Positions 1 to 64,000 of a stretch of 64,000 bases of DNA are shown piece after piece. The stretch is from Mariprofundus sp. Its GTDB lineage: Bacteria; Pseudomonadota; Zetaproteobacteria; Mariprofundales; Mariprofundaceae. A program made the position numbers and the translations under genes. The notes below the pieces were generated by a model. It did not search any database. It saw nothing but the letters and a program-made list of their open reading frames with translations, and was not told the origin of the DNA. How positions within the stretch are numbered: position 1 is the first letter of the stretch; each line of letters opens with the position of its first letter. The stretch spans positions 1-64,000 of the forward strand of contig JAJFLE010000036.1 of NCBI GenBank assembly GCA_021772835.1, in the 5' to 3' direction.

Positions 1-1
1 C

Positions 2-280
2 CTCGCAGGGTGGTCGATCATACATTTCACACTGAGCAAACTGGGACTGGCGAGCCGCATTGTGATTCAGCACAGCAGCACAGCATTCACTGCCCCCGGT
101 GACGCCGATTTCGATGCAGTCGCGTCACTGCCCGACGAAACAGAATGGGATCGCTTCTGTAACATGCTGAAAAGAAAAGGAAAGGCCCGTATTACACTGC
201 CATCGAAAATTATCATCGGTGACAAGTGCATTGCCGAACATGAAGGGGTGTTTGTCGCTATCCTCAACGAACGGCTGTAA
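2..280 (+). CDS. YiiD-C-type thioesterase domain protein, C-terminal fragment
   Basis: The frame is open from base 2 and ends in TAA, so this is the 3' end of a gene cut by the window edge. The ORF-track start (GTG at 62) is internal: the frame reads LAGWSIIHFTLSKLGLASRI upstream of it. The pattern LAGWs...L...GL...IVIQ followed by a beta-rich tail resembles the hot-dog thioesterase domain at the C-terminus of YiiD-type proteins, which are thought to act on acyl-CoA thioesters. The catalytic N-terminal part is outside the window, so activity cannot be judged. The next gene (340) starts 59 bp downstream on the same strand and may be co-transcribed. Confidence 0.6.
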   Translation, partial: LAGWSIIHFTLSKLGLASRIVIQHSSTAFTAPGDADFDAVASLPDETEWDRFCNMLKRKGKARITLPSKIIIGDKCIAEHEGVFVAILNERL

Positions 281-339
281 GCGCGAAACAGAAGTAGCCC
301 GACTTGCCATGTCTTTTTCCGGCATGCAGTCTGTAAGTC

Positions 340-1044
340 ATGCATCAACGTTCGAATGACCCTTCAGCTTATCTGGTAGCTCACCGCGGTGACCGGGATG
401 GTGGTGTTGAAAATACTTTGGCCGCATTCAAGTTTGCTGCTGCTACTGGTGCCCGTTTTGCTGAATGCGACATTCAGTTCACCCGTGATCTGGTTCCCGT
501 TGTAATACATGATAACTGGCTCAAACGCTTGTGTAATCGAGCTGATATCAAAGTCATGCAGACTGATCTGGCTGATTTGAAAACCATCTGCAGCAACCAT
601 TTCGAACTACTGACGCTTGATGAACTGTTATTGTGGTTGCGCAGCCAGCCTCAGGTAACCATGTTCATCGAAATCAAACCCACCATTCTGCGCAGATTAA
701 GCACCGCTGGCATTGTGAGACGACTAAGCGAATGCATTCCCGAGTTTCAGTTTGATCAGTTGGTGCTGATCAGTCAGTCCGTTGCCATTATCGAAACCTG
801 CAAAACAGCGCTTCATTGCCGCACCGGCTGGGTTGCCGAAAGCCATCGTCAGCCAAGCTGTGTAATCGATTACGTGTTTATACCGTTTACTCAGGGCTTT
901 GACATCGCTATCTGGCACGAACGCCATGTCAAAGTCGGCCTGTATACAGTCAATGATACAAATATCGCGTCCGAACTTTTGGCTTTAAACTCCGACCTGA
1001 TCGAAACCGACCACTACGCTCAGATGGTTGCTGATCTTGGCTGA
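340..1044 (+). CDS. Glycerophosphodiester phosphodiesterase (GDPD family)
   Basis: Predicted to hydrolyse glycerophosphodiesters (deacylated phospholipids) to sn-glycerol 3-phosphate and an alcohol. The 234-residue protein shows the GDPD TIM-barrel signatures in order: AHRGD (H15), VENT (E24), AECDIQ (E42, D44), VVIHDN (H57), FIEIK near the middle, TVNDT and LIETD near the end. The two histidines and the acidic metal ligands are present, so the enzyme should be active. No signal peptide is visible, so it is probably cytosolic (UgpQ-like). Its end overlaps the following glycerol-3-phosphate dehydrogenase by 17 bp, which fits a two-step route from phospholipid breakdown products to dihydroxyacetone phosphate. 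Confidence 0.87.
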   Translation: MHQRSNDPSAYLVAHRGDRDGGVENTLAAFKFAAATGARFAECDIQFTRDLVPVVIHDNWLKRLCNRADIKVMQTDLADLKTICSNHFELLTLDELLLWLRSQPQVTMFIEIKPTILRRLSTAGIVRRLSECIPEFQFDQLVLISQSVAIIETCKTALHCRTGWVAESHRQPSCVIDYVFIPFTQGFDIAIWHERHVKVGLYTVNDTNIASELLALNSDLIETDHYAQMVADLG

Positions 1045-2209
1045 TACAGACTACGACATACTGATCATAGGCGGCGGCATCTATGGCTGTGGCATCGCCC
1101 AGGCAGCAGCTGCCAGCGGTTATGCTACCCGTCTGATTGAAAAGAATCGCATTGCTTCGGGCACCAGCAGCCAGTCAAGTAAACTGATCCACGGCGGCCT
1201 GCGTTACCTGGAACAGGCCAATCTGAAACTGGTTCATGAGGGGTTAAGCGAGCGCGAACATCTGCTACGCCTGGCACCCGAACTGGTTCATCGGGAATGG
1301 TTCTATATTCCGGTTTACGAGAACAGCAAACGCCCGCCATGGATGATTGCCGCAGGTCTGCTGCTTTACTGGTTATTGTCTGGCGGCTCTTCCCGTTTCA
1401 AACGTGTTTCACGCCAGCAGTGGGATAACGTGCTGCCCGGACTCAACAAACAGGGGCTGAACGCCTTGTTGGCCTATGAAGATGCAGCTACCGATGATGC
1501 TGCCTTAACCCAGGCCGTTGCGACATCGGCACAGGATCATGGCTGTGAAATTTCGGAAGTATGTGCGCTGAAAAAAGCAACATATGAGAACGCTCACTGG
1601 TCGGTACAACTGAGCAATGGTGAAGCGTTAACAGCGAAGATTCTAGTCAATGCGAGCGGTGCCTGGGTAAACAGGCTGTGCAAGCGCATCAAACCGGAAC
1701 CTCAACAACAATCGGTACGTCTGGTGCAGGGAAGCCATCTCATTCTAAACCGCAGATGCCCGGGATTCATCTATACCGAATCGCTCGATGGACGCGTGAT
1801 GTTCTTTCGGCCATGGCAGGGAAAAACACTGGCAGGCACCACAGAAACACCATACAGCGGTGATCCATCCCTCATCAAACCAACGGCTGACGAGATCGCA
1901 CATATCCTCGACACATATAATCACTATTTCCCCGCCTCGCCCTGCAAAAAAACCGACATTATCGGCACGTATTGTGGCCTGCGTGTATTGCCGGAAAACG
2001 GTGGAGGTGCCTTTTCTGCCAGTCGCGAAACCGTACTGTTATGCGATGATCAAGATAAACCGGCTTATATTGCTGTCTACGGCGGCAAGCTGACCACCTA
2101 CCGCAAAGAATCTGAAAAAGTGCTGAAACTGATTTCGAAATCCATCAAAGCGCCGCACAACATGGATACGAAACAGATTCCGCTGCCTCCGGCTGATCGT
2201 CATCAGTAA
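1028..2209 (+). CDS. glpD: Glycerol-3-phosphate dehydrogenase, FAD-dependent, short form
   Basis: Oxidises sn-glycerol 3-phosphate to dihydroxyacetone phosphate and passes electrons to the quinone pool. The N-terminus has the FAD-binding Rossmann motif IIGGGIYGCG, followed by the GlpD stretch SSKLIHGGLRYLEQ, and near the end YGGKLTTYRKE. At 393 residues it is about 100 shorter than E. coli GlpD and stops where the C-terminal helical domain would begin. The reading frame starts at a weak TTG (1028) inside the preceding GDPD gene; the TTG at 1037 is an alternative. Translational coupling with the upstream gene is likely. It could also be described as a DAO-family oxidoreductase, but the GlpD motifs are specific. 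Confidence 0.85.
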   Translation: MLILADTDYDILIIGGGIYGCGIAQAAAASGYATRLIEKNRIASGTSSQSSKLIHGGLRYLEQANLKLVHEGLSEREHLLRLAPELVHREWFYIPVYENSKRPPWMIAAGLLLYWLLSGGSSRFKRVSRQQWDNVLPGLNKQGLNALLAYEDAATDDAALTQAVATSAQDHGCEISEVCALKKATYENAHWSVQLSNGEALTAKILVNASGAWVNRLCKRIKPEPQQQSVRLVQGSHLILNRRCPGFIYTESLDGRVMFFRPWQGKTLAGTTETPYSGDPSLIKPTADEIAHILDTYNHYFPASPCKKTDIIGTYCGLRVLPENGGGAFSASRETVLLCDDQDKPAYIAVYGGKLTTYRKESEKVLKLISKSIKAPHNMDTKQIPLPPADRHQ

Positions 2210-2407
2210 GCCGTTAGCAGCCGATTTTGCAGCCTGAGGTTCATTCATAGCGATGATTCACGACCTGTGTTATAAGAGTAAGGCATTGGAATAAGACTGC
2301 AACAATGCAATACTCATCTATAGCGACATTCTGATACGCTAAGCGGCACTCTCAGCAACAGCCCGGATCTACCAATTTTAATAAGCTCCGGCACTGTTAC
2401 TGCTATG

Positions 2408-2629
2408 CTATACAATCTCGTTGATCTTCTCGGCAATTTTCTCAGCTGTGGCACGGTGGATAAAACGATCGCCCACACGAACAGCCGGTGCATGAGGGCA
2501 AAGGCTCTGGCAATCCAGATCCTCCACCTCATACCCTTGCTGTCTCAGCTCTTCTGCCATCGCTCTGCTAGCAAAGTCGCTACAGCGGGGGCCGTAACAA
2601 ACGCCGATAGCAGGCATTGAAGAAGACAT
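2408..2629 (-). CDS. Small thioredoxin-like [2Fe-2S] ferredoxin domain protein
   Basis: The ORF track gives 129 residues, but the homologous part begins at the internal Met (ATG at 2629), giving 73 residues; the upstream part only shadows the rhlE 3' end. Four cysteines are spaced CX4C (C11, C16) and CX3C (C40, C44), in CYGPRC and CQSLCPHAP, as in thioredoxin-fold [2Fe-2S] ferredoxins related to the NuoE C-terminal half. It probably acts as a small electron carrier; the partner is unknown. The start lies directly behind the stop codon of rhlE, so the two genes are likely translationally coupled. Confidence 0.7.
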   Translation of the reverse strand: MSSSMPAIGVCYGPRCSDFASRAMAEELRQQGYEVEDLDCQSLCPHAPAVRVGDRFIHRATAEKIAEKINEIV

Positions 2630-2630
2630 G

Positions 2631-3905
2631 TCAGGCCTTCTTGGCAGCAGTCCGCTCGCCTCTACCTGGACGGCGGCTACGTGTACTGTGCGGCTTACGC
2701 GGCGAGCTTGGATCGTGTCTGCGGTGATCAGGTTTCTTACGTTGAGGAGCAGCTTCTGCCGGCTCGTCCTTGCCCGGTTCAAAGCCCTCAACCACAACTT
2801 TTGGAATCGCCTTTTTAATCAACTTCTCGATTGCAAATAGCAGCTTGTTCTCATCAATGCTGACCAGAGACAAGGATTCGCCGCTATTACCTGCGCGACC
2901 GGTACGACCGATGCGATGTACATAATCTTCAGCAACATTGGGCAACTCGAAGTTCACCACATGCGGTAACTGGTCGATATCCAGGCCGCGAGCGGCGATG
3001 TCGGTAGCGACCAGCACACGGATGTTGCCAGCCTTGAATGCCGCCAGCGCTTTGGTACGCGCCGTCTGACTCTTGTTGCCGTGAATCGCAGCAGCCTGGA
3101 TACCGTCGCTTTCCAGCTGAGTCGTCAGCTTGTTGGCACCATGTTTGGTTTTGGTGAATACCAGCACCTGCTTCCAGGCACCCTCCTTAATCAGATGGGA
3201 GAGCAATGCGCGTTTTTTCGTTTTACTAACCGGATGCACGACCTGTGTAACCTGATGCGCGGTTTCGTTACGTGCGACTTCCACATAAACAGGAGAGCGC
3301 AGAAAACCACTGGCCAGCTGTTTAATTTCAGGGGAGAAGGTTGCTGAAAAAAGCAGATTTTGGCGTTGCCTCGGCAGCATTTTCAATACTTTACGAATAT
3401 CATGAATAAAACCCATATCAAGCATGCGGTCTGCTTCATCGAGCACAAAAAACTCAACATGGCCCAGATCGCATTTGCCCTGTCCAATCAGGTCAAGCAG
3501 GCGGCCCGGTGTCGCCACGAGAATATCCACGCCGCGCTGCAGCTTCTGAATCTGTGGATTAATACCCACACCACCGAACACAACGGTAGAGCGCAGGGAA
3601 AGGTGCTTGCCGTAAGTGGCGATACTTTCGCTCACCTGAGCAGCAAGCTCACGTGTTGGGGTCAGTACAAGCGCACGGATCGGGCGCCTGTTGTGGCGCT
3701 CAGGATGTGTCTTCTGCATCAGTTGCAGCATAGGCAGGGTGAAACCTGCAGTTTTGCCGGTGCCTGTCTGCGCACCAGCCAGAATATCGTGCCCTTCAAG
3801 CACGACCGGAATGGATTTTTCCTGCACCGGTGTCGGGGTGGTATAGCCCTCTTCACGCACAGCGCGAAGCAATTCGGCTGAAAGGCCGAGCTCATCAAAT
3901 GTCAT
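2631..3905 (-). CDS. rhlE: DEAD-box ATP-dependent RNA helicase, RhlE type
   Basis: RNA helicase involved in RNA remodelling (ribosome assembly or mRNA decay in relatives). Motifs appear in order: F motif and Q motif (TFDELGL, TPTPVQ), Walker [19 protein letters not shown] within [17 protein letters not shown], and the helicase C-terminal motifs [10 protein letters not shown] and [10 protein letters not shown]. The C-terminal tail is basic and low in complexity, as in RhlE proteins. The ORF track starts 7 codons earlier at GTG (3926); I chose the ATG at 3905 because MTFDELGLS matches the family N-terminus. A 257-bp spacer separates it from speA upstream. Confidence 0.9.
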
Positions 3906-4122
3906 CTGTATATATTTCCGTTGCACCCGATACTAAAGCTTCACTGAACGTGCTGGGCGCATGTTTTATTTTCCGAATCGCCGGTCATCAGTGATTGGCC
4001 GGGCAGACGAAGAAAGGAGTACCCTCTCTTCAGGAGAGGCGCACAATAGCCACTTTCGCCAAAATAACAAGTTATTCCAACAGTTATAACTTATTAGCAC
4101 CATTTTTCAGCACCCTGATCTG

Positions 4123-4142
4123 GCCGCCGGGGGCGGCTTTTT
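4123..4142 (+). terminator. Terminator-like hairpin, antisense to the flanking genes
   Basis: GCCGCC-ggg-GGCGGC is followed by five T on the plus strand. Both flanking genes (rhlE, speA) are on the minus strand, where the hairpin is preceded by A and lacks a T-tract. As an intrinsic terminator it would therefore stop plus-strand (antisense) transcription rather than speA mRNA. Confidence 0.5.
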
Positions 4143-4162
4143 CTCATGGGCTGATGGCTGAA

Positions 4163-6082
4163 TTAGCGTGATGGAATCGACGGAGGCAACTGCTCTTCCA
4201 GATAGGTATACCCGGCCAGTCCCTCTTTATAGAAACGCAAAAACAGACCCGCCTCAGCAGTTGTCAAACGACCTTCTGTTTTGGCCTGAGTCAGTTGACG
4301 GCGCATGCGATCAATCAACACTTTCTCGTTGAACTGCACATAATCGAGCACTTCGGCAACACTCTCACCTTCCACGATCTGCTCCAGTTCATAGTGATCG
4401 CCATCCATGCGTACATGCACAGCATGCGTGTCGCCAAACAGATTATGCAGATCGCCGAGAATTTCCTGATAGGCACCGGTGAGGAATACACCGATCAGGT
4501 AGTCATCGCCGGTTTTCACCGGATGCAATGGCAACGTTTCGGAGTGACCGCCCTCAAGCGCAAAGTTCTGAATCTTGCCATCGGAATCGCAGGTGATATC
4601 GACCAGAATACCCTGTCGAACCGGCTCTTCATCCAGCCTGTGAATCGGTACTACCGGAAACAGCTGATCAATTGCCCAGGAATCGGGCAAAGACTGGAAT
4701 AGTGAAAAGTTACAGAAATAACGATCAGCCATCTGCGTGCGGATGCCAGGTATCAACTCTTCAACCTCGGCCTCATCCAGCTTGTTAATCAGCAAGGCCA
4801 GCATATGCCAGTAAAGCTCATCGGCCTGCGCTCGCTCAGCCAGACTGCAGTGGCCGAGTACAAACAGCCTGTTTACATCCTCACGCAAAGAAACCACATC
4901 ATGAAGTGCTTCGCGCGCTTCGATGCAATCAAAATCAGCATAGGTATTCCACAGCTGGCGCAACTGCATCGGTGCCTCTTCGGCAGGTTCGCCAACCGGG
5001 ATATCATTTGTCCGTTTGGTCACACCGAGCACGTCAATCACCATTACCGCATGATGCGCCACAAGGGCGCGTCCCGATTCGGATATAATGTGTGGATGAG
5101 GCAGGTTTTCCTCATCACAAACGGCCTTCAATGACCATACGATGTCGTTGGCATATTCCTGCAGCGAATAATCTACCGAGGTATGTGTGCCGGAGATCGA
5201 ACCGTCATAGTTCACCCCGAGCCCTCCGCCAACATCCATGTATTCGATCGGAGCGCCAAGCTTGCGCAGCTCGACATAAAAACGTGCAGCTTCCTGCATC
5301 GCCTGCTTGATGCGGCGGATACGCGGCACCTGCGAACCAATATGGAAATGCAGCAGGCGCAAAGCGCCGAGTTTGCCCGCATCCCTAAGCTTGTTGACGA
5401 CCTCAACCAACTCCGAAGCAGACAGACCGAACTTGGACTGGTCACCGCCGGAGTCTTCCCACTTGCCCTGACTGGTCGCTGCAAGTCGGCAGCGCAAACC
5501 AATCAACGGTTCAACGCCCAACCTCTGCGAGGCTTCAAGGATCATGTCCAGTTCATTGGATTTCTCGACCACAATAAACACACGTTTGCCCATCTTGCGA
5601 CCGATCATGGCCAGCTCGATAAACTCGCGATCCTTGTAACCATTACAGATTATCAGCCCTTCAACATCCTCAAGCATAGCAAGCGTGGCATGTAGCTCCG
5701 GCTTGGATCCGGCCTCAAGACCCCAGTTGAATTCGGCACCGAACTCAACAATCTCTTCAACCACCTGACGCTGCTGATTTACTTTAATCGGATAAACGCC
5801 GAAATAACGCCCCTGATATTCAGCTTCTTCACGGGCAATGGAAAAGCGCTGGTGTATCTGCGACATGCGTTGTTTAAGAATATCGGAAAAGCGCAGCAAC
5901 AACGGCGGGTAGAGACCGCGCTCAGCCAGCTCATCACAAAGCTGCTTCAAATCAATCTGATGCTCACCATCGGGAATAGCCACCATGTGGCCATTGTCAT
6001 TCACGCCATAGAAGCCGTTACCCCAACCTTCAACCTGATAGAGCTCTGCTGCAGACTCTGTTGACCAGACCTTATCCGTCAT
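4163..6082 (-). CDS. speA: Biosynthetic arginine decarboxylase
   Basis: PLP-dependent enzyme that converts arginine to agmatine, the first step to putrescine and other polyamines. The 639-residue length is close to E. coli SpeA (658). Visible features are the PLP-lysine segment VYPIKVNQ, the barrel segment FHIGSQV, ESGRALVAHHA, and the acidic C-terminal region typical of SpeA rather than of the diaminopimelate or ornithine decarboxylases. Its start overlaps the end of trmD by 11 bp, so it appears to be read as the last gene of the ffh-rpsP-rimM-trmD run, in the place where rplS normally sits. No speB or aguA is seen in the window. Confidence 0.92.
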   Translation of the reverse strand: MTDKVWSTESAAELYQVEGWGNGFYGVNDNGHMVAIPDGEHQIDLKQLCDELAERGLYPPLLLRFSDILKQRMSQIHQRFSIAREEAEYQGRYFGVYPIKVNQQRQVVEEIVEFGAEFNWGLEAGSKPELHATLAMLEDVEGLIICNGYKDREFIELAMIGRKMGKRVFIVVEKSNELDMILEASQRLGVEPLIGLRCRLAATSQGKWEDSGGDQSKFGLSASELVEVVNKLRDAGKLGALRLLHFHIGSQVPRIRRIKQAMQEAARFYVELRKLGAPIEYMDVGGGLGVNYDGSISGTHTSVDYSLQEYANDIVWSLKAVCDEENLPHPHIISESGRALVAHHAVMVIDVLGVTKRTNDIPVGEPAEEAPMQLRQLWNTYADFDCIEAREALHDVVSLREDVNRLFVLGHCSLAERAQADELYWHMLALLINKLDEAEVEELIPGIRTQMADRYFCNFSLFQSLPDSWAIDQLFPVVPIHRLDEEPVRQGILVDITCDSDGKIQNFALEGGHSETLPLHPVKTGDDYLIGVFLTGAYQEILGDLHNLFGDTHAVHVRMDGDHYELEQIVEGESVAEVLDYVQFNEKVLIDRMRRQLTQAKTEGRLTTAEAGLFLRFYKEGLAGYTYLEEQLPPSIPSR

Positions 6083-6758
6083 GTTTTACCCCATCAAGAT
6101 CAGCTTTTCTACTACGCAGTATAGCCTGTTCATGCCGCCACTTTTCGATCTTAGCATGGTTACCGGAAAGCAATACATCCGGCACGTGTTTGCCTTCAAA
6201 TTCCTCAGGACGGGTGTAATGCGGCCAGTCGAGTATGCCTTCCTCGGTGAATGAATCGAGCACAGCTGATTCAGGACTACCCAGCACGTCGGGAAGCAAC
6301 CTGATGACACTATCGAGCACACACAGTGCAGCAGGCTCTCCACCGGAGAGTACATAGTCACCAAGTGAAATTTCTTCATCTACATAATCACAAATGCGTT
6401 CGTCAAAACCTTCGTAGCGACCACAGAGCAGGGTAATGCCGGACTTTTCAGTGTATTCCAACGCCTTGGCCTGTGTGAACGATATACCGGACGGGGTGAG
6501 CATCACCACATGTGTATCGGGCTGACGCTTGCGCGCCTCACGAATCGCGGCCACAACTGGCCCCGGCTTCATCAGCATGCCCGGACCACCGCCATAAGGG
6601 GCGTCATCCACTTTACTGTGTTTATCTGTGGCAAAATCGCGAAGCTGGATACAGTCCACATCAACAATGCCTGCAGCAATCGCTCGTTTCGGAATCGAAC
6701 AGGATAGCGGAGTATCAAAGAATTCAGGGAACAGGGTCAGGATCTGGGCGTGAAACAT
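6072..6758 (-). CDS. trmD: tRNA (guanine(37)-N1)-methyltransferase
   Basis: Methylates G37 next to the anticodon of tRNAs using SAM and so prevents +1 frameshifting. The protein has the TrmD knot motifs LCGRYEGFDERI and LGDYVLSGGE and the tail DVLLSGNHAKIEKWR. At 228 residues it is slightly shorter than E. coli TrmD (255). The start (MFHAQILTLFPEFF) overlaps rimM by 22 bp and the end overlaps speA by 11 bp, showing tight coupling in this ribosome-linked operon. Confidence 0.95.
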   Translation of the reverse strand: MFHAQILTLFPEFFDTPLSCSIPKRAIAAGIVDVDCIQLRDFATDKHSKVDDAPYGGGPGMLMKPGPVVAAIREARKRQPDTHVVMLTPSGISFTQAKALEYTEKSGITLLCGRYEGFDERICDYVDEEISLGDYVLSGGEPAALCVLDSVIRLLPDVLGSPESAVLDSFTEEGILDWPHYTRPEEFEGKHVPDVLLSGNHAKIEKWRHEQAILRSRKADLDGVKHDG

Positions 6759-7288
6759 ACATCCATCCCTTCAGGCAGGTTCACCCAGATCGTAGACTCG
6801 TCAAGGTTCACATCAATGACAATCTCTTCAATAAACGGGATCAGCCATTCACCCTGCACATCAGCATCGTCAGATGTTCGTATGAGCAGATTATCCTGTG
6901 CCCCATACTCTTCCAGCGCAATCACGGTACCGAGAAGCTCATCACTCTCATCACGCAGCACTTCGCAGCCGATCAGATCTTGCCAAAGGAATTCATCTTC
7001 ATCGACTTCAACTTCGCTGGCTTTGACCCAGACTTTCAGCCCTTTAAAGGCTTCCGCCTCATTGCAGCTGTTGATGCCATCAAGTTCGGCCAGCGTACGC
7101 TTGCCGCCATGCAGCCAGCAGCGTCGGACCGGATACGGTTTTGCAGTCTCGGCAGATTTGCCAAGCCACCAACAAGAATACCCGGCGATTGCTTGCGCAG
7201 GCCGGGTATGTGAATAGATCGTCAGCGTACCCTTGAGGCCGTGTGCCCCGAGAATATCGCCGATATGTAATAATGCCTCAGTAGACAT
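6737..7288 (-). CDS. rimM: Ribosome maturation factor RimM
   Basis: Assists 30S subunit maturation (16S 3' domain, with protein S19). The sequence begins HIGDILGAHGLKGTL, the typical RimM N-terminal beta-barrel, and the C-terminal half holds the PRC-barrel-like part (LLIRTSDD, IPFIEEIVIDVN). I set the start at the ATG at 7288 rather than the TTG one codon upstream, giving 183 residues. It lies between rpsP and trmD, the conserved order in proteobacteria. Confidence 0.93.
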   Translation of the reverse strand: MSTEALLHIGDILGAHGLKGTLTIYSHTRPAQAIAGYSCWWLGKSAETAKPYPVRRCWLHGGKRTLAELDGINSCNEAEAFKGLKVWVKASEVEVDEDEFLWQDLIGCEVLRDESDELLGTVIALEEYGAQDNLLIRTSDDADVQGEWLIPFIEEIVIDVNLDESTIWVNLPEGMDVCFTPRS

Positions 7289-7326
7289 CAAACAAAGCCC
7301 TTGCTTAGGCCTCGTCGATCAATCAA

Positions 7327-7566
7327 TTATGCAGATGCTTTGGCGATCAGGCTGGCCACACGGTCAGATACCTGAGCACCCTGGTCGGTCCATGCTTTTA
7401 CACGGTCCAGATCCAGCTTGATCACTTCAGGATCAGTGCAAGGGTCAAAGTAGCCAAGTTTCTCGATGAATGCTCCATCGCGACGCTTACGCTCGTCCAT
7501 GACGACTACAGAATAAAACGGACGCTTCTTACGTCCACCACGGCTCAAACGGATAACAGTTGCCAT
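7327..7566 (-). CDS. rpsP: 30S ribosomal protein S16
   Basis: Small-subunit ribosomal protein of 79 residues. The N-terminus [20 protein letters not shown] and the segment IEKLGYFDP are diagnostic of S16. A purine-rich stretch, GGAGGTTTT, lies just before the ATG on the minus strand. It is first in the rpsP-rimM-trmD set and is separated from ffh by a 278-bp region full of hairpins. Confidence 0.97.
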
Positions 7567-7701
7567 TATGTAAAACCTCCAAAAAACAGGCGGCGCACTA
7601 TAGAGGCATAGCCAGCCACTCGCAAGGAACTAAATATTCTAATTTCAGTATGCTTTGAAAAAACCACAGCACCCGAGTAACCCATGGATACCCCCAATCA
7701 C

Positions 7702-7840
7702 CATTCGGCAGGATAGCCGAATGGGACGAGCTTCAGCTCGCCCGCAGGGTGAGGCCCACGCATGGGCCGAATCACAATTCCTCAGGACAGAGGAATTGCA
7801 CGAGCTCCAGCTCGCCCAAAGGGTGAGGGGCAGGATGCTC
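7702..7840. repeat. Hairpin array A (two tandem units) between ffh and rpsP
   Basis: Two units of about 75 bp each combine a variable hairpin with a near-constant one. The variable hairpins are CATTCGGC-AGGATA-GCCGAATG (7702-7723) and CAATTCCTC-AGGACA-GAGGAATTG (7775-7798): stems differ but the loop is AGGAYA in both. The constant part is ACGAGCTYCAGCTCG followed by CCC-N3-GGGTGAGG (7726-7754 and 7800-7828). A third hairpin, GGCCCA-CGCA-TGGGCC, lies between them (7753-7768). No coding role is apparent. It resembles arrays B (10699) and C (18497). Confidence 0.7.
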
Positions 7841-7844
7841 CGAG

Positions 7845-9215
7845 TTACATCTTCGGTATACCCGGAGGCATGCCACCGCCGCCCATGCCACCAAGTTTGC
7901 CCATCATCTGGGCCATCATGCGCTTGCCTTTTCCACCCTTCATCTTCTTCATCATGCGCTGCATCTGGCCGAACTGTTTAAGCATACGATTAAGTTCAGG
8001 CACACTGGTTCCGGAACCTGTGGCAACGCGACGTTTGCGGCTGCCATTGAGCAACTTGGGATATTTACGTTCTTTCGGCGTCATCGAATAGACCATCGCC
8101 TGCATGCGCTTCATGGGTTTATCATCCATCTGATCCATCGCTTCCTGTGGCAGTTTCATGCCCGGCATCATCTTCAACATGCTCGCCATGCCGCCCATGT
8201 TCTGCATCTGATCCAGCTGCTCAGCGAAATCCCCCAGATCAAACTCCCCCTTATTGATCTTGGAGGCAGCCTTTCTGGCCTGATCTTCATTAACCGAAGA
8301 CTGGATTTTCTCAACCAGACCAACCACGTCACCCTGACCGAGAATACGACCAGCCATACGTTGAGGGTCAAAGGCCTCAAAAGCATCAATCTTTTCGCCC
8401 GTGCCTACATAACGGATCACTACACCAGTGCTGTGTGCCACGGAGAGTGCTGCACCGCCGCGCACATCCGCATCGGTTTTGGTCAGGATACAGCCGCTCA
8501 TATTCACCGCAGCATGGAACTGCTCGGCAATCTGCAGTGCGGTCTGACCGGTCATGGAGTCAAGGACAAGCAGTCGCTCGCTGGCAGCAACCGTGTCTGC
8601 AACATCTTTAATCTCGGCCATCAACCCGTCATCAACCACCTGACGACCGGCAGTATCAAGAATCAGTACATGATGCCCGTCGCGCCCGGCCTGAAGTACG
8701 GCAGACTTGGCCATCTTAGCAGCCGTAGAGCCCTCACCGACGATATAGGGCACATCCACCTGCCCGGCCAGCACTTGCAACTGCTCACGCGCTGCAGGGC
8801 GCGTAGCATCCACAGATGTCAGTGCTACTTTTTTGCCCTGACCTGCCAACAGGCGAGCCAGCTTACCTGCGGTGGTTGTTTTACCGGCACCCTGCAGACC
8901 GCAGAGCAGAATCACCGAAGGGATCTTGGAAAGTTCGAGATCACGACGCTGGCCACCCAGCACATCGGCCAGCACATCGTTAAGAATTTTAATAATAACC
9001 TGACCGGGCTGCAGGCTCTTGGCGACTTCAGCACCGAGCGCACGTTCACGCACTTCGCTTAACAGATGACGTGTCACCGGCAGTGCAACATCAGCTTCCA
9101 GCAAGGCCAGGCGCATTTCACGCAGCGTTGCATCCAGATCCGCTTCAGAGACGCGCGCAGCACCGCGCAGTTTGTGGGCAATATCACCGAGTTTTTCACT
9201 TAAACGACTAAACAT
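7845..9215 (-). CDS. ffh: Signal recognition particle protein Ffh
   Basis: GTPase of the signal recognition particle, which binds 4.5S RNA and signal sequences and targets membrane proteins to FtsY and SecYEG. The N domain (MFSRLSEKLGDIAHKLRG) is followed by the G domain with GLQGAGKTTTAGKLA, DTAGR and TKTD, then the methionine-rich M domain ending in GGMGGGGMPPGIPKM. The length of 456 residues is normal. It precedes rpsP-rimM-trmD, as in many proteobacteria. The 4.5S RNA gene is not recognised in the window. Confidence 0.97.
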   Translation of the reverse strand: MFSRLSEKLGDIAHKLRGAARVSEADLDATLREMRLALLEADVALPVTRHLLSEVRERALGAEVAKSLQPGQVIIKILNDVLADVLGGQRRDLELSKIPSVILLCGLQGAGKTTTAGKLARLLAGQGKKVALTSVDATRPAAREQLQVLAGQVDVPYIVGEGSTAAKMAKSAVLQAGRDGHHVLILDTAGRQVVDDGLMAEIKDVADTVAASERLLVLDSMTGQTALQIAEQFHAAVNMSGCILTKTDADVRGGAALSVAHSTGVVIRYVGTGEKIDAFEAFDPQRMAGRILGQGDVVGLVEKIQSSVNEDQARKAASKINKGEFDLGDFAEQLDQMQNMGGMASMLKMMPGMKLPQEAMDQMDDKPMKRMQAMVYSMTPKERKYPKLLNGSRKRRVATGSGTSVPELNRMLKQFGQMQRMMKKMKGGKGKRMMAQMMGKLGGMGGGGMPPGIPKM

Positions 9216-9305
9216 GTTTATCTCCTGCGTTCTGCTCGACTACCAGTCAAACAGGCCAGCTATTCTGTGACAGCGGCCCTGCGGGTCAATGCCGGGTTTC
9301 GATCC

Positions 9306-9336
9306 AAAAAAAAGAGGAGGCCGAAGCCCCCCCTTT
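9306..9336 (-). terminator. Intrinsic terminator of the sulfur-assimilation operon
   Basis: Read on the minus strand, AAGGGGGGGC-TTCG-GCCTCCTC is followed by eight T. The UUCG tetraloop on a GC stem plus the U-tract is a strong Rho-independent terminator, placed 26 bp behind the cysN stop codon and before ffh. Confidence 0.85.
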
Positions 9337-9361
9337 CAATACATCAGCTTAACAAAGGCTC

Positions 9362-10645
9362 TTAAACAATCATGCCTGCTCCAACGGTGTTGTTGGTAAA
9401 GGTATCGATCATGATAAAACTACCCGTCGTACGATTCTCTGCATATGTATCGTAATGCAGTGGTTTCATCAGCTTCAGCGTGATCTGACCGATCTCGTTC
9501 ATAGCCAGCTCTGTTGCACCCTCAAGGTGATCCAGCGTGTGAATATCTGTCTTGAAATCAATGCTTGCAACCATTGCCTTTACGCTATTGGTTGTGTGTT
9601 TGATGACGTATTTGCTACGACATGTCAGCGGCTCATCACCAATCCAGCAGATATTGGCAGTCAGCTCTTTTGAATCCATCGCCTTGTCACCAACATGCGT
9701 GAGCATATCGCCGCGCGAGACATCAATCTCATCGTTGAGCGTAATGGTGATGCTCTGAGGCGCGAATGCCTCATCAAGGTTGCCATCAAAAGTAACAATC
9801 TCTTTGACAGTAGATGTATTGCCGCTTGGCACTGACACGATTGCATCACCAACCTTGACAGTACCTGAGGCAATCGTACCCATGAAACCACGGTAATCCG
9901 GAAGGTCGGCAGTTTGAGGACGATTCACCAACTGCACCGGCATACGGAACGGTTTGCTATCGATGTCACCGAGTGCGGATAACGTTTCCAGCGTTTCCAG
10001 CAGCGTCGGACCTTCATACCAATCCATCTTGTCGCCACGGATAGCCACCATATCACCATCCAGTGCGGACATCGGCAAACAAATCAGATCATTGATACCC
10101 TGCCTGGCGCAATACTCCTGCATATCGGTACGAATCTGTTCAAATACAGCCTGATCGTTACCGACCAGATCCATCTTGTTCACAGCCACAATCAGGTGAG
10201 GAATGTTCAGCAGACCAAGAATGTGGGTGTGGCGTTTGGTCTGTGGCATCACACCATTTCGCGCATCGATCAGGATAATCGCAGCATGGGCTGTAGATGC
10301 ACCGGTCACCATATTACGGGTGTACTGCTCATGGCCCGGACAATCAGCCATGATAAACTTACGTTTGGGCGTAGCGAAATAGCGGTAAGCCACATCAATG
10401 GTGATGCCCTGCTCGCGCTCGGCAGATAGACCATCCGTGAGCATGGCAAGATCGATCTCGGCTGCTGAGGCGATATGTGTGGTGCCCTTTTTCTTACGCA
10501 CAGCCAACAACTGATCTTCAAAGGCTCCCTTGGTATCCACCAACAAACGACCTATCAACGTTGATTTACCATCGTCCACACTACCCACAGTCACCAGGCG
10601 CAACAGTTCGACTTCCTTAGCCATTTTAATATTCAATTTAGTCAT
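9362..10645 (-). CDS. cysN: Sulfate adenylyltransferase subunit 1 (GTPase subunit)
   Basis: Regulatory GTPase subunit of ATP sulfurylase, which with CysD makes adenosine 5'-phosphosulfate (APS) from sulfate and ATP. The EF-Tu-like G motifs are GSVDDGKST, DCPGHEQYTRN and NKMD, followed by two beta-barrel domains (FRMPVQLVNRP onward). At 427 residues it ends without the APS-kinase domain of CysNC fusions, and no separate cysC is present, consistent with direct APS reduction by CysH. The start ATG at 10645 has GGAG upstream; MAKEVELLR, 7 codons later, is an alternative. It is the last gene of the sulfur operon. Confidence 0.95.
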   Translation of the reverse strand: MTKLNIKMAKEVELLRLVTVGSVDDGKSTLIGRLLVDTKGAFEDQLLAVRKKKGTTHIASAAEIDLAMLTDGLSAEREQGITIDVAYRYFATPKRKFIMADCPGHEQYTRNMVTGASTAHAAIILIDARNGVMPQTKRHTHILGLLNIPHLIVAVNKMDLVGNDQAVFEQIRTDMQEYCARQGINDLICLPMSALDGDMVAIRGDKMDWYEGPTLLETLETLSALGDIDSKPFRMPVQLVNRPQTADLPDYRGFMGTIASGTVKVGDAIVSVPSGNTSTVKEIVTFDGNLDEAFAPQSITITLNDEIDVSRGDMLTHVGDKAMDSKELTANICWIGDEPLTCRSKYVIKHTTNSVKAMVASIDFKTDIHTLDHLEGATELAMNEIGQITLKLMKPLHYDTYAENRTTGSFIMIDTFTNNTVGAGMIV

Positions 10646-10698
10646 TATCCAAACTCCATAAACCCTTTCATGTGGGCCTCAGTTAAGAAGCACCCCAA

Positions 10699-10800
10699 CC
10701 ACCCAGGAGGGGTGGCGAATCAGCTCGTCCGATTCGTAAGGCAGAAGAAAATCACACTTTTCTTCTGCCGCTCAAGCAAAAGGCCATGGACGGCCTTTTG
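10699..10800. repeat. Hairpin array B between cysD and cysN
   Basis: Four consecutive perfect hairpins: CCACCC-AGGAG-GGGTGG (10699-10715), CGAATC-N9-GATTCG (10716-10736), GGCAGAAGAAAA-TCACAC-TTTTCTTCTGCC (10740-10769) and CAAAAGGCC-ATGGAC-GGCCTTTTG (10777-10800). Stem sequences are unrelated to those of array C, but hairpin order and loop types match. No gene fits in this 172-bp spacer. Confidence 0.75.
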
Positions 10801-10817
10801 TGTGGATCAATCAACCC

Positions 10818-11741
10818 CTAGAAATAACCTTCTTTCTTTTTATCTTCCATGCTGTTCGAACCATGATCGATAATACGTGTCTCACGTTCCGAACGACGAG
10901 CTGCCGCTGCTTCAATGACAATCTCATCCATATTGGTTGCATCCGAATGCACGGCTCCCGTGCAAGGGCTGCAGCCCAGTGTGCGAAAACGGCTCATTAC
11001 CATCTTTGGCTCTTCGCCTTCGAGTAGCTGATCTTTCATCTCTTCATAATAAGGAATCAGGAAATTTTTGCGTTCCACCATCAAACGTTCTTTGGCGAAA
11101 TAGAGCGGCACAATCGGGATGTTTTCCTCACGGATATACAACCATACGTCCATCTCGGTCCAGTTGGAGATCGGAAACACGCGCACTGATTCACCATCAT
11201 GAATCTTACCGTTGTACAGGCTCCACAATTCTGGACGCTGATTTTTCGGATCCCACTGACCAAATTCATCACGCATGGAAAACACACGCTCTTTGGCGCG
11301 TGAGCGTTCTTCATCACGGCGCGCACCACCAAAGGCTGCATCATATTCGCCCTCTTCCAGTGCATCCAGCAGACCTTTGGTTTTCAACGCGCCACAGCAG
11401 CGAGCCACTCCGTGATCTTTCGGATTCATGCCCTTGGCAATGGCTTCTTCGTTCCTGCGCACGATCAGATCTGCACCTACTTCTTTGCAGTAGCTGTCGC
11501 GGAATTCGTACATCTCTTTGAACTTGTAACCGGTATCAACGTGCAGCAGCGAAAAAGGCAGGGGTGCCGGATAAAAAGCCTTACGCGCCAGATGTAACAT
11601 CACACTGGAGTCCTTACCCACAGAATAGAGCATCACCGGATTGCGAAACTCCGCCACTACTTCACGCATGATATGAATCGATTCTGCTTCCAGCGCTTTC
11701 AGCTGTGTCAGTTTATGTTCAGATAGTGTACTTTCAGACAT
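10818..11741 (-). CDS. cysD: Sulfate adenylyltransferase subunit 2
   Basis: Catalytic subunit of ATP sulfurylase, an ATP-pyrophosphatase-fold enzyme that adenylylates sulfate to APS with CysN. Markers are the PP-loop [18 protein letters not shown], the segment [19 protein letters not shown], and the tail [19 protein letters not shown]. The ORF track starts at 11774, inside cysH; I chose the ATG at 11741 ([20 protein letters not shown]), giving 307 residues, close to the usual ~302. It lies 10 bp behind cysH and is followed by hairpin array B, then cysN. Confidence 0.95.
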
Positions 11742-11751
11742 CGTTTTACTC

Positions 11752-12474
11752 CTAAATCCCTTCGCCATTTTCAATTTTCCCAGTAACCTGCTTGATGCTC
11801 ATCACATGCAGGCCGCATTCTGCCGCCACATCATCATTTTCCCACCACCAGCGACCTGCACGTTCATCTTCACCCACGGTGATTGCCCGTGTACAACATT
11901 CACAACCTATGGAGTGATAATGGGCATCATGCAGGATATTGTAGGGAACGTCATAAGTTCGGATGTATTCTAAGACTTCATCCATGCTCCAGTTAAGCAG
12001 AGGATTGTATTTCTTCAGGTTGTACACCGGATCAGTTTCTACTTCCTGCAGACCAGCTCGCCCCTTTGACTGCTCATGACGGCGACCGGTCAGCCAGGCT
12101 GATTTCCCCTGCAGCGCCCGCATCAAGGGGTGCACCTTACGAATCTCACAGCAGTGTTTACGCAGAGCAACAGACTTCCTGAACAGGTTCACCCCATGTT
12201 CACGAACCATCGCTTCCACTTCATGGCTATCCGGGAAAGTCACCGCTACCCGGATGCCATAGCGTTTTTCAAATGCTGCAATCACATCGTAGGTTGCCTG
12301 CGGCAAACGCCCTGTATCCAGCGTCATAACAGGAATATTCAGTCCATGTCGGCAGATCAGATCAACCATCACAGAGCCTTCAATGCCCATGGAACACGGG
12401 TAGACCAGTCTATCGCCATGCTCTTGCAAGGCCTGCTTCAACAGTGCTAGCGCCTGATTGATTTTAGCTTCCAT
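11752..12474 (-). CDS. cysH: Assimilatory adenylylsulfate (APS) reductase, CysH family
   Basis: Reduces APS to sulfite and AMP with thioredoxin. Besides the PP-loop region ([12 protein letters not shown]), it has the cysteine pairs of the [4Fe-4S] APS-reductase type, HCCEIRK and GCECCTR, and the catalytic cysteine in ECGLH near the end. PAPS reductases lack the two pairs, so the substrate is probably APS; absence of cysC agrees. The ATG at 12474 (240 residues) is preferred over the TTG at 12486 because GGAGAATAGA lies directly before it. That ribosome site overlaps the stop codon of the radical SAM-transporter fusion, so translation is coupled. Confidence 0.92.
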
Positions 12475-12475
12475 T

Positions 12476-15112
12476 CTATTCTCCAAAACCGGCCAGAACC
12501 GGCCACCACAAAGAGACTGTGATCATAAACAGGGTAAATGCTGACAGTGATATTAGCGCGCCATATCGCAGCATATGTGAGGCGCGCACAAAACCGGTGC
12601 CAAAGATCATCGCATTCGGCGGTGTTCCCATGGGCAGCATAAATGCAAAACCGGAAACAATGCCCACGGCCAGCGCCACGGTAATCGGATCAATCTGGGC
12701 GACGGCAGCAACCGAAATCGCTACCGGCAAAACAATCGCCACGGCAGCTGCGTTACTCACGCCTTCGGTAAACAACAACGTAATCAAAGCAAGCACAGCC
12801 AACATAGCCAAGCCCGCAATGCTCTCCGGAAAAACCAGGTGTGCCAGCCAGGCACCCGCTCCGGTTACCGTCAGGGCTTTGCCGATGGCAATAGCACCGC
12901 CGTACATAAGCACGACTCCCCAGTTCACATGCTGCTCAACCGCACGCCAGCTCACCAGACGCATGGCAAACATCACGACTACACTGATCAGTGCGATAGC
13001 CGCCAGCGAACTTGAGTGCCCCGCTGAAATCCAGGCCAGCATCGTTACAATAAGCAGCACAGCCATAGCTTTTGACTTCAGGTCAAAATCACCGAGTTCC
13101 AGTCGGCGCAGTGAAATGCGTTGACGGGCCGATGAAATATCGATGCCGGCCATCGGGGTAATACGAAGCAGAATCACAGCTGAAATAAATAGTACCGGCA
13201 GTGCAATGGGCGCTGCAGCCAGTGTCCAGTCAGCAAACGAGAAGGTCTGCCCCGTCAGCTCTTCCGTCAGTGCCAATGCCAGCGGTCCGCGAGCACCACC
13301 AAGCAATGTAATCACACCACCGATGATTGCACCCCAGGCGAGCGCAAAAAAGATTGACTGTGCATAACGATTGCCAGCTTTAAGGCCCAGGCTGCGCACA
13401 ATTTCCCATGCGATCGGTAAAAACAGTGCCGCCACAGCATGTTCAGGCATAAAGCAGGCCATGACTGCAGGCAGTAAAAGCATCGTCAGAAGCAGTCGTT
13501 TCGGGCTCGTTCCAAATCGGTTTATGGTCAACAAAGCCATGCGCTCAGACAGTCCGCTCTGCATCGCTCCAGCAGCTAACATGAATGCTCCCAGAATAAA
13601 GAACACAGCCGGATTACCAAACAGGGCAAACACATTGCTTGCCGGCAATACGCCTAGCAATGGCAACAGTGCCAGCCCCAATAGCGAGGTCACCGCCAGC
13701 GGCAACAGTTGCGTCACCCACAACACAAGACAGAGCGCAAAGACAATCAGCGAACCCCACCCGTTCTGATTGAGCCCTTGCGGTGCATCCATGGAACCGG
13801 CAGCAAAGGCCAGCAATGAAATCACAATAAGGGCCGCAAACGGTAAGGCTTCACCAGCAAGCAGCACGTGCATGGGCCTGCGATCCAGCTGCGTCCCATA
13901 CTCTTCACCATTGCCTGAACGAAGATGTCTGCGCAGAGCATCCATCCAACCATCGAGACGGCGACCCAGTGATGAAGAAACCCAACGCTCGGAAAGCATA
14001 GGTTCCCTGCCATCGAGAACGCGGCTTTCCATCGGCGTCAATACACGCCCCATATGACGCAAGCGATGCGTCGGGAAACCGGCTTCGCTGATCGCGCCAT
14101 AGAGATGAAGAAACAGCTCCTCCATCATTTCCAGTGAAGGCCCGGTTTGATGCTCCAGAGGTGTTCCCGGTAGCGGTCTGAAAGGTTGCAACAAAGGCAC
14201 GACACCATGAGCTATCAGGGCATCAATGCCCTTTTTTGTTGATTTCACATCATCGAGGCCGACAATCAGATGACTGACCACAGCGCCAGATCGGAATACC
14301 TGACGGGCATGATCCAGCGCTTTCCATATTGCTGCCTGGCCACCCACAGATTCTTTGCCGGGGCACACTTCTGCGAATCTATCCGCATCATGCACTTCCA
14401 GATTGCAGACAAAGATATCCAGACCTGCTGCATACAGCGCATCAATGACAGAGACATCTTTAGGCGCAACCGTTTCCAGAGCAATCTGACGGTGCCCCAG
14501 ATGCCGCCTGAGCAGAGCAATCACCGGCACCAGCCTGGATAGCCCTACATCATCACCCGGCGCAAAGCCGTTGTAGAGATAAACGGTATCGATCTCCCGC
14601 TCATCGAGTGCAGCACGTACCACCTCAACCAGCTCTAACGGATCACGCAGTGGTGGCGCCTCTTCATTAAGCATGGAGTCATACTGACAGTACTGGCATG
14701 CCGCCCCTTGCCTGGCAAAAAAGCCGCAACCCATAAGTGGGTGCAGCATAAGCAGGTTTTCATGCAGAGAGGCAAAGCTACCCATGCGGGCACCGGAGCG
14801 TGTTTTATTGCGATAGAAACGCGGAGCAGGCAATACCTGCACATCAAGCCTTTCATCACCCCATTGCAGCTCGGCACTGCCACTGGCGTCTTGCTGCGTG
14901 AGCTGAATCGTACTTTTCTGACTATACGGCTGAGCCACTGGCACCGTAGCAAAATGGCCCGACGGTAACCTGATATCGATCACCAATTCCGTTGCATTGG
15001 CTTGCGCTACCCAGTGTGAGGCATTCTGCAAGCCATCGGGCAAGGCTACGCCCTGACTCACCAGCGCCAGCTTGCAGCGGCCCGGATTGGCAAACGGATT
15101 CAGATTTTTCAT
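12476..15112 (-). CDS. Fusion of a radical SAM domain with an SLC13/DASS-type anion transporter
   Basis: One uninterrupted 878-codon frame joins two unrelated parts. Residues ~100-375 form a radical SAM-like domain: HPLMGCGFFARQGAACQYCQ contains C129, C139 and C142 (CX9CX2C), followed by barrel-like elements DTVYLYNGFAPGDD, ALETVAPKD and HLIVGLDD. From ~415 to the end is a polytopic membrane region of ~460 residues with many hydrophobic segments and the DASS-type motif LPMGTPPNAMIFGTG near the C-terminus, which in relatives carries sulfate or dicarboxylates with sodium. It sits between sulfite reductase and cysH, so sulfate or another sulfur oxyanion is a plausible substrate. The radical SAM reaction is unknown. 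An internal start giving a separate transporter is possible, but none is clearly marked. Confidence 0.82.
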   Translation of the reverse strand: MKNLNPFANPGRCKLALVSQGVALPDGLQNASHWVAQANATELVIDIRLPSGHFATVPVAQPYSQKSTIQLTQQDASGSAELQWGDERLDVQVLPAPRFYRNKTRSGARMGSFASLHENLLMLHPLMGCGFFARQGAACQYCQYDSMLNEEAPPLRDPLELVEVVRAALDEREIDTVYLYNGFAPGDDVGLSRLVPVIALLRRHLGHRQIALETVAPKDVSVIDALYAAGLDIFVCNLEVHDADRFAEVCPGKESVGGQAAIWKALDHARQVFRSGAVVSHLIVGLDDVKSTKKGIDALIAHGVVPLLQPFRPLPGTPLEHQTGPSLEMMEELFLHLYGAISEAGFPTHRLRHMGRVLTPMESRVLDGREPMLSERWVSSSLGRRLDGWMDALRRHLRSGNGEEYGTQLDRRPMHVLLAGEALPFAALIVISLLAFAAGSMDAPQGLNQNGWGSLIVFALCLVLWVTQLLPLAVTSLLGLALLPLLGVLPASNVFALFGNPAVFFILGAFMLAAGAMQSGLSERMALLTINRFGTSPKRLLLTMLLLPAVMACFMPEHAVAALFLPIAWEIVRSLGLKAGNRYAQSIFFALAWGAIIGGVITLLGGARGPLALALTEELTGQTFSFADWTLAAAPIALPVLFISAVILLRITPMAGIDISSARQRISLRRLELGDFDLKSKAMAVLLIVTMLAWISAGHSSSLAAIALISVVVMFAMRLVSWRAVEQHVNWGVVLMYGGAIAIGKALTVTGAGAWLAHLVFPESIAGLAMLAVLALITLLFTEGVSNAAAVAIVLPVAISVAAVAQIDPITVALAVGIVSGFAFMLPMGTPPNAMIFGTGFVRASHMLRYGALISLSAFTLFMITVSLWWPVLAGFGE

Positions 15113-15132
15113 CGTCTCAGCTCTTGCGCAGC

Positions 15133-17472
15133 TTAGATATTCCCGGTCTTTTCAACCCGGATTTTCCATTGGCTTTCGGAGATACGCTCTTTCTTCGACA
15201 CCTTCTGCCCCTGCTCTTCCAGTGACAATGGTACATTATCAATCGGTGCGCCATCATCGAGAATAACGTCCAGTAATGATCCCGCTGGCATGGTCGTCAG
15301 CTTGATCTTGGTCTTCACAAAGTTCATCGGGCAAGCCACACCTGAGAGATCAAGCAGTACCACATCCTCAGTCACTTCAGCGATTGCTTTACCGGCTTCC
15401 GATTCAGCTACTTCCGGAACTGCAGCAAAGCGTTTCTCAGCCAGAGCTACCCACTCACCCTGCACATCCTTGAGTTTGGTTACACCCGCTGCCGGATCTG
15501 CCAGATCGATGTTCATGAGAGCCATCTGCACGGTCTGGAATCCGGATATGATTTCACTGTCTGCAGCCGCATGAACAGCCAGCAGACCGAAGACTGTGGC
15601 ATCATCTTCAGGTGATTCACCAAAGGGCACCAGAAATGCGCGTGCAGTCGAAATAGCGGAACGGCGCAAAGCTGTTGCCGCTTCTGCCCAGAACATGGCA
15701 TCGGCATGCGCACGGGCTATCAACAGATCATATTCTGCTTCTGAAATCAGCGCATCGGACATGGAAAGAACCGCGCCTGCACATTCACCCTTTTTGTTAC
15801 CCTTGGTATTGAATGCTTCGTTTTCACTCCAGTCATAGATCAGACCTTCAACCTCACCGGCATCAGCCGCAAACGGTGCCAGGATTTCTGAGACACCCTC
15901 TTTGCCAATACGCGAGACCCAGGCATGCACAGACTCATCATCAATGCGCCCTGCCTTATAGGCGTTTAGCACAGTAATGCCCGCTTCAGGAGCGTATTTG
16001 GCAGGTACCGGATCGGTAGCAAAGGCCAGAGGAGCACCGGCCACGCCTGAGCCACCGAGATGCAGCTGGTAGTGCGGCACAGCCTGACCGGCCACTTTCT
16101 TGGCCATACCGTGAAAACCGAGATCAGCAATATGATGACGGGCACAGGAGTGCTGGCAACCGGATGCTTTGACTGTGATACCGGCCAGCGTGCCATCCTT
16201 TTTCAGGTCAGCCATAAGCGGCTGCAGGGCAGCGGCCAGCCCACGACTGGACGTGATTCCAAGGCGACACGTTTCAGTACCCGGGCAAGCCACAACATCA
16301 GCAATACCACGTGCGTATTCGCTGGTCAGGCCCGCATCATTCAGAATGGCCTGTGCAGCCTCAACTTTTGAGCTTTCAACATCAGCGATAACCATGCCCT
16401 GCTCAGCGGTTACACGCAGATCATCCGTACCTGCTGCACGCGCAGCATTGGCTACGGCCCGGCACTGCTTCGGAGTCAAATCACCACGGAACAGATTGAG
16501 CAGAATTGCAGATTTACCATTGTGCTGATCGACTACACCGGAATCAGAGAATGGCATTGCCGCAGTTGGCGTACGCCAGTTTGCTTCTGCGAAACCCGCA
16601 TCATCGGCATGTGTCGTTTCGATCACTGCACGCTGTTTTTTGTACTCTGCGACAAAACCTTCAGCACCGAGTTTCTGTGCCACATATTTCATACGAGCAC
16701 GAGCACGGCGCTTGCGATCAGAGAATTTGAAGTGAATGCGCATCAGGGCTTCGCCGACAACAAGCATCTCATGCTCTTCGATAAACTCTTCCAGCAACAA
16801 AGCGCCCATAGGCTGTGACGACAATCCGCCCGCAGCCCAGACCTGGAAGCCAGGTATGCCGTCGTTGTGGGTAGCGATAAAGCCAATATCGTGCATACCT
16901 GAAAGGCCGCAGTCGGTGGCGCAACCGGAGAAGCTCACCTTGAATTTACGCGGAAACTGCTGAGCCAGAGGATGGCGCAGGAAAAATTCAGCGAACTTGC
17001 GTGCATGAACGGTGACATCAGCATGTTCGGCAGGACAGCGTCCTGCCAAAAAACAGGTCGTCACATTACGAACCGTATTACCACAGGCTTCACGCGTGGT
17101 TATACCCGCCCCATCAAGCTTGCGCAGGAATGCAGGCACATCTTCCAGCGCCACGAAATTGGCCTGAATATCCTGACGAGTAGTCACATGTGCTACTTTT
17201 TCAGGTGGCTCGGTCACGGTACCGTCAGTTGGCAGGCGACCGGCATACAGCTCAACACACTCGGCAATCACATCCATCTGATCCGGTGTCATGCAACCAC
17301 CGGGCAGCTTGGCACGCACCATCTGCACGCCTTCCTGACGCTGACCATAAACACCCATCTGCAGACGGAACGGCGTAAACCGCTCTTCCGGCATACGACC
17401 ATCCACAAATGCCTGGTATCCAGCCTCAAACTCATCCACATCGGATGTGTGTGCAAAATTAAATTCTGTCAT
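15133..17472 (-). CDS. Sulfite/nitrite reductase haemoprotein with C-terminal TusA domain
   Basis: A 779-residue sirohaem/[4Fe-4S] reductase of the sulfite/nitrite reductase family, placed in a sulfate-assimilation operon and so most likely reducing sulfite to sulfide. The first half has TREACGNTVRNVTTC and FSGCATDCG; the second half has the sirohaem/cluster motif CPGTETC plus SGCQHSCARH (CX5C and CX3C). Residues ~560-690 are a mostly helical linker of unknown role. The last ~80 residues are a TusA-type sulfur-carrier domain with LSGVACPMNFVKTKIKL, whose cysteine could take the reduced sulfur as persulfide. ATG at 17472 is preceded by GAGGTAAT. A palindromic repeat separates it from the moeB-like gene. 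Confidence 0.87.
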   Translation of the reverse strand: MTEFNFAHTSDVDEFEAGYQAFVDGRMPEERFTPFRLQMGVYGQRQEGVQMVRAKLPGGCMTPDQMDVIAECVELYAGRLPTDGTVTEPPEKVAHVTTRQDIQANFVALEDVPAFLRKLDGAGITTREACGNTVRNVTTCFLAGRCPAEHADVTVHARKFAEFFLRHPLAQQFPRKFKVSFSGCATDCGLSGMHDIGFIATHNDGIPGFQVWAAGGLSSQPMGALLLEEFIEEHEMLVVGEALMRIHFKFSDRKRRARARMKYVAQKLGAEGFVAEYKKQRAVIETTHADDAGFAEANWRTPTAAMPFSDSGVVDQHNGKSAILLNLFRGDLTPKQCRAVANAARAAGTDDLRVTAEQGMVIADVESSKVEAAQAILNDAGLTSEYARGIADVVACPGTETCRLGITSSRGLAAALQPLMADLKKDGTLAGITVKASGCQHSCARHHIADLGFHGMAKKVAGQAVPHYQLHLGGSGVAGAPLAFATDPVPAKYAPEAGITVLNAYKAGRIDDESVHAWVSRIGKEGVSEILAPFAADAGEVEGLIYDWSENEAFNTKGNKKGECAGAVLSMSDALISEAEYDLLIARAHADAMFWAEAATALRRSAISTARAFLVPFGESPEDDATVFGLLAVHAAADSEIISGFQTVQMALMNIDLADPAAGVTKLKDVQGEWVALAEKRFAAVPEVAESEAGKAIAEVTEDVVLLDLSGVACPMNFVKTKIKLTTMPAGSLLDVILDDGAPIDNVPLSLEEQGQKVSKKERISESQWKIRVEKTGNI

Positions 17473-17489
17473 TTTATTACCTCAGACTC

Positions 17490-17565
17490 ACCACGGAGGA
17501 CACAGAAGGACACGAAGGGAAAACCTGTTTTTGTTTTCCTCTGCGTGCTCTGCGTGCTCCGCGGT
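17490..17565. repeat. Imperfect palindrome of the accGCGGAG type, copy 1
   Basis: Left arm ACCACGGAGGACACAGAAGG... and right arm ...CTCTGCGTGCTCCGCGGT are imperfect inverted repeats of about 32 bp with A- and T-rich centres. It fills the sir/moeB-like spacer. Related copies lie at 19597-19758 and, shorter or degenerate, at 18418-18470 and 52521-52611. Confidence 0.7.
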
Positions 17566-17573
17566 AAAAATTA

Positions 17574-18395
17574 TTACTCGCCGAACTTCAACTCACAGGC
17601 CTGTTCATAGGTAGCCAGCTCAGTGATGGTTGGGTTATCACCGCACAAAGGACAACCCGGATCCTTGCGCAGCTTGAGCTTCTTCCACTCCATACGCAGT
17701 GCGTCGAAAACCATCAGCTTACCGGCCAATGAATCGCCAATACCGAGCAGCTCTTTGACCGCTTCAACAGCCTGGATGGTACCCACAGCTCCGGCCAAGG
17801 CACCGAGAATGCCCGCTTCCGAGCATGACGGGACCAGGCCTGCCGGTGGCGGTTCCGGGTACAGACAGCGGTAGCAAGGCGCATCCTTCTGCTGATGCGG
17901 TTTGAATGTTGCGACCTGCCCTTCAAAGCGGAACATGGCACCAGAGATCAGAGGCTTCTTCTCGAAATAACAAGCATCATTCACCAGAAAGCGCGTTGGA
18001 AAATTATCACAACCATCAATGATAAGATCATATTCGCTGATAATGTCGCGAATATTGTCTTCAGTGACGAAATAGTTGTAGGTGTTGACCTTCACGTCCG
18101 GATTCAGGGCTTGCATGGTTTCACGCGCGCTCTCCACCTTGGGCATGCCAATACGGTCCTGATTATGGATGATCTGACGTTGCAGGTTGGACAAGTCCAC
18201 CACGTCTGCATCAGCAATACCGATAGTGCCTACGCCTGCTGCAGCCAGATAATAGGCCACAGGCGAGCCCAGGCCACCGGCACCGATCATGAACACTTTG
18301 GATTCAAGCAACTTGCTCTGACCTTCAGCACCGACTTCCGGCAAAATAATATGACGCGAATAGCGTTCAATCTGTTCTTCTGTAAAATCAATCAT
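17574..18395 (-). CDS. MoeB/ThiF/HesA-family sulfur-carrier-protein adenylyltransferase
   Basis: E1-like enzyme that adenylates the C-terminal glycine of a ubiquitin-like sulfur carrier. Visible are the nucleotide-binding GAGGLGSPVAYYLAAAGVG, DLSNLQRQ, DGCDNFPTRFL, the zinc pairs CYRC and CPLC, and the cysteine segment SCSEAGILG. At 273 residues it lacks the C-terminal rhodanese domain of MoeZ/MOCS3. Its likely partner is the MoaD/ThiS-like protein encoded four genes earlier in the same run; context points to cysteine or methionine synthesis rather than molybdopterin, as no moa genes are near. The hairpin array C and a half-palindrome lie upstream. It might also serve ThiS or MoaD. Confidence 0.87.
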   Translation of the reverse strand: MIDFTEEQIERYSRHIILPEVGAEGQSKLLESKVFMIGAGGLGSPVAYYLAAAGVGTIGIADADVVDLSNLQRQIIHNQDRIGMPKVESARETMQALNPDVKVNTYNYFVTEDNIRDIISEYDLIIDGCDNFPTRFLVNDACYFEKKPLISGAMFRFEGQVATFKPHQQKDAPCYRCLYPEPPPAGLVPSCSEAGILGALAGAVGTIQAVEAVKELLGIGDSLAGKLMVFDALRMEWKKLKLRKDPGCPLCGDNPTITELATYEQACELKFGE

Positions 18396-18417
18396 AAAAA
18401 AACCTTAACCTCTATTC

Positions 18418-18470
18418 ATCACAGAGCACGCAGTGCACGCAGAGGAAAATCATATTTTCCATTACATGCT
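18418..18470. repeat. Degenerate half-copy of the accGCGGAG-type palindrome
   Basis: CACAGAGCACGCAGTGCACGCAGAGGAAAAT matches the left arm of copies 1 and 3; the right arm (ATTTTCC...TGCTCC) is decayed. It lies directly upstream of the moeB-like start. Confidence 0.5.
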
Positions 18471-18496
18471 CCAGCGCATCAGTGCGAGTTTCAGGG

Positions 18497-18637
18497 TGCT
18501 CTGAAAAAGCAGAGCATCCTCGCGACCCATGGAGGGGTCGCCAAAATCAAGTCTTCAATGGCTTGATTTTGTGAGCAAAAGAAAAACCACGCTTTTTCTT
18601 TTGCGTTCTGAATATGTGCACGGATGCACTGATTCAG
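18497..18637. repeat. Hairpin array C between cysK and the moeB-like gene
   Basis: Five consecutive hairpins: TGCTCTG-N6-CAGAGCA (18497-18516), CGACCC-ATGGAG-GGGTCG (18523-18540), AAAATCAAG-N10-CTTGATTTT (18543-18570), AAAAGAAAAA-CCACGC-TTTTTCTTTT (18577-18602), and CTGAAT enclosing GTGCA-CGGA-TGCAC and closing with ATTCAG (18608-18637). The last four match array B in order and loop type with different stems. Confidence 0.75.
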
Positions 18638-18648
18638 CTCTCCTCAAA

Positions 18649-19581
18649 TCAGACTTCGATGCCTTTGAACAGGTCCGTAGACATATAACGCTCTGCCATG
18701 GAAGGCAGAATCACTACGATACGTTTACCTTTCATATCAGGACGTGCTGCCACGCGCAGGGCAGCTGCAACTGCTGCACCGGATGAGATGCCGCCAGGAA
18801 TACCCTCTTCATCAGAAAGACGGCGCGCCATGCTAAAAGCTTCATCATTGCTTACTTTTTCAACACCATCGAGAATATCAACATTCAGGTTTTTCGGGAT
18901 AAATCCTGCACCGATGCCCTGAATTTTGTGCGGTCCGGGCGCTTCACCTGAAATGACCGGCGAATCGGCAGGCTCTACAGCAAATGCCTTAAATTCAGAG
19001 TTGCGGCTTTTCAGTACTTCGGCGATACCGGTGATGGTGCCACCGGTGCCAACACCTGCGACGATTGCATCAACCTGACCATCAGTATCTGCCCAGATCT
19101 CTTCGGCCGTGGTTCTGCGGTGCACTTCCGGGTTTGCTGGGTTTTCAAACTGCTGCGGCATAAATGCGCCTTCAGTTGAAGCCGCAATCTCTTCAGCTCT
19201 TGCAATAGCACCCTTCATACCTTTTTCGGCAGGGGTAAGCACCAGCTCCGCACCAAGCAGCTTGAGCAATTTACGACGCTCCAGACTCATCGATTCAGGC
19301 ATAGTCAGAATACAGCGATATCCCTTGGCGCGTGCAACAAATGCCAGTGCGATGCCGGTATTGCCTGAAGTCGGCTCAACAATAACGCCACCCTCTTTCA
19401 GACTTCCATCAGCTTCAGCAGCCTCAATCATGGCGCGTCCGATGCGATCCTTGACCGAATTCAGAGGATTGTAGAACTCGCATTTGACGACGATCTCGGC
19501 ATCGATATCCGCGCCTATGCGATTCAAACGAATCAGCGGTGTGTTTCCTATGGTTTCAGCTGCATTGTTGTAAATTGGCAT
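18649..19581 (-). CDS. cysK: Cysteine synthase (O-acetylserine sulfhydrylase family)
   Basis: PLP enzyme that replaces the activated hydroxyl of O-acetylserine with sulfide, or with a protein thiocarboxylate in CysM-like relatives, to give cysteine. Markers are IGNTPLIRL, the PLP lysine in [11 protein letters not shown], the substrate loop [12 protein letters not shown], the phosphate-binding [10 protein letters not shown], and GGISSGAA. The track starts at 19611, but those extra codons translate a palindromic repeat; the ATG at 19581 ([15 protein letters not shown]) has GGGAAGG upstream and gives 310 residues. It follows the NIL-domain gene in the sulfur cluster. Whether it uses free sulfide or the carrier thiocarboxylate cannot be read from motifs alone. 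Confidence 0.93.
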
Positions 19582-19596
19582 AATACCTTCCCTTTT

Positions 19597-19758
19597 CACC
19601 GCAGAGGACACAGAGCACGCAGAGCATTTACTATTACGCTACAATCACTGCACTCACCCGATGAATGTTTTTCTATTTCCAGTTAAAGCACACTTCCTGC
19701 CGCAAACACACGTAAAACACAGTTACTGCTGTCGTTTTCCCTCTGCGTACTCAGCGGT
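19597..19758. repeat. Imperfect palindrome of the accGCGGAG type, copy 3 with longer centre
   Basis: Left arm CACCGCAGAGGACACAGAGCACGCAGAG (from 19597) and right arm TTCCCTCTGCGTACTCAGCGGT (to 19758) are inverted repeats around about 110 bp of unique sequence. It occupies the spacer between the NIL-domain gene and cysK. Confidence 0.65.
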
Positions 19759-19768
19759 GAAGCTTGTT

Positions 19769-20008
19769 TTATCCTTCGATGATATTCTGCTCAATCGGCT
19801 CGACGTGAACACCCTGCTCACTGAGCCACTTCACAGCCGCATCAATCACTTCGCCATCGCCTTCCAGCTCAAGGCCAACAAGCCCCATGTGATCCTTCAC
19901 TTCGGCAGTACGGATATTGGTCACAAGGTCAAACTCTTTACCCAGCGTCCAGATAATCGGATCGCGAACCGTTGCCTCGTTAAAGCTCAGGTAAACACGA
20001 AACTTCAT
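19769..20008 (-). CDS. NIL-domain protein (ferredoxin-like fold)
   Basis: A 79-residue protein consisting of a lone NIL domain (RVYLSFNEATVRDPIIWTLGKEF...GLVGLELEG), the ligand-binding domain found at the C-terminus of MetN ABC subunits and fused to ferredoxins in some archaeal homocysteine-synthesis proteins. There are no cysteines, so it binds no cluster itself. The start ATG directly follows the stop of the sulfur-carrier gene (TAAATG), implying coupled expression. A role as a sensor or scaffold for methionine-related ligands in this cluster is inference. Confidence 0.75.
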   Translation of the reverse strand: MKFRVYLSFNEATVRDPIIWTLGKEFDLVTNIRTAEVKDHMGLVGLELEGDGEVIDAAVKWLSEQGVHVEPIEQNIIEG

Positions 20009-20287
20009 TTAGCAGCCGCCTGCAATCGCCGGAACGATGGAAAGCTCATCACCATCTTTCAGTGCAGTTGCACGACCTTCAAGAAAGCGAACATCCTCGT
20101 CGTTCACATACACGTTCACAAAACGGCGGATTTCACCAGCATCGTCACAGATACGTTCTTTCAGACCCGGATGTGCAGATTCAAGGCTTTCAATCACGTC
20201 ACCAACGGTTGTGCCGTCTACGGTTATTTCATCAGATCCGCCAGTCAGCTTACGCAGCGGGGTAGGAATACGTACAGTTACACTCAT
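20009..20287 (-). CDS. MoaD/ThiS-like ubiquitin-fold sulfur carrier ending in GGC
   Basis: Ubiquitin-fold protein of 92 residues (VTVRIPTPLRKLTGG...VNVYVNDEDVRFL...LKDGDELSIVPAIAGGC). Carriers of this family are activated at a C-terminal Gly-Gly and converted to a thiocarboxylate. Here one extra cysteine follows the GG, so a protease would have to remove it first, or the end reacts differently. The codons GGC GGC TGC TAA are clear in the sequence. The gene lies between the threonine-synthase-like gene and the NIL gene, with the MoeB-like activator, Sir-TusA and cysteine synthase downstream, so it probably serves cysteine or homocysteine synthesis like CysO or HcyS rather than molybdopterin. 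Confidence 0.85.
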   Translation of the reverse strand: MSVTVRIPTPLRKLTGGSDEITVDGTTVGDVIESLESAHPGLKERICDDAGEIRRFVNVYVNDEDVRFLEGRATALKDGDELSIVPAIAGGC

Positions 20288-20317
20288 TTCTCTCTCCTGT
20301 TACTCATTTAATCTAAT

Positions 20318-21568
20318 TTATGCGTCGGCAACGCCGTCGGCTTCAGCCAATACATCAAACTCTTTCAGGCTGGCGTTGATAATACGCGGTTTGCTTATCG
20401 CATCCACTATCGCTTCCTGCGTCTTCAGACCGTTACCGGTGATGCAAAGCACGATCGACTCATCGCGAGGCAGCTTACCCGATTCGATCATCTTCATAGC
20501 ACAGCCCAGCGTTACACCACCAGCGGTCTCAGCAAAGATACCTTCAGTTTCAGCCAGTAACTTCATGGCAGCTACCACTTCCTCATCGGAAATATCCTCA
20601 GCCCAGCCGCCGGACTCCTTGATCACACGATTAGCATAATAGCCATCAGCCGGGTTACCAATAGCAAGCGACTTGGCGATGGTGTCGGCACGTACCGGGT
20701 GAATCATGTCAGTGCCGTCTTTCACAGACTTGGCAATTGGCGAGCAACCGGTCGCCTGTGCGCCATAAACAGCAGTGCTATTATCTTCGATCAGGCCAAG
20801 CTTGATGAATTCCTTGATCGCTTTGTCCACCTTGGTGCACAGCGACCCTGAAGCCATCGGCACAACCACATGCTTCGGCGCTTTCCAGCCCAGCTGTTCC
20901 ATCACTTCATATGCCAGTGACTTGGAACCTTCGGCATAAAACGGACGCACATTCACGTTCACAAATGCCCAGCCGTATTTGCCTGCCACTTCTGAACAAA
21001 GACGGTTCACATCGTCATATGCGCCTTTAATGCCAATGATATTGGTGCCGAATATGCCGGCGCCGAGCACTTTACCCTGCTCAAGATCGTGCGGAATAAA
21101 CACATAGGATTCCAGACCTGCAGCTGCCGCATTGGCCGCCACGGAACCGGCCAGATTGCCAGTTGAGGCACATGCCACAGTAGTAAATCCGAACTCAACA
21201 GCCTTGGACAAAGCGACGGAAACCACACGATCCTTGAATGACAGGGTAGGATAACAAACTGAATCGTTCTTGATGTAGAGCTCTTTAACACCGAGAACTT
21301 TTTCCAGCCGCTTTGCGCGCACCAAGGGCGTGTAGCCGTTCTGGGCACCAACAGTCGGTTCACCGTCAATTGGCAACAACTCTTTGTAACGCCACATCGT
21401 CTGTGGACGCGATTCAATCAACTCACGGGTAAACACCCCTTCCAGCTTTTCATAGTCATAAACCACTTCCAGCGGGCCAAAGCAAAACTCACACACATGC
21501 GTTGGCTCGATAGGATATTCCTGACCACATTCACGACATTTCAATGCACGGACGATACTTTCAGTCAT
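20318..21568 (-). CDS. thrC: Threonine-synthase-like PLP enzyme under SAM riboswitch control
   Basis: PLP fold-II enzyme of 416 residues closest in layout to threonine synthase, which turns O-phosphohomoserine into threonine. It begins with a zinc-ribbon-like CRECGQEYPIEPTHVCEFC, then the PLP lysine in TLSFKDRVVSV, CASTGNLAGSVAANAAAAGL, GAYDDVNRLC, and SESG-like ETAGGVTLG. ATG at 21568 has GGAG upstream. A SAM-I riboswitch directly precedes it, which is unexpected for threonine synthesis and fits methionine metabolism; it heads a run of sulfur-transfer genes. A related possibility is a homocysteine-forming enzyme using phosphohomoserine and carrier-bound sulfur. A homoserine kinase gene lies at 61121. 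Confidence 0.82.
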   Translation of the reverse strand: MTESIVRALKCRECGQEYPIEPTHVCEFCFGPLEVVYDYEKLEGVFTRELIESRPQTMWRYKELLPIDGEPTVGAQNGYTPLVRAKRLEKVLGVKELYIKNDSVCYPTLSFKDRVVSVALSKAVEFGFTTVACASTGNLAGSVAANAAAAGLESYVFIPHDLEQGKVLGAGIFGTNIIGIKGAYDDVNRLCSEVAGKYGWAFVNVNVRPFYAEGSKSLAYEVMEQLGWKAPKHVVVPMASGSLCTKVDKAIKEFIKLGLIEDNSTAVYGAQATGCSPIAKSVKDGTDMIHPVRADTIAKSLAIGNPADGYYANRVIKESGGWAEDISDEEVVAAMKLLAETEGIFAETAGGVTLGCAMKMIESGKLPRDESIVLCITGNGLKTQEAIVDAISKPRIINASLKEFDVLAEADGVADA

Positions 21569-21604
21569 TTTCTAAACTCCAGTTTGTTTGGCCAGACCCA
21601 GAAA

Positions 21605-21634
21605 TAAAAAAACCTCCGCAATGATTGCGAAGGT
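21605..21634 (-). terminator. Riboswitch expression-platform terminator
   Basis: On the minus strand AACCTTCGCAAT-CATTGCGGAGGTT is followed by seven T, between the SAM aptamer and the thrC-like start. This indicates control by transcription termination: SAM bound, terminator formed, operon off. Confidence 0.85.
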
Positions 21635-21693
21635 TGTCGGAATGAAAAAAGCACCTATATAGTGATCCATACGAACAACCCGAACATCATTGC

Positions 21694-21811
21694 TCCCTCA
21701 AGGTAAACCTCTCGGGCAGGCATTGGCACCATTCTCCGCAGATGAATCATCATCGTTGGCCGGTTGCCGCAGTATCAAAGGGCCTGTAACCCTCCACTGC
21801 TCTGAATAAAG
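21694..21811 (-). promoter_or_regulatory. SAM-I (S-box) riboswitch aptamer
   Basis: The minus-strand sequence carries the S-box core in order: CTTTATTCAGAG...GTGGAGGG, CAGGCCCTTTGATACTGCGGCAACC, GGTGCCAATGCC, and a closing TTGAGGG that can pair with CTTTA to form P1. S-box aptamers bind S-adenosylmethionine. A terminator follows at 21605-21634, and the first gene controlled is the threonine-synthase-like one; the whole cys cluster to 9306 could be read from here. Confidence 0.92.
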
Positions 21812-21820
21812 CCGGATTAA

Positions 21821-21850
21821 AATTTATGTGTGGCGAAGTATCGTGTGCAA
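21821..21850 (-). promoter_or_regulatory. Candidate promoter of the riboswitch operon
   Basis: Minus-strand TTGCAC (21850-21845), 18-bp spacer, TAAATT (21826-21821). A start about 7 nt further would fall at the 5' edge of the riboswitch P1 stem. Both boxes are weak matches to the sigma-70 consensus, so this rests mainly on position. Confidence 0.35.
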
Positions 21851-21926
21851 TTTCAAAAACGCAAGACCCTTTATGCGAACATCAAACTATTCGACCACTT
21901 TCTCATTATCCCCTCCGGTGCAGCTG

Positions 21927-21954
21927 CGCCCCGACCAGCTTGCTGGCCGGGGCG
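21927..21954 (+). terminator. Strong GC hairpin in the thrC-mrp intergenic region
   Basis: CGCCCCGaCCAGC-tt-GCTGGcCGGGGCG is followed by TTTC on the plus strand. The stem is long with one mismatch, but the T-tract is short. The 21850-22308 stretch around it holds no credible gene; the hairpin may insulate the two divergent transcription units. Confidence 0.4.
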
Positions 21955-22308
21955 TTTCATGTCACCTCGTGCACATGAGTGGGGATGCCGATTGATCGAC
22001 TCTCTGTCGAAACACTCACCAAATTCCTTCGGCTGCTGCCAGCCATGCCATTTCGCTTCTTGCAAAATGGTAAGCCAGCCAATGTATAGTGGTGCGAAGC
22101 TTGATGCTGAGAACCAAAAGCGATGCATCGATCTTTTCTTATAAAATCAACAGCTTACACCGTCATAGTGGCAGCGATCCCGTGCTCTGCACGGAATCAC
22201 TGAAGCACTCATCGATCCTTCAGACATTAGCCCCACAACAGCTAGCGTTGACAGCTCTACTGAGATTAAGACGATACCGCGACATTATTAAGTACAAACG
22301 AGGCACAC

Positions 22309-23382
22309 ATGGTAGCTGAATCCGATATTCTTAAAGCACTCTCCATCATTATCGATCCTGATTTCAATAAGGACATCGTGTCATTGGGTTTTGTGAAAAA
22401 CATCCTTATTGATGGTGGTAAAGTCGCTTTCACCATCGAATTGACCACACCGGCCTGCCCGGTCAAAGAGGAGTTTCGCAGACAGGCCGATGAGGCTGTT
22501 TCCGCTCTCTCCGGCGTTGAAGCCGTTGATATCACCATGAGTTCGAAAGTCACTGCCTCTCAGGGCAAGCAAGGTATTCCGGGTGTAGCCAATATTATTG
22601 CCGTGGCATCAGGCAAAGGCGGCGTCGGAAAATCGACCACTGCTGTCAATCTGGCCGTCGCCATGGCCCAGACCGGCGCACGAGTCGGACTGCTTGATGC
22701 CGACATCTACGGACCATCTGTTCCGCGCATGATGGGTCTTGCCGGTTATAAACCCGAGATCGACCATGAAAATAAAAGTATTTTTCCACTGGAAAACTAT
22801 GGTGTGAAAACCATATCCATCGGTTATCTGGTCGAGGACGATCAGGCCATGATCTGGCGAGGCCCGATGGTGGCCAGTGCACTTGGCCAGCTGCTTACCG
22901 ATGTCGTGTGGGGAGAACTTGATTACCTGTTTATCGATATGCCACCGGGCACTGGCGATGCACAACTGACGCTGACGCAAAAGGTGCCGGTCACCGGCAC
23001 TGTCATGGTTACCACGCCGCAGGATATTGCCCTTCTCGATTGCCGCAAGGGCATTGAGATGTTCAAAAAAGCGCGTGTTGCCACGCTTGGCATCGTTGAA
23101 AACATGAGCCAGTTCATCTGCCCGCATTGCGGTGAATCCAGTCCGATTTTCGCTGAAGGTGGTGCTGAACGTCTAAGCCTGGAATACAAGACCGAAGTAT
23201 TGGCCCATATTCCACTGGATATGTCTATTCGAATAAAAGCTGATGAAGGGACACCGATTGTAGCGGCCGTGCCGGATTCTGAGCAAGCCAAAATCTATCA
23301 AGCGCTTGCTGGAGAAGTCGCTCGCAAAATCAGCATATTAAACAACCGAAAAATTGATATCCCGGTGATCATGCAGGGTTAA
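22309..23382 (+). CDS. mrp: Mrp/ApbC-type P-loop ATPase, iron-sulfur cluster carrier
   Basis: Cytosolic scaffold that binds and transfers [4Fe-4S] clusters. The N-terminal ~95 residues form a MIP18/DUF59 domain (ESDILKALSIIIDPDFNKDIVSLGFV, TTPACPVK), followed by the MinD-like ATPase domain with the deviant Walker A SGKGGVGKSTTAVNLA, DADIYGPS, and the cluster-binding pair CPHC near residue 270. The length of 357 is normal. It is divergent from the sulfur cluster, consistent with a general need for Fe-S assembly, and convergent with the YqhA-like gene. Confidence 0.93.
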   Translation: MVAESDILKALSIIIDPDFNKDIVSLGFVKNILIDGGKVAFTIELTTPACPVKEEFRRQADEAVSALSGVEAVDITMSSKVTASQGKQGIPGVANIIAVASGKGGVGKSTTAVNLAVAMAQTGARVGLLDADIYGPSVPRMMGLAGYKPEIDHENKSIFPLENYGVKTISIGYLVEDDQAMIWRGPMVASALGQLLTDVVWGELDYLFIDMPPGTGDAQLTLTQKVPVTGTVMVTTPQDIALLDCRKGIEMFKKARVATLGIVENMSQFICPHCGESSPIFAEGGAERLSLEYKTEVLAHIPLDMSIRIKADEGTPIVAAVPDSEQAKIYQALAGEVARKISILNNRKIDIPVIMQG

Positions 23383-23394
23383 AGCTTAACGAAA

Positions 23395-23421
23395 GCGAGC
23401 TGCAGTCTAACTGCAGCTCGC
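23395..23421. terminator. Convergent terminator-like hairpin
   Basis: Perfect 11-bp stem GCGAGCTGCAG-TCTAA-CTGCAGCTCGC between the convergent ends of mrp and the first YqhA-like gene. No strong T-tract on either side, so efficiency is uncertain. Confidence 0.5.
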
Positions 23422-23434
23422 GCTGTCTTACGAA

Positions 23435-24040
23435 CTAGGAACTACGATCCTCAGGCCCGCCTGAGCGATCGGATTTACGGGTTTTCCAATCACCCTTTTT
23501 GCGCGCAGCCTGCTCTGTAATAAAGAGCGTGCCGCCAATCAACAGAATGCCGCCTGAGAACGTCAACAAGTCCTTGATGCCATCAATTTCCATACCGATC
23601 GCCATCTCAAAAAACTTCACAATCAGAACCATCATAATCACTTTGCCAAGGCGCGATTTCAGATCATCCAGGCTGTTGACCGACAGCATATGCAAAGCCG
23701 ATGTATCATGGTCCTCATAGGCGTGATCAATTTTACTGATGTAGAGCTCATACATGCCAAGTCCAAAAATCATCAACACGATTGCCAACAGGAAGATATC
23801 GATCACCTTGACCACCATGCCAACCGCCTCTGCCCGCATGACACCCCTGGCTTCGTGACTGTCCAGTGCATAATAATCTTTCAACAGATCAATCGCATAA
23901 AAGGTGTCTACTGCTGAGATGTAAAACATCACCAGCGCGGCCATAATACTGCAAACTACGGCAAAAATAACAGCCCAGCGGGTTTTCCACAAAGCATTCT
24001 CAAAGCCCTTTGAAAAAATTGTTTTTTTAGTTGTTTCCAT
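23435..24040 (-). CDS. YqhA/UPF0114 family membrane protein, copy 1
   Basis: A 201-residue inner-membrane protein of the UPF0114 (YqhA) family; function unknown. Hydrophobic segments lie at ~19-42 (WAVIFAVVCSIMAALVMFYI), ~74-97 (IDIFLLAIVLMIFGLGMYEL), ~130-150 and ~160-178. The family signature FGLGMYELYISKID and LDDLKSRLGKVIMMVLIVKFFE is present. Start ATG at 24040 has GAGGAAT upstream. The next gene upstream (24133) is a clear paralogue, so this is a tandem duplication. Confidence 0.82.
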   Translation of the reverse strand: METTKKTIFSKGFENALWKTRWAVIFAVVCSIMAALVMFYISAVDTFYAIDLLKDYYALDSHEARGVMRAEAVGMVVKVIDIFLLAIVLMIFGLGMYELYISKIDHAYEDHDTSALHMLSVNSLDDLKSRLGKVIMMVLIVKFFEMAIGMEIDGIKDLLTFSGGILLIGGTLFITEQAARKKGDWKTRKSDRSGGPEDRSS

Positions 24041-24132
24041 GATTCCTCACAATAATTACCTGGCTGCCCTATAAAGCAGAGCGCTGTTTTTTTTATTTCC
24101 AATAAAGCATTTCACAACAAGCATTGCAGGAT

Positions 24133-24690
24133 CTAACCCTTACTGCCTCGGCTCGCCATCTCCGTCAACACCAGCGCCACAGCACTCATCAACACACCAG
24201 CGCCGAACATAAGCAGAGCCATCGTGTCATCAACCTCCATGCCTATCGCCAGTTCGAAGAACTTCACGATCAGGATCATCATGATCACTTTGCCCAGGCG
24301 CGACTTCAGATCATCGAGACTGTTAATGGAAAGCAGATGGCCTGAAGCCTCGTCATCAGCCTCATAGGCGTGGTCAATTTTACTAATATAGAGCTCGTAC
24401 AGACCTAGACCAAAAATCAGCAATACGATCGCCAACAGGAAGATATCAATGATCTCTACCACCTGGGCAACAGCTTCAGCTCTAATTTCACCACGGTCAG
24501 CATAGTCTTCAATACCACTATAGGAGAGTAAGTGCTGAACAGTATAAACCGTATCGACTGTCGCGATGTAGAACATCAACAACGCCGCAGCAACGCTGCT
24601 AACCACGGCAACAAGAACCGCCCAGCGGGAATTCCACAGGCCGATTTCAAATCCAGCTTCCAGAGCTGAACGGTCTTCTGATTTTTTCAT
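24133..24690 (-). CDS. YqhA/UPF0114 family membrane protein, copy 2
   Basis: Paralogue of the neighbouring gene with the same order of segments (FGLGLYELYISKIDHAYE, LDDLKSRLGKVIMMILIVKFFELAIG). The track start at 24777 adds 29 residues; I chose the ATG at 24690 (MKKSEDRSALEAGFEIGLWNSRWA) because GGGGGG lies 4 bases upstream and the N-terminus then matches copy 1. That gives 185 residues. Function is unknown; the two could form a hetero-oligomer. Confidence 0.8.
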   Translation of the reverse strand: MKKSEDRSALEAGFEIGLWNSRWAVLVAVVSSVAAALLMFYIATVDTVYTVQHLLSYSGIEDYADRGEIRAEAVAQVVEIIDIFLLAIVLLIFGLGLYELYISKIDHAYEADDEASGHLLSINSLDDLKSRLGKVIMMILIVKFFELAIGMEVDDTMALLMFGAGVLMSAVALVLTEMASRGSKG

Positions 24691-24889
24691 ATTCCCCCCA
24701 ATAACAACAGGAAAAGCAGACATGCTCTGATTAACAAGTTTCATGCAAATGCAAAGCAGAAAAACTGCAATGAGCAATCATGAATTATTAACAGGCTTTC
24801 TACCTAACCAAGAACAAACATCTATCGGCAAAAGACAGAGCAACTTGAATGCCATTTAATGCTGACCACCCATAAAACCACCCTTTTAA

Positions 24890-24907
24890 AAAGTAAAGTT
24901 TTACTTT
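24890..24907. promoter_or_regulatory. AT-rich palindrome, possible operator
   Basis: AAAGTAAA-gt-TTTACTTT is a perfect 8-bp inverted repeat between the divergent YqhA-like and DsrE2-like genes. It is not followed by a gene start and might be a protein-binding site; no known factor is recognised. Confidence 0.3.
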
Positions 24908-24951
24908 AACAGAGACTTGTCCTCGGCCATTTGCCCTTTTATTCACATGCT

Positions 24952-25119
24952 CTAACCCGGACTATTCATGAATCGTTGTGATGATTGCGCCGGACGTTTG
25001 TTTGCAACGGATTCTGAAGCAGGCGTGCGTATCAGTGCATACGGACAACTGATGAAGGATTTGTTGCAGGCAAAGGGACAAGTAAGAGCGCAATAGAATT
25101 TATGCATAGTCCGGGCTAG
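24952..25119. mobile_element. Small inverted-repeat element (MITE-like or IS remnant)
   Basis: The ends are imperfect inverted repeats of about 22 bp: CTAACCCGGACTATTCATGAAT at the left and the complement of ATTTATGCATAGTCCGGGCTAG at the right. The element is about 168 bp. It contains a 42-codon frame from ATG 24969 (MNRCDDCAGRLF...) with no ribosome site. The left end is shared with the sequence at 35435 (AACCCGGACAATTCATGAATCGTTGTGATGA). The end sequence reminds me of IS1380-type termini, but this was not verified. The rest of the 24691-25150 spacer holds the palindrome above and no gene. Confidence 0.65.
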
Positions 25120-25150
25120 GTTTCCGTCCCCAATCAATGGAGGTGTAGGC

Positions 25151-25639
25151 ATGGATCTGCCCGCTGACAAAAAGAAAATTTCAATCGTTTGCTTCTCTGG
25201 TGACTTCGACAAAATCGTTGCTGCTTTCACCATCGCAACAGGTGCGGCTGCCACCAACCGTGAAGTCACCATGTTCTTCACCTTCTGGGGACTGAATGCC
25301 CTGAAGAAGAATAAAGGGCGTGCAGCCACCGGTAACAGCATCATGGCCAAAGCCTTTAACTTCCTCATGGGTGGACTGGACAACCTGCCACTTTCGCGAC
25401 TGAACTTTTTTGGCATCAGCCCCAAACTGATGGGTGGAATGATGAAAAAGCACAATGTCGCGTCACTTCCCGAACTGGTTGAAGCAGCACACGCGCTAGG
25501 CATTCGTATCGTCGCCTGCGAAATGGCGATGCATATTCTCGAGGTGGGTAAAAGCGACATGATCGAAGAGGTACAGGATGTTGCCGGCGTAGCCACCTTC
25601 CTCAACGAATCAGAAAACGCACACATCATCTTCATTTAA
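25151..25639 (+). CDS. DsrE/DsrF-like protein of the DsrE2 type
   Basis: A 162-residue protein with the DsrE-like alpha/beta fold: ISIVCFSGDFDKIVAAFTIATGAAATNREVTMFFTFWGLNALK, then a hydrophobic middle (LSRLNFFGISPKLMGGMM) and GIRIVACEMAMHIL, whose cysteine is the likely sulfur-accepting residue. DsrE2 proteins are thought to work with TusA and rhodaneses in cytoplasmic sulfur transfer, sometimes at the membrane. A good ribosome site (GGAGGTGTAGGC) precedes the ATG. A TusA gene follows 24 bp downstream, which supports the role. Confidence 0.85.
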   Translation: MDLPADKKKISIVCFSGDFDKIVAAFTIATGAAATNREVTMFFTFWGLNALKKNKGRAATGNSIMAKAFNFLMGGLDNLPLSRLNFFGISPKLMGGMMKKHNVASLPELVEAAHALGIRIVACEMAMHILEVGKSDMIEEVQDVAGVATFLNESENAHIIFI

Positions 25640-25663
25640 GATATTGGCTAAGGAATCATAACC

Positions 25664-25888
25664 ATGAAACATTTTCTCGATATCACCCGCGAAACATGCC
25701 CGATGACCTTTGTGAAGGTGAAGCTGAAGCTGGCGCAGATCAACAAAGGCGAACAGCTGGAAGTCCTGCTCAACGAAGGCGAACCGCTGCAAAACGTGCC
25801 CCGCTCTTGTGAAGAGCAGGGATACAAGGTGCTCTCCAACGAACCGACCGATGAAGCTGGCAAACACATGCTTGTGATTGAGAAATAA
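25664..25888 (+). CDS. tusA: TusA-family sulfur carrier protein
   Basis: A 74-residue TusA/SirA-fold protein with the active-site segment TRETCPMTFVKVKLKL; the cysteine carries sulfur as a persulfide. It is clearly related to the C-terminal domain of the Sir fusion at 15133 (both share CPM-FVK-K-KL and LEEQG/CEEQGYKV-type endings), so the window has a free and a fused copy. It lies behind the DsrE2-like gene and 5 bp before a methyltransferase gene. Confidence 0.92.
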   Translation: MKHFLDITRETCPMTFVKVKLKLAQINKGEQLEVLLNEGEPLQNVPRSCEEQGYKVLSNEPTDEAGKHMLVIEK

Positions 25889-25893
25889 TCACT

Positions 25894-26466
25894 TTGACTG
25901 ACAAGGCGTTCTGGGAAGGCAAATATCACAAGAACGAAACCGGCTGGGATCGTGGTGGTTTCAGCCCTGCGCTCTCCGCATGGCTGGAAGAGCTTAAGCC
26001 TTGCCGCATTCTGGTTCCCGGCTGCGGACGCGGTCATGAAGTGATTGAACTGGCACGGCGAGATTTTGACGTGACCGCCGTCGACATTGCGACACCTGCG
26101 ATTGAACACCTGCAGGCTGAACTCGATAAAGAGGGTTTAACCGCCACCCTGATTCACGGCGACCTGTTCGATCTTGATCTCAATCCGTTCGATGCCATCT
26201 ACGAACAGACCTGCCTCTGTGCCCTGCAACCAGCTCAGTGGCCCGATTACGAGCAGTGGCTGCACGCCACCCTGAAACCCGGCGGTCGGCTACTCGCCCT
26301 GTTCATGCAGACAGGAGCCGAAGGTGGCCCGCCCTTCCACTGCGATGCTTCCGACATGAAAAACCTGTTCGATATTTCCCGTTGGAATTGGTCCGAGTCA
26401 GAAGAAACCAATGTCCCTCACCCCTCAGGGCGTTTTGAGCTCGCCCACATTCTCATCAGACGTTAA
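25894..26466 (+). CDS. SAM-dependent methyltransferase, thiopurine methyltransferase (TPMT) family
   Basis: A 190-residue class I methyltransferase with the TPMT-like pattern FWEGKYHKNETGWD, SAM-binding LVPGCGRGHEVIELA, VTAVDIA, and YEQTCLCAL. The TTG start lies 5 bp after the tusA stop, so it is probably the third gene of the DsrE2-tusA operon. TPMT relatives methylate thiols or chalcogen compounds; methylation of a sulfur species is inference from context. The FMQTGAEGGPPFHCDASDM segment is typical of the bacterial family members. Confidence 0.82.
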   Translation: MTDKAFWEGKYHKNETGWDRGGFSPALSAWLEELKPCRILVPGCGRGHEVIELARRDFDVTAVDIATPAIEHLQAELDKEGLTATLIHGDLFDLDLNPFDAIYEQTCLCALQPAQWPDYEQWLHATLKPGGRLLALFMQTGAEGGPPFHCDASDMKNLFDISRWNWSESEETNVPHPSGRFELAHILIRR

Positions 26467-26488
26467 TCAAACCAATATTTTCAACCGG

Positions 26489-27316
26489 TCACCCTTCTCT
26501 CATGAGGAGTTCTGTCTGTTCAATTCTTCTACGCAGTGAGTTATCTGCATCATGTTTATATAGATTTAGAACCTGTAATATTTCTTCCTTTTGACGTTCA
26601 TCTACCATTCCTCGTTCAAACAGCCTGCCCATAGCAAGTACAATTCTGTATTTTACATGAAGTCTGTTGACCTCATGAGCCACGTGCATTAATGCATCTA
26701 AATCACCACTCTCTGGTAACGTATGTGAAGCTGCGGCTAGCGCTAAAATCAAACCCTCATGATGCTGGGACCCCAACAAAGTCCTACTCACTTCGTTCAC
26801 AATAACGAAACTGGCTAATTCCCTAGCTGCAGCATCTTTTAACCTTACTCGTTCACGCCACTCTGACGCGTTGATGTTCATATAATTTTCAGCTAATTCA
26901 CTTAATTGAGCAGGAATACTCTCTTTAGAAACAATACTCTTCTCCCCTGCCTTCTTCTTGAGCACAAATGCCTGCAGAGCCAAAGCCTGCGTCGTTTCTT
27001 GATCAAGTTTCATCTCATCCACTTTGGCTTGCGTCTGCTCAATCTGCCGCTTTATTTCTAGGCCTGATTTACCAATTAAAAGATTATTTTTGGGATCTTC
27101 TACTTTTCTGGTGACTGCTCTGAAGAAACTCTTCACCTCGTCACGTAATAAATAAATCACAAATATCAGCACAACGGGCCAAGCCAAATTTCCAATCAGG
27201 GTTACGATGTCTCCAAAATTTGGGTGGTAAGAAATAACGGCTAAGACAACAAGGCAGGCAACAAGCATTAACATCCAATGCTTTGATCTTTGTATATCTT
27301 TGGAAAAATCTCCCAT
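26489..27316 (-). CDS. Uncharacterised membrane protein with cytoplasmic helical domain
   Basis: I do not recognise a named family. The 275-residue protein has two predicted membrane segments at the N-terminus (~14-32, MLMLVACLVVLAVISY; ~38-58, VTLIGNLAWPVVLIFVIYLL) and then a long, charged, mainly helical region (~60-275) that includes a coiled-coil-like part around LEIKRQIEQTQAKVDEMK. No catalytic motif is visible. Base use looks more AT-rich than in the neighbouring genes. It converges with the methyltransferase gene, ending 22 bp from its stop, and is separated from the HIT gene upstream by 37 bp. Confidence 0.65.
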   Translation of the reverse strand: MGDFSKDIQRSKHWMLMLVACLVVLAVISYHPNFGDIVTLIGNLAWPVVLIFVIYLLRDEVKSFFRAVTRKVEDPKNNLLIGKSGLEIKRQIEQTQAKVDEMKLDQETTQALALQAFVLKKKAGEKSIVSKESIPAQLSELAENYMNINASEWRERVRLKDAAARELASFVIVNEVSRTLLGSQHHEGLILALAAASHTLPESGDLDALMHVAHEVNRLHVKYRIVLAMGRLFERGMVDERQKEEILQVLNLYKHDADNSLRRRIEQTELLMREG

Positions 27317-27353
27317 AAGCCTTACCTCACTATTCTCACATAATGACTTAAGC

Positions 27354-27779
27354 TTACTGATGCTCGAAAGTCAAACCGCCACTGGGTAACAAATGCTGAA
27401 TGGCACTTCTGATAGCATTGACCTCTATATTTGAATATTTTACAGAGCAGTGTTTACCCCAAACAGGAGCTGGCCAAGCGGGGTCGGTCTTGTAGCGAAC
27501 GATGTGGTGGACATGGAGCTGCGGCACCATGTTGCCCAATGCGGCGATGTTGATCTTGTCGGCGTTGAATTCTTTTTCGATACAACTCGCTAACATGGAT
27601 GATTCGCGCATCAGCTGTTGCTGATCTGCTTCCGATAGCTGGTGAATTTCGGTGATGTCTTCACGCTGCGGTACAAGAATAAACCACGGGTAATTGGAAT
27701 CATTTAGAAGCAGCACCGCACAGAGCGGCAACTGGCCGATAATGAAGCAATCCTTTTCCAGTTGCGGGTGCAGAATCAT
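27354..27779 (-). CDS. HIT (histidine triad) family protein
   Basis: A 141-residue nucleotide-binding protein of the HIT superfamily. The segment [18 protein letters not shown] contains the triad region; the spacing LHVHHIV differs slightly from the canonical HxHxHxx. The N-terminal part [30 protein letters not shown] is typical of the small Ap4A-hydrolase-like subgroup, which cleaves dinucleotides or nucleoside phosphoramidates. Its start overlaps the stop of the YaiI-like gene by 4 bp, marking it as the last gene of the mutS-led run. Confidence 0.8.
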
Positions 27780-28234
27780 GAGTTCTCCTTCAGATGTTTG
27801 GTTATAAAACGGTCGAGTTGATTGGCAAACTTCATCCGATCCGCCTGATTGAAAGCAGGAGGACCTCCTGTCATCACACCATTGCCGCGCATCTCATCCA
27901 TGAAGTTACGTACGCTTAATGCCCTGCGCACATTGTCCGGGGTGTAGAGTTCGCCTCTCGGGTTCAGAGCAAAACCGCCCTTCTCGATCATGCCTGCAGC
28001 AAGTGGAATATCGGCCGTAATAGCCAGATCGCCCGGCTCAGAGTTATCAACGATATAGGCATCGGCAACATCGGCCCCGGCATCCACATGCACGGCATCT
28101 ATATATGCAGATTTCGGATGCTGGAGCTTCATGTTGGCCACCAGCGTCAATGGAATCCGGGTGCGCTCAGCAACACGGTAAAGGATCTCCTTGATCACCT
28201 TCGGGCAGGCATCAGCATCAATCCATATACGCAT
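27776..28234 (-). CDS. YaiI/YqxD family protein (DUF188, UPF0178)
   Basis: A 152-residue protein of the DUF188 family, recognised by [50 protein letters not shown], and [13 protein letters not shown]. The fold is PIN-like, with conserved acidic residues, and a nuclease role has been suggested for the family but not shown. The gene is joined by overlaps to the MurU-like gene before it and the HIT gene after it. Confidence 0.88.
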
Positions 28235-28914
28235 CAGCGATACTGCCTGTTGGCTCGCACCAGATCAGTCGGCCTGCCGATATCAAACCAGTCGCCGCGG
28301 TGCAGTAGTCCGCGACACATCCCCTTTCCGACCAGCTCCCGTATCGGCTGCACCAAAGAAAACACCGCGCCCTGCGGATAACTATCGAACACCCGCGCAT
28401 CCCAGACCGAGATACCGGAAAAGGTGAAACACTGTTCACCTTCATTTGCCACCAGGGCACCGTTCAGAGCAAAATCACCTTCAGGGTGATGTTTCGGATT
28501 AACTACGAGTCCAATCGCAACACCACCGTCTGGAAGCAGAGCACTCAAACGATCCACATCAAAATCAGTCAACACATCGGCATTGTAAACCGCAACCGGG
28601 CCATCACCCGGAAGAAATTTCAATGCCTGTTTTACTCCACCACCGGAATCAAGCAGTTCAGATTCATAACTGATAGTGATGCTGCAACCGAATCGGGAAC
28701 CATTAGCCAGATAGTGAGCAAGAGCTTCTGCATGATGATGTGCGTTTACCACAATGTCGCGAATCCCCTGAGCAACAAGAGAACGGATCACATGGGTTAT
28801 AACCGGCTCGCCAGCTACCATCATCAAGGCCTTGGGGCGGTGGTTGGTCAACCATTTCAGCCGAGTCCCCAGCCCTGCAGCCAGGATGACGGCTCTCTCC
28901 ACACGTTGAATCAT
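28234..28914 (-). CDS. murU: Sugar-phosphate nucleotidyltransferase, MurU-like
   Basis: A 226-residue nucleotidyltransferase with the activation loop [31 protein letters not shown], and [11 protein letters not shown] (metal-binding Asp). Length and motifs match MurU, which makes UDP-MurNAc from MurNAc 1-phosphate in the peptidoglycan recycling route of many Gram-negatives; an assignment to another small hexose-1-phosphate transferase is possible. The usual partner kinase AmgK is not in the window. The start overlaps the patatin stop by one base. Confidence 0.78.
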
Positions 28915-29834
28915 TATGCCGCCAGTTTTTCGATGAGTTCGGGCATCATTTCATAAGCCGCCTGCCTGCCCCGGTCAATTTCCTGTTCAGGGTTTGTAAA
29001 ATCATTCCACTGGGTAAAAGCAACCAGTGGCTCAATCACCACATCTGCATAATGTCGACTGTTCTTGCGCAGGTGGTAAGATTTCACCTGTGTGCACCAG
29101 TCCAGCATGCCATAAACATTACTCGGCTCAACATCTCGGCTCGGCCTTGAACCAACGTTTACACTCACCACCAGTTGATTGGGGCGCGCTACCATCTGCG
29201 CCTCAAGAACAGGCAAATCTGAAGCCACACCACCGTCAACATACTTCAACCCGCCAACAAGAACCGGATCGAAAATGCCGGGTATGGCCATGCTCGCTGC
29301 AATCGCACAGGGCAGATTCACATGTGAATCGGCTGAAAACAGATGACAATCGCCACTGGGGAATTCTACAGCCGTGATATACAGTGGGATTTCAGCATCA
29401 CTAAACGATTCTCCACCACAAAATGAGTAAGCAATATCAATCAGCGCATCGGTGTCGGCCATGGCACGATCAGTTGCCGCACGGGTGTACATCATGGTCT
29501 GTTTGGCGGCAGAGGCCAGTCTATCCATCCAGTCTGACTGCTCATTTGCTTGGCCTTCCAGTTGTGGCAGTGACAGTTTGGAGAAGGACTCATGTTTCAT
29601 AATGTCCATGGCTCGACTGATCACCTGCTTTGCATCCGGATTCATCGCATACATTGCACCGAACAACGCTCCAATGCTGCAGCCGACAATCGCATCGGGT
29701 TTAAGTTCATGCTCCTCAAGCACTTCGAGCACACCGAGATGTGCAAGTCCCCGACCGCCACCGCCTCCAAGGGCGAGCACAAAACCGTTTTTCTTTTGCT
29801 GGCGAGAAGAAAATATTCGATCAAGCAGTGTCAT
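28914..29834 (-). CDS. Patatin-like phospholipase, RssA type
   Basis: A 306-residue patatin-family hydrolase. The oxyanion-hole motif LALGGGGGRGLAHLGVLEVL, the nucleophile elbow GCSIGALFG (Ser in GXSXG) and the catalytic DGG (KYVDGGVASDLP) are all present, so it should be an active serine lipase or phospholipase. No clear signal peptide is seen, as for E. coli RssA. The physiological substrate is unknown. It lies between glnD and the MurU-like gene in a tightly packed run. Confidence 0.88.
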   Translation of the reverse strand: MTLLDRIFSSRQQKKNGFVLALGGGGGRGLAHLGVLEVLEEHELKPDAIVGCSIGALFGAMYAMNPDAKQVISRAMDIMKHESFSKLSLPQLEGQANEQSDWMDRLASAAKQTMMYTRAATDRAMADTDALIDIAYSFCGGESFSDAEIPLYITAVEFPSGDCHLFSADSHVNLPCAIAASMAIPGIFDPVLVGGLKYVDGGVASDLPVLEAQMVARPNQLVVSVNVGSRPSRDVEPSNVYGMLDWCTQVKSYHLRKNSRHYADVVIEPLVAFTQWNDFTNPEQEIDRGRQAAYEMMPELIEKLAA

Positions 29835-29875
29835 AATGGACTACCTCTCCAGACCCATGGGTCGATTTTTCTTCA

Positions 29876-32458
29876 CTATCGCGGTGCAGAGCTACTACCA
29901 GCTCTGCTTGCTGGCAGTGCAGCCACATCGGATAGCTTATCACATAAAGCTTCAATCTGGGCAGTCGACAGTGGGCCGGAATCCTTACCGGCAATAAAGA
30001 ACACATCCACAGCACGCTCACCAAATGTAGAGACCGAAGCACCGTGCATAGCATAACCCTCCTTGGCAATAGCATCGGCCAATCTGGCCAACAGGCGCGG
30101 TTGATCGGCAGTGGATACCTCAATGGCTGTTTCACGGAACGTTGCCTTGGGCAGCTCACGCACGCGTACCGGCACATTGCGCATAAGCACATTGACCTTG
30201 AACGATTTGTCGATAAGCAGCTCAGGTAGTTGTTCTGCTGCCAGCATTTTTTCCACACGAAGTTGCAAGCGCTCAAGATCAGAACTGAGATTAAACGGAG
30301 TGCCGTCAGATCCCTGCAAATGGAACACATCCAGAACCCGGTCATCGGTAAGCGCGTAAGCCTGAGCGGCCAAAATACTGGCATGCCCTGATGTCAGCAT
30401 TGCAGCAAGTGCTGCAAACAGACCCGGGCGTGGATGTGCAATGACGTAAAACAGCGTTTCCGAGCGATCTTTATCCACCCAGAATTTCACTTCATTGCCA
30501 TCACTTTTCGCCAGCATCGGCACAATATCCATCATCTGGCGAGGAGGAAAATGCATCACACACTGCCGGGACATCAGAGCGAGCGCGCCACGCAGGGTGG
30601 CCTCATCACTCTTAAGCCCGGCAAGCACTGCCTGCACACGTGTCTGATACAGACGCTCGGAAGTTTCGCTGATGCTTTCGTCATTGAGGAAATACTGCTC
30701 GGTCAATCGATACAGCTCAGAAAGCAGTGAACCTTTCCAGTCATTCCATACATTGGGGCCAACAGCAGCAATATCGGCCACGGTTAGCAGCAACAGGTAT
30801 TGTAAGCGTTGCTGACTACCTACACGTTCAGCAAAAGCCCGGATCACTTCCGGGTCAGAAAGGTCAAAACGCTGGCTTTTTACCGCCATCAACAGATGTT
30901 CTTTTACCAGCCATGAAACCAGATCTGTAGCATCCTCATCAAGTCCGATACGCTGGCAAAAGTCGCGCGCCATGACTGCGCCCACTTTGGAATGATTGCC
31001 GGGCAGGCCCTTGGCAATATCATGGAAAATAAGAGCAATATATAACAGATCGGGTCGATTTAACTTATGGCATACCTCATGCGCAAGAGGCAGGCGAATC
31101 AAGCGATCCCAATGCCAGAAGTTGCGTGCTTCACCGACTGCCCGAATCGTATGTTCGTCAACAGTAAATGCATGATATTGATTGAATTGACCAAGCCCCA
31201 CAACATCTCTGAACTCCGGAATAAAACGGCCCAGGACACCGGTATTATTCATCTCTTTCAAGGCCCAATGTACGTTGCGTTTACTGCGCAAAATTTGTAA
31301 AAAAGTGCGTTTTGCCACCGGGTCTGCGCGAAAAGCATCATCAATCAACAGCACATCTGCACGAATCTGACGTAATGCGTAACTGGAAAGATGGCGCTGC
31401 CCCTTCTGTGCCTCAAGAAAAATACGTAGCAGACGCAGGGGGTCTTCTTTAAAGACCTCTTCACCTTCGATACCCAGACGTTTTCCTTCAAGCGTAAAGC
31501 CATCACCTATACTGCGTTCAAAGGCAAACCACTTGGGATTCAACTGCTCTTGGAAATGCATAAACAGCATACTTGAAACACGTGCAATACGACCAACATG
31601 ACGAAAATAATCTTTCATGAATGCATCAACGGCAGGGCGATGTGAAACCGCCTGATAACCCATTTTCTCAGCCAGAATCGGCTGCTGCTCATATCCCAGA
31701 CGATCGGAGGCCCGATTCACTTCCAGATGCAATCCGGCACGACAGCGCCAGAGAAAATCCTGTGCACTTAACAGGTTATCACGTTCTTTTTCGGAAATCG
31801 CACCGGCAGCAACCAGACCATCAATATCATCGCTGCCATACCAGGCTTTGGCCATCCAGAAGACCGCCTGCACATCACGCAAACCACCCTTACCCTCTTT
31901 GATATCCGGCTCCATCCAGAACGCGGTACCATCAGTGCGGCCATGACGTGTTTCCACTTCCAATAACTTGGCTTCTACAAATGCCTTACGCTGTTTTTTG
32001 AAAAACCTTTCAAGTTTAATCTGCAATTGAGCATAGAGATCACCTGAGCCAAACAGCAGCCGCGATTCGGTTGCCGCAGTAGCGCTGGACCAGTCTTCAT
32101 TCACGTGTTCGAGCGTTTCATCGACCGAGCGCACGGCATGTCCGATTTTTGCCCCCATATCCCACAGGGCAAGCAAAAAGGCCTGAAGCTCCGCCTCTAC
32201 TTCTGATGGGCAGTTTTCCGGCACAAGAAACCATACATCCCAATCAGAATGTGGTGACAGTTCACCACGGCCAGAGCCGCCAACGGTGACCAGATCCACA
32301 CATTTGACCGCAGTAGGTGCCTTCTCCTGCCAAAGGTCGATAAGCAGTTCATTGACCTGCTGCCACATCATCCTGCTTAGTTCAGACCCGCTTTTTCCTG
32401 CCGCAAATGCGTCTGCAACCTGGGCATAGATGTTTTGTAACCGCTGCTTGTTGTTCAT
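29876..32458 (-). CDS. glnD: Bifunctional uridylyltransferase/uridylyl-removing enzyme
   Basis: Senses glutamine and controls the PII protein by adding or removing UMP, and so sets nitrogen assimilation. The 860-residue protein has the nucleotidyltransferase motif GGSGRGELSPHSDWD near residue 60, the GlnD linker KEGKGGLRDVQAV, an HD phosphohydrolase domain (IALIFHDIAKGLPGNHSKVG) near the middle, and two ACT domains at the end (ETLFYVIAHPRPGLFAALA; AIEVSTADQPRLLARLADAI). All domains needed for both activities are intact. It follows the DUF4156 lipoprotein gene by 3 bp. Confidence 0.97.
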   Translation of the reverse strand: MNNKQRLQNIYAQVADAFAAGKSGSELSRMMWQQVNELLIDLWQEKAPTAVKCVDLVTVGGSGRGELSPHSDWDVWFLVPENCPSEVEAELQAFLLALWDMGAKIGHAVRSVDETLEHVNEDWSSATAATESRLLFGSGDLYAQLQIKLERFFKKQRKAFVEAKLLEVETRHGRTDGTAFWMEPDIKEGKGGLRDVQAVFWMAKAWYGSDDIDGLVAAGAISEKERDNLLSAQDFLWRCRAGLHLEVNRASDRLGYEQQPILAEKMGYQAVSHRPAVDAFMKDYFRHVGRIARVSSMLFMHFQEQLNPKWFAFERSIGDGFTLEGKRLGIEGEEVFKEDPLRLLRIFLEAQKGQRHLSSYALRQIRADVLLIDDAFRADPVAKRTFLQILRSKRNVHWALKEMNNTGVLGRFIPEFRDVVGLGQFNQYHAFTVDEHTIRAVGEARNFWHWDRLIRLPLAHEVCHKLNRPDLLYIALIFHDIAKGLPGNHSKVGAVMARDFCQRIGLDEDATDLVSWLVKEHLLMAVKSQRFDLSDPEVIRAFAERVGSQQRLQYLLLLTVADIAAVGPNVWNDWKGSLLSELYRLTEQYFLNDESISETSERLYQTRVQAVLAGLKSDEATLRGALALMSRQCVMHFPPRQMMDIVPMLAKSDGNEVKFWVDKDRSETLFYVIAHPRPGLFAALAAMLTSGHASILAAQAYALTDDRVLDVFHLQGSDGTPFNLSSDLERLQLRVEKMLAAEQLPELLIDKSFKVNVLMRNVPVRVRELPKATFRETAIEVSTADQPRLLARLADAIAKEGYAMHGASVSTFGERAVDVFFIAGKDSGPLSTAQIEALCDKLSDVAALPASRAGSSSAPR

Positions 32459-32461
32459 GTT

Positions 32462-32776
32462 TTATCGGCACTGATAAACGTTAAATACACGTTCACCATC
32501 CATGACCTTGCTCATTGGCACAATGCTATCTCCACCCATTTCCGCCGCACTGTTTCGACCCAGACGCTCCAACTCATCTGCCACCTGTTTTTCACTTCTG
32601 GAAACAAACAGCACCTTATCGATGAGGGATACAGTTGCTTTGCCCAGATGTTTACAGTTTTCAACATGAGACAGATTTACCACGCGCACATCTACCGCTT
32701 CCGGATCAACTTCAACCCAGGTGCATGCACTTAAACCTGCCAGCAGCAGCGAAAGCAAAATACGTTGTTTTTTCAT
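32462..32776 (-). CDS. Small DUF4156-type lipoprotein
   Basis: A 104-residue protein with a lipoprotein signal peptide ([18 protein letters not shown]; lipobox LSAC, lipidated Cys18). The body ([34 protein letters not shown]) matches the DUF4156 family of small envelope lipoproteins; function is unknown. Its start overlaps the mutS stop by 4 bp and its stop is 3 bp from glnD, so it is expressed with both, although no functional link is obvious. Confidence 0.82.
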
Positions 32777-35364
32777 TGTTCCACCTCACGTTTTAATGTA
32801 TCCAATAACGTCAGCGCATCAATCGGACGCAGATTCTCGATATCAATCGCTGCAAGCCTGTTTTCCACTAGCCTCAAACGTTCCAGATCCTTCTCCTGCT
32901 GCCGCTTCTCGGCAACCGCAAACAACCCCAGTTGAGGCTTACCTGTTTCAGCCGCCAATTCCGAACCGTGCTCTAACCTGAACAGATGCTCACGCGCACG
33001 TTTAATCACTTCTCTGGGCAATCCGGCAAGCTGGGCCACCGCGATGCCGTAAGACTGATCAGCAGCATCTTCAATCACCTGATGCATAAAAATCACCGAA
33101 CCGTTCCACTCCCGAACGGTTACTGAGGCATTAAAGGCGGAATCAAAATCATCCGGCAATTCAGTCAGCTCATGATAATGGGTCGCGAACAGAGTCATGA
33201 CATCTTTCGATTCAATCAGTCGCTCTGCCACCGACCAGGCAATAGCCAAGCCATCCCAGGTGCTGGTGCCGCGTCCGATTTCATCAACAATCACCAGCGA
33301 ACGTGCTTCCAGCTGATTCAAAATGGTAGCGGTTTCCATCATTTCCACCATAAATGTAGAGCGCCCGCTGGCCAGCTCATCGCCCGCCCCTATGCGGGTA
33401 AACAGACGTTTGGTCAGCGGGACACGAGCCTCATCAGCGGGTACAAAACAACCGGTATGTGCCAGCCAGACAATCCAGGCCACCTGCCGCATATAAGTGG
33501 ATTTTCCGCCCATATTCGGGCCAGTAAGCAACATAAATCGCCGGGATTTCAGATCCATATGGGTGTCGTTGGCCACAAAGGACTCATGACTGCCAAGATG
33601 GCGCTCCACCACGGGGTGACGACCACCGACCAGTTTCAGATTACGCCCCGAATGCACTTCCGGACGCACATAGCGATAGCTGCGAGCAAGATGTGAAAAG
33701 CAACTGATCACATCGAGAGTAGCCACTGCTCTAGCGGCCTGCTGAATTGCTGATGCCTGCCTGCATATCTGCTGCCTGATCGCTTCGATCAGTCCGTCTT
33801 CGCGCGCAAGAGAGGCATCACGTGCACCCAGGATTTCAGATTCAAACTGATGCAACTCATCGGTAATAAAACGCTCCGCGTTGACCAGCGTCTGCTTACG
33901 CACGTAATCAGGCGGCGCATCCCTGGCCTGCACTTTGGAAATCTCGATAAAGTAACCGAATACCTTATTATATTTAACACGCAGGTTAGCCAGGCCTGTA
34001 CGCTCACGCTCACGTTTTTCATAATCGTTCAGCCAATCCCCGGCATCTTTGGCCAGACCACGCAGGCGATCAAGATCCGCATCAAAACCCGTGCGAATCA
34101 CACCGCCATCGCGGAACACCTGTGGCGGCATCTCTATCAAGGCGCGATCGAGTTCATCAGCCAGCGACTCAAGGCCCTGCATAGACTTCACCATGTCTGC
34201 AAATAGTCCGCTGCGATCACCAAGCAAAGCATACAACTCAGGCAGAGAAATCAGCGCTTCTGCCAGGCCGCGAAAGTCACGCGGGCTTGCACGATTAAGC
34301 ACAATACGGGTTAGCATGCGTTCCACATCGCGAACGCCGCCCAGTGCTTTTCGTAAAGTCATCAATGTATCGGAATCATCAATCAGACTCTGTACAGCAT
34401 TCTGGCGATCACTCAAACGTGCCAGATCCGTCAACGGTCGGTCAATCCACTCACGCAGCAGGCGCGCGCCCATCGGTGTATTCGTTTCATCCAGTACTTG
34501 GATTAAACCACCTTTGGGGTCGCCATTGAGCGAGCAATACAGTTCAAGATTACGACGCGAGCGCATATCAATGGACATGCCGTGCGACTGCTCCACAAAT
34601 ACGGGCAGTGAGAGGTGTTCCAACGCGCACTTTTGCGTTTGGGCCAGATAGACAAGCACTGCTCCCACTGCCGCGCTGGCCGCTTCATGTTTGTTCAGAT
34701 TCAGCGACTGCCAGTCGGTGACACCAAAATGCTGTTGCAACTGTTCTTTGGCAACGGAAGGTGAAAAGCTCCAGTCACCGGGACGACTCACCGGCACATC
34801 GATGGGCGATTCTTGCCCGGTGGCCAACAGCAACTCAGCCGGAGCTAACACTGCCAGCTGCTCATCGAGCATAGCCTGCCCACTTCCTTCCAGCAGGTGC
34901 CAGTGCCCACAGGAAAGGTCTACTGCCGCAAGTCCCCATTTTTCGCCCTGGAGACAACAGGCCAGCAGCGGAGCGGAGCGCGATTGATCCAGCAATGCCG
35001 CTTCAGTGATCGTGCCTGACGTCACCACACGTACAACATCGCGGCGAACAGGCCCTTTCGATCCGTCCGGTATTTCCATCTGTTCGCATACCGCCACCCG
35101 TTTTCCAGCGGCTACGAGACGGGCCAGATAACTTTCAGCCTGATGCCACGGCACACCACACATGGGAATATCATCACCACCGGCTTTGCCACGTTTGGTC
35201 AACGTGATATCGAGAATTTTTGACGCATCAATAGCGTCATCAAAAAACATCTCATAGAAATCGCCCATGCGATAAAATAACAGACAATCCGAATACTCGG
35301 ATTTGATTTTCAAATACTGTTGCATCATAGGGGTGTGGGCAGTCGCGCCCATATTCTTTGCCAT
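32773..35364 (-). CDS. mutS: DNA mismatch repair protein MutS
   Basis: Recognises mismatches and starts repair with MutL. The N-terminal mismatch-binding domain has [14 protein letters not shown] (the Phe-X-Glu motif), and the C-terminal ATPase has [33 protein letters not shown] and FATHYHELT. The track begins at a TTG (35445) inside a mobile-element end; I set the start at the ATG at 35364 ([20 protein letters not shown]), giving 863 residues, close to the usual ~855. No good ribosome site is seen before either start. It is the first gene of a run reaching to the HIT gene. Confidence 0.95.
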
Positions 35365-35434
35365 GGGCGGTAATGTAACACGTGCGTTTGCGATGCTTAA
35401 GCCCACATGAAGAATTTTATCTGTCTGGGCATTT

Positions 35435-35660
35435 AACCCGGACAATTCATGAATCGTTGTGATGAATTGCCAGGGTGGTAATTGATCAGTTCACAAAGGC
35501 AAAGACGTGACAGAAAGGCTGAATGCCGTTTGCACGGTCAAAGCCGTCCATGATCTGCTCGGAAACGTTGAACAGATCAGCGTTTCCCTAAAGCAATGAG
35601 AGGAAAAGCTTAAACCCGGGAAATATGCTTCAGGGAGGGGAAATGCATATTAACCCGGGT
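35435..35660. mobile_element. Decayed mobile-element remnant upstream of mutS
   Basis: The left end AACCCGGACAATTCATGAATCGTTGTGATGA repeats the terminus of the element at 24952. An internal stretch from GTG 35507 to TGA 35599 is open for 30 codons (VTERLNAVCTVKAVHDLL...), possibly a transposase fragment. The right part (35613-35660) is an inverted repeat, ACCCGGGAAATATGC...GCATATTAACCCGGGT. A 20-bp near-repeat, GRCGTGACARAAAGGCTGAWTG, occurs at 35504 and again at 35724. The rest of the mutS-lspA spacer (35661-35797) shows no other feature. Confidence 0.5.
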
Positions 35661-35797
35661 CGATTCACTGAGCTTTTTGCTTCTTTATTATCTATCGGTA
35701 GTGATGATCCATACTTTAGGCATAGGCGTGACAAAAAGGCTGATTGACTTCCCCCCTCATCAATCCAGAGTTTTGCCATCACAAATTAGGAAGGCCC

Positions 35798-36274
35798 ATG
35801 ACCAGAACCACGCAACAAATCATCCTGTTTACGCTATTGTTGGCAGCAGACCAGATCAGCAAGTGGTGGATCCAGCAACCCGACTTCCATTCTTTTGTCG
35901 TTATTGATGGATATTTCAACATCGTGCGCGCTTATAACTATGGTGTGGCATTCGCAATGTTTGCCGACCTGCCCAATGCATGGCGTCTGTATCTGCTGTT
36001 AGGCGTTACCATCGGCATTACTGTAGCTGTTATTTTCTGGTGGTTACAGGAGAGAAAGCGCTCAGGCCTGACCTCGTGGTTGCTGGTGCTGATTCTGGCC
36101 GGTGCCGCAGGCAATATCTGGGATCGTGCACAACTTGGTTATGTGGTCGATTTTATCGACTGGTATGTACGCATAGGTTCAACCGCATACCACTGGCCAG
36201 CCTTCAATGTGGCCGATGCCTGCATCTCTACTGCTGTCGTACTGCTCCTTTTTACCAGTTTCAGGAAAAACTAA
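35798..36274 (+). CDS. lspA: Lipoprotein signal peptidase (signal peptidase II)
   Basis: Inner-membrane aspartyl protease that removes signal peptides from prolipoproteins. Both catalytic aspartates are in place: AGNIWDRAQLGYVVDF and FNVADACIS. Four membrane segments can be seen. The track start (35744) is replaced by the ATG at 35798 (MTRTTQQIILFTLLLAADQ), which has AGGAAGG just upstream, giving 158 residues. An EamA transporter follows 8 bp downstream. The lipoproteins in this window (e.g. the DUF4156 protein) would be its substrates. Confidence 0.95.
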   Translation: MTRTTQQIILFTLLLAADQISKWWIQQPDFHSFVVIDGYFNIVRAYNYGVAFAMFADLPNAWRLYLLLGVTIGITVAVIFWWLQERKRSGLTSWLLVLILAGAAGNIWDRAQLGYVVDFIDWYVRIGSTAYHWPAFNVADACISTAVVLLLFTSFRKN

Positions 36275-36282
36275 CATCCAAT

Positions 36283-37167
36283 ATGGGTGAAAAATCTTGG
36301 GTGCTGTTCGCGCTGGTCTCTGCCGCCAGCTTCGCCGCCATGGCTGCCTGTATCAGGATTTTATCGGAATATCTGCCACAATCTGAGGTGGTTTTTTTCA
36401 GGAATTTCCTTGCTCTGCTTCTGCTGCTGCCGCTGATGTACCGACAAAACGTCTCGTTAAAAACAGAAGTATTCGGTCTGCACCTGTTTCGTGCCATGAT
36501 CGGCCTGTCGGCCATGTATCTCTACTTTTACGCCTTGTTCAATCTACCGCTGGCTGATGCACTACTGCTCAACTACACCTCACCTCTGTTTATCGCCCTG
36601 TTTGCCACAGTCTGGCTGGGAGAATCATGGACAAAACAGCGGCGCTGGGCAGGTCTCCTCGGCCTGGCCGGTGTGGCACTGCTATTTCACCCCTCTTCCA
36701 ACATGGCTTCAATCGCGGGGCTCACAGGCCTTATTTCCGGAGCCTTGGCAGGACTTGCACTAACCACAGTAAAAAAACTATCCGACACAGAACCGGGTAT
36801 TCGCATCGTTATCTGGTTTGCCATACTGGCAAGCCTGATCTCCTTTGTTCCTATGTTGTTCGAATTCCGTTTGCCCGATGCGAGTCAATGGAGCTGGCTG
36901 ATCGTCATGGGCATCTTCGGCAATATCGGTCACCTGTCTTTAACCCGAGCCTATAAACTGGCCCCCGCCTCACAAGTCTCACCACTGGGATACTCCGGCC
37001 TGGTCTTTGCCGGCCTGCTAGGCTATCTGTTATGGAATGAACTACCCGACCTGCTCGGACTGATTGGTACTTCGGCCATCGTTATCGCAGGCATTCTGGT
37101 CGCCCGCGAGCGTAGCGAACCCATGCCGGAGCCGCCCGGATCCGTCCCGGCCATTGATAAAAAGTAG
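36283..37167 (+). CDS. EamA/DMT-family transporter
   Basis: A 294-residue inner-membrane transporter of the drug/metabolite superfamily with about ten hydrophobic segments arranged as two EamA repeats (SFAAMAACIRILSEYLPQSEVVFFRN...; PGIRIVIWFAILASLISFVP...). Conserved landmarks are the Arg after the first segment (FFRNFLALL) and GE after the fourth (WLGESWTKQRR). The substrate is unknown. The track begins this frame at 35980 inside lspA; the first Met consistent with an EamA N-terminus is the ATG at 36283. It is cotranscribed with lspA. Confidence 0.85.
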   Translation: MGEKSWVLFALVSAASFAAMAACIRILSEYLPQSEVVFFRNFLALLLLLPLMYRQNVSLKTEVFGLHLFRAMIGLSAMYLYFYALFNLPLADALLLNYTSPLFIALFATVWLGESWTKQRRWAGLLGLAGVALLFHPSSNMASIAGLTGLISGALAGLALTTVKKLSDTEPGIRIVIWFAILASLISFVPMLFEFRLPDASQWSWLIVMGIFGNIGHLSLTRAYKLAPASQVSPLGYSGLVFAGLLGYLLWNELPDLLGLIGTSAIVIAGILVARERSEPMPEPPGSVPAIDKK

Positions 37168-37220
37168 CATCGTTAACAGCTCCACGGCTACAAAACCGTT
37201 ATTTTCTCACAACCAGAAGC

Positions 37221-39713
37221 TTACTCTTCCGGGTCGTCTGATTCCGGTCCTGCTACCGGCTTGGGTTTTTCTTCCGGCTTGCGCGTCGACTTCGCTTTTT
37301 TGGGTGCCTGCATGCGGATGCCGAACATCAACTTGGCCACATCCTTGAAATGTTTGGCGTAGTGTATGGTTAAACCTTCGCACACACTGTCAGGCAACTC
37401 ATCTACATCCACTTCATTCGCTGCAGGCAGGATCACTTCGGAAACACCAAGGCGTTTGGCTGCAAGCAGCTTTTCACGCTCACCGCCGATGGCCAGCACA
37501 TCACCGACCAGAGTCATTTCACCGGTCATCGCGATCCGGGCAGGTGCTTTGCCTAATGCCAGAGAGAGCAGAGCTGTGGCAATGGCAATACCCGCTGACG
37601 GGCCATCTTTTGGCACTGCCCCTTCCGGCAGGTGCAGATGAATAAATGCCTTATCGAAGAAATCGGCAGGTGCCCCAAAACGAGCCAGATTGGCCGTGAT
37701 GTAGGAATAAGCAATTTCGGTTGACTCCTGCATCACTTTGCCCAGCTGTCCTGTCACCTTCAAACCACGTCTATCATGGTGCGCTACAGTGACTTCCAGT
37801 GTCAGTGTCACACCACCCATGGCTGTCCAGGCCAGACCTGTGGACAAACCCACATCCTGCTTGATCGCCGATTCACGGAAACGTGGTTTGCCTATGTATT
37901 CAGCCAGATCGGAAACACCAATACGCACAGGTACGGTTTCACTGCCTTCGGCAATCTTGCGAGCCACTTTGCGCAGGATTTTTTTCATCAGCCCTTCCAG
38001 TCTGCGCACTCCCGGCTCACGAGCGTAATCTTCCACCAGATGCTTGATCACGGATGACGTGATGCTGACTTCCGAGCGCGTTATCGCATGCTCTTCAAGT
38101 TGGATTGGCCAGAGATGTTTGCGGCCAATTTCAATTTTTTCGCTCGTCATGTAACCGGGCAGGCGAATGATCTCGGCACGATCAAGCAAAGGTCGCGGCA
38201 CTGTATCAAGCTGGTTGGCCGTAAGCAGGAACAGAACCTGTGAAAGATCAAAACGCACATCCAGATAATGATCCATGAAATCGGAGTTCTGTTCCGGATC
38301 GAGCACTTCAAGCAGTGCAGAAGCCGGGTCGCCGCGGAAGTCGGAACCTATTTTATCCACCTCATCAATCATGATGACCGGATTGGCTACTTCCAAACGT
38401 TTAAGCGCCTGTACGATTTTACCCGGCATAGCACCGATATAGGTACGGCGATGACCTTTAATCTCAGCTTCGTCACGCATGCCACCTACCGAGAAGCGAT
38501 AAAATGGCCGCCCCACGGCATCGGCAATGGCTTTGCCCAGGGATGTTTTGCCCACTCCCGGCGGGCCTACAAACAGGATGATGGAGCCGCCAACGGCCTT
38601 CTTGCGCGCGCCTACTGCGATAAACTCGAGGATGCGATCCTTAACATCCTCAAGCCCCGAATGATGTTTATTCAAGGCTTTCGATGCTGTTTTCAGGTTA
38701 TAACGCTCGCGGCAGGTTTTTCCCCAGGGCAAACAGGTCAGCCAGTCCAGATAGCTGCGCGTGACACTGTATTCGGGAGATGCCGTTTCCAGCATGGCTA
38801 GCTTATCAAGCTCCTCTTCAAAAGCCTTGCCAGCTTCCTTGCTGAATTTCAGCTTTTCTGCCTTTTTCTGAAACTCCTCAATCTCTTTTTCACGCGGATC
38901 TTCATTCATACCCAGCTCGCGCTGAATCTCCTGCAACTGCTCATGCAGGAAGAAACGACGCTGCTGATCCGACACCTTCTCTTCAATATTGTCGCGAATC
39001 TTGCGCTGTACTTTGCTCACATTGAGTTCACGATTGAGCAGCGTAACAACCTTCTTCAATCGTTCATAAATCGGAAAAGTCTCAAGAATATCCTGCAAGT
39101 CTTCACGATTGGCAGTGGTCAGACTGGCGGCAAAATCTGCCAATCGATACGGCTCATTCACATCAAAGCGGGAAGCAAACAAACGCAACTCCTCTTCATA
39201 CAGCGGGTTGTGTTTGAGCAGCTCCTTGATCGTATTGATCACCGCGACGGTATAAGCGCGCAGATCAATATTATCCTCATATGCCGTTTCTTCACGGTAA
39301 TGTGCTTTAACCCGAATCGGATTCTCACTGGTGAGGAAACCTTCAATACGGAAGCGCTGCAGACACTCCACAACCAGATGCAAACCGTGCCCTTCGATTT
39401 CCACCGCTTTGGCAATCCGGGCAACGACGCCCACTTCATATAAATTTTCCGGTGCATAAGCTTCATTCTCATCACGCACCAGCACCAGCCCGATATGCTG
39501 CTCGTGACCTGCGGCCAGATCACGTACGACCTTGCCCATCTCGTCGCCTTCATAAACCAGCGGCACAACAAGCCCCGGAAATAATGGTCGGTTGGACAGA
39601 GGTAAAACAGTCAACTGCTGTGGTAACTTCTCATCCGAGCGCACCAGTTGCGCTGATTTACTGTGGTCAGTCTCATCGACAATTTCGGGGTCGTGTACAG
39701 GTTCTGAATTCAT
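37221..39713 (-). CDS. lon: ATP-dependent protease Lon
   Basis: Cytosolic AAA+ serine protease for misfolded and short-lived regulatory proteins. The N-terminal substrate-binding domain (LTVLPLSNRPLFPGLVVPLV) is followed by the AAA domain (GPPGVGKTSLGKAIA, DEVDKIG, SALLEVLDPEQN) and the protease domain with the catalytic serine in PKDGPSAGIAI and the lysine in ...LAAKRLG. The 830 residues end in a Lys/Pro/Glu-rich tail. The frame is a single unit facing htpX, another stress protease, so two proteases lie next to each other. Confidence 0.97.
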   Translation of the reverse strand: MNSEPVHDPEIVDETDHSKSAQLVRSDEKLPQQLTVLPLSNRPLFPGLVVPLVYEGDEMGKVVRDLAAGHEQHIGLVLVRDENEAYAPENLYEVGVVARIAKAVEIEGHGLHLVVECLQRFRIEGFLTSENPIRVKAHYREETAYEDNIDLRAYTVAVINTIKELLKHNPLYEEELRLFASRFDVNEPYRLADFAASLTTANREDLQDILETFPIYERLKKVVTLLNRELNVSKVQRKIRDNIEEKVSDQQRRFFLHEQLQEIQRELGMNEDPREKEIEEFQKKAEKLKFSKEAGKAFEEELDKLAMLETASPEYSVTRSYLDWLTCLPWGKTCRERYNLKTASKALNKHHSGLEDVKDRILEFIAVGARKKAVGGSIILFVGPPGVGKTSLGKAIADAVGRPFYRFSVGGMRDEAEIKGHRRTYIGAMPGKIVQALKRLEVANPVIMIDEVDKIGSDFRGDPASALLEVLDPEQNSDFMDHYLDVRFDLSQVLFLLTANQLDTVPRPLLDRAEIIRLPGYMTSEKIEIGRKHLWPIQLEEHAITRSEVSITSSVIKHLVEDYAREPGVRRLEGLMKKILRKVARKIAEGSETVPVRIGVSDLAEYIGKPRFRESAIKQDVGLSTGLAWTAMGGVTLTLEVTVAHHDRRGLKVTGQLGKVMQESTEIAYSYITANLARFGAPADFFDKAFIHLHLPEGAVPKDGPSAGIAIATALLSLALGKAPARIAMTGEMTLVGDVLAIGGEREKLLAAKRLGVSEVILPAANEVDVDELPDSVCEGLTIHYAKHFKDVAKLMFGIRMQAPKKAKSTRKPEEKPKPVAGPESDDPEE

Positions 39714-39808
39714 AACTTCTTTTTAAGGTAAAGTTCATACGATTTCAAGACTTGAATTTGCACACTGGCAGCCCCACACTACTAATCCATCACTAAAGGA
39801 GTTTTATA

Positions 39809-40723
39809 ATGCAATGGTTTAAAGGTATTTTTCTGTTAATTGTCACGAATCTTCTGATCTTTTTCACACTGGTGATTAGCGGCACTATACTCATCAACTT
39901 CGTATTACCGAGTTTCGGCATCGACTTGCGCGACTCGCTTGCCACCCAGGATTTTGCCTGGGCTATGATTTTCGGTTTCGGCGGCGCCTTTATTTCTTTG
40001 TTCATGTCCAAATTTCTGGCCAAGCGCGGCATGCGCATGCAGCAGATCACTGATCCATCTACGCCAAAAGAAAAAGTTGTTTATAACACTGTCGCTGAAC
40101 TGGCAACGTCTGAAGGCATAAAAATGCCGGAAGTCTGGGTTTACTGGGATGATGTACCCAATGCCTTTGCCACAGGTCCTACGCGTAACAATGCCATGAT
40201 CGCCGTCTCCTCAGGGCTTGCCATGAACCTGAGCGATGATGAACTTAGAGCTGTGGTTGCCCATGAAATCGGTCACGTCACCAATGGCGACATGATGGCT
40301 ACCACCCTCCTGCAGGGGTTGATGAACACCTTTGTCTACTTCCTCGCCCGCATGATTTCACGACCGCTAATGGAGCGTAATTACTGGATGGGTTTTGCTG
40401 TATATATGGCGCTGCAATTCATGCTCTCAATACTGGCCATGATTCCGATCTGCTGGTTCTCCCGTCGTCGCGAATTCCGCGCCGATGCCTTTGCAGCGTA
40501 TGCAGTCGGTGCAGACGCCATGGCATCAGCACTGCAGAAAATCGAAGCGCTGTCACAGCAAACGCTGGCATCCGAGCACAAGGAAGAAGGCATGAGCGAA
40601 GATGCACTGGCCACCATGAAAATTCACGGCCAGTCCAAAGGCATTACGCATCTGTTTGCCACGCATCCACCAACACAAGCACGCATCGCAGCACTGCGAG
40701 CTTTGCCACGCAAGTCATCATAA
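39809..40723 (+). CDS. htpX: Membrane zinc metalloprotease HtpX
   Basis: Inner-membrane M48 metalloprotease that takes part in membrane-protein quality control. The zinc-binding HEXXH is in VVAHEIGHVTNGDM, with the third ligand expected in the REFRADAFAAYAVG segment. Four hydrophobic segments are visible: two at the N-terminus and two in the middle. The length of 304 is usual. Ribosome site: AGGAG just before the ATG. It is divergent from lon with a 95-bp spacer that would hold both promoters; coordinated stress control is plausible. Confidence 0.95.
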   Translation: MQWFKGIFLLIVTNLLIFFTLVISGTILINFVLPSFGIDLRDSLATQDFAWAMIFGFGGAFISLFMSKFLAKRGMRMQQITDPSTPKEKVVYNTVAELATSEGIKMPEVWVYWDDVPNAFATGPTRNNAMIAVSSGLAMNLSDDELRAVVAHEIGHVTNGDMMATTLLQGLMNTFVYFLARMISRPLMERNYWMGFAVYMALQFMLSILAMIPICWFSRRREFRADAFAAYAVGADAMASALQKIEALSQQTLASEHKEEGMSEDALATMKIHGQSKGITHLFATHPPTQARIAALRALPRKSS

Positions 40724-40740
40724 ACTAAGATAGCTGCACG

Positions 40741-41466
40741 ATGAAACATCAGACTGCAGCCATATTGGTGATCGGCAATGAAGTGCTTTCGGGGCGTACC
40801 CGTGAGGCCAATGCATATTATGCGGCTGGCAAGCTGTTTGCATCCGGCTGCAAACTTGGCGAAATTGCCGTTGTACCCGATACAGCTCAAGCCATTGTTT
40901 CGAGCCTTAATCGTTTAAGAGCACAGTTTGATGCGGTGATCACTTCAGGCGGCATAGGCCCTACTCACGACGACATCACCATGGATTCGGTTGCCGAGGC
41001 GTTTGGCGTAGGTGTAAACGAACACCGCTTTATCGTGCAGGCCATGACCGACTATTACGGTGAAGAGGCCATGAATGATGGGCGCAGGCGTATGACACGT
41101 GTACCTGATGGCGCATCACTGATCCGCTGCGAAAAAACCATCGCACCGGGAGCTCGTATCAGCAACGTTTATATCCTTGCCGGCGTTCCCTATATCTTTG
41201 AATCGCAACTGGATTCTATTCTCGGAGATTTTGGTGACAGTCCTTACCAGCGTATCGAAGTGGAAGTAGCGCTGGCAGAAAGTCATTTTTCCAAACAGCT
41301 GGCAGCCATTCAGGAGCAGTTCATGGATATTGAAATCGGCTCTTATCCCGGCCGATGTGGCCCCAAAGCCTGCGGAAAAATCTGTCTGAGCAGTCAGGAT
41401 ACAAAACGTCTAAAGCGTGCTACCGATGCGGTGAACAAGATGCTTGCGACTGTAATAACGACTTAA
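40741..41466 (+). CDS. CinA-like molybdopterin-binding-domain protein
   Basis: A 241-residue protein holding only the N-terminal MoCF-type domain of CinA: AAILVIGNEVLSGRTREANAYYAA, ITSGGIGPTHDDITMDSVAEAFG, and RMTRVPDGASLI. In the longer CinA proteins this domain acts as an ADP-ribose or CoA pyrophosphatase; the C-terminal nicotinamide-deamidase domain is missing here. It lies 17 bp behind htpX on the same strand. The last 60 residues show no motif. Confidence 0.85.
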   Translation: MKHQTAAILVIGNEVLSGRTREANAYYAAGKLFASGCKLGEIAVVPDTAQAIVSSLNRLRAQFDAVITSGGIGPTHDDITMDSVAEAFGVGVNEHRFIVQAMTDYYGEEAMNDGRRRMTRVPDGASLIRCEKTIAPGARISNVYILAGVPYIFESQLDSILGDFGDSPYQRIEVEVALAESHFSKQLAAIQEQFMDIEIGSYPGRCGPKACGKICLSSQDTKRLKRATDAVNKMLATVITT

Positions 41467-41565
41467 ACGCAGGAGTAGTCAGGACATGGTAATCATCAAT
41501 GGTTGAACCATGATCAAAACCCAGGCGAACTCTGAAAAACTACGTCGTGTTCCAGCAATGCAGTA

Positions 41566-42642
41566 TCAACTCTGGACTTGAATCGGAATCCTTCGTGCGC
41601 CAAAAGCACCATGAAACTCGTCATAACAGCCGGGAATGTTAGTCCCACAAATATTACATTTACCTTCTGCACTGATGTGATGCTCCAGAATCTCATACCA
41701 GTCGCGCATTATTACTTGTTCTCCGCATCCCGGGCAAAACGTAGTGCCCCCGACCTGATCATGCACATTACCGGTATAAACGTAATGCAGTCCGGCTTTC
41801 AGGCCAATATCACGCGCGCGACTTAATGCTATTGAGGCTGTCGCTGGTGTATCCATCATTTTCCAGTCCGGATGAAATGCGGTGAAATGCAAAGGCACAT
41901 CAGGCCCGAGTTGTTCAGCAATCCAGTCGCACATGGCCGTGATTTCCTCATCACTGTCATTTTCCCCCGGAATCAGCAGCGTGGTGATTTCAAACCAGAC
42001 ATCGCTTTCATGCTTAAGATAAACCAGCGTATCTAGCACAGGCTGCAGATGCCCTGCACACAGCTTATGATAAAATGCATCACTGAATGCCTTCAGATCA
42101 ATATTGGCAGCATCCATGTGAGTAAAAAATTCTACCCCTGCTTCGGGGTGAATATAGCCGGAGGTGACTGCCACGGTTTTAATACCCAGTTCATGGCAGG
42201 CGATGGCGGTATCAACCGCATATTCGAGGAAAACAATCGGATCGTTATAAGTGAACGATACACTTTTGCATCCGTGTTCAACAGCCGCTTTTGCTATCGC
42301 AGCCGGTTCAGCCTGATCACACAGACGGTCAAATTCTCGTGATTTGGAGATATCCCAGTTCTGGCAGAATTTACAGGCGAGGTTGCAACCGGCTGTGCCA
42401 AAAGAGAGTACACTGGAACCGGGATAAAAATGGTTGAGTGGTTTTTTTTCGATCGGATCAATACAGAAACCTGAAGAGCGCCCATAGGTGGTCAGAACAA
42501 TCTGCTCACCTTCGCACTTGCGCACAAAACACAATCCCCGCTGCCCGTCATGCAATTTGCAATCGCGTGGGCATATATCGCATTGAATCTGGCCATTATC
42601 AAGCATGTGCCAGTATCGAGCGGGGAAATGTTCATTACCCAT
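41566..42642 (-). CDS. AmmeMemoRadiSam system radical SAM enzyme
   Basis: A 358-residue radical SAM protein of the PflA-like kind found with AMMECR1 and MEMO genes. The cluster motif is GTAGCNLACKFCQNW (CX3CX2C). An N-terminal cysteine group (CDICPRDCKLHDGQRGLC) and a C-terminal rubredoxin-like ribbon (FCPGCG...CNICG) add metal sites. SAM-binding parts include FTYNDPIVFLEYA and VTSGYIHPEA. The substrate is unknown for the whole family. It is 2 bp behind the AMMECR1 gene, completing the three-gene set. Confidence 0.9.
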   Translation of the reverse strand: MGNEHFPARYWHMLDNGQIQCDICPRDCKLHDGQRGLCFVRKCEGEQIVLTTYGRSSGFCIDPIEKKPLNHFYPGSSVLSFGTAGCNLACKFCQNWDISKSREFDRLCDQAEPAAIAKAAVEHGCKSVSFTYNDPIVFLEYAVDTAIACHELGIKTVAVTSGYIHPEAGVEFFTHMDAANIDLKAFSDAFYHKLCAGHLQPVLDTLVYLKHESDVWFEITTLLIPGENDSDEEITAMCDWIAEQLGPDVPLHFTAFHPDWKMMDTPATASIALSRARDIGLKAGLHYVYTGNVHDQVGGTTFCPGCGEQVIMRDWYEILEHHISAEGKCNICGTNIPGCYDEFHGAFGARRIPIQVQS

Positions 42643-42644
42643 GG

Positions 42645-43235
42645 CTACTCTTTTGAACGCTCCTGTTCGCGAAATTTATTCACCTGATATTTATATAATA
42701 GCACTTCCGGATGCCAGAAGTCAGCAGAAAGTCCGGCCTTAATTTTCAACTGAGCAAGAAATGCTTTGGGGTCGGGTAACTGCGCCCAGACCTGTGGCAG
42801 AAATGTCGCTTTATACAGGCCAAATTTAAACACCACTCCATCTATACCGGGGCGAAGCTTGGACAGGGCGATATTCTCATTGCGTGCGTGCATGGCTTCC
42901 AACGAGGACAATACAGAAACCTCGACCTGCACGTAGGCAAATTCCTCAGCCGTCAGCGGCGCAAAACGATGATCATGAAAAGCTGCAGCCAAAGCATTGG
43001 CACGCACATCTTCGATCAGTGGCCGGTAGGTTTCCAGTGAGCCAATGCAACCACGCAAAGCTCCATGCAGATAGAGTGTAACAAAACATGCCCCGGGCTC
43101 CTGCATCCATGTTATGGCATCACTATTCATTTGCTCCGCAGTCAAATCAAGTTGCTTGGCAATCGCAGCACGTGCGGTTCCCGTTAATAACCTGGCTTTA
43201 TTGACTGAGTCACCCACGACCACTCCTGTGCTCAT
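42645..43235 (-). CDS. AmmeMemoRadiSam system protein A (AMMECR1 domain)
   Basis: A 196-residue AMMECR1-domain protein, conserved from bacteria to humans, of unknown biochemical role. The signature GACFVTLYLHGALRGCIGSLE is followed by DVRANALAAAFHDHRFAPLTAEE and the C-terminal WAQLPDPKAFLAQLKIKAGL. Its start overlaps the MEMO gene by 26 bp, and the radical SAM gene begins 2 bp after it, so the three are strongly coupled. Confidence 0.92.
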   Translation of the reverse strand: MSTGVVVGDSVNKARLLTGTARAAIAKQLDLTAEQMNSDAITWMQEPGACFVTLYLHGALRGCIGSLETYRPLIEDVRANALAAAFHDHRFAPLTAEEFAYVQVEVSVLSSLEAMHARNENIALSKLRPGIDGVVFKFGLYKATFLPQVWAQLPDPKAFLAQLKIKAGLSADFWHPEVLLYKYQVNKFREQERSKE

Positions 43236-44016
43236 AATATCCTAGTGATGCATAACCTACCACGCGACTTTTTTCGCCAACTGTATCTCCTGAATTCCGA
43301 TAATCCAGCAACAACGGCGTCAAATTCTTCTCGCATGCAATCAGCTGCAATGCATTGATAGCAGTTGCACCACAAGCCTGATCATGGCGTAAACCAGACT
43401 GTTTTGCCAATATGGCATCAACACTTTTTTCATCAATGACTCTGGCTTCTTCATAGACATGGAAATGAGAGAGATCCGAGCTGATCACAACAAGTGTTTC
43501 ATCACCACCCCAGAGAGCCCGCATCACTTCCGCTACGGATTCCGGTTCTGCCATGCCGACACAAAGAGGTATCAGCTCGAAATCATTGAATACTGTTTGC
43601 AAAAAAGGCAACTGCACTTCCAGCGAGTGCTCCTCGGCATGTGCCTGAGCATTCAGACTGACCTGAGGAAATTCAAGCGCATCATACATAACTGTTTGTT
43701 CCAGCTTAACCTGACCCAGCGGTGTTTCAAAGGCATCACAGTCCGGCAGGGCAATGCCGTAAAAGGGTACACGATGGGCCGGGCCAAACAGAACCACACG
43801 TTTAATCACTGCAGATTGTATGCACGCATAAGCAAATGCTGCAGTCAGGCCGGAATAGGTATAGCCAGCATGCGGTACAATCAATGCCTTGGGCCGCCCA
43901 TATTCAGCACCGTCGGAGTGAGCGGCAACACGCAGGGCATGGTTGATAAACTGTGACAGTTCCGACGCATCATCAGGGTAAAACATGCCAGCTACAGCAG
44001 CAGGACGAATTTTCAT
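43210..44016 (-). CDS. AmmeMemoRadiSam system protein B (MEMO1 family)
   Basis: MEMO-like protein related in fold to class III extradiol dioxygenases. The N-terminus KIRPAAVAGMFYPDDASELSQFI, the metal-ligand segments VPHAGYTYSGLTAAFAY and AQAHAEEHSLEVQLPFLQ, and SSDLSHF are present; enzymatic activity is not established. The track start at 44088 lies in the preceding TonB receptor gene. I chose the ATG at 44016 because AGGAGGTG lies 4-5 bp upstream; the ATG at 44019 would be too close. This gives 268 residues. Confidence 0.9.
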   Translation of the reverse strand: MKIRPAAVAGMFYPDDASELSQFINHALRVAAHSDGAEYGRPKALIVPHAGYTYSGLTAAFAYACIQSAVIKRVVLFGPAHRVPFYGIALPDCDAFETPLGQVKLEQTVMYDALEFPQVSLNAQAHAEEHSLEVQLPFLQTVFNDFELIPLCVGMAEPESVAEVMRALWGGDETLVVISSDLSHFHVYEEARVIDEKSVDAILAKQSGLRHDQACGATAINALQLIACEKNLTPLLLDYRNSGDTVGEKSRVVGYASLGYYEHRSGRG

Positions 44017-44053
44017 CATCACCTCCTGAAAGCTACCTCGTTTCAATTTTAGC

Positions 44054-46051
44054 TTAATCGTAGTTATATGTCGCCTGAGCATGAACACTTCTTCCGATAT
44101 CAGTCAGATTAAATGTTGTTGCATCCAGGTACTGTGGGCGGCTTTTATCAAACAGGTCATTTACCGACAGACTCAGTTGCAGGTGTTTATTTGGTGACCA
44201 GGCAATGCGGGCATCAACACGATTGTATGCAGGGGTAATCGTTCCTCCGCCTGCCTGCAGGCTGGTAACATAGTAGATTGCACTGTCAAACTGTAGCTGC
44301 CACGGTAAATCCAGATGTGACTGCAACGAGGCCATATTGCGAGCATTGCTTTGAGCGATTTCCAGACCCGCTGTCTGCGCTGTGGACCACGGCTCAGGTT
44401 TGAGGCTTTCCATATTGATATGGCTGTAGCTGGCCTTAACTAGCCAATGCGTCGTGGCCTGCCACTGCAGCGTTAATTCGCCGCCGTGCACACTTCCGCC
44501 AAGTCCATTGCCTACGATACCCGTACCAAATAAGCCTATGCTTTCACCGGAAGTCAGATGTTTGTAGCGGTTGTAATAGAGGGAAAGCGACAGATGCAGG
44601 TTATCTGTCAGCATAGCTCGATAGCCAGCCTCATAGGACAATTGAACCTGACTTTTTAAGTCAGGGTTGGGCTCAAAGAAGTTCAATGAGAAGCCGGGAA
44701 CCTGGTAAGCAAGCGTCGCTGAATCATCAAACCTGGTCGGAGTAGATACCGTGCGAGAGATTGCACCCCAAACAGTGTGGTTCTGTTCCATGTGCCAAAG
44801 CACTTGCATCGAGGGTTGGTATTCGAAACCGGTATAACTGTTGTTTTCAAACTTTGATCCAAGAGTCAACTGTACCTGACGGTCATGCCAGTATGATCGG
44901 CTTTGCACAAAACCGCGATAGGTGCGTGTATGCGATTGGGCTGGTTGATAAAATAGCAATGGATTGGTACCAGTGGTGTTGATGTTATTAAATCTGGTTT
45001 GTCGATAACCAACCCCCCAGTTGACAGAAAGCTGCTGAGTCAGATTAAAATGGTGTGACATATCAAGATCATACGTGTCGATATGATCAAACCTGACCTG
45101 CTTGAAGGTCTCTTTTTTTGTCTGGTCAGCATAGGCCTGAAGACGCAAAGCTGAATCATCGGAAAAATCATGTTGCCACTCTCCCATGATATGTCTGCCG
45201 TCATAAGTTCCGCTGCTCGGAATGTTATGCAGTGTACCTCGGCTCGCCGCACCTTGCAGCGAAATGTGATCTACGGTGGATAGTCTGGAATCAAGACGAA
45301 AATCGATACGATTCTGATCCCAGTCATCATTGTTGTAAGCAAGGCCATTGCTGTTCATCTGCCTGCCATGCTTGGCGTATCGACCGCTGATTCGATAGGA
45401 GGTATTGTAGCCTAACATGCCTCCGTAGCGCAGTTTACCCATGCTGTGCAACTGGTTGCCACCGCTTCCGCCAACCAATACGCCCTGAGTATCCAGTGAC
45501 TTTTTGGTAATAATATTGATCACTCCGGTCATGGCATTTGCACCCCAGATGGCGCCGCCAGGACCACGAATCACTTCGATGCGCTTGATGTTTTCAAGCA
45601 ATAGATCGCGGCGAAACCAGTCCACACCTGCAGTGAGCGGCGTGTAAATGGAACGACCGTCCACCATGACTAGCATAGTGCGGGCAAATGTGCCGTTGAA
45701 ACCACGTGCTGAAATAGCCCATGCAGAAGCGGAAGTTCGAGCCACCTGCATTCCCGGCACCATGCGCATCAACTCCGGCACTGTTTGCATGCCTGAGCGT
45801 AAAATATCTTCACTGCTAAGAACGGTGACCGCAGCCGCCGCATCATCCAACGGCATGGCCCATTTATCGACGGTAGTTACCTCTACATTCATCAGCTGAG
45901 CCATGTTCATGGAAAGCAGATCGTCAGGGGAATAACGCTCAGCAGCTGTTGCAGGTATCGAACCGATTCCGAAAAGCGCCATTGCTGGCAGTAAAAGCTT
46001 AAAGAAACGCTTCCATCGCAATATTTCGATTGATATCGACCCCACCGACAA
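44054..46051 (-). CDS. TonB-dependent outer-membrane receptor, copy 1
   Basis: Outer-membrane receptor with signal peptide (RWKRFFKLLLPAMALFGIGSIPATAA), a plug domain beginning LMNVEVTTVDKWAMPLDDAAAAVTVLSSEDILRSG, with RGFNGTFARTMLVMVDGRSIYTP and RGPGGAIWGANAMTGVINIITKK, then a beta-barrel ending near KSRPQYLDATTFNL...ATYNYD. The start is probably the TTG at 46051, with GGGGGA 5 bp upstream, giving 665 residues; the ORF track starts at 46090. The transported ligand is unknown. It is paralogous to the next receptor and is likely co-transcribed with it and with the MEMO set. Confidence 0.88.
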   Translation of the reverse strand: MSVGSISIEILRWKRFFKLLLPAMALFGIGSIPATAAERYSPDDLLSMNMAQLMNVEVTTVDKWAMPLDDAAAAVTVLSSEDILRSGMQTVPELMRMVPGMQVARTSASAWAISARGFNGTFARTMLVMVDGRSIYTPLTAGVDWFRRDLLLENIKRIEVIRGPGGAIWGANAMTGVINIITKKSLDTQGVLVGGSGGNQLHSMGKLRYGGMLGYNTSYRISGRYAKHGRQMNSNGLAYNNDDWDQNRIDFRLDSRLSTVDHISLQGAASRGTLHNIPSSGTYDGRHIMGEWQHDFSDDSALRLQAYADQTKKETFKQVRFDHIDTYDLDMSHHFNLTQQLSVNWGVGYRQTRFNNINTTGTNPLLFYQPAQSHTRTYRGFVQSRSYWHDRQVQLTLGSKFENNSYTGFEYQPSMQVLWHMEQNHTVWGAISRTVSTPTRFDDSATLAYQVPGFSLNFFEPNPDLKSQVQLSYEAGYRAMLTDNLHLSLSLYYNRYKHLTSGESIGLFGTGIVGNGLGGSVHGGELTLQWQATTHWLVKASYSHINMESLKPEPWSTAQTAGLEIAQSNARNMASLQSHLDLPWQLQFDSAIYYVTSLQAGGGTITPAYNRVDARIAWSPNKHLQLSLSVNDLFDKSRPQYLDATTFNLTDIGRSVHAQATYNYD

Positions 46052-46199
46052 ATGATTCCCCCAACATTGATTTGATTGACGCAATTCCAAGCGTACAATA
46101 ACAGCTTAGCCTCCATGCCAAACGAGATGACACACAACAAAAAAACATTACGTGAAATACTAATACTGCTGCTGAATACACGCAGATTAGCTTATCAGC

Positions 46200-48215
46200 T
46201 TATTTATATCGATAAGTCGCTTTAAACAGATAGCTCTGCTGCTGTAATGTTGATGCTTCAAGCGTGGATTCAAGATCCTCTTTATGTGTAGCCTGCAGTA
46301 AGTTTTTGCCTACCAGACTCAACTCCACACCATCGACAGGTTTCCAGCCAATGCGTGCATCAAGACGATTATAACGTGCGACCCTGTCTCTCTTAAAACG
46401 ATCCCAGTGTGAGAAGTTCAAATCCAGTTCAATGTCATAGCCGGGGTTAATGCTGGCTCCAATATGATACCTGTTTTCTGGCGTCTGCTCCCTAAGCACA
46501 TAGGCGCTATAGCGGGTTTCCGCATCATTAATCGGAGCCGGCTGATAATGGGAGCGCAGATGCGTATATGAACCCTTCAGTTTGATCCATGTTTTAGCCT
46601 GCCAGGTCAGATCCAGCTCAATGCCTTGGGCATTACCATCAAGCACGTTAGTCATATATATAGGCACAACCAGGTAGGTATTCTCAACAAATGCAGCTGC
46701 ATTATCCAGGTGCGTATCAGCTACACCTTTGTAAAACATCTTGAATGCAGTGGCCTGAAACAGCAGGTCATCATGCGGATGCAGTCGCAGGCCAACCTCA
46801 TAGGCTGTCACCTGCTCAGGTCTCATGCGACCATCACCGATCAGGCGCGCCACATAACCCGGACCGGCCTTCACATCCAGAGTCTGACCGTTCTCCACCA
46901 TATTTGGCATGCGCAACGCTCGTGATGCAGCAGCCCAAAGCCCCCACTGGTCGGCAGTATAAATTGCCCTGAGACTAGGCTGCATTTCCCATCCGGTATA
47001 TTGATTATGCTCTGCCTTCAATCCGGCAGTGAGCTTCAAACGATCACGGATCAGTGTTATATCATCCTGAACAAAAAGCGAATAGAGCACATTTGTCGCA
47101 TCTGCCAGCTGCAACACAGAGGAGTTGGTAATATCGGCACGGGAAAGGCGATAGCCTCCACCGACAGAAATCGATTGCCTGAAAAATTCAGGCAAATCCA
47201 GTTGCAACTCCGCATCCAGCGTATCACGCGTTTCACTAAGGAGCGCCACTTCCATTCGGGATCGATCAACATAGACCTGCGCGCTCAACTGTGTATCACG
47301 CAACACTTCGTGATCCAGGTGCAGCAACATATTACTACCGGAATAGTTATTGTTAGTGATGAACGGGGTGTTTGATACACCGGCCCTGGCCAGATAACCA
47401 AAAGCCCCTTCCTTCACCCTGTATGTGTTGCCGATCAGAGAAACCTGTGTCAAATGACTGGCATTCCAATCCATCCTGAAACCAGCCTGCCCAAGTTTTC
47501 TGTAATCCGGAGTGTCCGCACCAGGTTTCATAGCCCAGATATTGGCAACAGCCGGGTCGTAAATACCGCCATCCCTGTTTTCAATCATGGCATAAGCCCG
47601 ATAATTTGCCTGCTCGCTATTCCAACCATAACGCAAGGTGCCAAAACCTTTTTCTTCCGTTCCGGCTCCACCCGACAGCATGAATCCCTGCGTATTCCTG
47701 GCATGTTTGGTGATGATGTTAATCACACCATTTACGGCATTTGAACCCCAGACTGCACCGGCAGGACCTCTGATCACTTCGATGTGGTCAATATCCTCCA
47801 GTGGATAGTTCTGCACCAGCCACCAGACACCGGAAAAGGTCGGTGAATACAGCGCCCTGCCATCCATGAGCACCAGTAACTTGTCCGAAAACACATCGTT
47901 GTGACCACGAATACTGACTGCAAATTGATTGGCATTCGGCTGCTGAACCTCCACTCCGGGAGCCAGACGCAATGCCTCCGGGATGCTCATAGCACCAGAG
48001 CGTCGAATATCATCATTGCTGATCACATAGACTGCTGCCGCAGTCGAATAATATTTCTCATTCCGTTTGCCGGCAGAAGTTACGGTTACATTCATCAGCT
48101 GCTGCATGTCCATATCCAGCAGAACATCGGTTTGTGCATATTCTTCTGCATATGCGGATACTGCCATGCACAGCAGTATCAAAAACCAGCTCCCCCCGAT
48201 AGTCTTGATTGACAC
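46200..48215 (-). CDS. TonB-dependent outer-membrane receptor, copy 2
   Basis: A 671-residue receptor with a signal peptide (WFLILLCMAVSAYAEE), plug (LMNVTVTSAGKRNEKYYSTAAAVYVISNDDIRRSG; RGHNDVFSDKLLVLMDGRALYSP; RGPAGAVWGSNAVNGVINIITKH) and barrel ending in LFKATYRYK with a terminal lysine. The YxAEE...DVLLDMDMQQLMNV leader is shared with copy 1 and with receptors of the DLSLEELMN type that often lie beside YfiR and sensor genes. No Fur-box-like sequence is seen in the 29-bp gap to the kinase gene. The ligand is unknown. Confidence 0.9.
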   Translation of the reverse strand: MSIKTIGGSWFLILLCMAVSAYAEEYAQTDVLLDMDMQQLMNVTVTSAGKRNEKYYSTAAAVYVISNDDIRRSGAMSIPEALRLAPGVEVQQPNANQFAVSIRGHNDVFSDKLLVLMDGRALYSPTFSGVWWLVQNYPLEDIDHIEVIRGPAGAVWGSNAVNGVINIITKHARNTQGFMLSGGAGTEEKGFGTLRYGWNSEQANYRAYAMIENRDGGIYDPAVANIWAMKPGADTPDYRKLGQAGFRMDWNASHLTQVSLIGNTYRVKEGAFGYLARAGVSNTPFITNNNYSGSNMLLHLDHEVLRDTQLSAQVYVDRSRMEVALLSETRDTLDAELQLDLPEFFRQSISVGGGYRLSRADITNSSVLQLADATNVLYSLFVQDDITLIRDRLKLTAGLKAEHNQYTGWEMQPSLRAIYTADQWGLWAAASRALRMPNMVENGQTLDVKAGPGYVARLIGDGRMRPEQVTAYEVGLRLHPHDDLLFQATAFKMFYKGVADTHLDNAAAFVENTYLVVPIYMTNVLDGNAQGIELDLTWQAKTWIKLKGSYTHLRSHYQPAPINDAETRYSAYVLREQTPENRYHIGASINPGYDIELDLNFSHWDRFKRDRVARYNRLDARIGWKPVDGVELSLVGKNLLQATHKEDLESTLEASTLQQQSYLFKATYRYK

Positions 48216-48244
48216 AATTAAATCCTTTTAATTTATCTTCCTGA

Positions 48245-50950
48245 TTATTCCGATGCTAGGACCCTAAGCACATCTTGCAATGAGCTCAATAAAAACGGCT
48301 TCTGCAAATAACCTGTGGGCTGAACTGTATCAAACTGGCCAGCCACGCTGTCGTTGCTGTAACCGCTACAGATAAACACAGGTAGTGAGGCGTCCAATGC
48401 TCGCAGTCTGGACAGAGTTTCCTTGCCCCCCATTTTAGGCATCGTCATATCCAGCAGAACCAGATCAATGTCGTCCCTGTGTTCTTGATAGATTTCAAAT
48501 CCCTCAACGCCGTTAGAGGCCAACAGCACTTTGCAGCCAAGCTTCTTCAACAACCGCTCAACAACCGCTCTAACCATCACTTCGTCATCAATCAACAGAA
48601 TTGTTTGTTCAGTATCTCTAGGCATGATGGCTTCAATGCTATCTTCAACATGATCTTCCGCTTCCCTGTTACTCACCGGCAGGTAGACATTGAACTGCGT
48701 ACCTCTCCCGGGCTTACTGTTAACCTGAATCGAGCCGTCATGCGAGCGCACAATGCCAAGCACGGCACTCATTCCCAATCCGCGTCCGGTAAACTTGGTG
48801 GTAAAGAAGGGATCGAATATCCTGTTCAAAATCTCTTCATTCATGCCGCAGCCGTTATCAACCACTTCAAATAATATGTAGTTACCGGGTTTCCGCCTCT
48901 CCTCAATGAATTTGCTATCAAGATCTATTTGCTCAGCCTGAACCACGCGGGTGATGATAGTGATTTCCCCCTGCATCTCACCTCCGATACTTTCAGCCGC
49001 ATTGCTTACCAGATTCATGATAATCTGCTGCATCTGGGTTTTATCTGCATATACACTCGGCAATGCATTGGAGAGTTCCAGTTTCAGTGAAATATTTTTG
49101 GATATCGACACATCAATAAGCTGGAGCGCTTCCTCAACCAGCATCGTCATATTCACTTCACTTCTGAGAAACACACCCTGCCCGGAATACGCCAGCATCT
49201 GACTGCACAGGTCAGCTGCCCGACTTGATCCGGAAAGGATATTCTTCAGTTCCTGATCAACGGGTAGACCTTCCATCGAATTCATTTCAGCCAGCTCTGC
49301 ATTGCCCATGACACCGGCAAGAATATTATTAAAATCGTGTGCAATGCCGCCTGCGAGAACACCCAGCGATTCCAGCCTCTGCACGTGGGCCATCTTCTCT
49401 TCCATGTCCCTCTTCTGTTCTTCAGCCTGAACCACCGAGGTGATATCACGCACCACACCTTCTACACCGACAGCTTCCCCCCTGTCATTGAGTATCCGAT
49501 GCGCTGATATCGAAACCCAAAGCACATGCCCTTGTTTGTGCCTCAGTTGTACCCGTTGGTTGATCACCGCCCCGTCATGTTGATCAAGGGCCTCAGCCAC
49601 CTGAGGGAATCGCAATCCATCTGTAGATAATGTTTCAAGCGCCATGCCTGAAACTTCGCTGACCTGATATCCAAGCAAGGAAAATACGGAGGCTGATACC
49701 CACTTCATCGTGCCATCGGCATGAATGCGGTAATAGGTATCAATCATATTATCCAGCGTGGACTGCAACTCATTTTTAGCGACCTGCAATTCGGCTGTAC
49801 GTTCTACGACCCGCGTCTCTAAAGCCTGGCTATTTTTTGCCAGCATCCGCTCAACATTTTTCTGTTCGGTGATATCAACAAATGCACTGAACAACATCTT
49901 TTCACTTTCAAAATCCATCATACTCATGGACAGCGAGATCCAACCGTACCCGCCATCCGGCCTGAGCACTTCCAGCTCCTGCCCATGGAATTCGCCCTGT
50001 TTCTTGAGCTTTTCCATCAACATGTGGCGATCTTCCGGATACCTGTAGAAATCGGTCGCATTGAACTGCATCTGGCCCGGCTCATCGATAGAAAACAGCC
50101 TTGCTGCGGCCTTATTATAAAACAATACTTGTCCATCATCCGGCTGCGTCACAATCACAGGCACAGGTGCTAACTCAACAATGTTGCGGAAGCGCTCCTC
50201 GCTCTCTTTCAGTTGCACATGATTTTGCTCAATGGTTTCGAAGCTCTGCTGAATCTTTTCTGCCATCTGGTTAAAACCAAGCAGCAGATCCTGGGTCTCC
50301 GAGTTATAAACAGTATCCTTGGCCCTGAGTTTATAATTGTGATTGGCTCCCATCTCCCGCATCAGGTGGGCAAGTGAACTGATGGGTGAAGCAATTTTCT
50401 TCTGTAATATGGATGCCAGAATTAAACCAAGCAGAAGGCAACCGGCCATCACCATCGTCACCGTGATAACGCCTGCATCCTGACTCTCTTTCAAGTGCTT
50501 GAGCTGCGATTCCAGAAAGATTACGCCCACAGGCTTCCCTTTATGCTTCACAACCCTGTAGAGTTGCAACCGGCCATTGGTGTAGGAACTGCTCTGAGTA
50601 CTCTGGAACTCAATCGGCTGATTTACCTCTGCAGTATGGTCTTCTGCCCTATAGGTAAACAGTACATTGCCATCATAAGTGAACAGCTTCACTACTGAAA
50701 CATCTCGATCAAATTGCATGGCTTGCAACAGCTCCGCTGCCATGCGTTGATCGTTGAACATCAGGGCAGGCCTTGCGGCAGCACCTATGATGTCACTCTC
50801 AACGATCAACACCCGTTCGGCCTCTTCTTCGAGTAACACCTGATTATAACTAATCCACACACCGCCCATGACGAGTACGGTAATGCCAAGTGTTAACACA
50901 AAAAAGAGCTGCAGCTGGCGCTGAATAGAAGTAGTAGATGTTCTATTCAT
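48245..50950 (-). CDS. Hybrid sensor histidine kinase with YfiN-like periplasmic region, HAMP, PAS and receiver domains
   Basis: A 901-residue membrane kinase. Order: membrane segment at ~14-36, a periplasmic region (IIGAAARPALMFNDQRMAAELLQAM) resembling the CHASE8 sensor of YfiN, a second membrane segment near 170-195, HAMP (IASPISSLAHLMREMGANHNYKL), two PAS domains (FRNIVELAPVPVIVTQPDD; YRIHADGTMKWVSAS), a kinase core with phospho-His in AGGIAHDFNNILAG and ATP-binding NGCGMNEEILNRIFDPFF and GLGMSAVLGIVRSHDG, and a receiver with ILLIDDE and DLVLLDMTMPKMGG. ATG at 50950 has GGGAGGGA upstream and overlaps the YfiR stop. The track start (51010) lies in YfiR. Confidence 0.9.
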   Translation of the reverse strand: MNRTSTTSIQRQLQLFFVLTLGITVLVMGGVWISYNQVLLEEEAERVLIVESDIIGAAARPALMFNDQRMAAELLQAMQFDRDVSVVKLFTYDGNVLFTYRAEDHTAEVNQPIEFQSTQSSSYTNGRLQLYRVVKHKGKPVGVIFLESQLKHLKESQDAGVITVTMVMAGCLLLGLILASILQKKIASPISSLAHLMREMGANHNYKLRAKDTVYNSETQDLLLGFNQMAEKIQQSFETIEQNHVQLKESEERFRNIVELAPVPVIVTQPDDGQVLFYNKAAARLFSIDEPGQMQFNATDFYRYPEDRHMLMEKLKKQGEFHGQELEVLRPDGGYGWISLSMSMMDFESEKMLFSAFVDITEQKNVERMLAKNSQALETRVVERTAELQVAKNELQSTLDNMIDTYYRIHADGTMKWVSASVFSLLGYQVSEVSGMALETLSTDGLRFPQVAEALDQHDGAVINQRVQLRHKQGHVLWVSISAHRILNDRGEAVGVEGVVRDITSVVQAEEQKRDMEEKMAHVQRLESLGVLAGGIAHDFNNILAGVMGNAELAEMNSMEGLPVDQELKNILSGSSRAADLCSQMLAYSGQGVFLRSEVNMTMLVEEALQLIDVSISKNISLKLELSNALPSVYADKTQMQQIIMNLVSNAAESIGGEMQGEITIITRVVQAEQIDLDSKFIEERRKPGNYILFEVVDNGCGMNEEILNRIFDPFFTTKFTGRGLGMSAVLGIVRSHDGSIQVNSKPGRGTQFNVYLPVSNREAEDHVEDSIEAIMPRDTEQTILLIDDEVMVRAVVERLLKKLGCKVLLASNGVEGFEIYQEHRDDIDLVLLDMTMPKMGGKETLSRLRALDASLPVFICSGYSNDSVAGQFDTVQPTGYLQKPFLLSSLQDVLRVLASE

Positions 50951-51533
50951 TGTCCCTCCCAACAACCTTACCCAATTGCAGCAGTTGCGCGCTGATATAG
51001 AGACCAGCACCTTCCACTGCCTTTAAGTTGACGACAAAGGTGAGTTTTTCGTTGTGATATTTGATTTCGATCATTCCGCCCTGTTCGGCAAAGCCCGGAA
51101 TGTCAGAAATGGTCAGAACGGGTTTGCCTTCAACCAGCTCCAACAATTGGCCGAAATGACCCCGATCGGATTCTCCGATATAGAGAACCGAACTGTTTTG
51201 TATGCAACTTGTCTGCTGGCACGACTGTAGCCTTAGGCCAAGCGGCTGAGCCGCAGGTTTAGAGACAATGCTCTGTAATGTGTCATGGATTTTCTGATCA
51301 TACAGAACATTGATGAGCGGACCGGGCTTATTCTGCTCCGGACCCTTCTCGGCATTATTCGCAGGCCAATCGGTAAAACGAATAAAGTTAAAGATATATA
51401 CGGAAGTCAGATCACTGACTCCGGCCCTGACCCGCTCTGCAGCAGAAACCGGTGCTGTGGTCATAACTGAAAGCAGAAGAACTACCAGGCAAGCATAGAG
51501 AAAACTGCGCAACGATTTATAGCAACAAATCAA
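50943..51533 (-). CDS. YfiR-family periplasmic protein (DUF4154)
   Basis: A 196-residue protein with a signal peptide (LYACLVVLLLSVMTTAPVSA) and the YfiR fold: VYIFNFIRFTDWP, LRLQSCQQTSCIQNSSVLYIGES, GKPVLTISDIPGFAEQGGMIEIKY and VNLKAVEGAGLYISAQLLQLGKVV. Two cysteines (QQTSC region) could form a disulfide, as in YfiR of Pseudomonas, which represses the diguanylate cyclase YfiN through its periplasmic domain. Here the overlapping downstream gene is a histidine kinase with a YfiN-like periplasmic region, so the likely partner is that kinase. Confidence 0.88.
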   Translation of the reverse strand: MICCYKSLRSFLYACLVVLLLSVMTTAPVSAAERVRAGVSDLTSVYIFNFIRFTDWPANNAEKGPEQNKPGPLINVLYDQKIHDTLQSIVSKPAAQPLGLRLQSCQQTSCIQNSSVLYIGESDRGHFGQLLELVEGKPVLTISDIPGFAEQGGMIEIKYHNEKLTFVVNLKAVEGAGLYISAQLLQLGKVVGRDNE

Positions 51534-51753
51534 GCCACAAACCTGCGCAACACAATCTGAGTCAAGGCTTGTTTCTTACAGACAAAAACAGCATCAGCTG
51601 TAACAACTGATGCTTGATCTGATGCCAAAGCTATATACCAACTAGAACGCCTCAACTACACCTCTCCAAGGACACCTGCTGTATTGAAATGCTCAGCATT
51701 CAGCGGGATCTTCTGATTATAGTTGAAAGTGGATAAAAGCCAAAGTCAGCGAG

Positions 51754-52512
51754 CTAATTCCGGCGAACCGGAATCCCTTGCGCGGCCAGATACTGTTTAG
51801 TCTCTTCTATGGTAAACGTGCCAAAATGGAAAATCGAAGCAGCCAATACTGCATCAGCGCCGCCAGCCATCAGACCTTCGGCCATATGCTCTAAAGTACC
51901 TACGCCACCGGATGCCACCACATTGGCACTGATCGCATCAGAAACAGCACGCGTGAGCGGAATGTCGTAACCATTTTTTGTGCCATCAGCATCCATGCTG
52001 GTCAGCAGAATTTCTCCGGCCCCGTAATCAGACATGCGTTTTGCCCATTCCACGGCATTGATGCCGGTTGCTTTGCGACCACCGTGGGTAAAACATTCCC
52101 AATGATCACCCACAGACTTGGCATCAACCGCAACCACGATCGTGGACGAGCCGAAACGCTCGGCTGCCTCTTTAACCAGTGCCGGGTTGAAGATGGCTGC
52201 GGTGTTGATCGACACTTTGTCGGCACCGGCATGCAGCAGATTTTCAATATCAGCCACAGCCTTCACACCCCCACCAACTGTAAGCGGCATAAACACGTGT
52301 TCAGCGACTTCGGTCACCATGTGATAGAGGGTATCGCGGCTTTCATAACTGGCACGAATATCAAGGAACGTCAGCTCATCAGCCCCCTGCGCATCATATT
52401 TGATTGCTGCTTCAACCGGGTCACCTGCATCAATGATATCGACAAACTGGATACCCTTGACCACGCGCCCATGCGCCACATCAAGGCACGGAATAATTCG
52501 TTTACTCAGCAT
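51754..52512 (-). CDS. hisF: Imidazole glycerol phosphate synthase subunit HisF
   Basis: Cyclase subunit that, with ammonia from HisH, converts PRFAR to imidazole glycerol phosphate and AICAR. TIM-barrel landmarks: [16 protein letters not shown] (catalytic Asp), [56 protein letters not shown] (catalytic Asp) and [14 protein letters not shown]. The 252 residues are usual. It is the last his gene in the run. A short palindromic repeat (52521-52611) separates it from hisA; hisI/hisE are not in the window. Confidence 0.97.
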
Positions 52513-52520
52513 TTATTTTG

Positions 52521-52611
52521 CACCGCGGAGGAAGCAGCGTTTCGCAGAGTATGGGCAAGGTATGACTCTGGCTTGGATTGAAGTTGAAAAGATTTCCGAT
52601 TCCTCTGCGGC
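52521..52611. repeat. Short copy of the accGCGGAG palindrome between hisF and hisA
   Basis: CACCGCGGAGGAA at the left and TTCCTCTGCGGC at the right are inverted repeats around about 65 bp. Arms are shorter than in the cys-region copies, but the sequence is the same. Confidence 0.5.
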
Positions 52612-52621
52612 ATGAATGTTT

Positions 52622-53362
52622 TCATTTCAAAATCCGCATCGCTTCGGCGAAATCGATGGCACCTTCGTAGATGGCGCGTCCCGTAATCGCACCACAAATA
52701 CCATCCGCCACATGCACGGCACAGGCAGTCACATCATCCATTTTTGCCACGCCGCCGGAAACAATCACAGGGATAGATATGGCCTGGGCCAGATTCACCG
52801 TTTCCTCGATATTAGGGCCGGTGAGCATGCCATCGCGGGCGATATCCGTGTAGATAATCGCTGAAACACCTGCATTCTCAAACTTGCGGGCCAGATCAAC
52901 TGCTGTGACATCAGTAACATCATCCCAACCGTGCACTGCCACCATACCCCCCCTGGCATCGATACCGACACAGATCTGGCCGGGAAATGCTTTGCATGCC
53001 TGTTCTACCAGCGATGGGTTAGACACGGCAACTGAGCCGAGAATCACCCGCTGTATACCGAGATTCAATGTAGCCTCGATCATGGAAAGGTCACGCAAGC
53101 CACCTCCAAGCTGAACCGGAATATGCATCTCGGAACAGATGGCGCGAATGGCTTCGCGATTGGCCGGTTTGCCGGCAAAAGCACCATCGAGATCAACCAC
53201 ATGCAGTCGCTTGGCACCTAGCGTTTGCCAGTGCGCCGCCATGGCAGCCGGATCATCACCATAGTCGGTTGCATCGTCCATACGCCCCTGCTTCAGTCGT
53301 ACGCAGTGGCCACCTTTGAGGTCAATAGCAGGGATCAGTTCAAATGTGTTTACGGATTCCAT
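52622..53362 (-). CDS. hisA: ProFAR isomerase HisA
   Basis: TIM-barrel isomerase converting ProFAR to PRFAR in histidine synthesis. The N-terminal catalytic Asp is in [19 protein letters not shown]; phosphate-binding segments are [23 protein letters not shown], and [13 protein letters not shown]; the second catalytic Asp is in [14 protein letters not shown]. The 246 residues are normal. Its start overlaps the hisH end by 13 bp. Confidence 0.97.
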
Positions 53363-53991
53363 TGGTGGAATGCCTCCAATAGCGCGAGACCTGCTCGCTG
53401 GGATTTTTCCGGGTGAAACTGTACAGCAATAATATTGTCGCGCCCGATAGCGGCCGCGAATGGGTAATCGCCATAAGAACAGGCTGCCAGCAGCTGAGCT
53501 GGATTTTCCGGCATGCAGCAGTAGGAGTGCACATAATAGACTTGGGAGCCTGACAGTGGTGCCAGCACAGGATGTATCTCTTTCTCAGTGGAGAATACCA
53601 CATCATTCCAGCCCATATGCGGAATCTTGAAGCCGCGCTGTGGATGATCTTCCGGAAACGGTTTCACGGCACCGGGAATCAAGCCGAGACCCGGATAACG
53701 GCCAAACTCGTATGAAACATCCATCAAAACCTGCATCCCCAGACAGATTCCCAGAAACGGTGTGCCCGATGCGAGTGATGCCTTCAGAGCTTCATCCATA
53801 GCATTGGCTTTCAGGGCAGCCACGCAATCTCGAAATGCACCCACACCCGGCAACACTATGCGGTCATAGTTTTGCAGCGCTTCAGCTTCAGAGACCAGCT
53901 CAACCTGCGCTCCGACAGCTTCCAAAGCTTTGGCAACCGAGTGCAGGTTTCCCATGCCATAATTTATTAGTCCGATTTTTCTCTGTTTCAT
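53350..53991 (-). CDS. hisH: Imidazole glycerol phosphate synthase subunit HisH
   Basis: Glutamine amidotransferase subunit that supplies ammonia to HisF. The nucleophile cysteine is in [13 protein letters not shown], and the His/Glu pair in [11 protein letters not shown]-terminus [16 protein letters not shown] is typical. 213 residues. A 65-bp spacer separates it from hisB upstream. Confidence 0.97.
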
Positions 53992-54056
53992 ACGGCCTCA
54001 ACATGTTTTCCCATCACCCGTCCGTGGGTAGAGGAAAGGGGTTTCATGGACACTGC

Positions 54057-54644
54057 TTAAAGCGCACCTTTGGTGCTCGGGATACCGGTCTGACGCGGAT
54101 CAGATTCAACGGCCATGCGCAGTGCGCGACCAAAGGCCTTGAACACCGTCTCAATGATATGATGGTTGTTTTTACCGCGAAGCGAATCGATATGCAGCGT
54201 AATGCGAGCATGATTACTCACAGCTTGAAAGAACTCTTTGAACAGATCGATATCAAATCCGCCAACGGTCTCTTTTGGGAAATCGATATGATATTCCAGC
54301 CCCGGGCGACCGGAGAAATCAAGCACAACGCGTGAAAGCGCCTCATCCAGTGGCACATAGGCATGTCCGTAACGCACGATACCGGACTTATCACCTATCG
54401 CATCACGCAGTGCTTCGCCCAGACATATGCCGATATCTTCAACGGTGTGGTGATCGTCAATCTCGCGATCACCTTTGGCATCCACCATCAAATCGACCAA
54501 CCCGTGGCGGGCAATCTGCTCCAGCATGTGATCAAGGAATGGGATTGAAGAATTCAATTCTGCCTTTCCGGTTCCATCCAGATCAAGACTCAGCTTGATC
54601 GAAGTTTCTTTGGTTGCACGTTCAATTGATGCATTTCGATTCAT
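54057..54644 (-). CDS. hisB: Imidazoleglycerol-phosphate dehydratase HisB (monofunctional)
   Basis: Dehydrates imidazole glycerol phosphate to imidazole acetol phosphate. Metal-binding histidine motifs [37 protein letters not shown] and [19 protein letters not shown] are all present. At 195 residues it lacks the phosphatase domain of enterobacterial HisB, so histidinol phosphatase must be a separate enzyme not in this window. The start overlaps hisC by 4 bp. Confidence 0.96.
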
Positions 54645-55675
54645 GTCAGAATCTCCCGAAGTGCCGCCAGTAGCGCACTGTTTTCATCTTTGCTGCCAAT
54701 GGTAATACGCAGACACTGACCAAGCAGTCTGTCAGAACCATGCATATTCTTAATTAATATTCCAGCCTGCTTAAGTGATTCGAACACAGCATTCGCATCA
54801 GCAACTCTGACCAACAGAAAATTAGCCTGTGATGGAAATACCTGAATACCATCGATTTCAGCCAGTGCACTGGCCATGCGCTCACGCTCATCACGAATCT
54901 CAGCAGCCTGAGCTTCAAATATGTCAAAATGATCGAGCAAAAACGCAGCCGAAGCTTGCGTCAGAGCATTGATATTATAGGGCATACGCACTTTATTCAG
55001 CTGCGCGATAACTTCAGCATCACCAAGCACATAACCCATGCGCAACCCTGCCCAACCCACCTTGGAAAAAGTCTTCAGAACCATCACATTCGGTGAGATC
55101 AGGTAGTTATGCGTGCGTTCAGAGAACGGACCGTATGCTTCATCAATCACCAGAAAGCCACTAATGCCTCTGGCAATTTTCTCAACTCTGTCCTGCTTCC
55201 ATAAATTACCTGTTGGATTATTCGGACATGCGAGGAATGCAACTTCAGCCTTTTCGCGTGCACACACCTGCAGGAAATGCTCCTCTTTCATGGTGAAATC
55301 TTCAGCCAGAGGTACGGTTGCCACAGGGCGTTTCAACCACTGCGACACCAGATTATACATCACGAAAGTCGGTCCCGGTATAACACAGGTTCCAGGTACA
55401 GTAGCAATCAGAATCATCTGGATGATTTCATCGGACCCGTTACCAAGCAAAACCTGCTGCGGTTCTACACCCTCATGCTTGGCGATCTTTTTACGCAGCT
55501 CAAACATATCGGCATCCGGATAGCGATTGATATCCACCTTAGCCAGTTCTTTTAGCCATTTTTCGCGCAAACCATCCGGCATGGAGAAGGGGTTTTCCAT
55601 GGCGTCCAGTTTAATCATGCCGGAGCTATCCGGCACGTGGTAGGCCGCCAGAGCCTTGATATCGCCTCTGATCAT
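54641..55675 (-). CDS. hisC: Histidinol-phosphate aminotransferase HisC
   Basis: PLP class I/II aminotransferase that forms histidinol phosphate. Features: [15 protein letters not shown] (substrate-binding ENP), [31 protein letters not shown], and the PLP lysine in [19 protein letters not shown]. 344 residues, usual length. It overlaps hisD at one end (ATGA) and hisB at the other. Confidence 0.96.
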
Positions 55676-56973
55676 ACGCTGTCTTTCAAGCGCAGTTCAA
55701 GCGTCAGGGCATGCGCCTGCAAACCTTCGCGATGGGCAAGATGAGCGGCTGCAGGGCCGATTTTTTGCACGGCCTCACGCGTCGCACGAATCACACTGCT
55801 GCGTTTCTGAAAATCATAAACACCCAGCGGACTTGAGAAACGCGCCGTACGATTGGTCGGCAACACATGGTTAGGGCCTGCAATATAATCACCAAGCGCT
55901 TCCGGCACAAAGTGACCGATAAAGATCGCACCAGCATGTCTGATTGAAGGCAGAATTGCGTCCGGATTTTCCAGAGCCAGTTCCAGATGCTCAGGTGCAA
56001 TCACATTGACCACGTCAGCTGCTTCATCCAAGTTCTGCACATGAATCAGGGCTCCGTGTGTTTCCACTGATGCGCGTGCAATAGCTGCACGAGGCAGCAC
56101 GGCAAGGTGTGCCTCAATAGATTCCGCCACTTGCGCCAGCAGGTGTTTATCGGTGGAAATCAGAATGCTCTGGGCGGCTTCATCATGTTCAGCCTGGGAA
56201 AGAAAGTCCGCTGCAATCCAGGCCGGATTTCCACCATCGGCCACCACTACAATTTCGGATGGTCCGGCAATCATATCAATACCACAGGTGCCGAACACCT
56301 GTCGTTTGGCCGCGGCAACAAATTTATTGCCAGGGCCGACGATCTTGTCCACCGCAGGAATCGTTTCAGTGCCATAAGCCAGCGCTGCAACCGCCTGCGC
56401 ACCACCGACTGCAAAACCACGCTGCACGCCGGAGACGTATGCTGCTGCCAGCACCAGCTCATTCATTTCACCACCCGGCGTTGGCACCACCATGACGATC
56501 TCTTTTACACCGGCGACCACTGCAGGTACGGCATTCATCAACACGGATGAGGGATAAGCAGCCTTGCCACCGGGCACATACAGGCCTACCCGGTCCAGCG
56601 GCGTAATGCGCTGTCCCAAAGTCATACCGACACTGTCAGTATATTCCCAGTCTTCCTGCACCTGATGTTCGTGGTAAGCGCGAATACGATCAACAGCCAG
56701 CTGCAGTGATTCACGATCCATGTCAGAGACAGCATGCCAGGCCGCTTCCATGCGCTCACGGCTGATTTCAATGCTGTCGCCATCACAGGCCCAAGCATCA
56801 AAACGTTCGGTATATTCGCACAGCGCTGTGTTTCCGCGTGCTTTGACATTGGCGAGGATATCGGCAACCAGTCCCTGCACATCTTCGCCGGTGTCGGCCT
56901 CACGAGCCAATAGTGCATCCAGTTTGTCGGTGAAACCGTCTTGTTGTGAATCAAGTCTAAGAATTTTACTCAT
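55672..56973 (-). CDS. hisD: Histidinol dehydrogenase HisD
   Basis: Zinc- and NAD-dependent enzyme that carries out the last two oxidations from histidinol to histidine. Signatures: [53 protein letters not shown], and [10 protein letters not shown]. 433 residues, normal. It lies 11 bp behind hisG. Confidence 0.97.
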
Positions 56974-56984
56974 ATCCGTTTCCC

Positions 56985-57653
56985 TTAACCGTTCTCAGAC
57001 TGATCAACAGCCTGACGTAACTTTTCAATAATGGGTTGCATCTGGGCTTTGCGTGTCGCAAAACTTGCGGGATTTGCAATCAAGCGACTGGAGATATCAC
57101 ACAGGGTAGTCTCCTCAATCAATCCGTTTGCCCTGAGTGTGCCGCCGGTTTCCACCAGATCGACAATGCGCTCGGCCATATCTACCAACGGTGCCAATTC
57201 CATGGATCCGTAGAGATGAATGATTTCGGCATGCACACCCTGCGCCAGATAATATTCACTGGCCAAATGATCGTATTTGGTTGCCACACGGATACGACTG
57301 CCTCGTTCCGGCGCGCCGCCTTCAACCAGTTCTTTCGGACCACACACACACAGACGACAGCGGCCAATCTTCAAATCCAGCGGCTCATACACATGAGGAC
57401 GATATTCCAGCAACGAATCACGCCCGGCAATGCCCAGATCAGCAGCACCCTGCTCCACATAGGTGCAGACATCGGCTGCACGGATAATCAGGAAACGTAC
57501 TGGTTGGCCGTCGAAACTGCCGTCCACCATCAATTTGCGTGTCGTTTGCACATCTTCAGCAGGTGTAAGGCCTGCCACAGCCAGCAGCGGCAATGTCTGT
57601 TCCAGAATGCGTCCCTTGGACAACGCAATCGTCAAAGGTCTTGTTTCAGCCAT
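56985..57653 (-). CDS. hisG: ATP phosphoribosyltransferase, short form HisG
   Basis: First and controlling step of histidine synthesis (ATP + PRPP to phosphoribosyl-ATP). The 222 residues ([56 protein letters not shown]) match the short type that lacks the C-terminal regulatory domain and needs HisZ for activity; no hisZ is in the window. The start overlaps the murA stop by 8 bp. Confidence 0.95.
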
Positions 57654-58941
57654 CTAAACGGGCTCCCTGCATCCAGTTTTCACTTACACTGTGGCGTTTG
57701 ATGCGCGCGCCGAGTTTACTCAGTTTCTCTTCAATACGTTCGTAACCGCGATCAATGTGGTAAACGCGCGATACGGTTGTCTCGCCTTCGGCGGCAAGGG
57801 CAGCCAGCACGAGGGATGCAGAAGCACGCAAATCTGTGGCCATCACAGGTGCACCCTGGAGCCTCTCGCGGCCGGTCACGATTGCCGTGTTCCCATCAAG
57901 CCGGATATTGGCACCCATGCGTGCCAGCTCCTGCACATGCATGAAGCGATTCTCAAAAATTGTTTCACGCACCACACTGGTTCCATCGGCCAGTGTCATC
58001 AGTGCCATAAACTGAGCCTGCAAATCAGTAGGAAAACCCGGATGAGGCAGGGTGTGAATATCTACGGCCTTCAAGCGGCCATTGGCCTTGCAACGAATAA
58101 AATCTGCGCCGGTTTCAACTGTGCAGCCGGTGTCTCTCACACGTGCCAGAAACGCCTCCAGCATGGATGGACCCACATCGGTCACGGTGACATCGCCACC
58201 GGTAATCAGGCCCGCTGCCAGATAGGTGGCCGCTTCTATACGGTCGGCAATGGTGATCATTTCACCACCATTCAAACGCGCTACACCCTCAATAACAATA
58301 CGGTTGCTGCCATCACCTTCGATTTTTGCACCCAGTGCCCGCAGCGATCCAGCCAGATTGACGATTTCCGGTTCACGAGCTGCGTTATCGAGCACCGTCA
58401 CTCCGCGTGCAAGCACTGCGGCCATCATCAGATTTTCAGTACCCGTCACAGTCACCTGATCAAATACTATATGTGCTCCGGTTAATCCTTTAGGTGCACG
58501 GGCGACAATATCGCCCTGCTCCACATCAATCTCGGCACCCATCGCTTCCAGACCTTTCAGGTGCATATCAATAGGGCGCGCTCCGATAGCACAGCCACCG
58601 GGCAGACTCACCTTGGCCTGACCAAAACGGGCCAGCAGTGGCCCGAGCACCAGTGATGACGCGCGCATGGTTTTCACCAGCTCATACGGTGCCTCGGATT
58701 TACTTGCCGTACGTGTATCCACATGCAGACAATGCTGATCATCATAAGAGACCTCTGCACCCTGCCAGGCCAGCAGCGTCATCATCGTGGAGATATCTTT
58801 CAAATGCGGGATACGGCGATAGGTCACCGGACCATCGACAAGAATAGCCGCCGCCAACAGTGGCAGTGCAGCATTTTTTGCTCCACTGGCCTCAACTGTA
58901 CCGGACAGAATTTCTCCGCCCTGAATAATAATTTTATCCAT
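57646..58941 (-). CDS. murA: UDP-N-acetylglucosamine 1-carboxyvinyltransferase
   Basis: First committed enzyme of peptidoglycan synthesis: adds enolpyruvate from PEP to UDP-GlcNAc. The N-terminal [23 protein letters not shown] holds the conserved Lys-Asn; the catalytic cysteine is in [17 protein letters not shown], so a fosfomycin-sensitive Cys form. 431 residues, a little longer at the C-terminus than E. coli MurA (419). It heads the his operon, which links cell-wall and histidine genes in this lineage. Confidence 0.96.
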
Positions 58942-59073
58942 AGAATACCTGCACCATAAAGGAAACGAACGCTAGCCGCTCAACCGCAAGGGAACAATGT
59001 TTAGAAACCCTTCCCTGCAACACAGAACGTAGAAACGAAGCTATCACTTATCCTCGGGACAGGCGCGAATTGA

Positions 59074-60942
59074 TCAATACTGTTCCTCTTCGCCCCACAT
59101 AGAGCGATCAAACATCAGTGACCGGTTCCTGCCCTGCTCCTTGGCCTGATAAAGCGCGATATCAGCATATTTCACAGCAGCCCAGAACCCCTCATTATCT
59201 CCGGGAAAGAGTGCAATACCAACAGAGAGTGTCTTTTTCAGCGGCCCCTGCGGCGTCTGGAATTGAGCGGCCTCCATTCCCATACGAATGCGCTCGGCCA
59301 ACTCCATGCAACCCTTTGCATCCGTATCCGGCAACAACACCAGAAACTCTTCACCGCCAAAGCGAATGACCAGATCGGAAGTGCGAACGGCTTCCTTAAG
59401 CAGTGTGGCCAAGCCTTTGATCACCTGATCTCCAACATCGTGCCCATAGTTGTCGTTGACCTGCTTGAAAAAATCGACGTCGCACATCAACACACCCAAG
59501 GTTGTACCCTGGCGCACCGTGTTTGCAGCCAGCACCTCGATGTAATCTTCCAGAAAGCGGCGGTTGTAGAGGCCAGTCATCGGATCGCGCATGGCAGTTT
59601 CCTTCAGCGACTGCATCAACTGGCGCGCCTCTATCACAGGCGCCGCCTCTTTGAGATAAATGTTCGCCGTCTGTCCAATGTCGGGGTGGCGCTTGAACTC
59701 CTCATCCGACATCACGATCTGAAGCATTCCGCCCACCCGACCGGAGAGCATCATAGGGATGCAGACATGCACGAGCTCGCCTCGACCCTTGGTATTGCCA
59801 CAGAAACGACTGCAGATATGCGGATTATCGATACTGGATACGCAGCTGGCCGTTCGCTTCGCCCGGCATGCGTCCGAATTAATCAAAATATCCTGATCGC
59901 ACCAGAGCTCACCCTTTCTCTCTACGCCCTCGACAAACACCGCCGTCATGGCCTTACCGTCATCCTCGACACGATAAAACGAAAAATGACGCAGGCCGAA
60001 ATGGTCACTTAGCACACGGCGAATGCGGATAAAGATCTCATCCAGATCCAGATCATTCTCAATCGCCTGCTTAAAGCGGGCTGCACCAACCATCTCATCA
60101 ACCACATGCACCGTATGAGTCAGCAGATTTTCCCCTTCCGCCTTGAAACTAAGGTCGCCGAGCGAGCCTATTGAAGTGGATATCCTCCCCATACTGTGCT
60201 CCAGCGTATCCATCAGGCTATTGGTCTGCTTGGCAATATCACCAATTTCATCACTGCTGGTTGTCTCGATCCTGCCAGAGAAATCACCCTTCTCTGCATC
60301 TCGAACCACAACACGCATATTTTCAGCCGTACGAACCATAGGCCTGAAGAGCCGCTTGAGGAAATAACCCAGAAAAAGAGCAAATACCAACAGCAGTCCG
60401 ACGATGGGCAGAATCGCAAACACCTCCGATCGTTTCATCGCCTCAAGCGAAAAACCAAGCGTCACCGCCCCGTTGATAGTGCCTTCGGGCACATCGTGAC
60501 ACTGCATGCAGTTCAGTGCGCCGCCACTGCTGGCAACATACGGGATCGTAATGCGATAGACAGAAGTATCATTCAGCTCCACAACGGTCTCTTCCCACTG
60601 GCCGGTCGCAAGAACCCGCTTCTCCATCTCCAACTTGGCCAGCTCTCCGCTTTTTCCCGGGCCGAACTGATGAATTACAGGCTCCCCTCGCAAAATACGT
60701 ACATCCACCAGCCCTGGAATGGTCCGCATACGTTTAAACAGCGCCTCCCGCTCCTCAATCACACCTGCCCGCATCTGCTCGGTAAGCGTGATGCGCAGCA
60801 TCTCGGCAGCCATGCGGCCCTGCTCACGTATGGTATTCAGAGAAAAATAATTGAACGACTGAATCGTCACCACGGAGAAAATTACGATAAGGACGAACGA
60901 ACTTGCCACAGTAAACCATAAACTTTTCTTTTGTAGTGTCAT
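59074..60942 (-). CDS. Diguanylate cyclase with periplasmic CXXCH haem motif, HAMP and GAF domains
   Basis: A 622-residue membrane protein. Membrane segments at ~9-30 and ~175-195 flank a periplasmic sensor with CMQCHD (C145, C148, H149), a c-type haem attachment site. HAMP follows (~197-250), then a GAF-like domain (~290-450) with four cysteines spaced CX7CX9CX3C (ACRAKRTASC...HICSRFC), then a GGDEF domain with DPMTGLYNRRFLEDY, GGEEF (FGGEEFLVLLPD) and an RTSD I-site five residues before it. It should make c-di-GMP in response to a redox or ligand signal. ATG at 60942 has GGGAG upstream. Single gene, divergent from thrB. Confidence 0.92.
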   Translation of the reverse strand: MTLQKKSLWFTVASSFVLIVIFSVVTIQSFNYFSLNTIREQGRMAAEMLRITLTEQMRAGVIEEREALFKRMRTIPGLVDVRILRGEPVIHQFGPGKSGELAKLEMEKRVLATGQWEETVVELNDTSVYRITIPYVASSGGALNCMQCHDVPEGTINGAVTLGFSLEAMKRSEVFAILPIVGLLLVFALFLGYFLKRLFRPMVRTAENMRVVVRDAEKGDFSGRIETTSSDEIGDIAKQTNSLMDTLEHSMGRISTSIGSLGDLSFKAEGENLLTHTVHVVDEMVGAARFKQAIENDLDLDEIFIRIRRVLSDHFGLRHFSFYRVEDDGKAMTAVFVEGVERKGELWCDQDILINSDACRAKRTASCVSSIDNPHICSRFCGNTKGRGELVHVCIPMMLSGRVGGMLQIVMSDEEFKRHPDIGQTANIYLKEAAPVIEARQLMQSLKETAMRDPMTGLYNRRFLEDYIEVLAANTVRQGTTLGVLMCDVDFFKQVNDNYGHDVGDQVIKGLATLLKEAVRTSDLVIRFGGEEFLVLLPDTDAKGCMELAERIRMGMEAAQFQTPQGPLKKTLSVGIALFPGDNEGFWAAVKYADIALYQAKEQGRNRSLMFDRSMWGEEEQY

Positions 60943-61120
60943 CCTGTCTCCCTCCGCTCTTTACCGACACACACCCAGCATCGAATACCCTATAATATGA
61001 CAAAGGTGTTAAATATATATCGATCCAATGGATGCGAACTTAAATCACGCAGAAATAAACCATTCCACCCTGCGGCTCATGGATGACATTTATTCTGTCC
61101 ATCAGCTAGGCTTGCCGCCT

Positions 61121-62065
61121 ATGTCCGTATACACAGAACTTTCATCATCTGATATCAATGCAATTCTTGCGCATTATAACATTGGCACGCTGACTTCATT
61201 TGAAGGCATCGCTGCCGGCATTGAAAACAGTAACTTCTTCATCAACACAGAAGGCCATGCCGATGCAGGCCGCTTCGTACTGACCATTTTTGAACGCCTG
61301 AATGCAACGGAATTGCCCTGGTTCATGCGCCTGATGCGCCATCTTGCACATAACGAGCTGCCCTGTCCTGACGTCATGCAACGTGAGGATGGCTCGCTGC
61401 TGTTTGAAGTGCACGGTAAGCAGGGTTGCATTGTTTCCTGCCTCAAGGGTAAAACGCTGGATGAACTGAATCAGGTTCAGTTGCACTCTTCGGGAGAATC
61501 TCTGGCGCGGCTGCATCTGGCTGGTTCTGATTTTGATGAACACAGAGACAACCCGACTGGCCCCAACTGGTTGTCTGAAAAGATTGGCGAAGTCCTGGAA
61601 AAAACCAACTCGGTTTACGGCGCTGAAGCAGGTCGACTACTCATCAGCGAGCTGGATTTCCAAAACAGCTGTGCATGGGACTCTCTGCCACGCGGTGTGA
61701 TTCACGGCGACCTGTTCGTCGACAACATCCTGTTCGAAGGCGAAAAAGCCTCCGGCATCATAGACTTCTATTACGCCCACACAGCCCCCTATGCGATGGA
61801 CATCGCAATCACGCTCAATGCCCAGGCCGTACTGCTCGGCGATTGTGATCAGGATCGCATCGGTGCATTTATGGCAGGTTATGAAAGCCTGCGTCCACTG
61901 CAGGAAGATGAACGCGAAGCTTTGCCCCTACTACTCAGACTTGGCGCCCTGCGTTTCTGGGTTTCACGCCTGTTTGACGCTCTCTTCCCGCGCGGTGGCG
62001 CCATGACCCAGACCAAAGACCCGGAAGAGTACCGCCGCAAACTGATGTTCCATCGTCATGCGTAG
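61121..62065 (+). CDS. thrB: Homoserine kinase, APH-fold type (ThrB)
   Basis: Phosphorylates homoserine to O-phosphohomoserine, the substrate of threonine synthase. The protein has the aminoglycoside-phosphotransferase fold: IAAGIENSNFFINT, the catalytic loop RGVIHGDLFVDNILF, and GIIDFYYAH (metal Asp). The track starts at 61028; family members begin MSVYT, so I chose the ATG at 61121 (314 residues). The phosphohomoserine made here could feed the riboswitch-controlled threonine-synthase-like enzyme at 20318. Confidence 0.92.
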   Translation: MSVYTELSSSDINAILAHYNIGTLTSFEGIAAGIENSNFFINTEGHADAGRFVLTIFERLNATELPWFMRLMRHLAHNELPCPDVMQREDGSLLFEVHGKQGCIVSCLKGKTLDELNQVQLHSSGESLARLHLAGSDFDEHRDNPTGPNWLSEKIGEVLEKTNSVYGAEAGRLLISELDFQNSCAWDSLPRGVIHGDLFVDNILFEGEKASGIIDFYYAHTAPYAMDIAITLNAQAVLLGDCDQDRIGAFMAGYESLRPLQEDEREALPLLLRLGALRFWVSRLFDALFPRGGAMTQTKDPEEYRRKLMFHRHA

Positions 62066-62517
62066 ATGAGGTATTGAACGGCCATAACAATCATGTCTCT
62101 GTTACAACTACAATGCCTCTGGCCCCTTGTAAGCCATAAAGGACCACCGATGCTCCGAACAGGATCAAAAGAACATACAAACAAAGCATTGCCAATCAAT
62201 TAGCGCAGCACTTGTCCAACGTGCAACGCTGCCATGCTGCCATGCTACTGGATCGCGGGTATACATATGGTCCAGGCGCAAAAAAACAGGTTCGGGATAC
62301 GGTGCATGTTCAACAGGACTATACGATTAACTGCTCATGTCAGCAGAGACTACCGGCCAAATCCAGCCTGCTTCGGCAAGCAGATATCCACATTTGGCAC
62401 ACAGTATGCTTTGCAAGATACAGGGGTGCAAAGACCAGCGGGACAAGGAGGTTCTATGGCCCATCTGACAATGCGGCACATTCAACACCGCCTGTTTCTA
62501 TTGCTAAAAGAAACTGC
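62066..62517. other. Intergenic stretch without a credible gene
   Basis: The 452 bp between thrB and the kinase show no terminator with T-tract, no RNA structure and no recognisable protein. The plus frame of the downstream kinase is open back to 62140, but its translation (MLLDRGYTYGPGAKKQ...) has no resemblance I can name, and no ribosome site was found. Confidence 0.45.
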
Positions 62518-64000
62518 ATGATGCCCACCAGGCATGGAACACACTTAACTTCGGGCGGCATGGAAGCGTTACAGATTCGATTCGAGCAGGTGAGTCTGCT
62601 CTACAGGCCCACGATCAGTGTTGCCATTGGTTATGGGCTGGCTGCAAGCCTTGTTGCCCTTGTCCAATGGACAGTCATTGATCACACCGTGATTCTCACA
62701 TGGCTGGCTTGCATGGGACTGGTTATTGCCGGGCGCGTATTAAGCTTTATAAGTTTCCAACGCAACGAACCCGATCTTCATGATATCAAAAGATGGGAAC
62801 AACTGTTTTTAACAGGATCTATAGCTGCCGGACTTGTCTGGGGATCTGCCGGTATATGGTTGTTTCCACATGGCTATTTTGAGTATCAGATTCTTACACT
62901 GCTTGCCCTTGTAGGCCTGAGCGCTGGCGGGGTTACAACACTTTCAGCCCTGCGACTGCCAATTTTCATCTTTTTAGCCCTGTTAATGACTCCAGTTACA
63001 ATCCACTTCTTTGTTGAATACAATGACATATCCACTGCAGTTGGCGGCATGATGATTGTATATACGGCGTTCCTGGCAAGCAGCGCGTATCAATCCTACA
63101 AGAATCATTTAGAAAACATCACTCTGAGAATCGAAAGTATCAATAGAGAGTCGCATATACGAGAAACAGAAAAAAGACTGCTTCAAACACAACGCATTGC
63201 CCATCTGGGTGGCTGGGAGTGGAACTTTGAGAATAAGGATCTGTATTGGTCTGATGAGACCTACCGGATCTTTGGCCTGCAGCCCGGAGACATAGAACCG
63301 AGTTATGAAGCCTACATTGCATTGATTCATCCCGATGATCGCAAAAAGGTACAGCATGCTGTTAAAAAAGCGGTAGAAGAATGCACTGCCTTTCACGCAA
63401 GTCACCGTATCGTCCTGGCTGGACAGGTCGAACGCTTTGTCAACCAGGAAGGAGAGATACACGTAAGTGACACAGGACAAGCTATGCGCATGACCGGAAC
63501 TATTCATGACATTACCGAACACACGAAACTCGAAGAACAGCTGCTGCAGTCACAAAAAATGGAGGCTGTTGGCACGCTGGTTGGTGGCATTGCCCATGAC
63601 TTCAACAACATACTGGCTGGCATGGCCGGAAACCTTTACCTGGCCAAAAAAAACGCACAGGAACCCGATGTGCAGAAAAAGCTCGCTCGCATTGAACAGC
63701 TGTCATTGCGAGCCGCGGATTTGATTAAACAGCTGATGACTTTTGCACGTAAGGACAGAGTCATGATGAAGTCGCTTGCATTGGCACCGTTTTTTAAGGA
63801 AGTGCTAAAGTTACTCCGCTCATCCATACCTGAAAATATAGAAATTTATCCGTCCCTGTGCAGCGAATCGTTGCAAATTGATGGTGATGAGACCCAGCTG
63901 CATCAGTTGCTGATGAACTTGGTCAACAACGCTCGTGATGCGGTTGAAGATGAAGATGAACCATATATCAAGATTAAGCTTGAAGCCTGCAACGCTGATG
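62518..64000 (+). CDS. PAS-domain sensor histidine kinase, 5' part (runs off window)
   Basis: Absent from the ORF track because there is no stop before base 64000; the frame is open for 494 codons. Order: an N-terminal region EALQIRFEQVSLLYRP, about six hydrophobic segments (TISVAIGYGLAASLVALV; AAGLVWGSAGIWLF; LTLLALVGLSAGGVTTLSAL; IFIFLALLMTPVTIHFF), a PAS domain (RIAHLGGWEWNFENKDLYWSDETYRIFGL), then the kinase core with phospho-His in VGGIAHDFNNILAGMAG and an N box LLMNLVNNARDAV at the edge. The start is uncertain: ATG at 62518, 62521 or 62560. The ligand is unknown. The H-box resembles that of the hybrid kinase at 48245. Confidence 0.85.
   Translation, partial: MMPTRHGTHLTSGGMEALQIRFEQVSLLYRPTISVAIGYGLAASLVALVQWTVIDHTVILTWLACMGLVIAGRVLSFISFQRNEPDLHDIKRWEQLFLTGSIAAGLVWGSAGIWLFPHGYFEYQILTLLALVGLSAGGVTTLSALRLPIFIFLALLMTPVTIHFFVEYNDISTAVGGMMIVYTAFLASSAYQSYKNHLENITLRIESINRESHIRETEKRLLQTQRIAHLGGWEWNFENKDLYWSDETYRIFGLQPGDIEPSYEAYIALIHPDDRKKVQHAVKKAVEECTAFHASHRIVLAGQVERFVNQEGEIHVSDTGQAMRMTGTIHDITEHTKLEEQLLQSQKMEAVGTLVGGIAHDFNNILAGMAGNLYLAKKNAQEPDVQKKLARIEQLSLRAADLIKQLMTFARKDRVMMKSLALAPFFKEVLKLLRSSIPENIEIYPSLCSESLQIDGDETQLHQLLMNLVNNARDAVEDEDEPYIKIKLEACNAD

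Follow-up and report, generated by a model that had tools for sequence, protein, structure and literature searches.

The SAM-I riboswitch found in a 64,000-nucleotide stretch of a Mariprofundus sp. genome (contig JAJFLE010000036.1, positions 1 to 64,000; hereafter, the window) very probably acts as a SAM-OFF switch and controls an operon for sulfur assimilation and homocysteine synthesis, which includes a threonine synthase (ThrC)-like enzyme of the MetM type. The anatomy of the RNA, the genes present and their conservation, the paralogy and clade of the enzyme, and the lack of other homocysteine enzymes in many relatives were observed in the sequences; we infer the binding of SAM, the co-transcription of the genes, the order of the sulfur relay, the removal of the carrier tail, and the substrate and product of the enzyme. 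The original prediction had described a SAM-I riboswitch with a clear terminator in front of a threonine-synthase-like gene and had offered two explanations, namely a role of this enzyme in the synthesis of methionine or control of the O-phosphohomoserine branch point by SAM. Three points go beyond that prediction: the paralogous status of the gene, the presence of a sulfur donor gene within the operon itself, and the earlier publication of MetM.

Architecture of the SAM-I riboswitch

A cmscan search of the 64-kb window at the gathering threshold yielded a single match to RF00162 (SAM-I), and only one copy is present in the entire 2.55-Mb genome. The match spans positions 21684-21812 on the minus strand, covers the full model (1-108), and scores 61.2 bits (E = 9e-12; gathering cut-off, 44.4 bits), confirming the predicted type of riboswitch and its position in front of the threonine-synthase-like gene. 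The match had been predicted at 21694-21811 on the minus strand; its existence and strand were borne out, but the 3' end at 21694 falls 10 nt short of the 3' strand of P1. The predicted terminator was also found: an 11-pair stem (21635-21611) followed by a T run constitutes an intrinsic terminator with a U tract (21604-21635, minus strand), and equivalent terminators were detected in 51 of 54 orthologous leaders. In the alignment of the leaders of 23 orthologues, the S-box core is conserved, the GGGTTG sequence right after P1 is invariant, and the terminator is strongly conserved. In most of the 54 leaders, a strand near the aptamer end is complementary to the 5' half of the terminator, and a few of them show compensating changes.

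In the minimum-energy fold of the leader (-67.6 kcal/mol), the segment 21693-21666 (minus strand), comprising the 3' strand of P1 and the conserved GGGUUG, pairs with 21618-21646 as the 5' strand of an antiterminator. Enforcing P1 gave the 11-pair terminator fold (-63.8 kcal/mol), and the comparison of folding with and without P1 indicates that P1 and the antiterminator are mutually exclusive. This layout is that of a classic SAM-OFF transcription attenuator, of which SAM would be the ligand. The full-model match above the gathering score and the terminator/antiterminator arrangement are shared with other members of the S-box family (RF00162), from which no fundamental difference was found, although the target gene is unusual compared with those of well-studied S-boxes. 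A promoter located between the aptamer and the ThrC-like gene would bypass the switch, but no promoter-like site was found there on the minus strand. On the minus strand, the only promoter-like match falls within the aptamer; the total number of matches is not clearly above chance.

Gene organization of the apparent operon

The first gene behind the riboswitch (20318-21568; all genes described here are on the minus strand) encodes the ThrC-like PLP enzyme (416 aa; TIGR00260/PF00291), a candidate MetM-type homocysteine synthase as judged from its class-specific active-site residues and its position in the tree. It is followed by genes for a CysO/MetO-like sulfur carrier of the MoaD/ThiS type (20009-20287; 92 aa; PF02597 and NF041918) with the C-terminus PAIAGG+C, a NIL-domain protein (19769-20008; 79 aa; PF09383, 49 bits with a cut-off of 24), and an O-acetylserine-type cysteine synthase, CysK (18649-19611, likely start codon at 19581; TIGR01139, 455.6 bits), whose nearest solved chains are CysK proteins. 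Further downstream are genes for a MoeB/ThiF-type E1-like adenylyltransferase, which is a putative activator of the carrier (17574-18395; PF00899, 282.9 bits), a siroheme nitrite/sulfite reductase-like protein with a C-terminal TusA domain (15133-17472; PF01077, PF03460, and PF01206), a protein that combines a radical SAM domain with a DASS-type anion symporter (12476-15112; NF045502 and TIGR00785), and the PAPS/APS reductase CysH (11752-12486; PF01507). These are followed by the genes for two putative subunits of sulfate adenylyltransferase: CysD (10818-11774; PF01507), named from its size and the neighbouring CysN, and the GTPase subunit CysN (9362-10645), which contains EF-Tu-type GTPase domains and was named from its place after CysD.

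The distances between adjacent genes range from an overlap to a gap of about 250 nt, and a single transcript probably extends from the ThrC-like gene to cysN. Virtually every zeta locus of sufficient length keeps one and the same gene order between the ThrC-like gene and the radical SAM-DASS gene. The radical SAM-DASS fusion is a single 878-aa frame in the window, and its two halves are separate in L150, L152, L153, and many delta loci. A second cysteine-synthase paralogue (L039), which is CysM-like, resides on another contig (G000:C77) near a glutamyl-tRNA synthetase-like gene and resembles the second CysK-like gene of the delta operons.

The ThrC-like protein and the canonical threonine synthase

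By sequence comparison, the riboswitch-linked gene is a paralogue distinct from the ordinary threonine synthase gene of the genome. A canonical thrC (353 aa) is located on another contig, its product shares 31.9% identity with the ThrC-like protein, and nearly all relatives contain a canonical copy. No linkage of the ThrC-like gene to hom or thrB was found; its neighbours are those of the sulfur operon, whereas the other thrC adjoins the homoserine dehydrogenase gene (hom). The ThrC-like protein exceeds the cut-off of TIGR00260 (threonine synthase; 264 bits with a cut-off of 167), scores below that of PRK08197 (272.6 with a cut-off of 303), and shows a weak match to TIGR03844 (cysteate synthase). 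Its AlphaFold2 model is confident (pLDDT, 89.9), and the nearest solved folds are threonine synthases.

The PLP lysine and the core residues are retained, and about 40 positions that are invariant in true ThrC carry other, equally fixed residues in the riboswitch-linked protein. The substrate-site residues of ThrC (T88, S155, N157, R160, Q164, and N191 in the Thermus enzyme) are replaced by L139, N206, R208, Y211, S215, and L243, respectively, each of which is found in at least 97% of the riboswitch-linked (ThrC2) sequences. Thr88, Ser155, and Arg160 of Thermus ThrC, corresponding to Leu139, Asn206, and Tyr211 here, are among the residues that hold the substrate phosphate, and with these replaced the acceptor might not be O-phosphohomoserine. 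The VGNAGN loop of true ThrC is changed to MASGSL, and this sequence, together with NVNxRPxYAEGSK, could serve as a diagnostic feature to separate the ThrC-like family from true ThrC.

Distribution in Mariprofundales and in delta-type genomes

The riboswitch was found in 38 of the 41 Mariprofundales genomes compared, and the assemblies of the other three contain no complete copy of the ThrC-like gene. The homocysteine enzymes searched in the 41 genomes were MetA (PF04204), MetY (PF01053, full-length), and DUF39 (PF01837). MetA and full-length MetY were identified in exactly the same 14 genomes, including that of the window, and both were absent from the other 27, 19 of which are at least 90% complete; DUF39/HcyBio was absent from all 41. 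The notion of Zetaproteobacteria as a group devoid of MetY was thus rejected, and the ThrC-like route would not be the sole one in the window's genome and the 13 relatives that also carry MetA-MetY. The metA and metY genes are adjacent in the window's genome (G000:C77:62653-65901; L002), and each Mariprofundales genome has either both of them or neither, as for an accessory module. Full-length MetH was present in all nine MetY-lacking Mariprofundales genomes tested. MetH also functions in SAH recycling, so its presence alone is no proof of de novo homocysteine synthesis. According to PMC8250860, such organisms live as chemolithoautotrophs, and a reliance on external methionine is therefore unlikely.

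A search of genome contigs identified ThrC-like proteins with 65-71% identity to that of the window in delta-type MAGs. The carrier gene is present in nearly all of these loci, and genes for NIL, JAMM, MoeB, CysK, and TusA are present in many. Full-length PF01053 was absent from 20 of the 26 delta-type genomes that contain the ThrC-like protein, and PF01837 was absent from all of these 20 as well as from the Mariprofundales genomes, by which the DUF39 route was excluded in both sets. A simple motif search had suggested that delta loci have no riboswitch. This proved wrong, as 19 of the 26 genomes had a SAM-I riboswitch heading the operon in the Rfam search, among them L154, L155, L157, and L177, in which cysK or other genes precede the ThrC-like gene. 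Five of the seven riboswitch-less genomes have MetY. One delta clade (L163, L166, L173, and L174) contains the ThrC-like and carrier genes with neither NIL nor a riboswitch, and MetY is encoded elsewhere; the ThrC-like enzyme may have another role in this clade. The absence of NIL and the presence of MetY in the deltas are nominally associated (p 0.002), with the four NIL-less loci forming one clade and maybe representing a single event.

Sulfur carrier, NIL domain, and JAMM protease

The carrier gene lies directly downstream of the ThrC-like gene, and the best solved match of its product is CysO of Mycobacterium tuberculosis (3dwg_C; E = 2.6e-26). The carrier contains the Gly-Gly motif and an additional tail. 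PAIAGG is nearly fixed in the window (20009-20020, minus strand) and its relatives, and the residues beyond Gly-Gly are freely variable (examples are K, C, R, I, S, and AF), the pattern one would predict for a tail destined for removal. The carrier of Nonomuraea has no tail and terminates exactly at Gly-Gly. No JAMM gene was found inside the zeta operon itself; the gene was present elsewhere in the genome in all 19 Mariprofundales genomes tested, and its catalytic motif was seen in relatives.

The NIL-domain protein is encoded at 52 of 53 zeta loci. At five delta-type loci (L158:11272-11784, L154:8167-8679, L155:9063-9575, L165:12656-13171, and L167:4792-5316), a NIL domain is fused to the carrier after Gly-Gly. 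In the predicted model of one of these fusions, which is least certain at the junction and the C-terminus, the two halves correspond to CysO (carrier half) and to the C2 domain of MetNI, a methionine importer (NIL half). It is conceivable, though somewhat doubtful, that NIL has a function within the pathway, that JAMM cuts the tail or the carrier-NIL fusion after Gly-Gly, and that NIL senses methionine or SAM or handles a homocysteine adduct. If so, NIL would add protein-level feedback on top of the riboswitch, and the domain would recur in two unrelated homocysteine routes, one using the ThrC-like enzyme and carrier and the other using DUF39 and NIL/ferredoxin.

Relationship to known systems

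As described in PMC12172450, which cites Hasebe et al. 2024 (AEM 90:e01247-24), the homocysteine synthase MetM of Streptomyces converts O-phosphohomoserine to homocysteine, and a SAM riboswitch lies upstream of its gene in S. albulus; given this citation of MetM, the idea of an undescribed enzyme activity was dropped. A protein search led to a locus in Nonomuraea where a SAM-I riboswitch (score, 68.7 bits) accompanies genes for a ThrC-like protein and a carrier, which share 54.7% and 56% identity, respectively, with their counterparts in the window. The window, delta, and Nonomuraea proteins share the diagnostic residues and form one clade (support, 100/100), separate both from canonical ThrC (100/99) and from the remaining zinc-ribbon threonine synthases included in the tree. 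The sulfur carrier MetO is reportedly encoded downstream of MetM. From the shared clade and residues, we take the operon of the window to be a system of the MetM/MetO type, with the Nonomuraea locus as a proxy for MetM/MetO of S. albulus. The features in common are a ThrC paralogue, an upstream SAM riboswitch, and a carrier gene immediately downstream, and Nonomuraea has the same layout. The zeta and delta versions differ from the Streptomyces system in the sulfate-assimilation operon, the tail of 1-4 residues or NIL domain after Gly-Gly, and the accompanying NIL protein.

The HcyS/HcyD/HcyF proteins of Wolinella, which together with MetY reportedly form a protein-thiocarboxylate methionine route, have in common with the present system a thiocarboxylate carrier with an extra C-terminal residue, JAMM, an E1-like enzyme, sulfite reductase, and SirA/TusA. 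The acceptor enzyme is MetY in Wolinella and would be a ThrC-fold protein here; MetY is present in the window's genome and absent from 27 of 41 relatives. The CysO/CysM/Mec system of M. tuberculosis resembles the present one in its carrier and in the presence of a JAMM protease but differs in that the partner here would be ThrC-like and the CysK of the operon is of the O-acetylserine type; the CysM-like gene is on another contig. A protein-thiocarboxylate methionine route is mentioned in PMC5764234, as is the homocysteine route using DUF39 and NIL/ferredoxin. The latter likewise involves a NIL-domain protein, whereas in the present system DUF39 is absent, NIL is not fused to ferredoxin, and the substrate is expected to be derived from homoserine.

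Proposed function and alternative explanations

When SAM is scarce, the antiterminator would form and the operon would be transcribed. Sulfate would then be taken up, activated by CysDN, and reduced to sulfide by CysH and sulfite reductase. The JAMM protease would remove the tail of 1-4 residues from the carrier and expose Gly-Gly, to which TusA and MoeB would pass sulfur, generating a thiocarboxylate at the C-terminus. The MetM-type enzyme would eliminate the phosphate of O-phosphohomoserine and add the carrier sulfur at the gamma carbon to yield homocysteine, which MetH would methylate to methionine. When SAM is plentiful, P1 would form and the terminator would halt transcription.

The MetM-type reading is drawn from the anatomy of the SAM switch, the separate canonical ThrC, the lack of MetA, MetY, and DUF39 in most relatives, and the clade formed with the actinobacterial riboswitch-ThrC-carrier locus of Nonomuraea. 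Together with the carrier, NIL, and sulfate-assimilation neighbours, these observations strongly support the first of the two original explanations, i.e. a role in methionine synthesis. The second, control of the O-phosphohomoserine branch, holds for the methionine arm if the enzyme is of the MetM type and is hence no true alternative, and control of threonine synthesis itself by the riboswitch is unlikely. The latter would apply if the protein were a normal threonine synthase, with the riboswitch shifting O-phosphohomoserine between threonine and methionine. The TIGR00260 score, the threonine synthase folds, and the retained PLP lysine and catalytic core fit such an enzyme, but it is distinctly improbable in view of the canonical copy beside hom and its counterparts in nearly all relatives, the exchange of residues fixed in true ThrC for another fixed set, and the sulfur genes in the neighbourhood. 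The logic of control would also be backwards, as a SAM-OFF switch would lower threonine synthesis when methionine is plentiful; plant threonine synthase, in contrast, is activated by SAM.

An improbable reading is also that of a homocysteine-forming sulfhydrylase that uses O-acetylhomoserine (from MetX) as the acceptor or free sulfide rather than a thiocarboxylate as the donor. The replaced phosphate residues would be consistent with such an acceptor, MetX is a possible source of it (the enzymes searched were MetA, MetY, and DUF39), and the CysK of the operon probably uses sulfide. However, MetA and MetY come and go together and are both missing where the ThrC-like enzyme stands alone; the enzyme is almost never without the carrier gene, and the two stay together even in L163, L166, L173, and L174, which lack other operon genes; O-phosphohomoserine should exist, since the canonical enzyme (ThrC1) is present; and MetM is reported in PMC12172450 to use this substrate. 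Far-fetched is a third reading, modelled on mycobacterial CysO/CysM, in which the carrier delivers sulfur for making cysteine and the ThrC-like protein, with O-phosphoserine as its substrate, is a synthase of the cysteine or cysteate type. The similarity of the carrier to CysO, the existence of a ThrC-derived cysteate synthase (the weak TIGR03844 match), and the CysM-like gene (L039) point in this direction, but the operon already contains CysK, its sensor is one for SAM rather than cysteine, and the gap observed in the relatives concerns homocysteine.

Implications

A SAM riboswitch in front of a ThrC-like homocysteine synthase gene and a carrier gene is already known from Streptomyces. The new features are a riboswitch heading an apparent sulfate-assimilation operon across an order of iron oxidisers, a carrier that would need trimming, and a NIL partner, which is also found in the unrelated DUF39 route. 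A MetM-type enzyme would account for the presence of a methionine-type riboswitch on a threonine-synthase-like gene and would give a testable answer to where homocysteine comes from in many Zetaproteobacteria and delta-type genomes that lack every homocysteine enzyme searched. Because automated annotation names this protein threonine synthase, these genomes may be classed as methionine auxotrophs or credited with an extra thrC. According to PMC5764234, one or more pathways to homocysteine had yet to be discovered, and MetM-type enzymes are candidates for filling such gaps.
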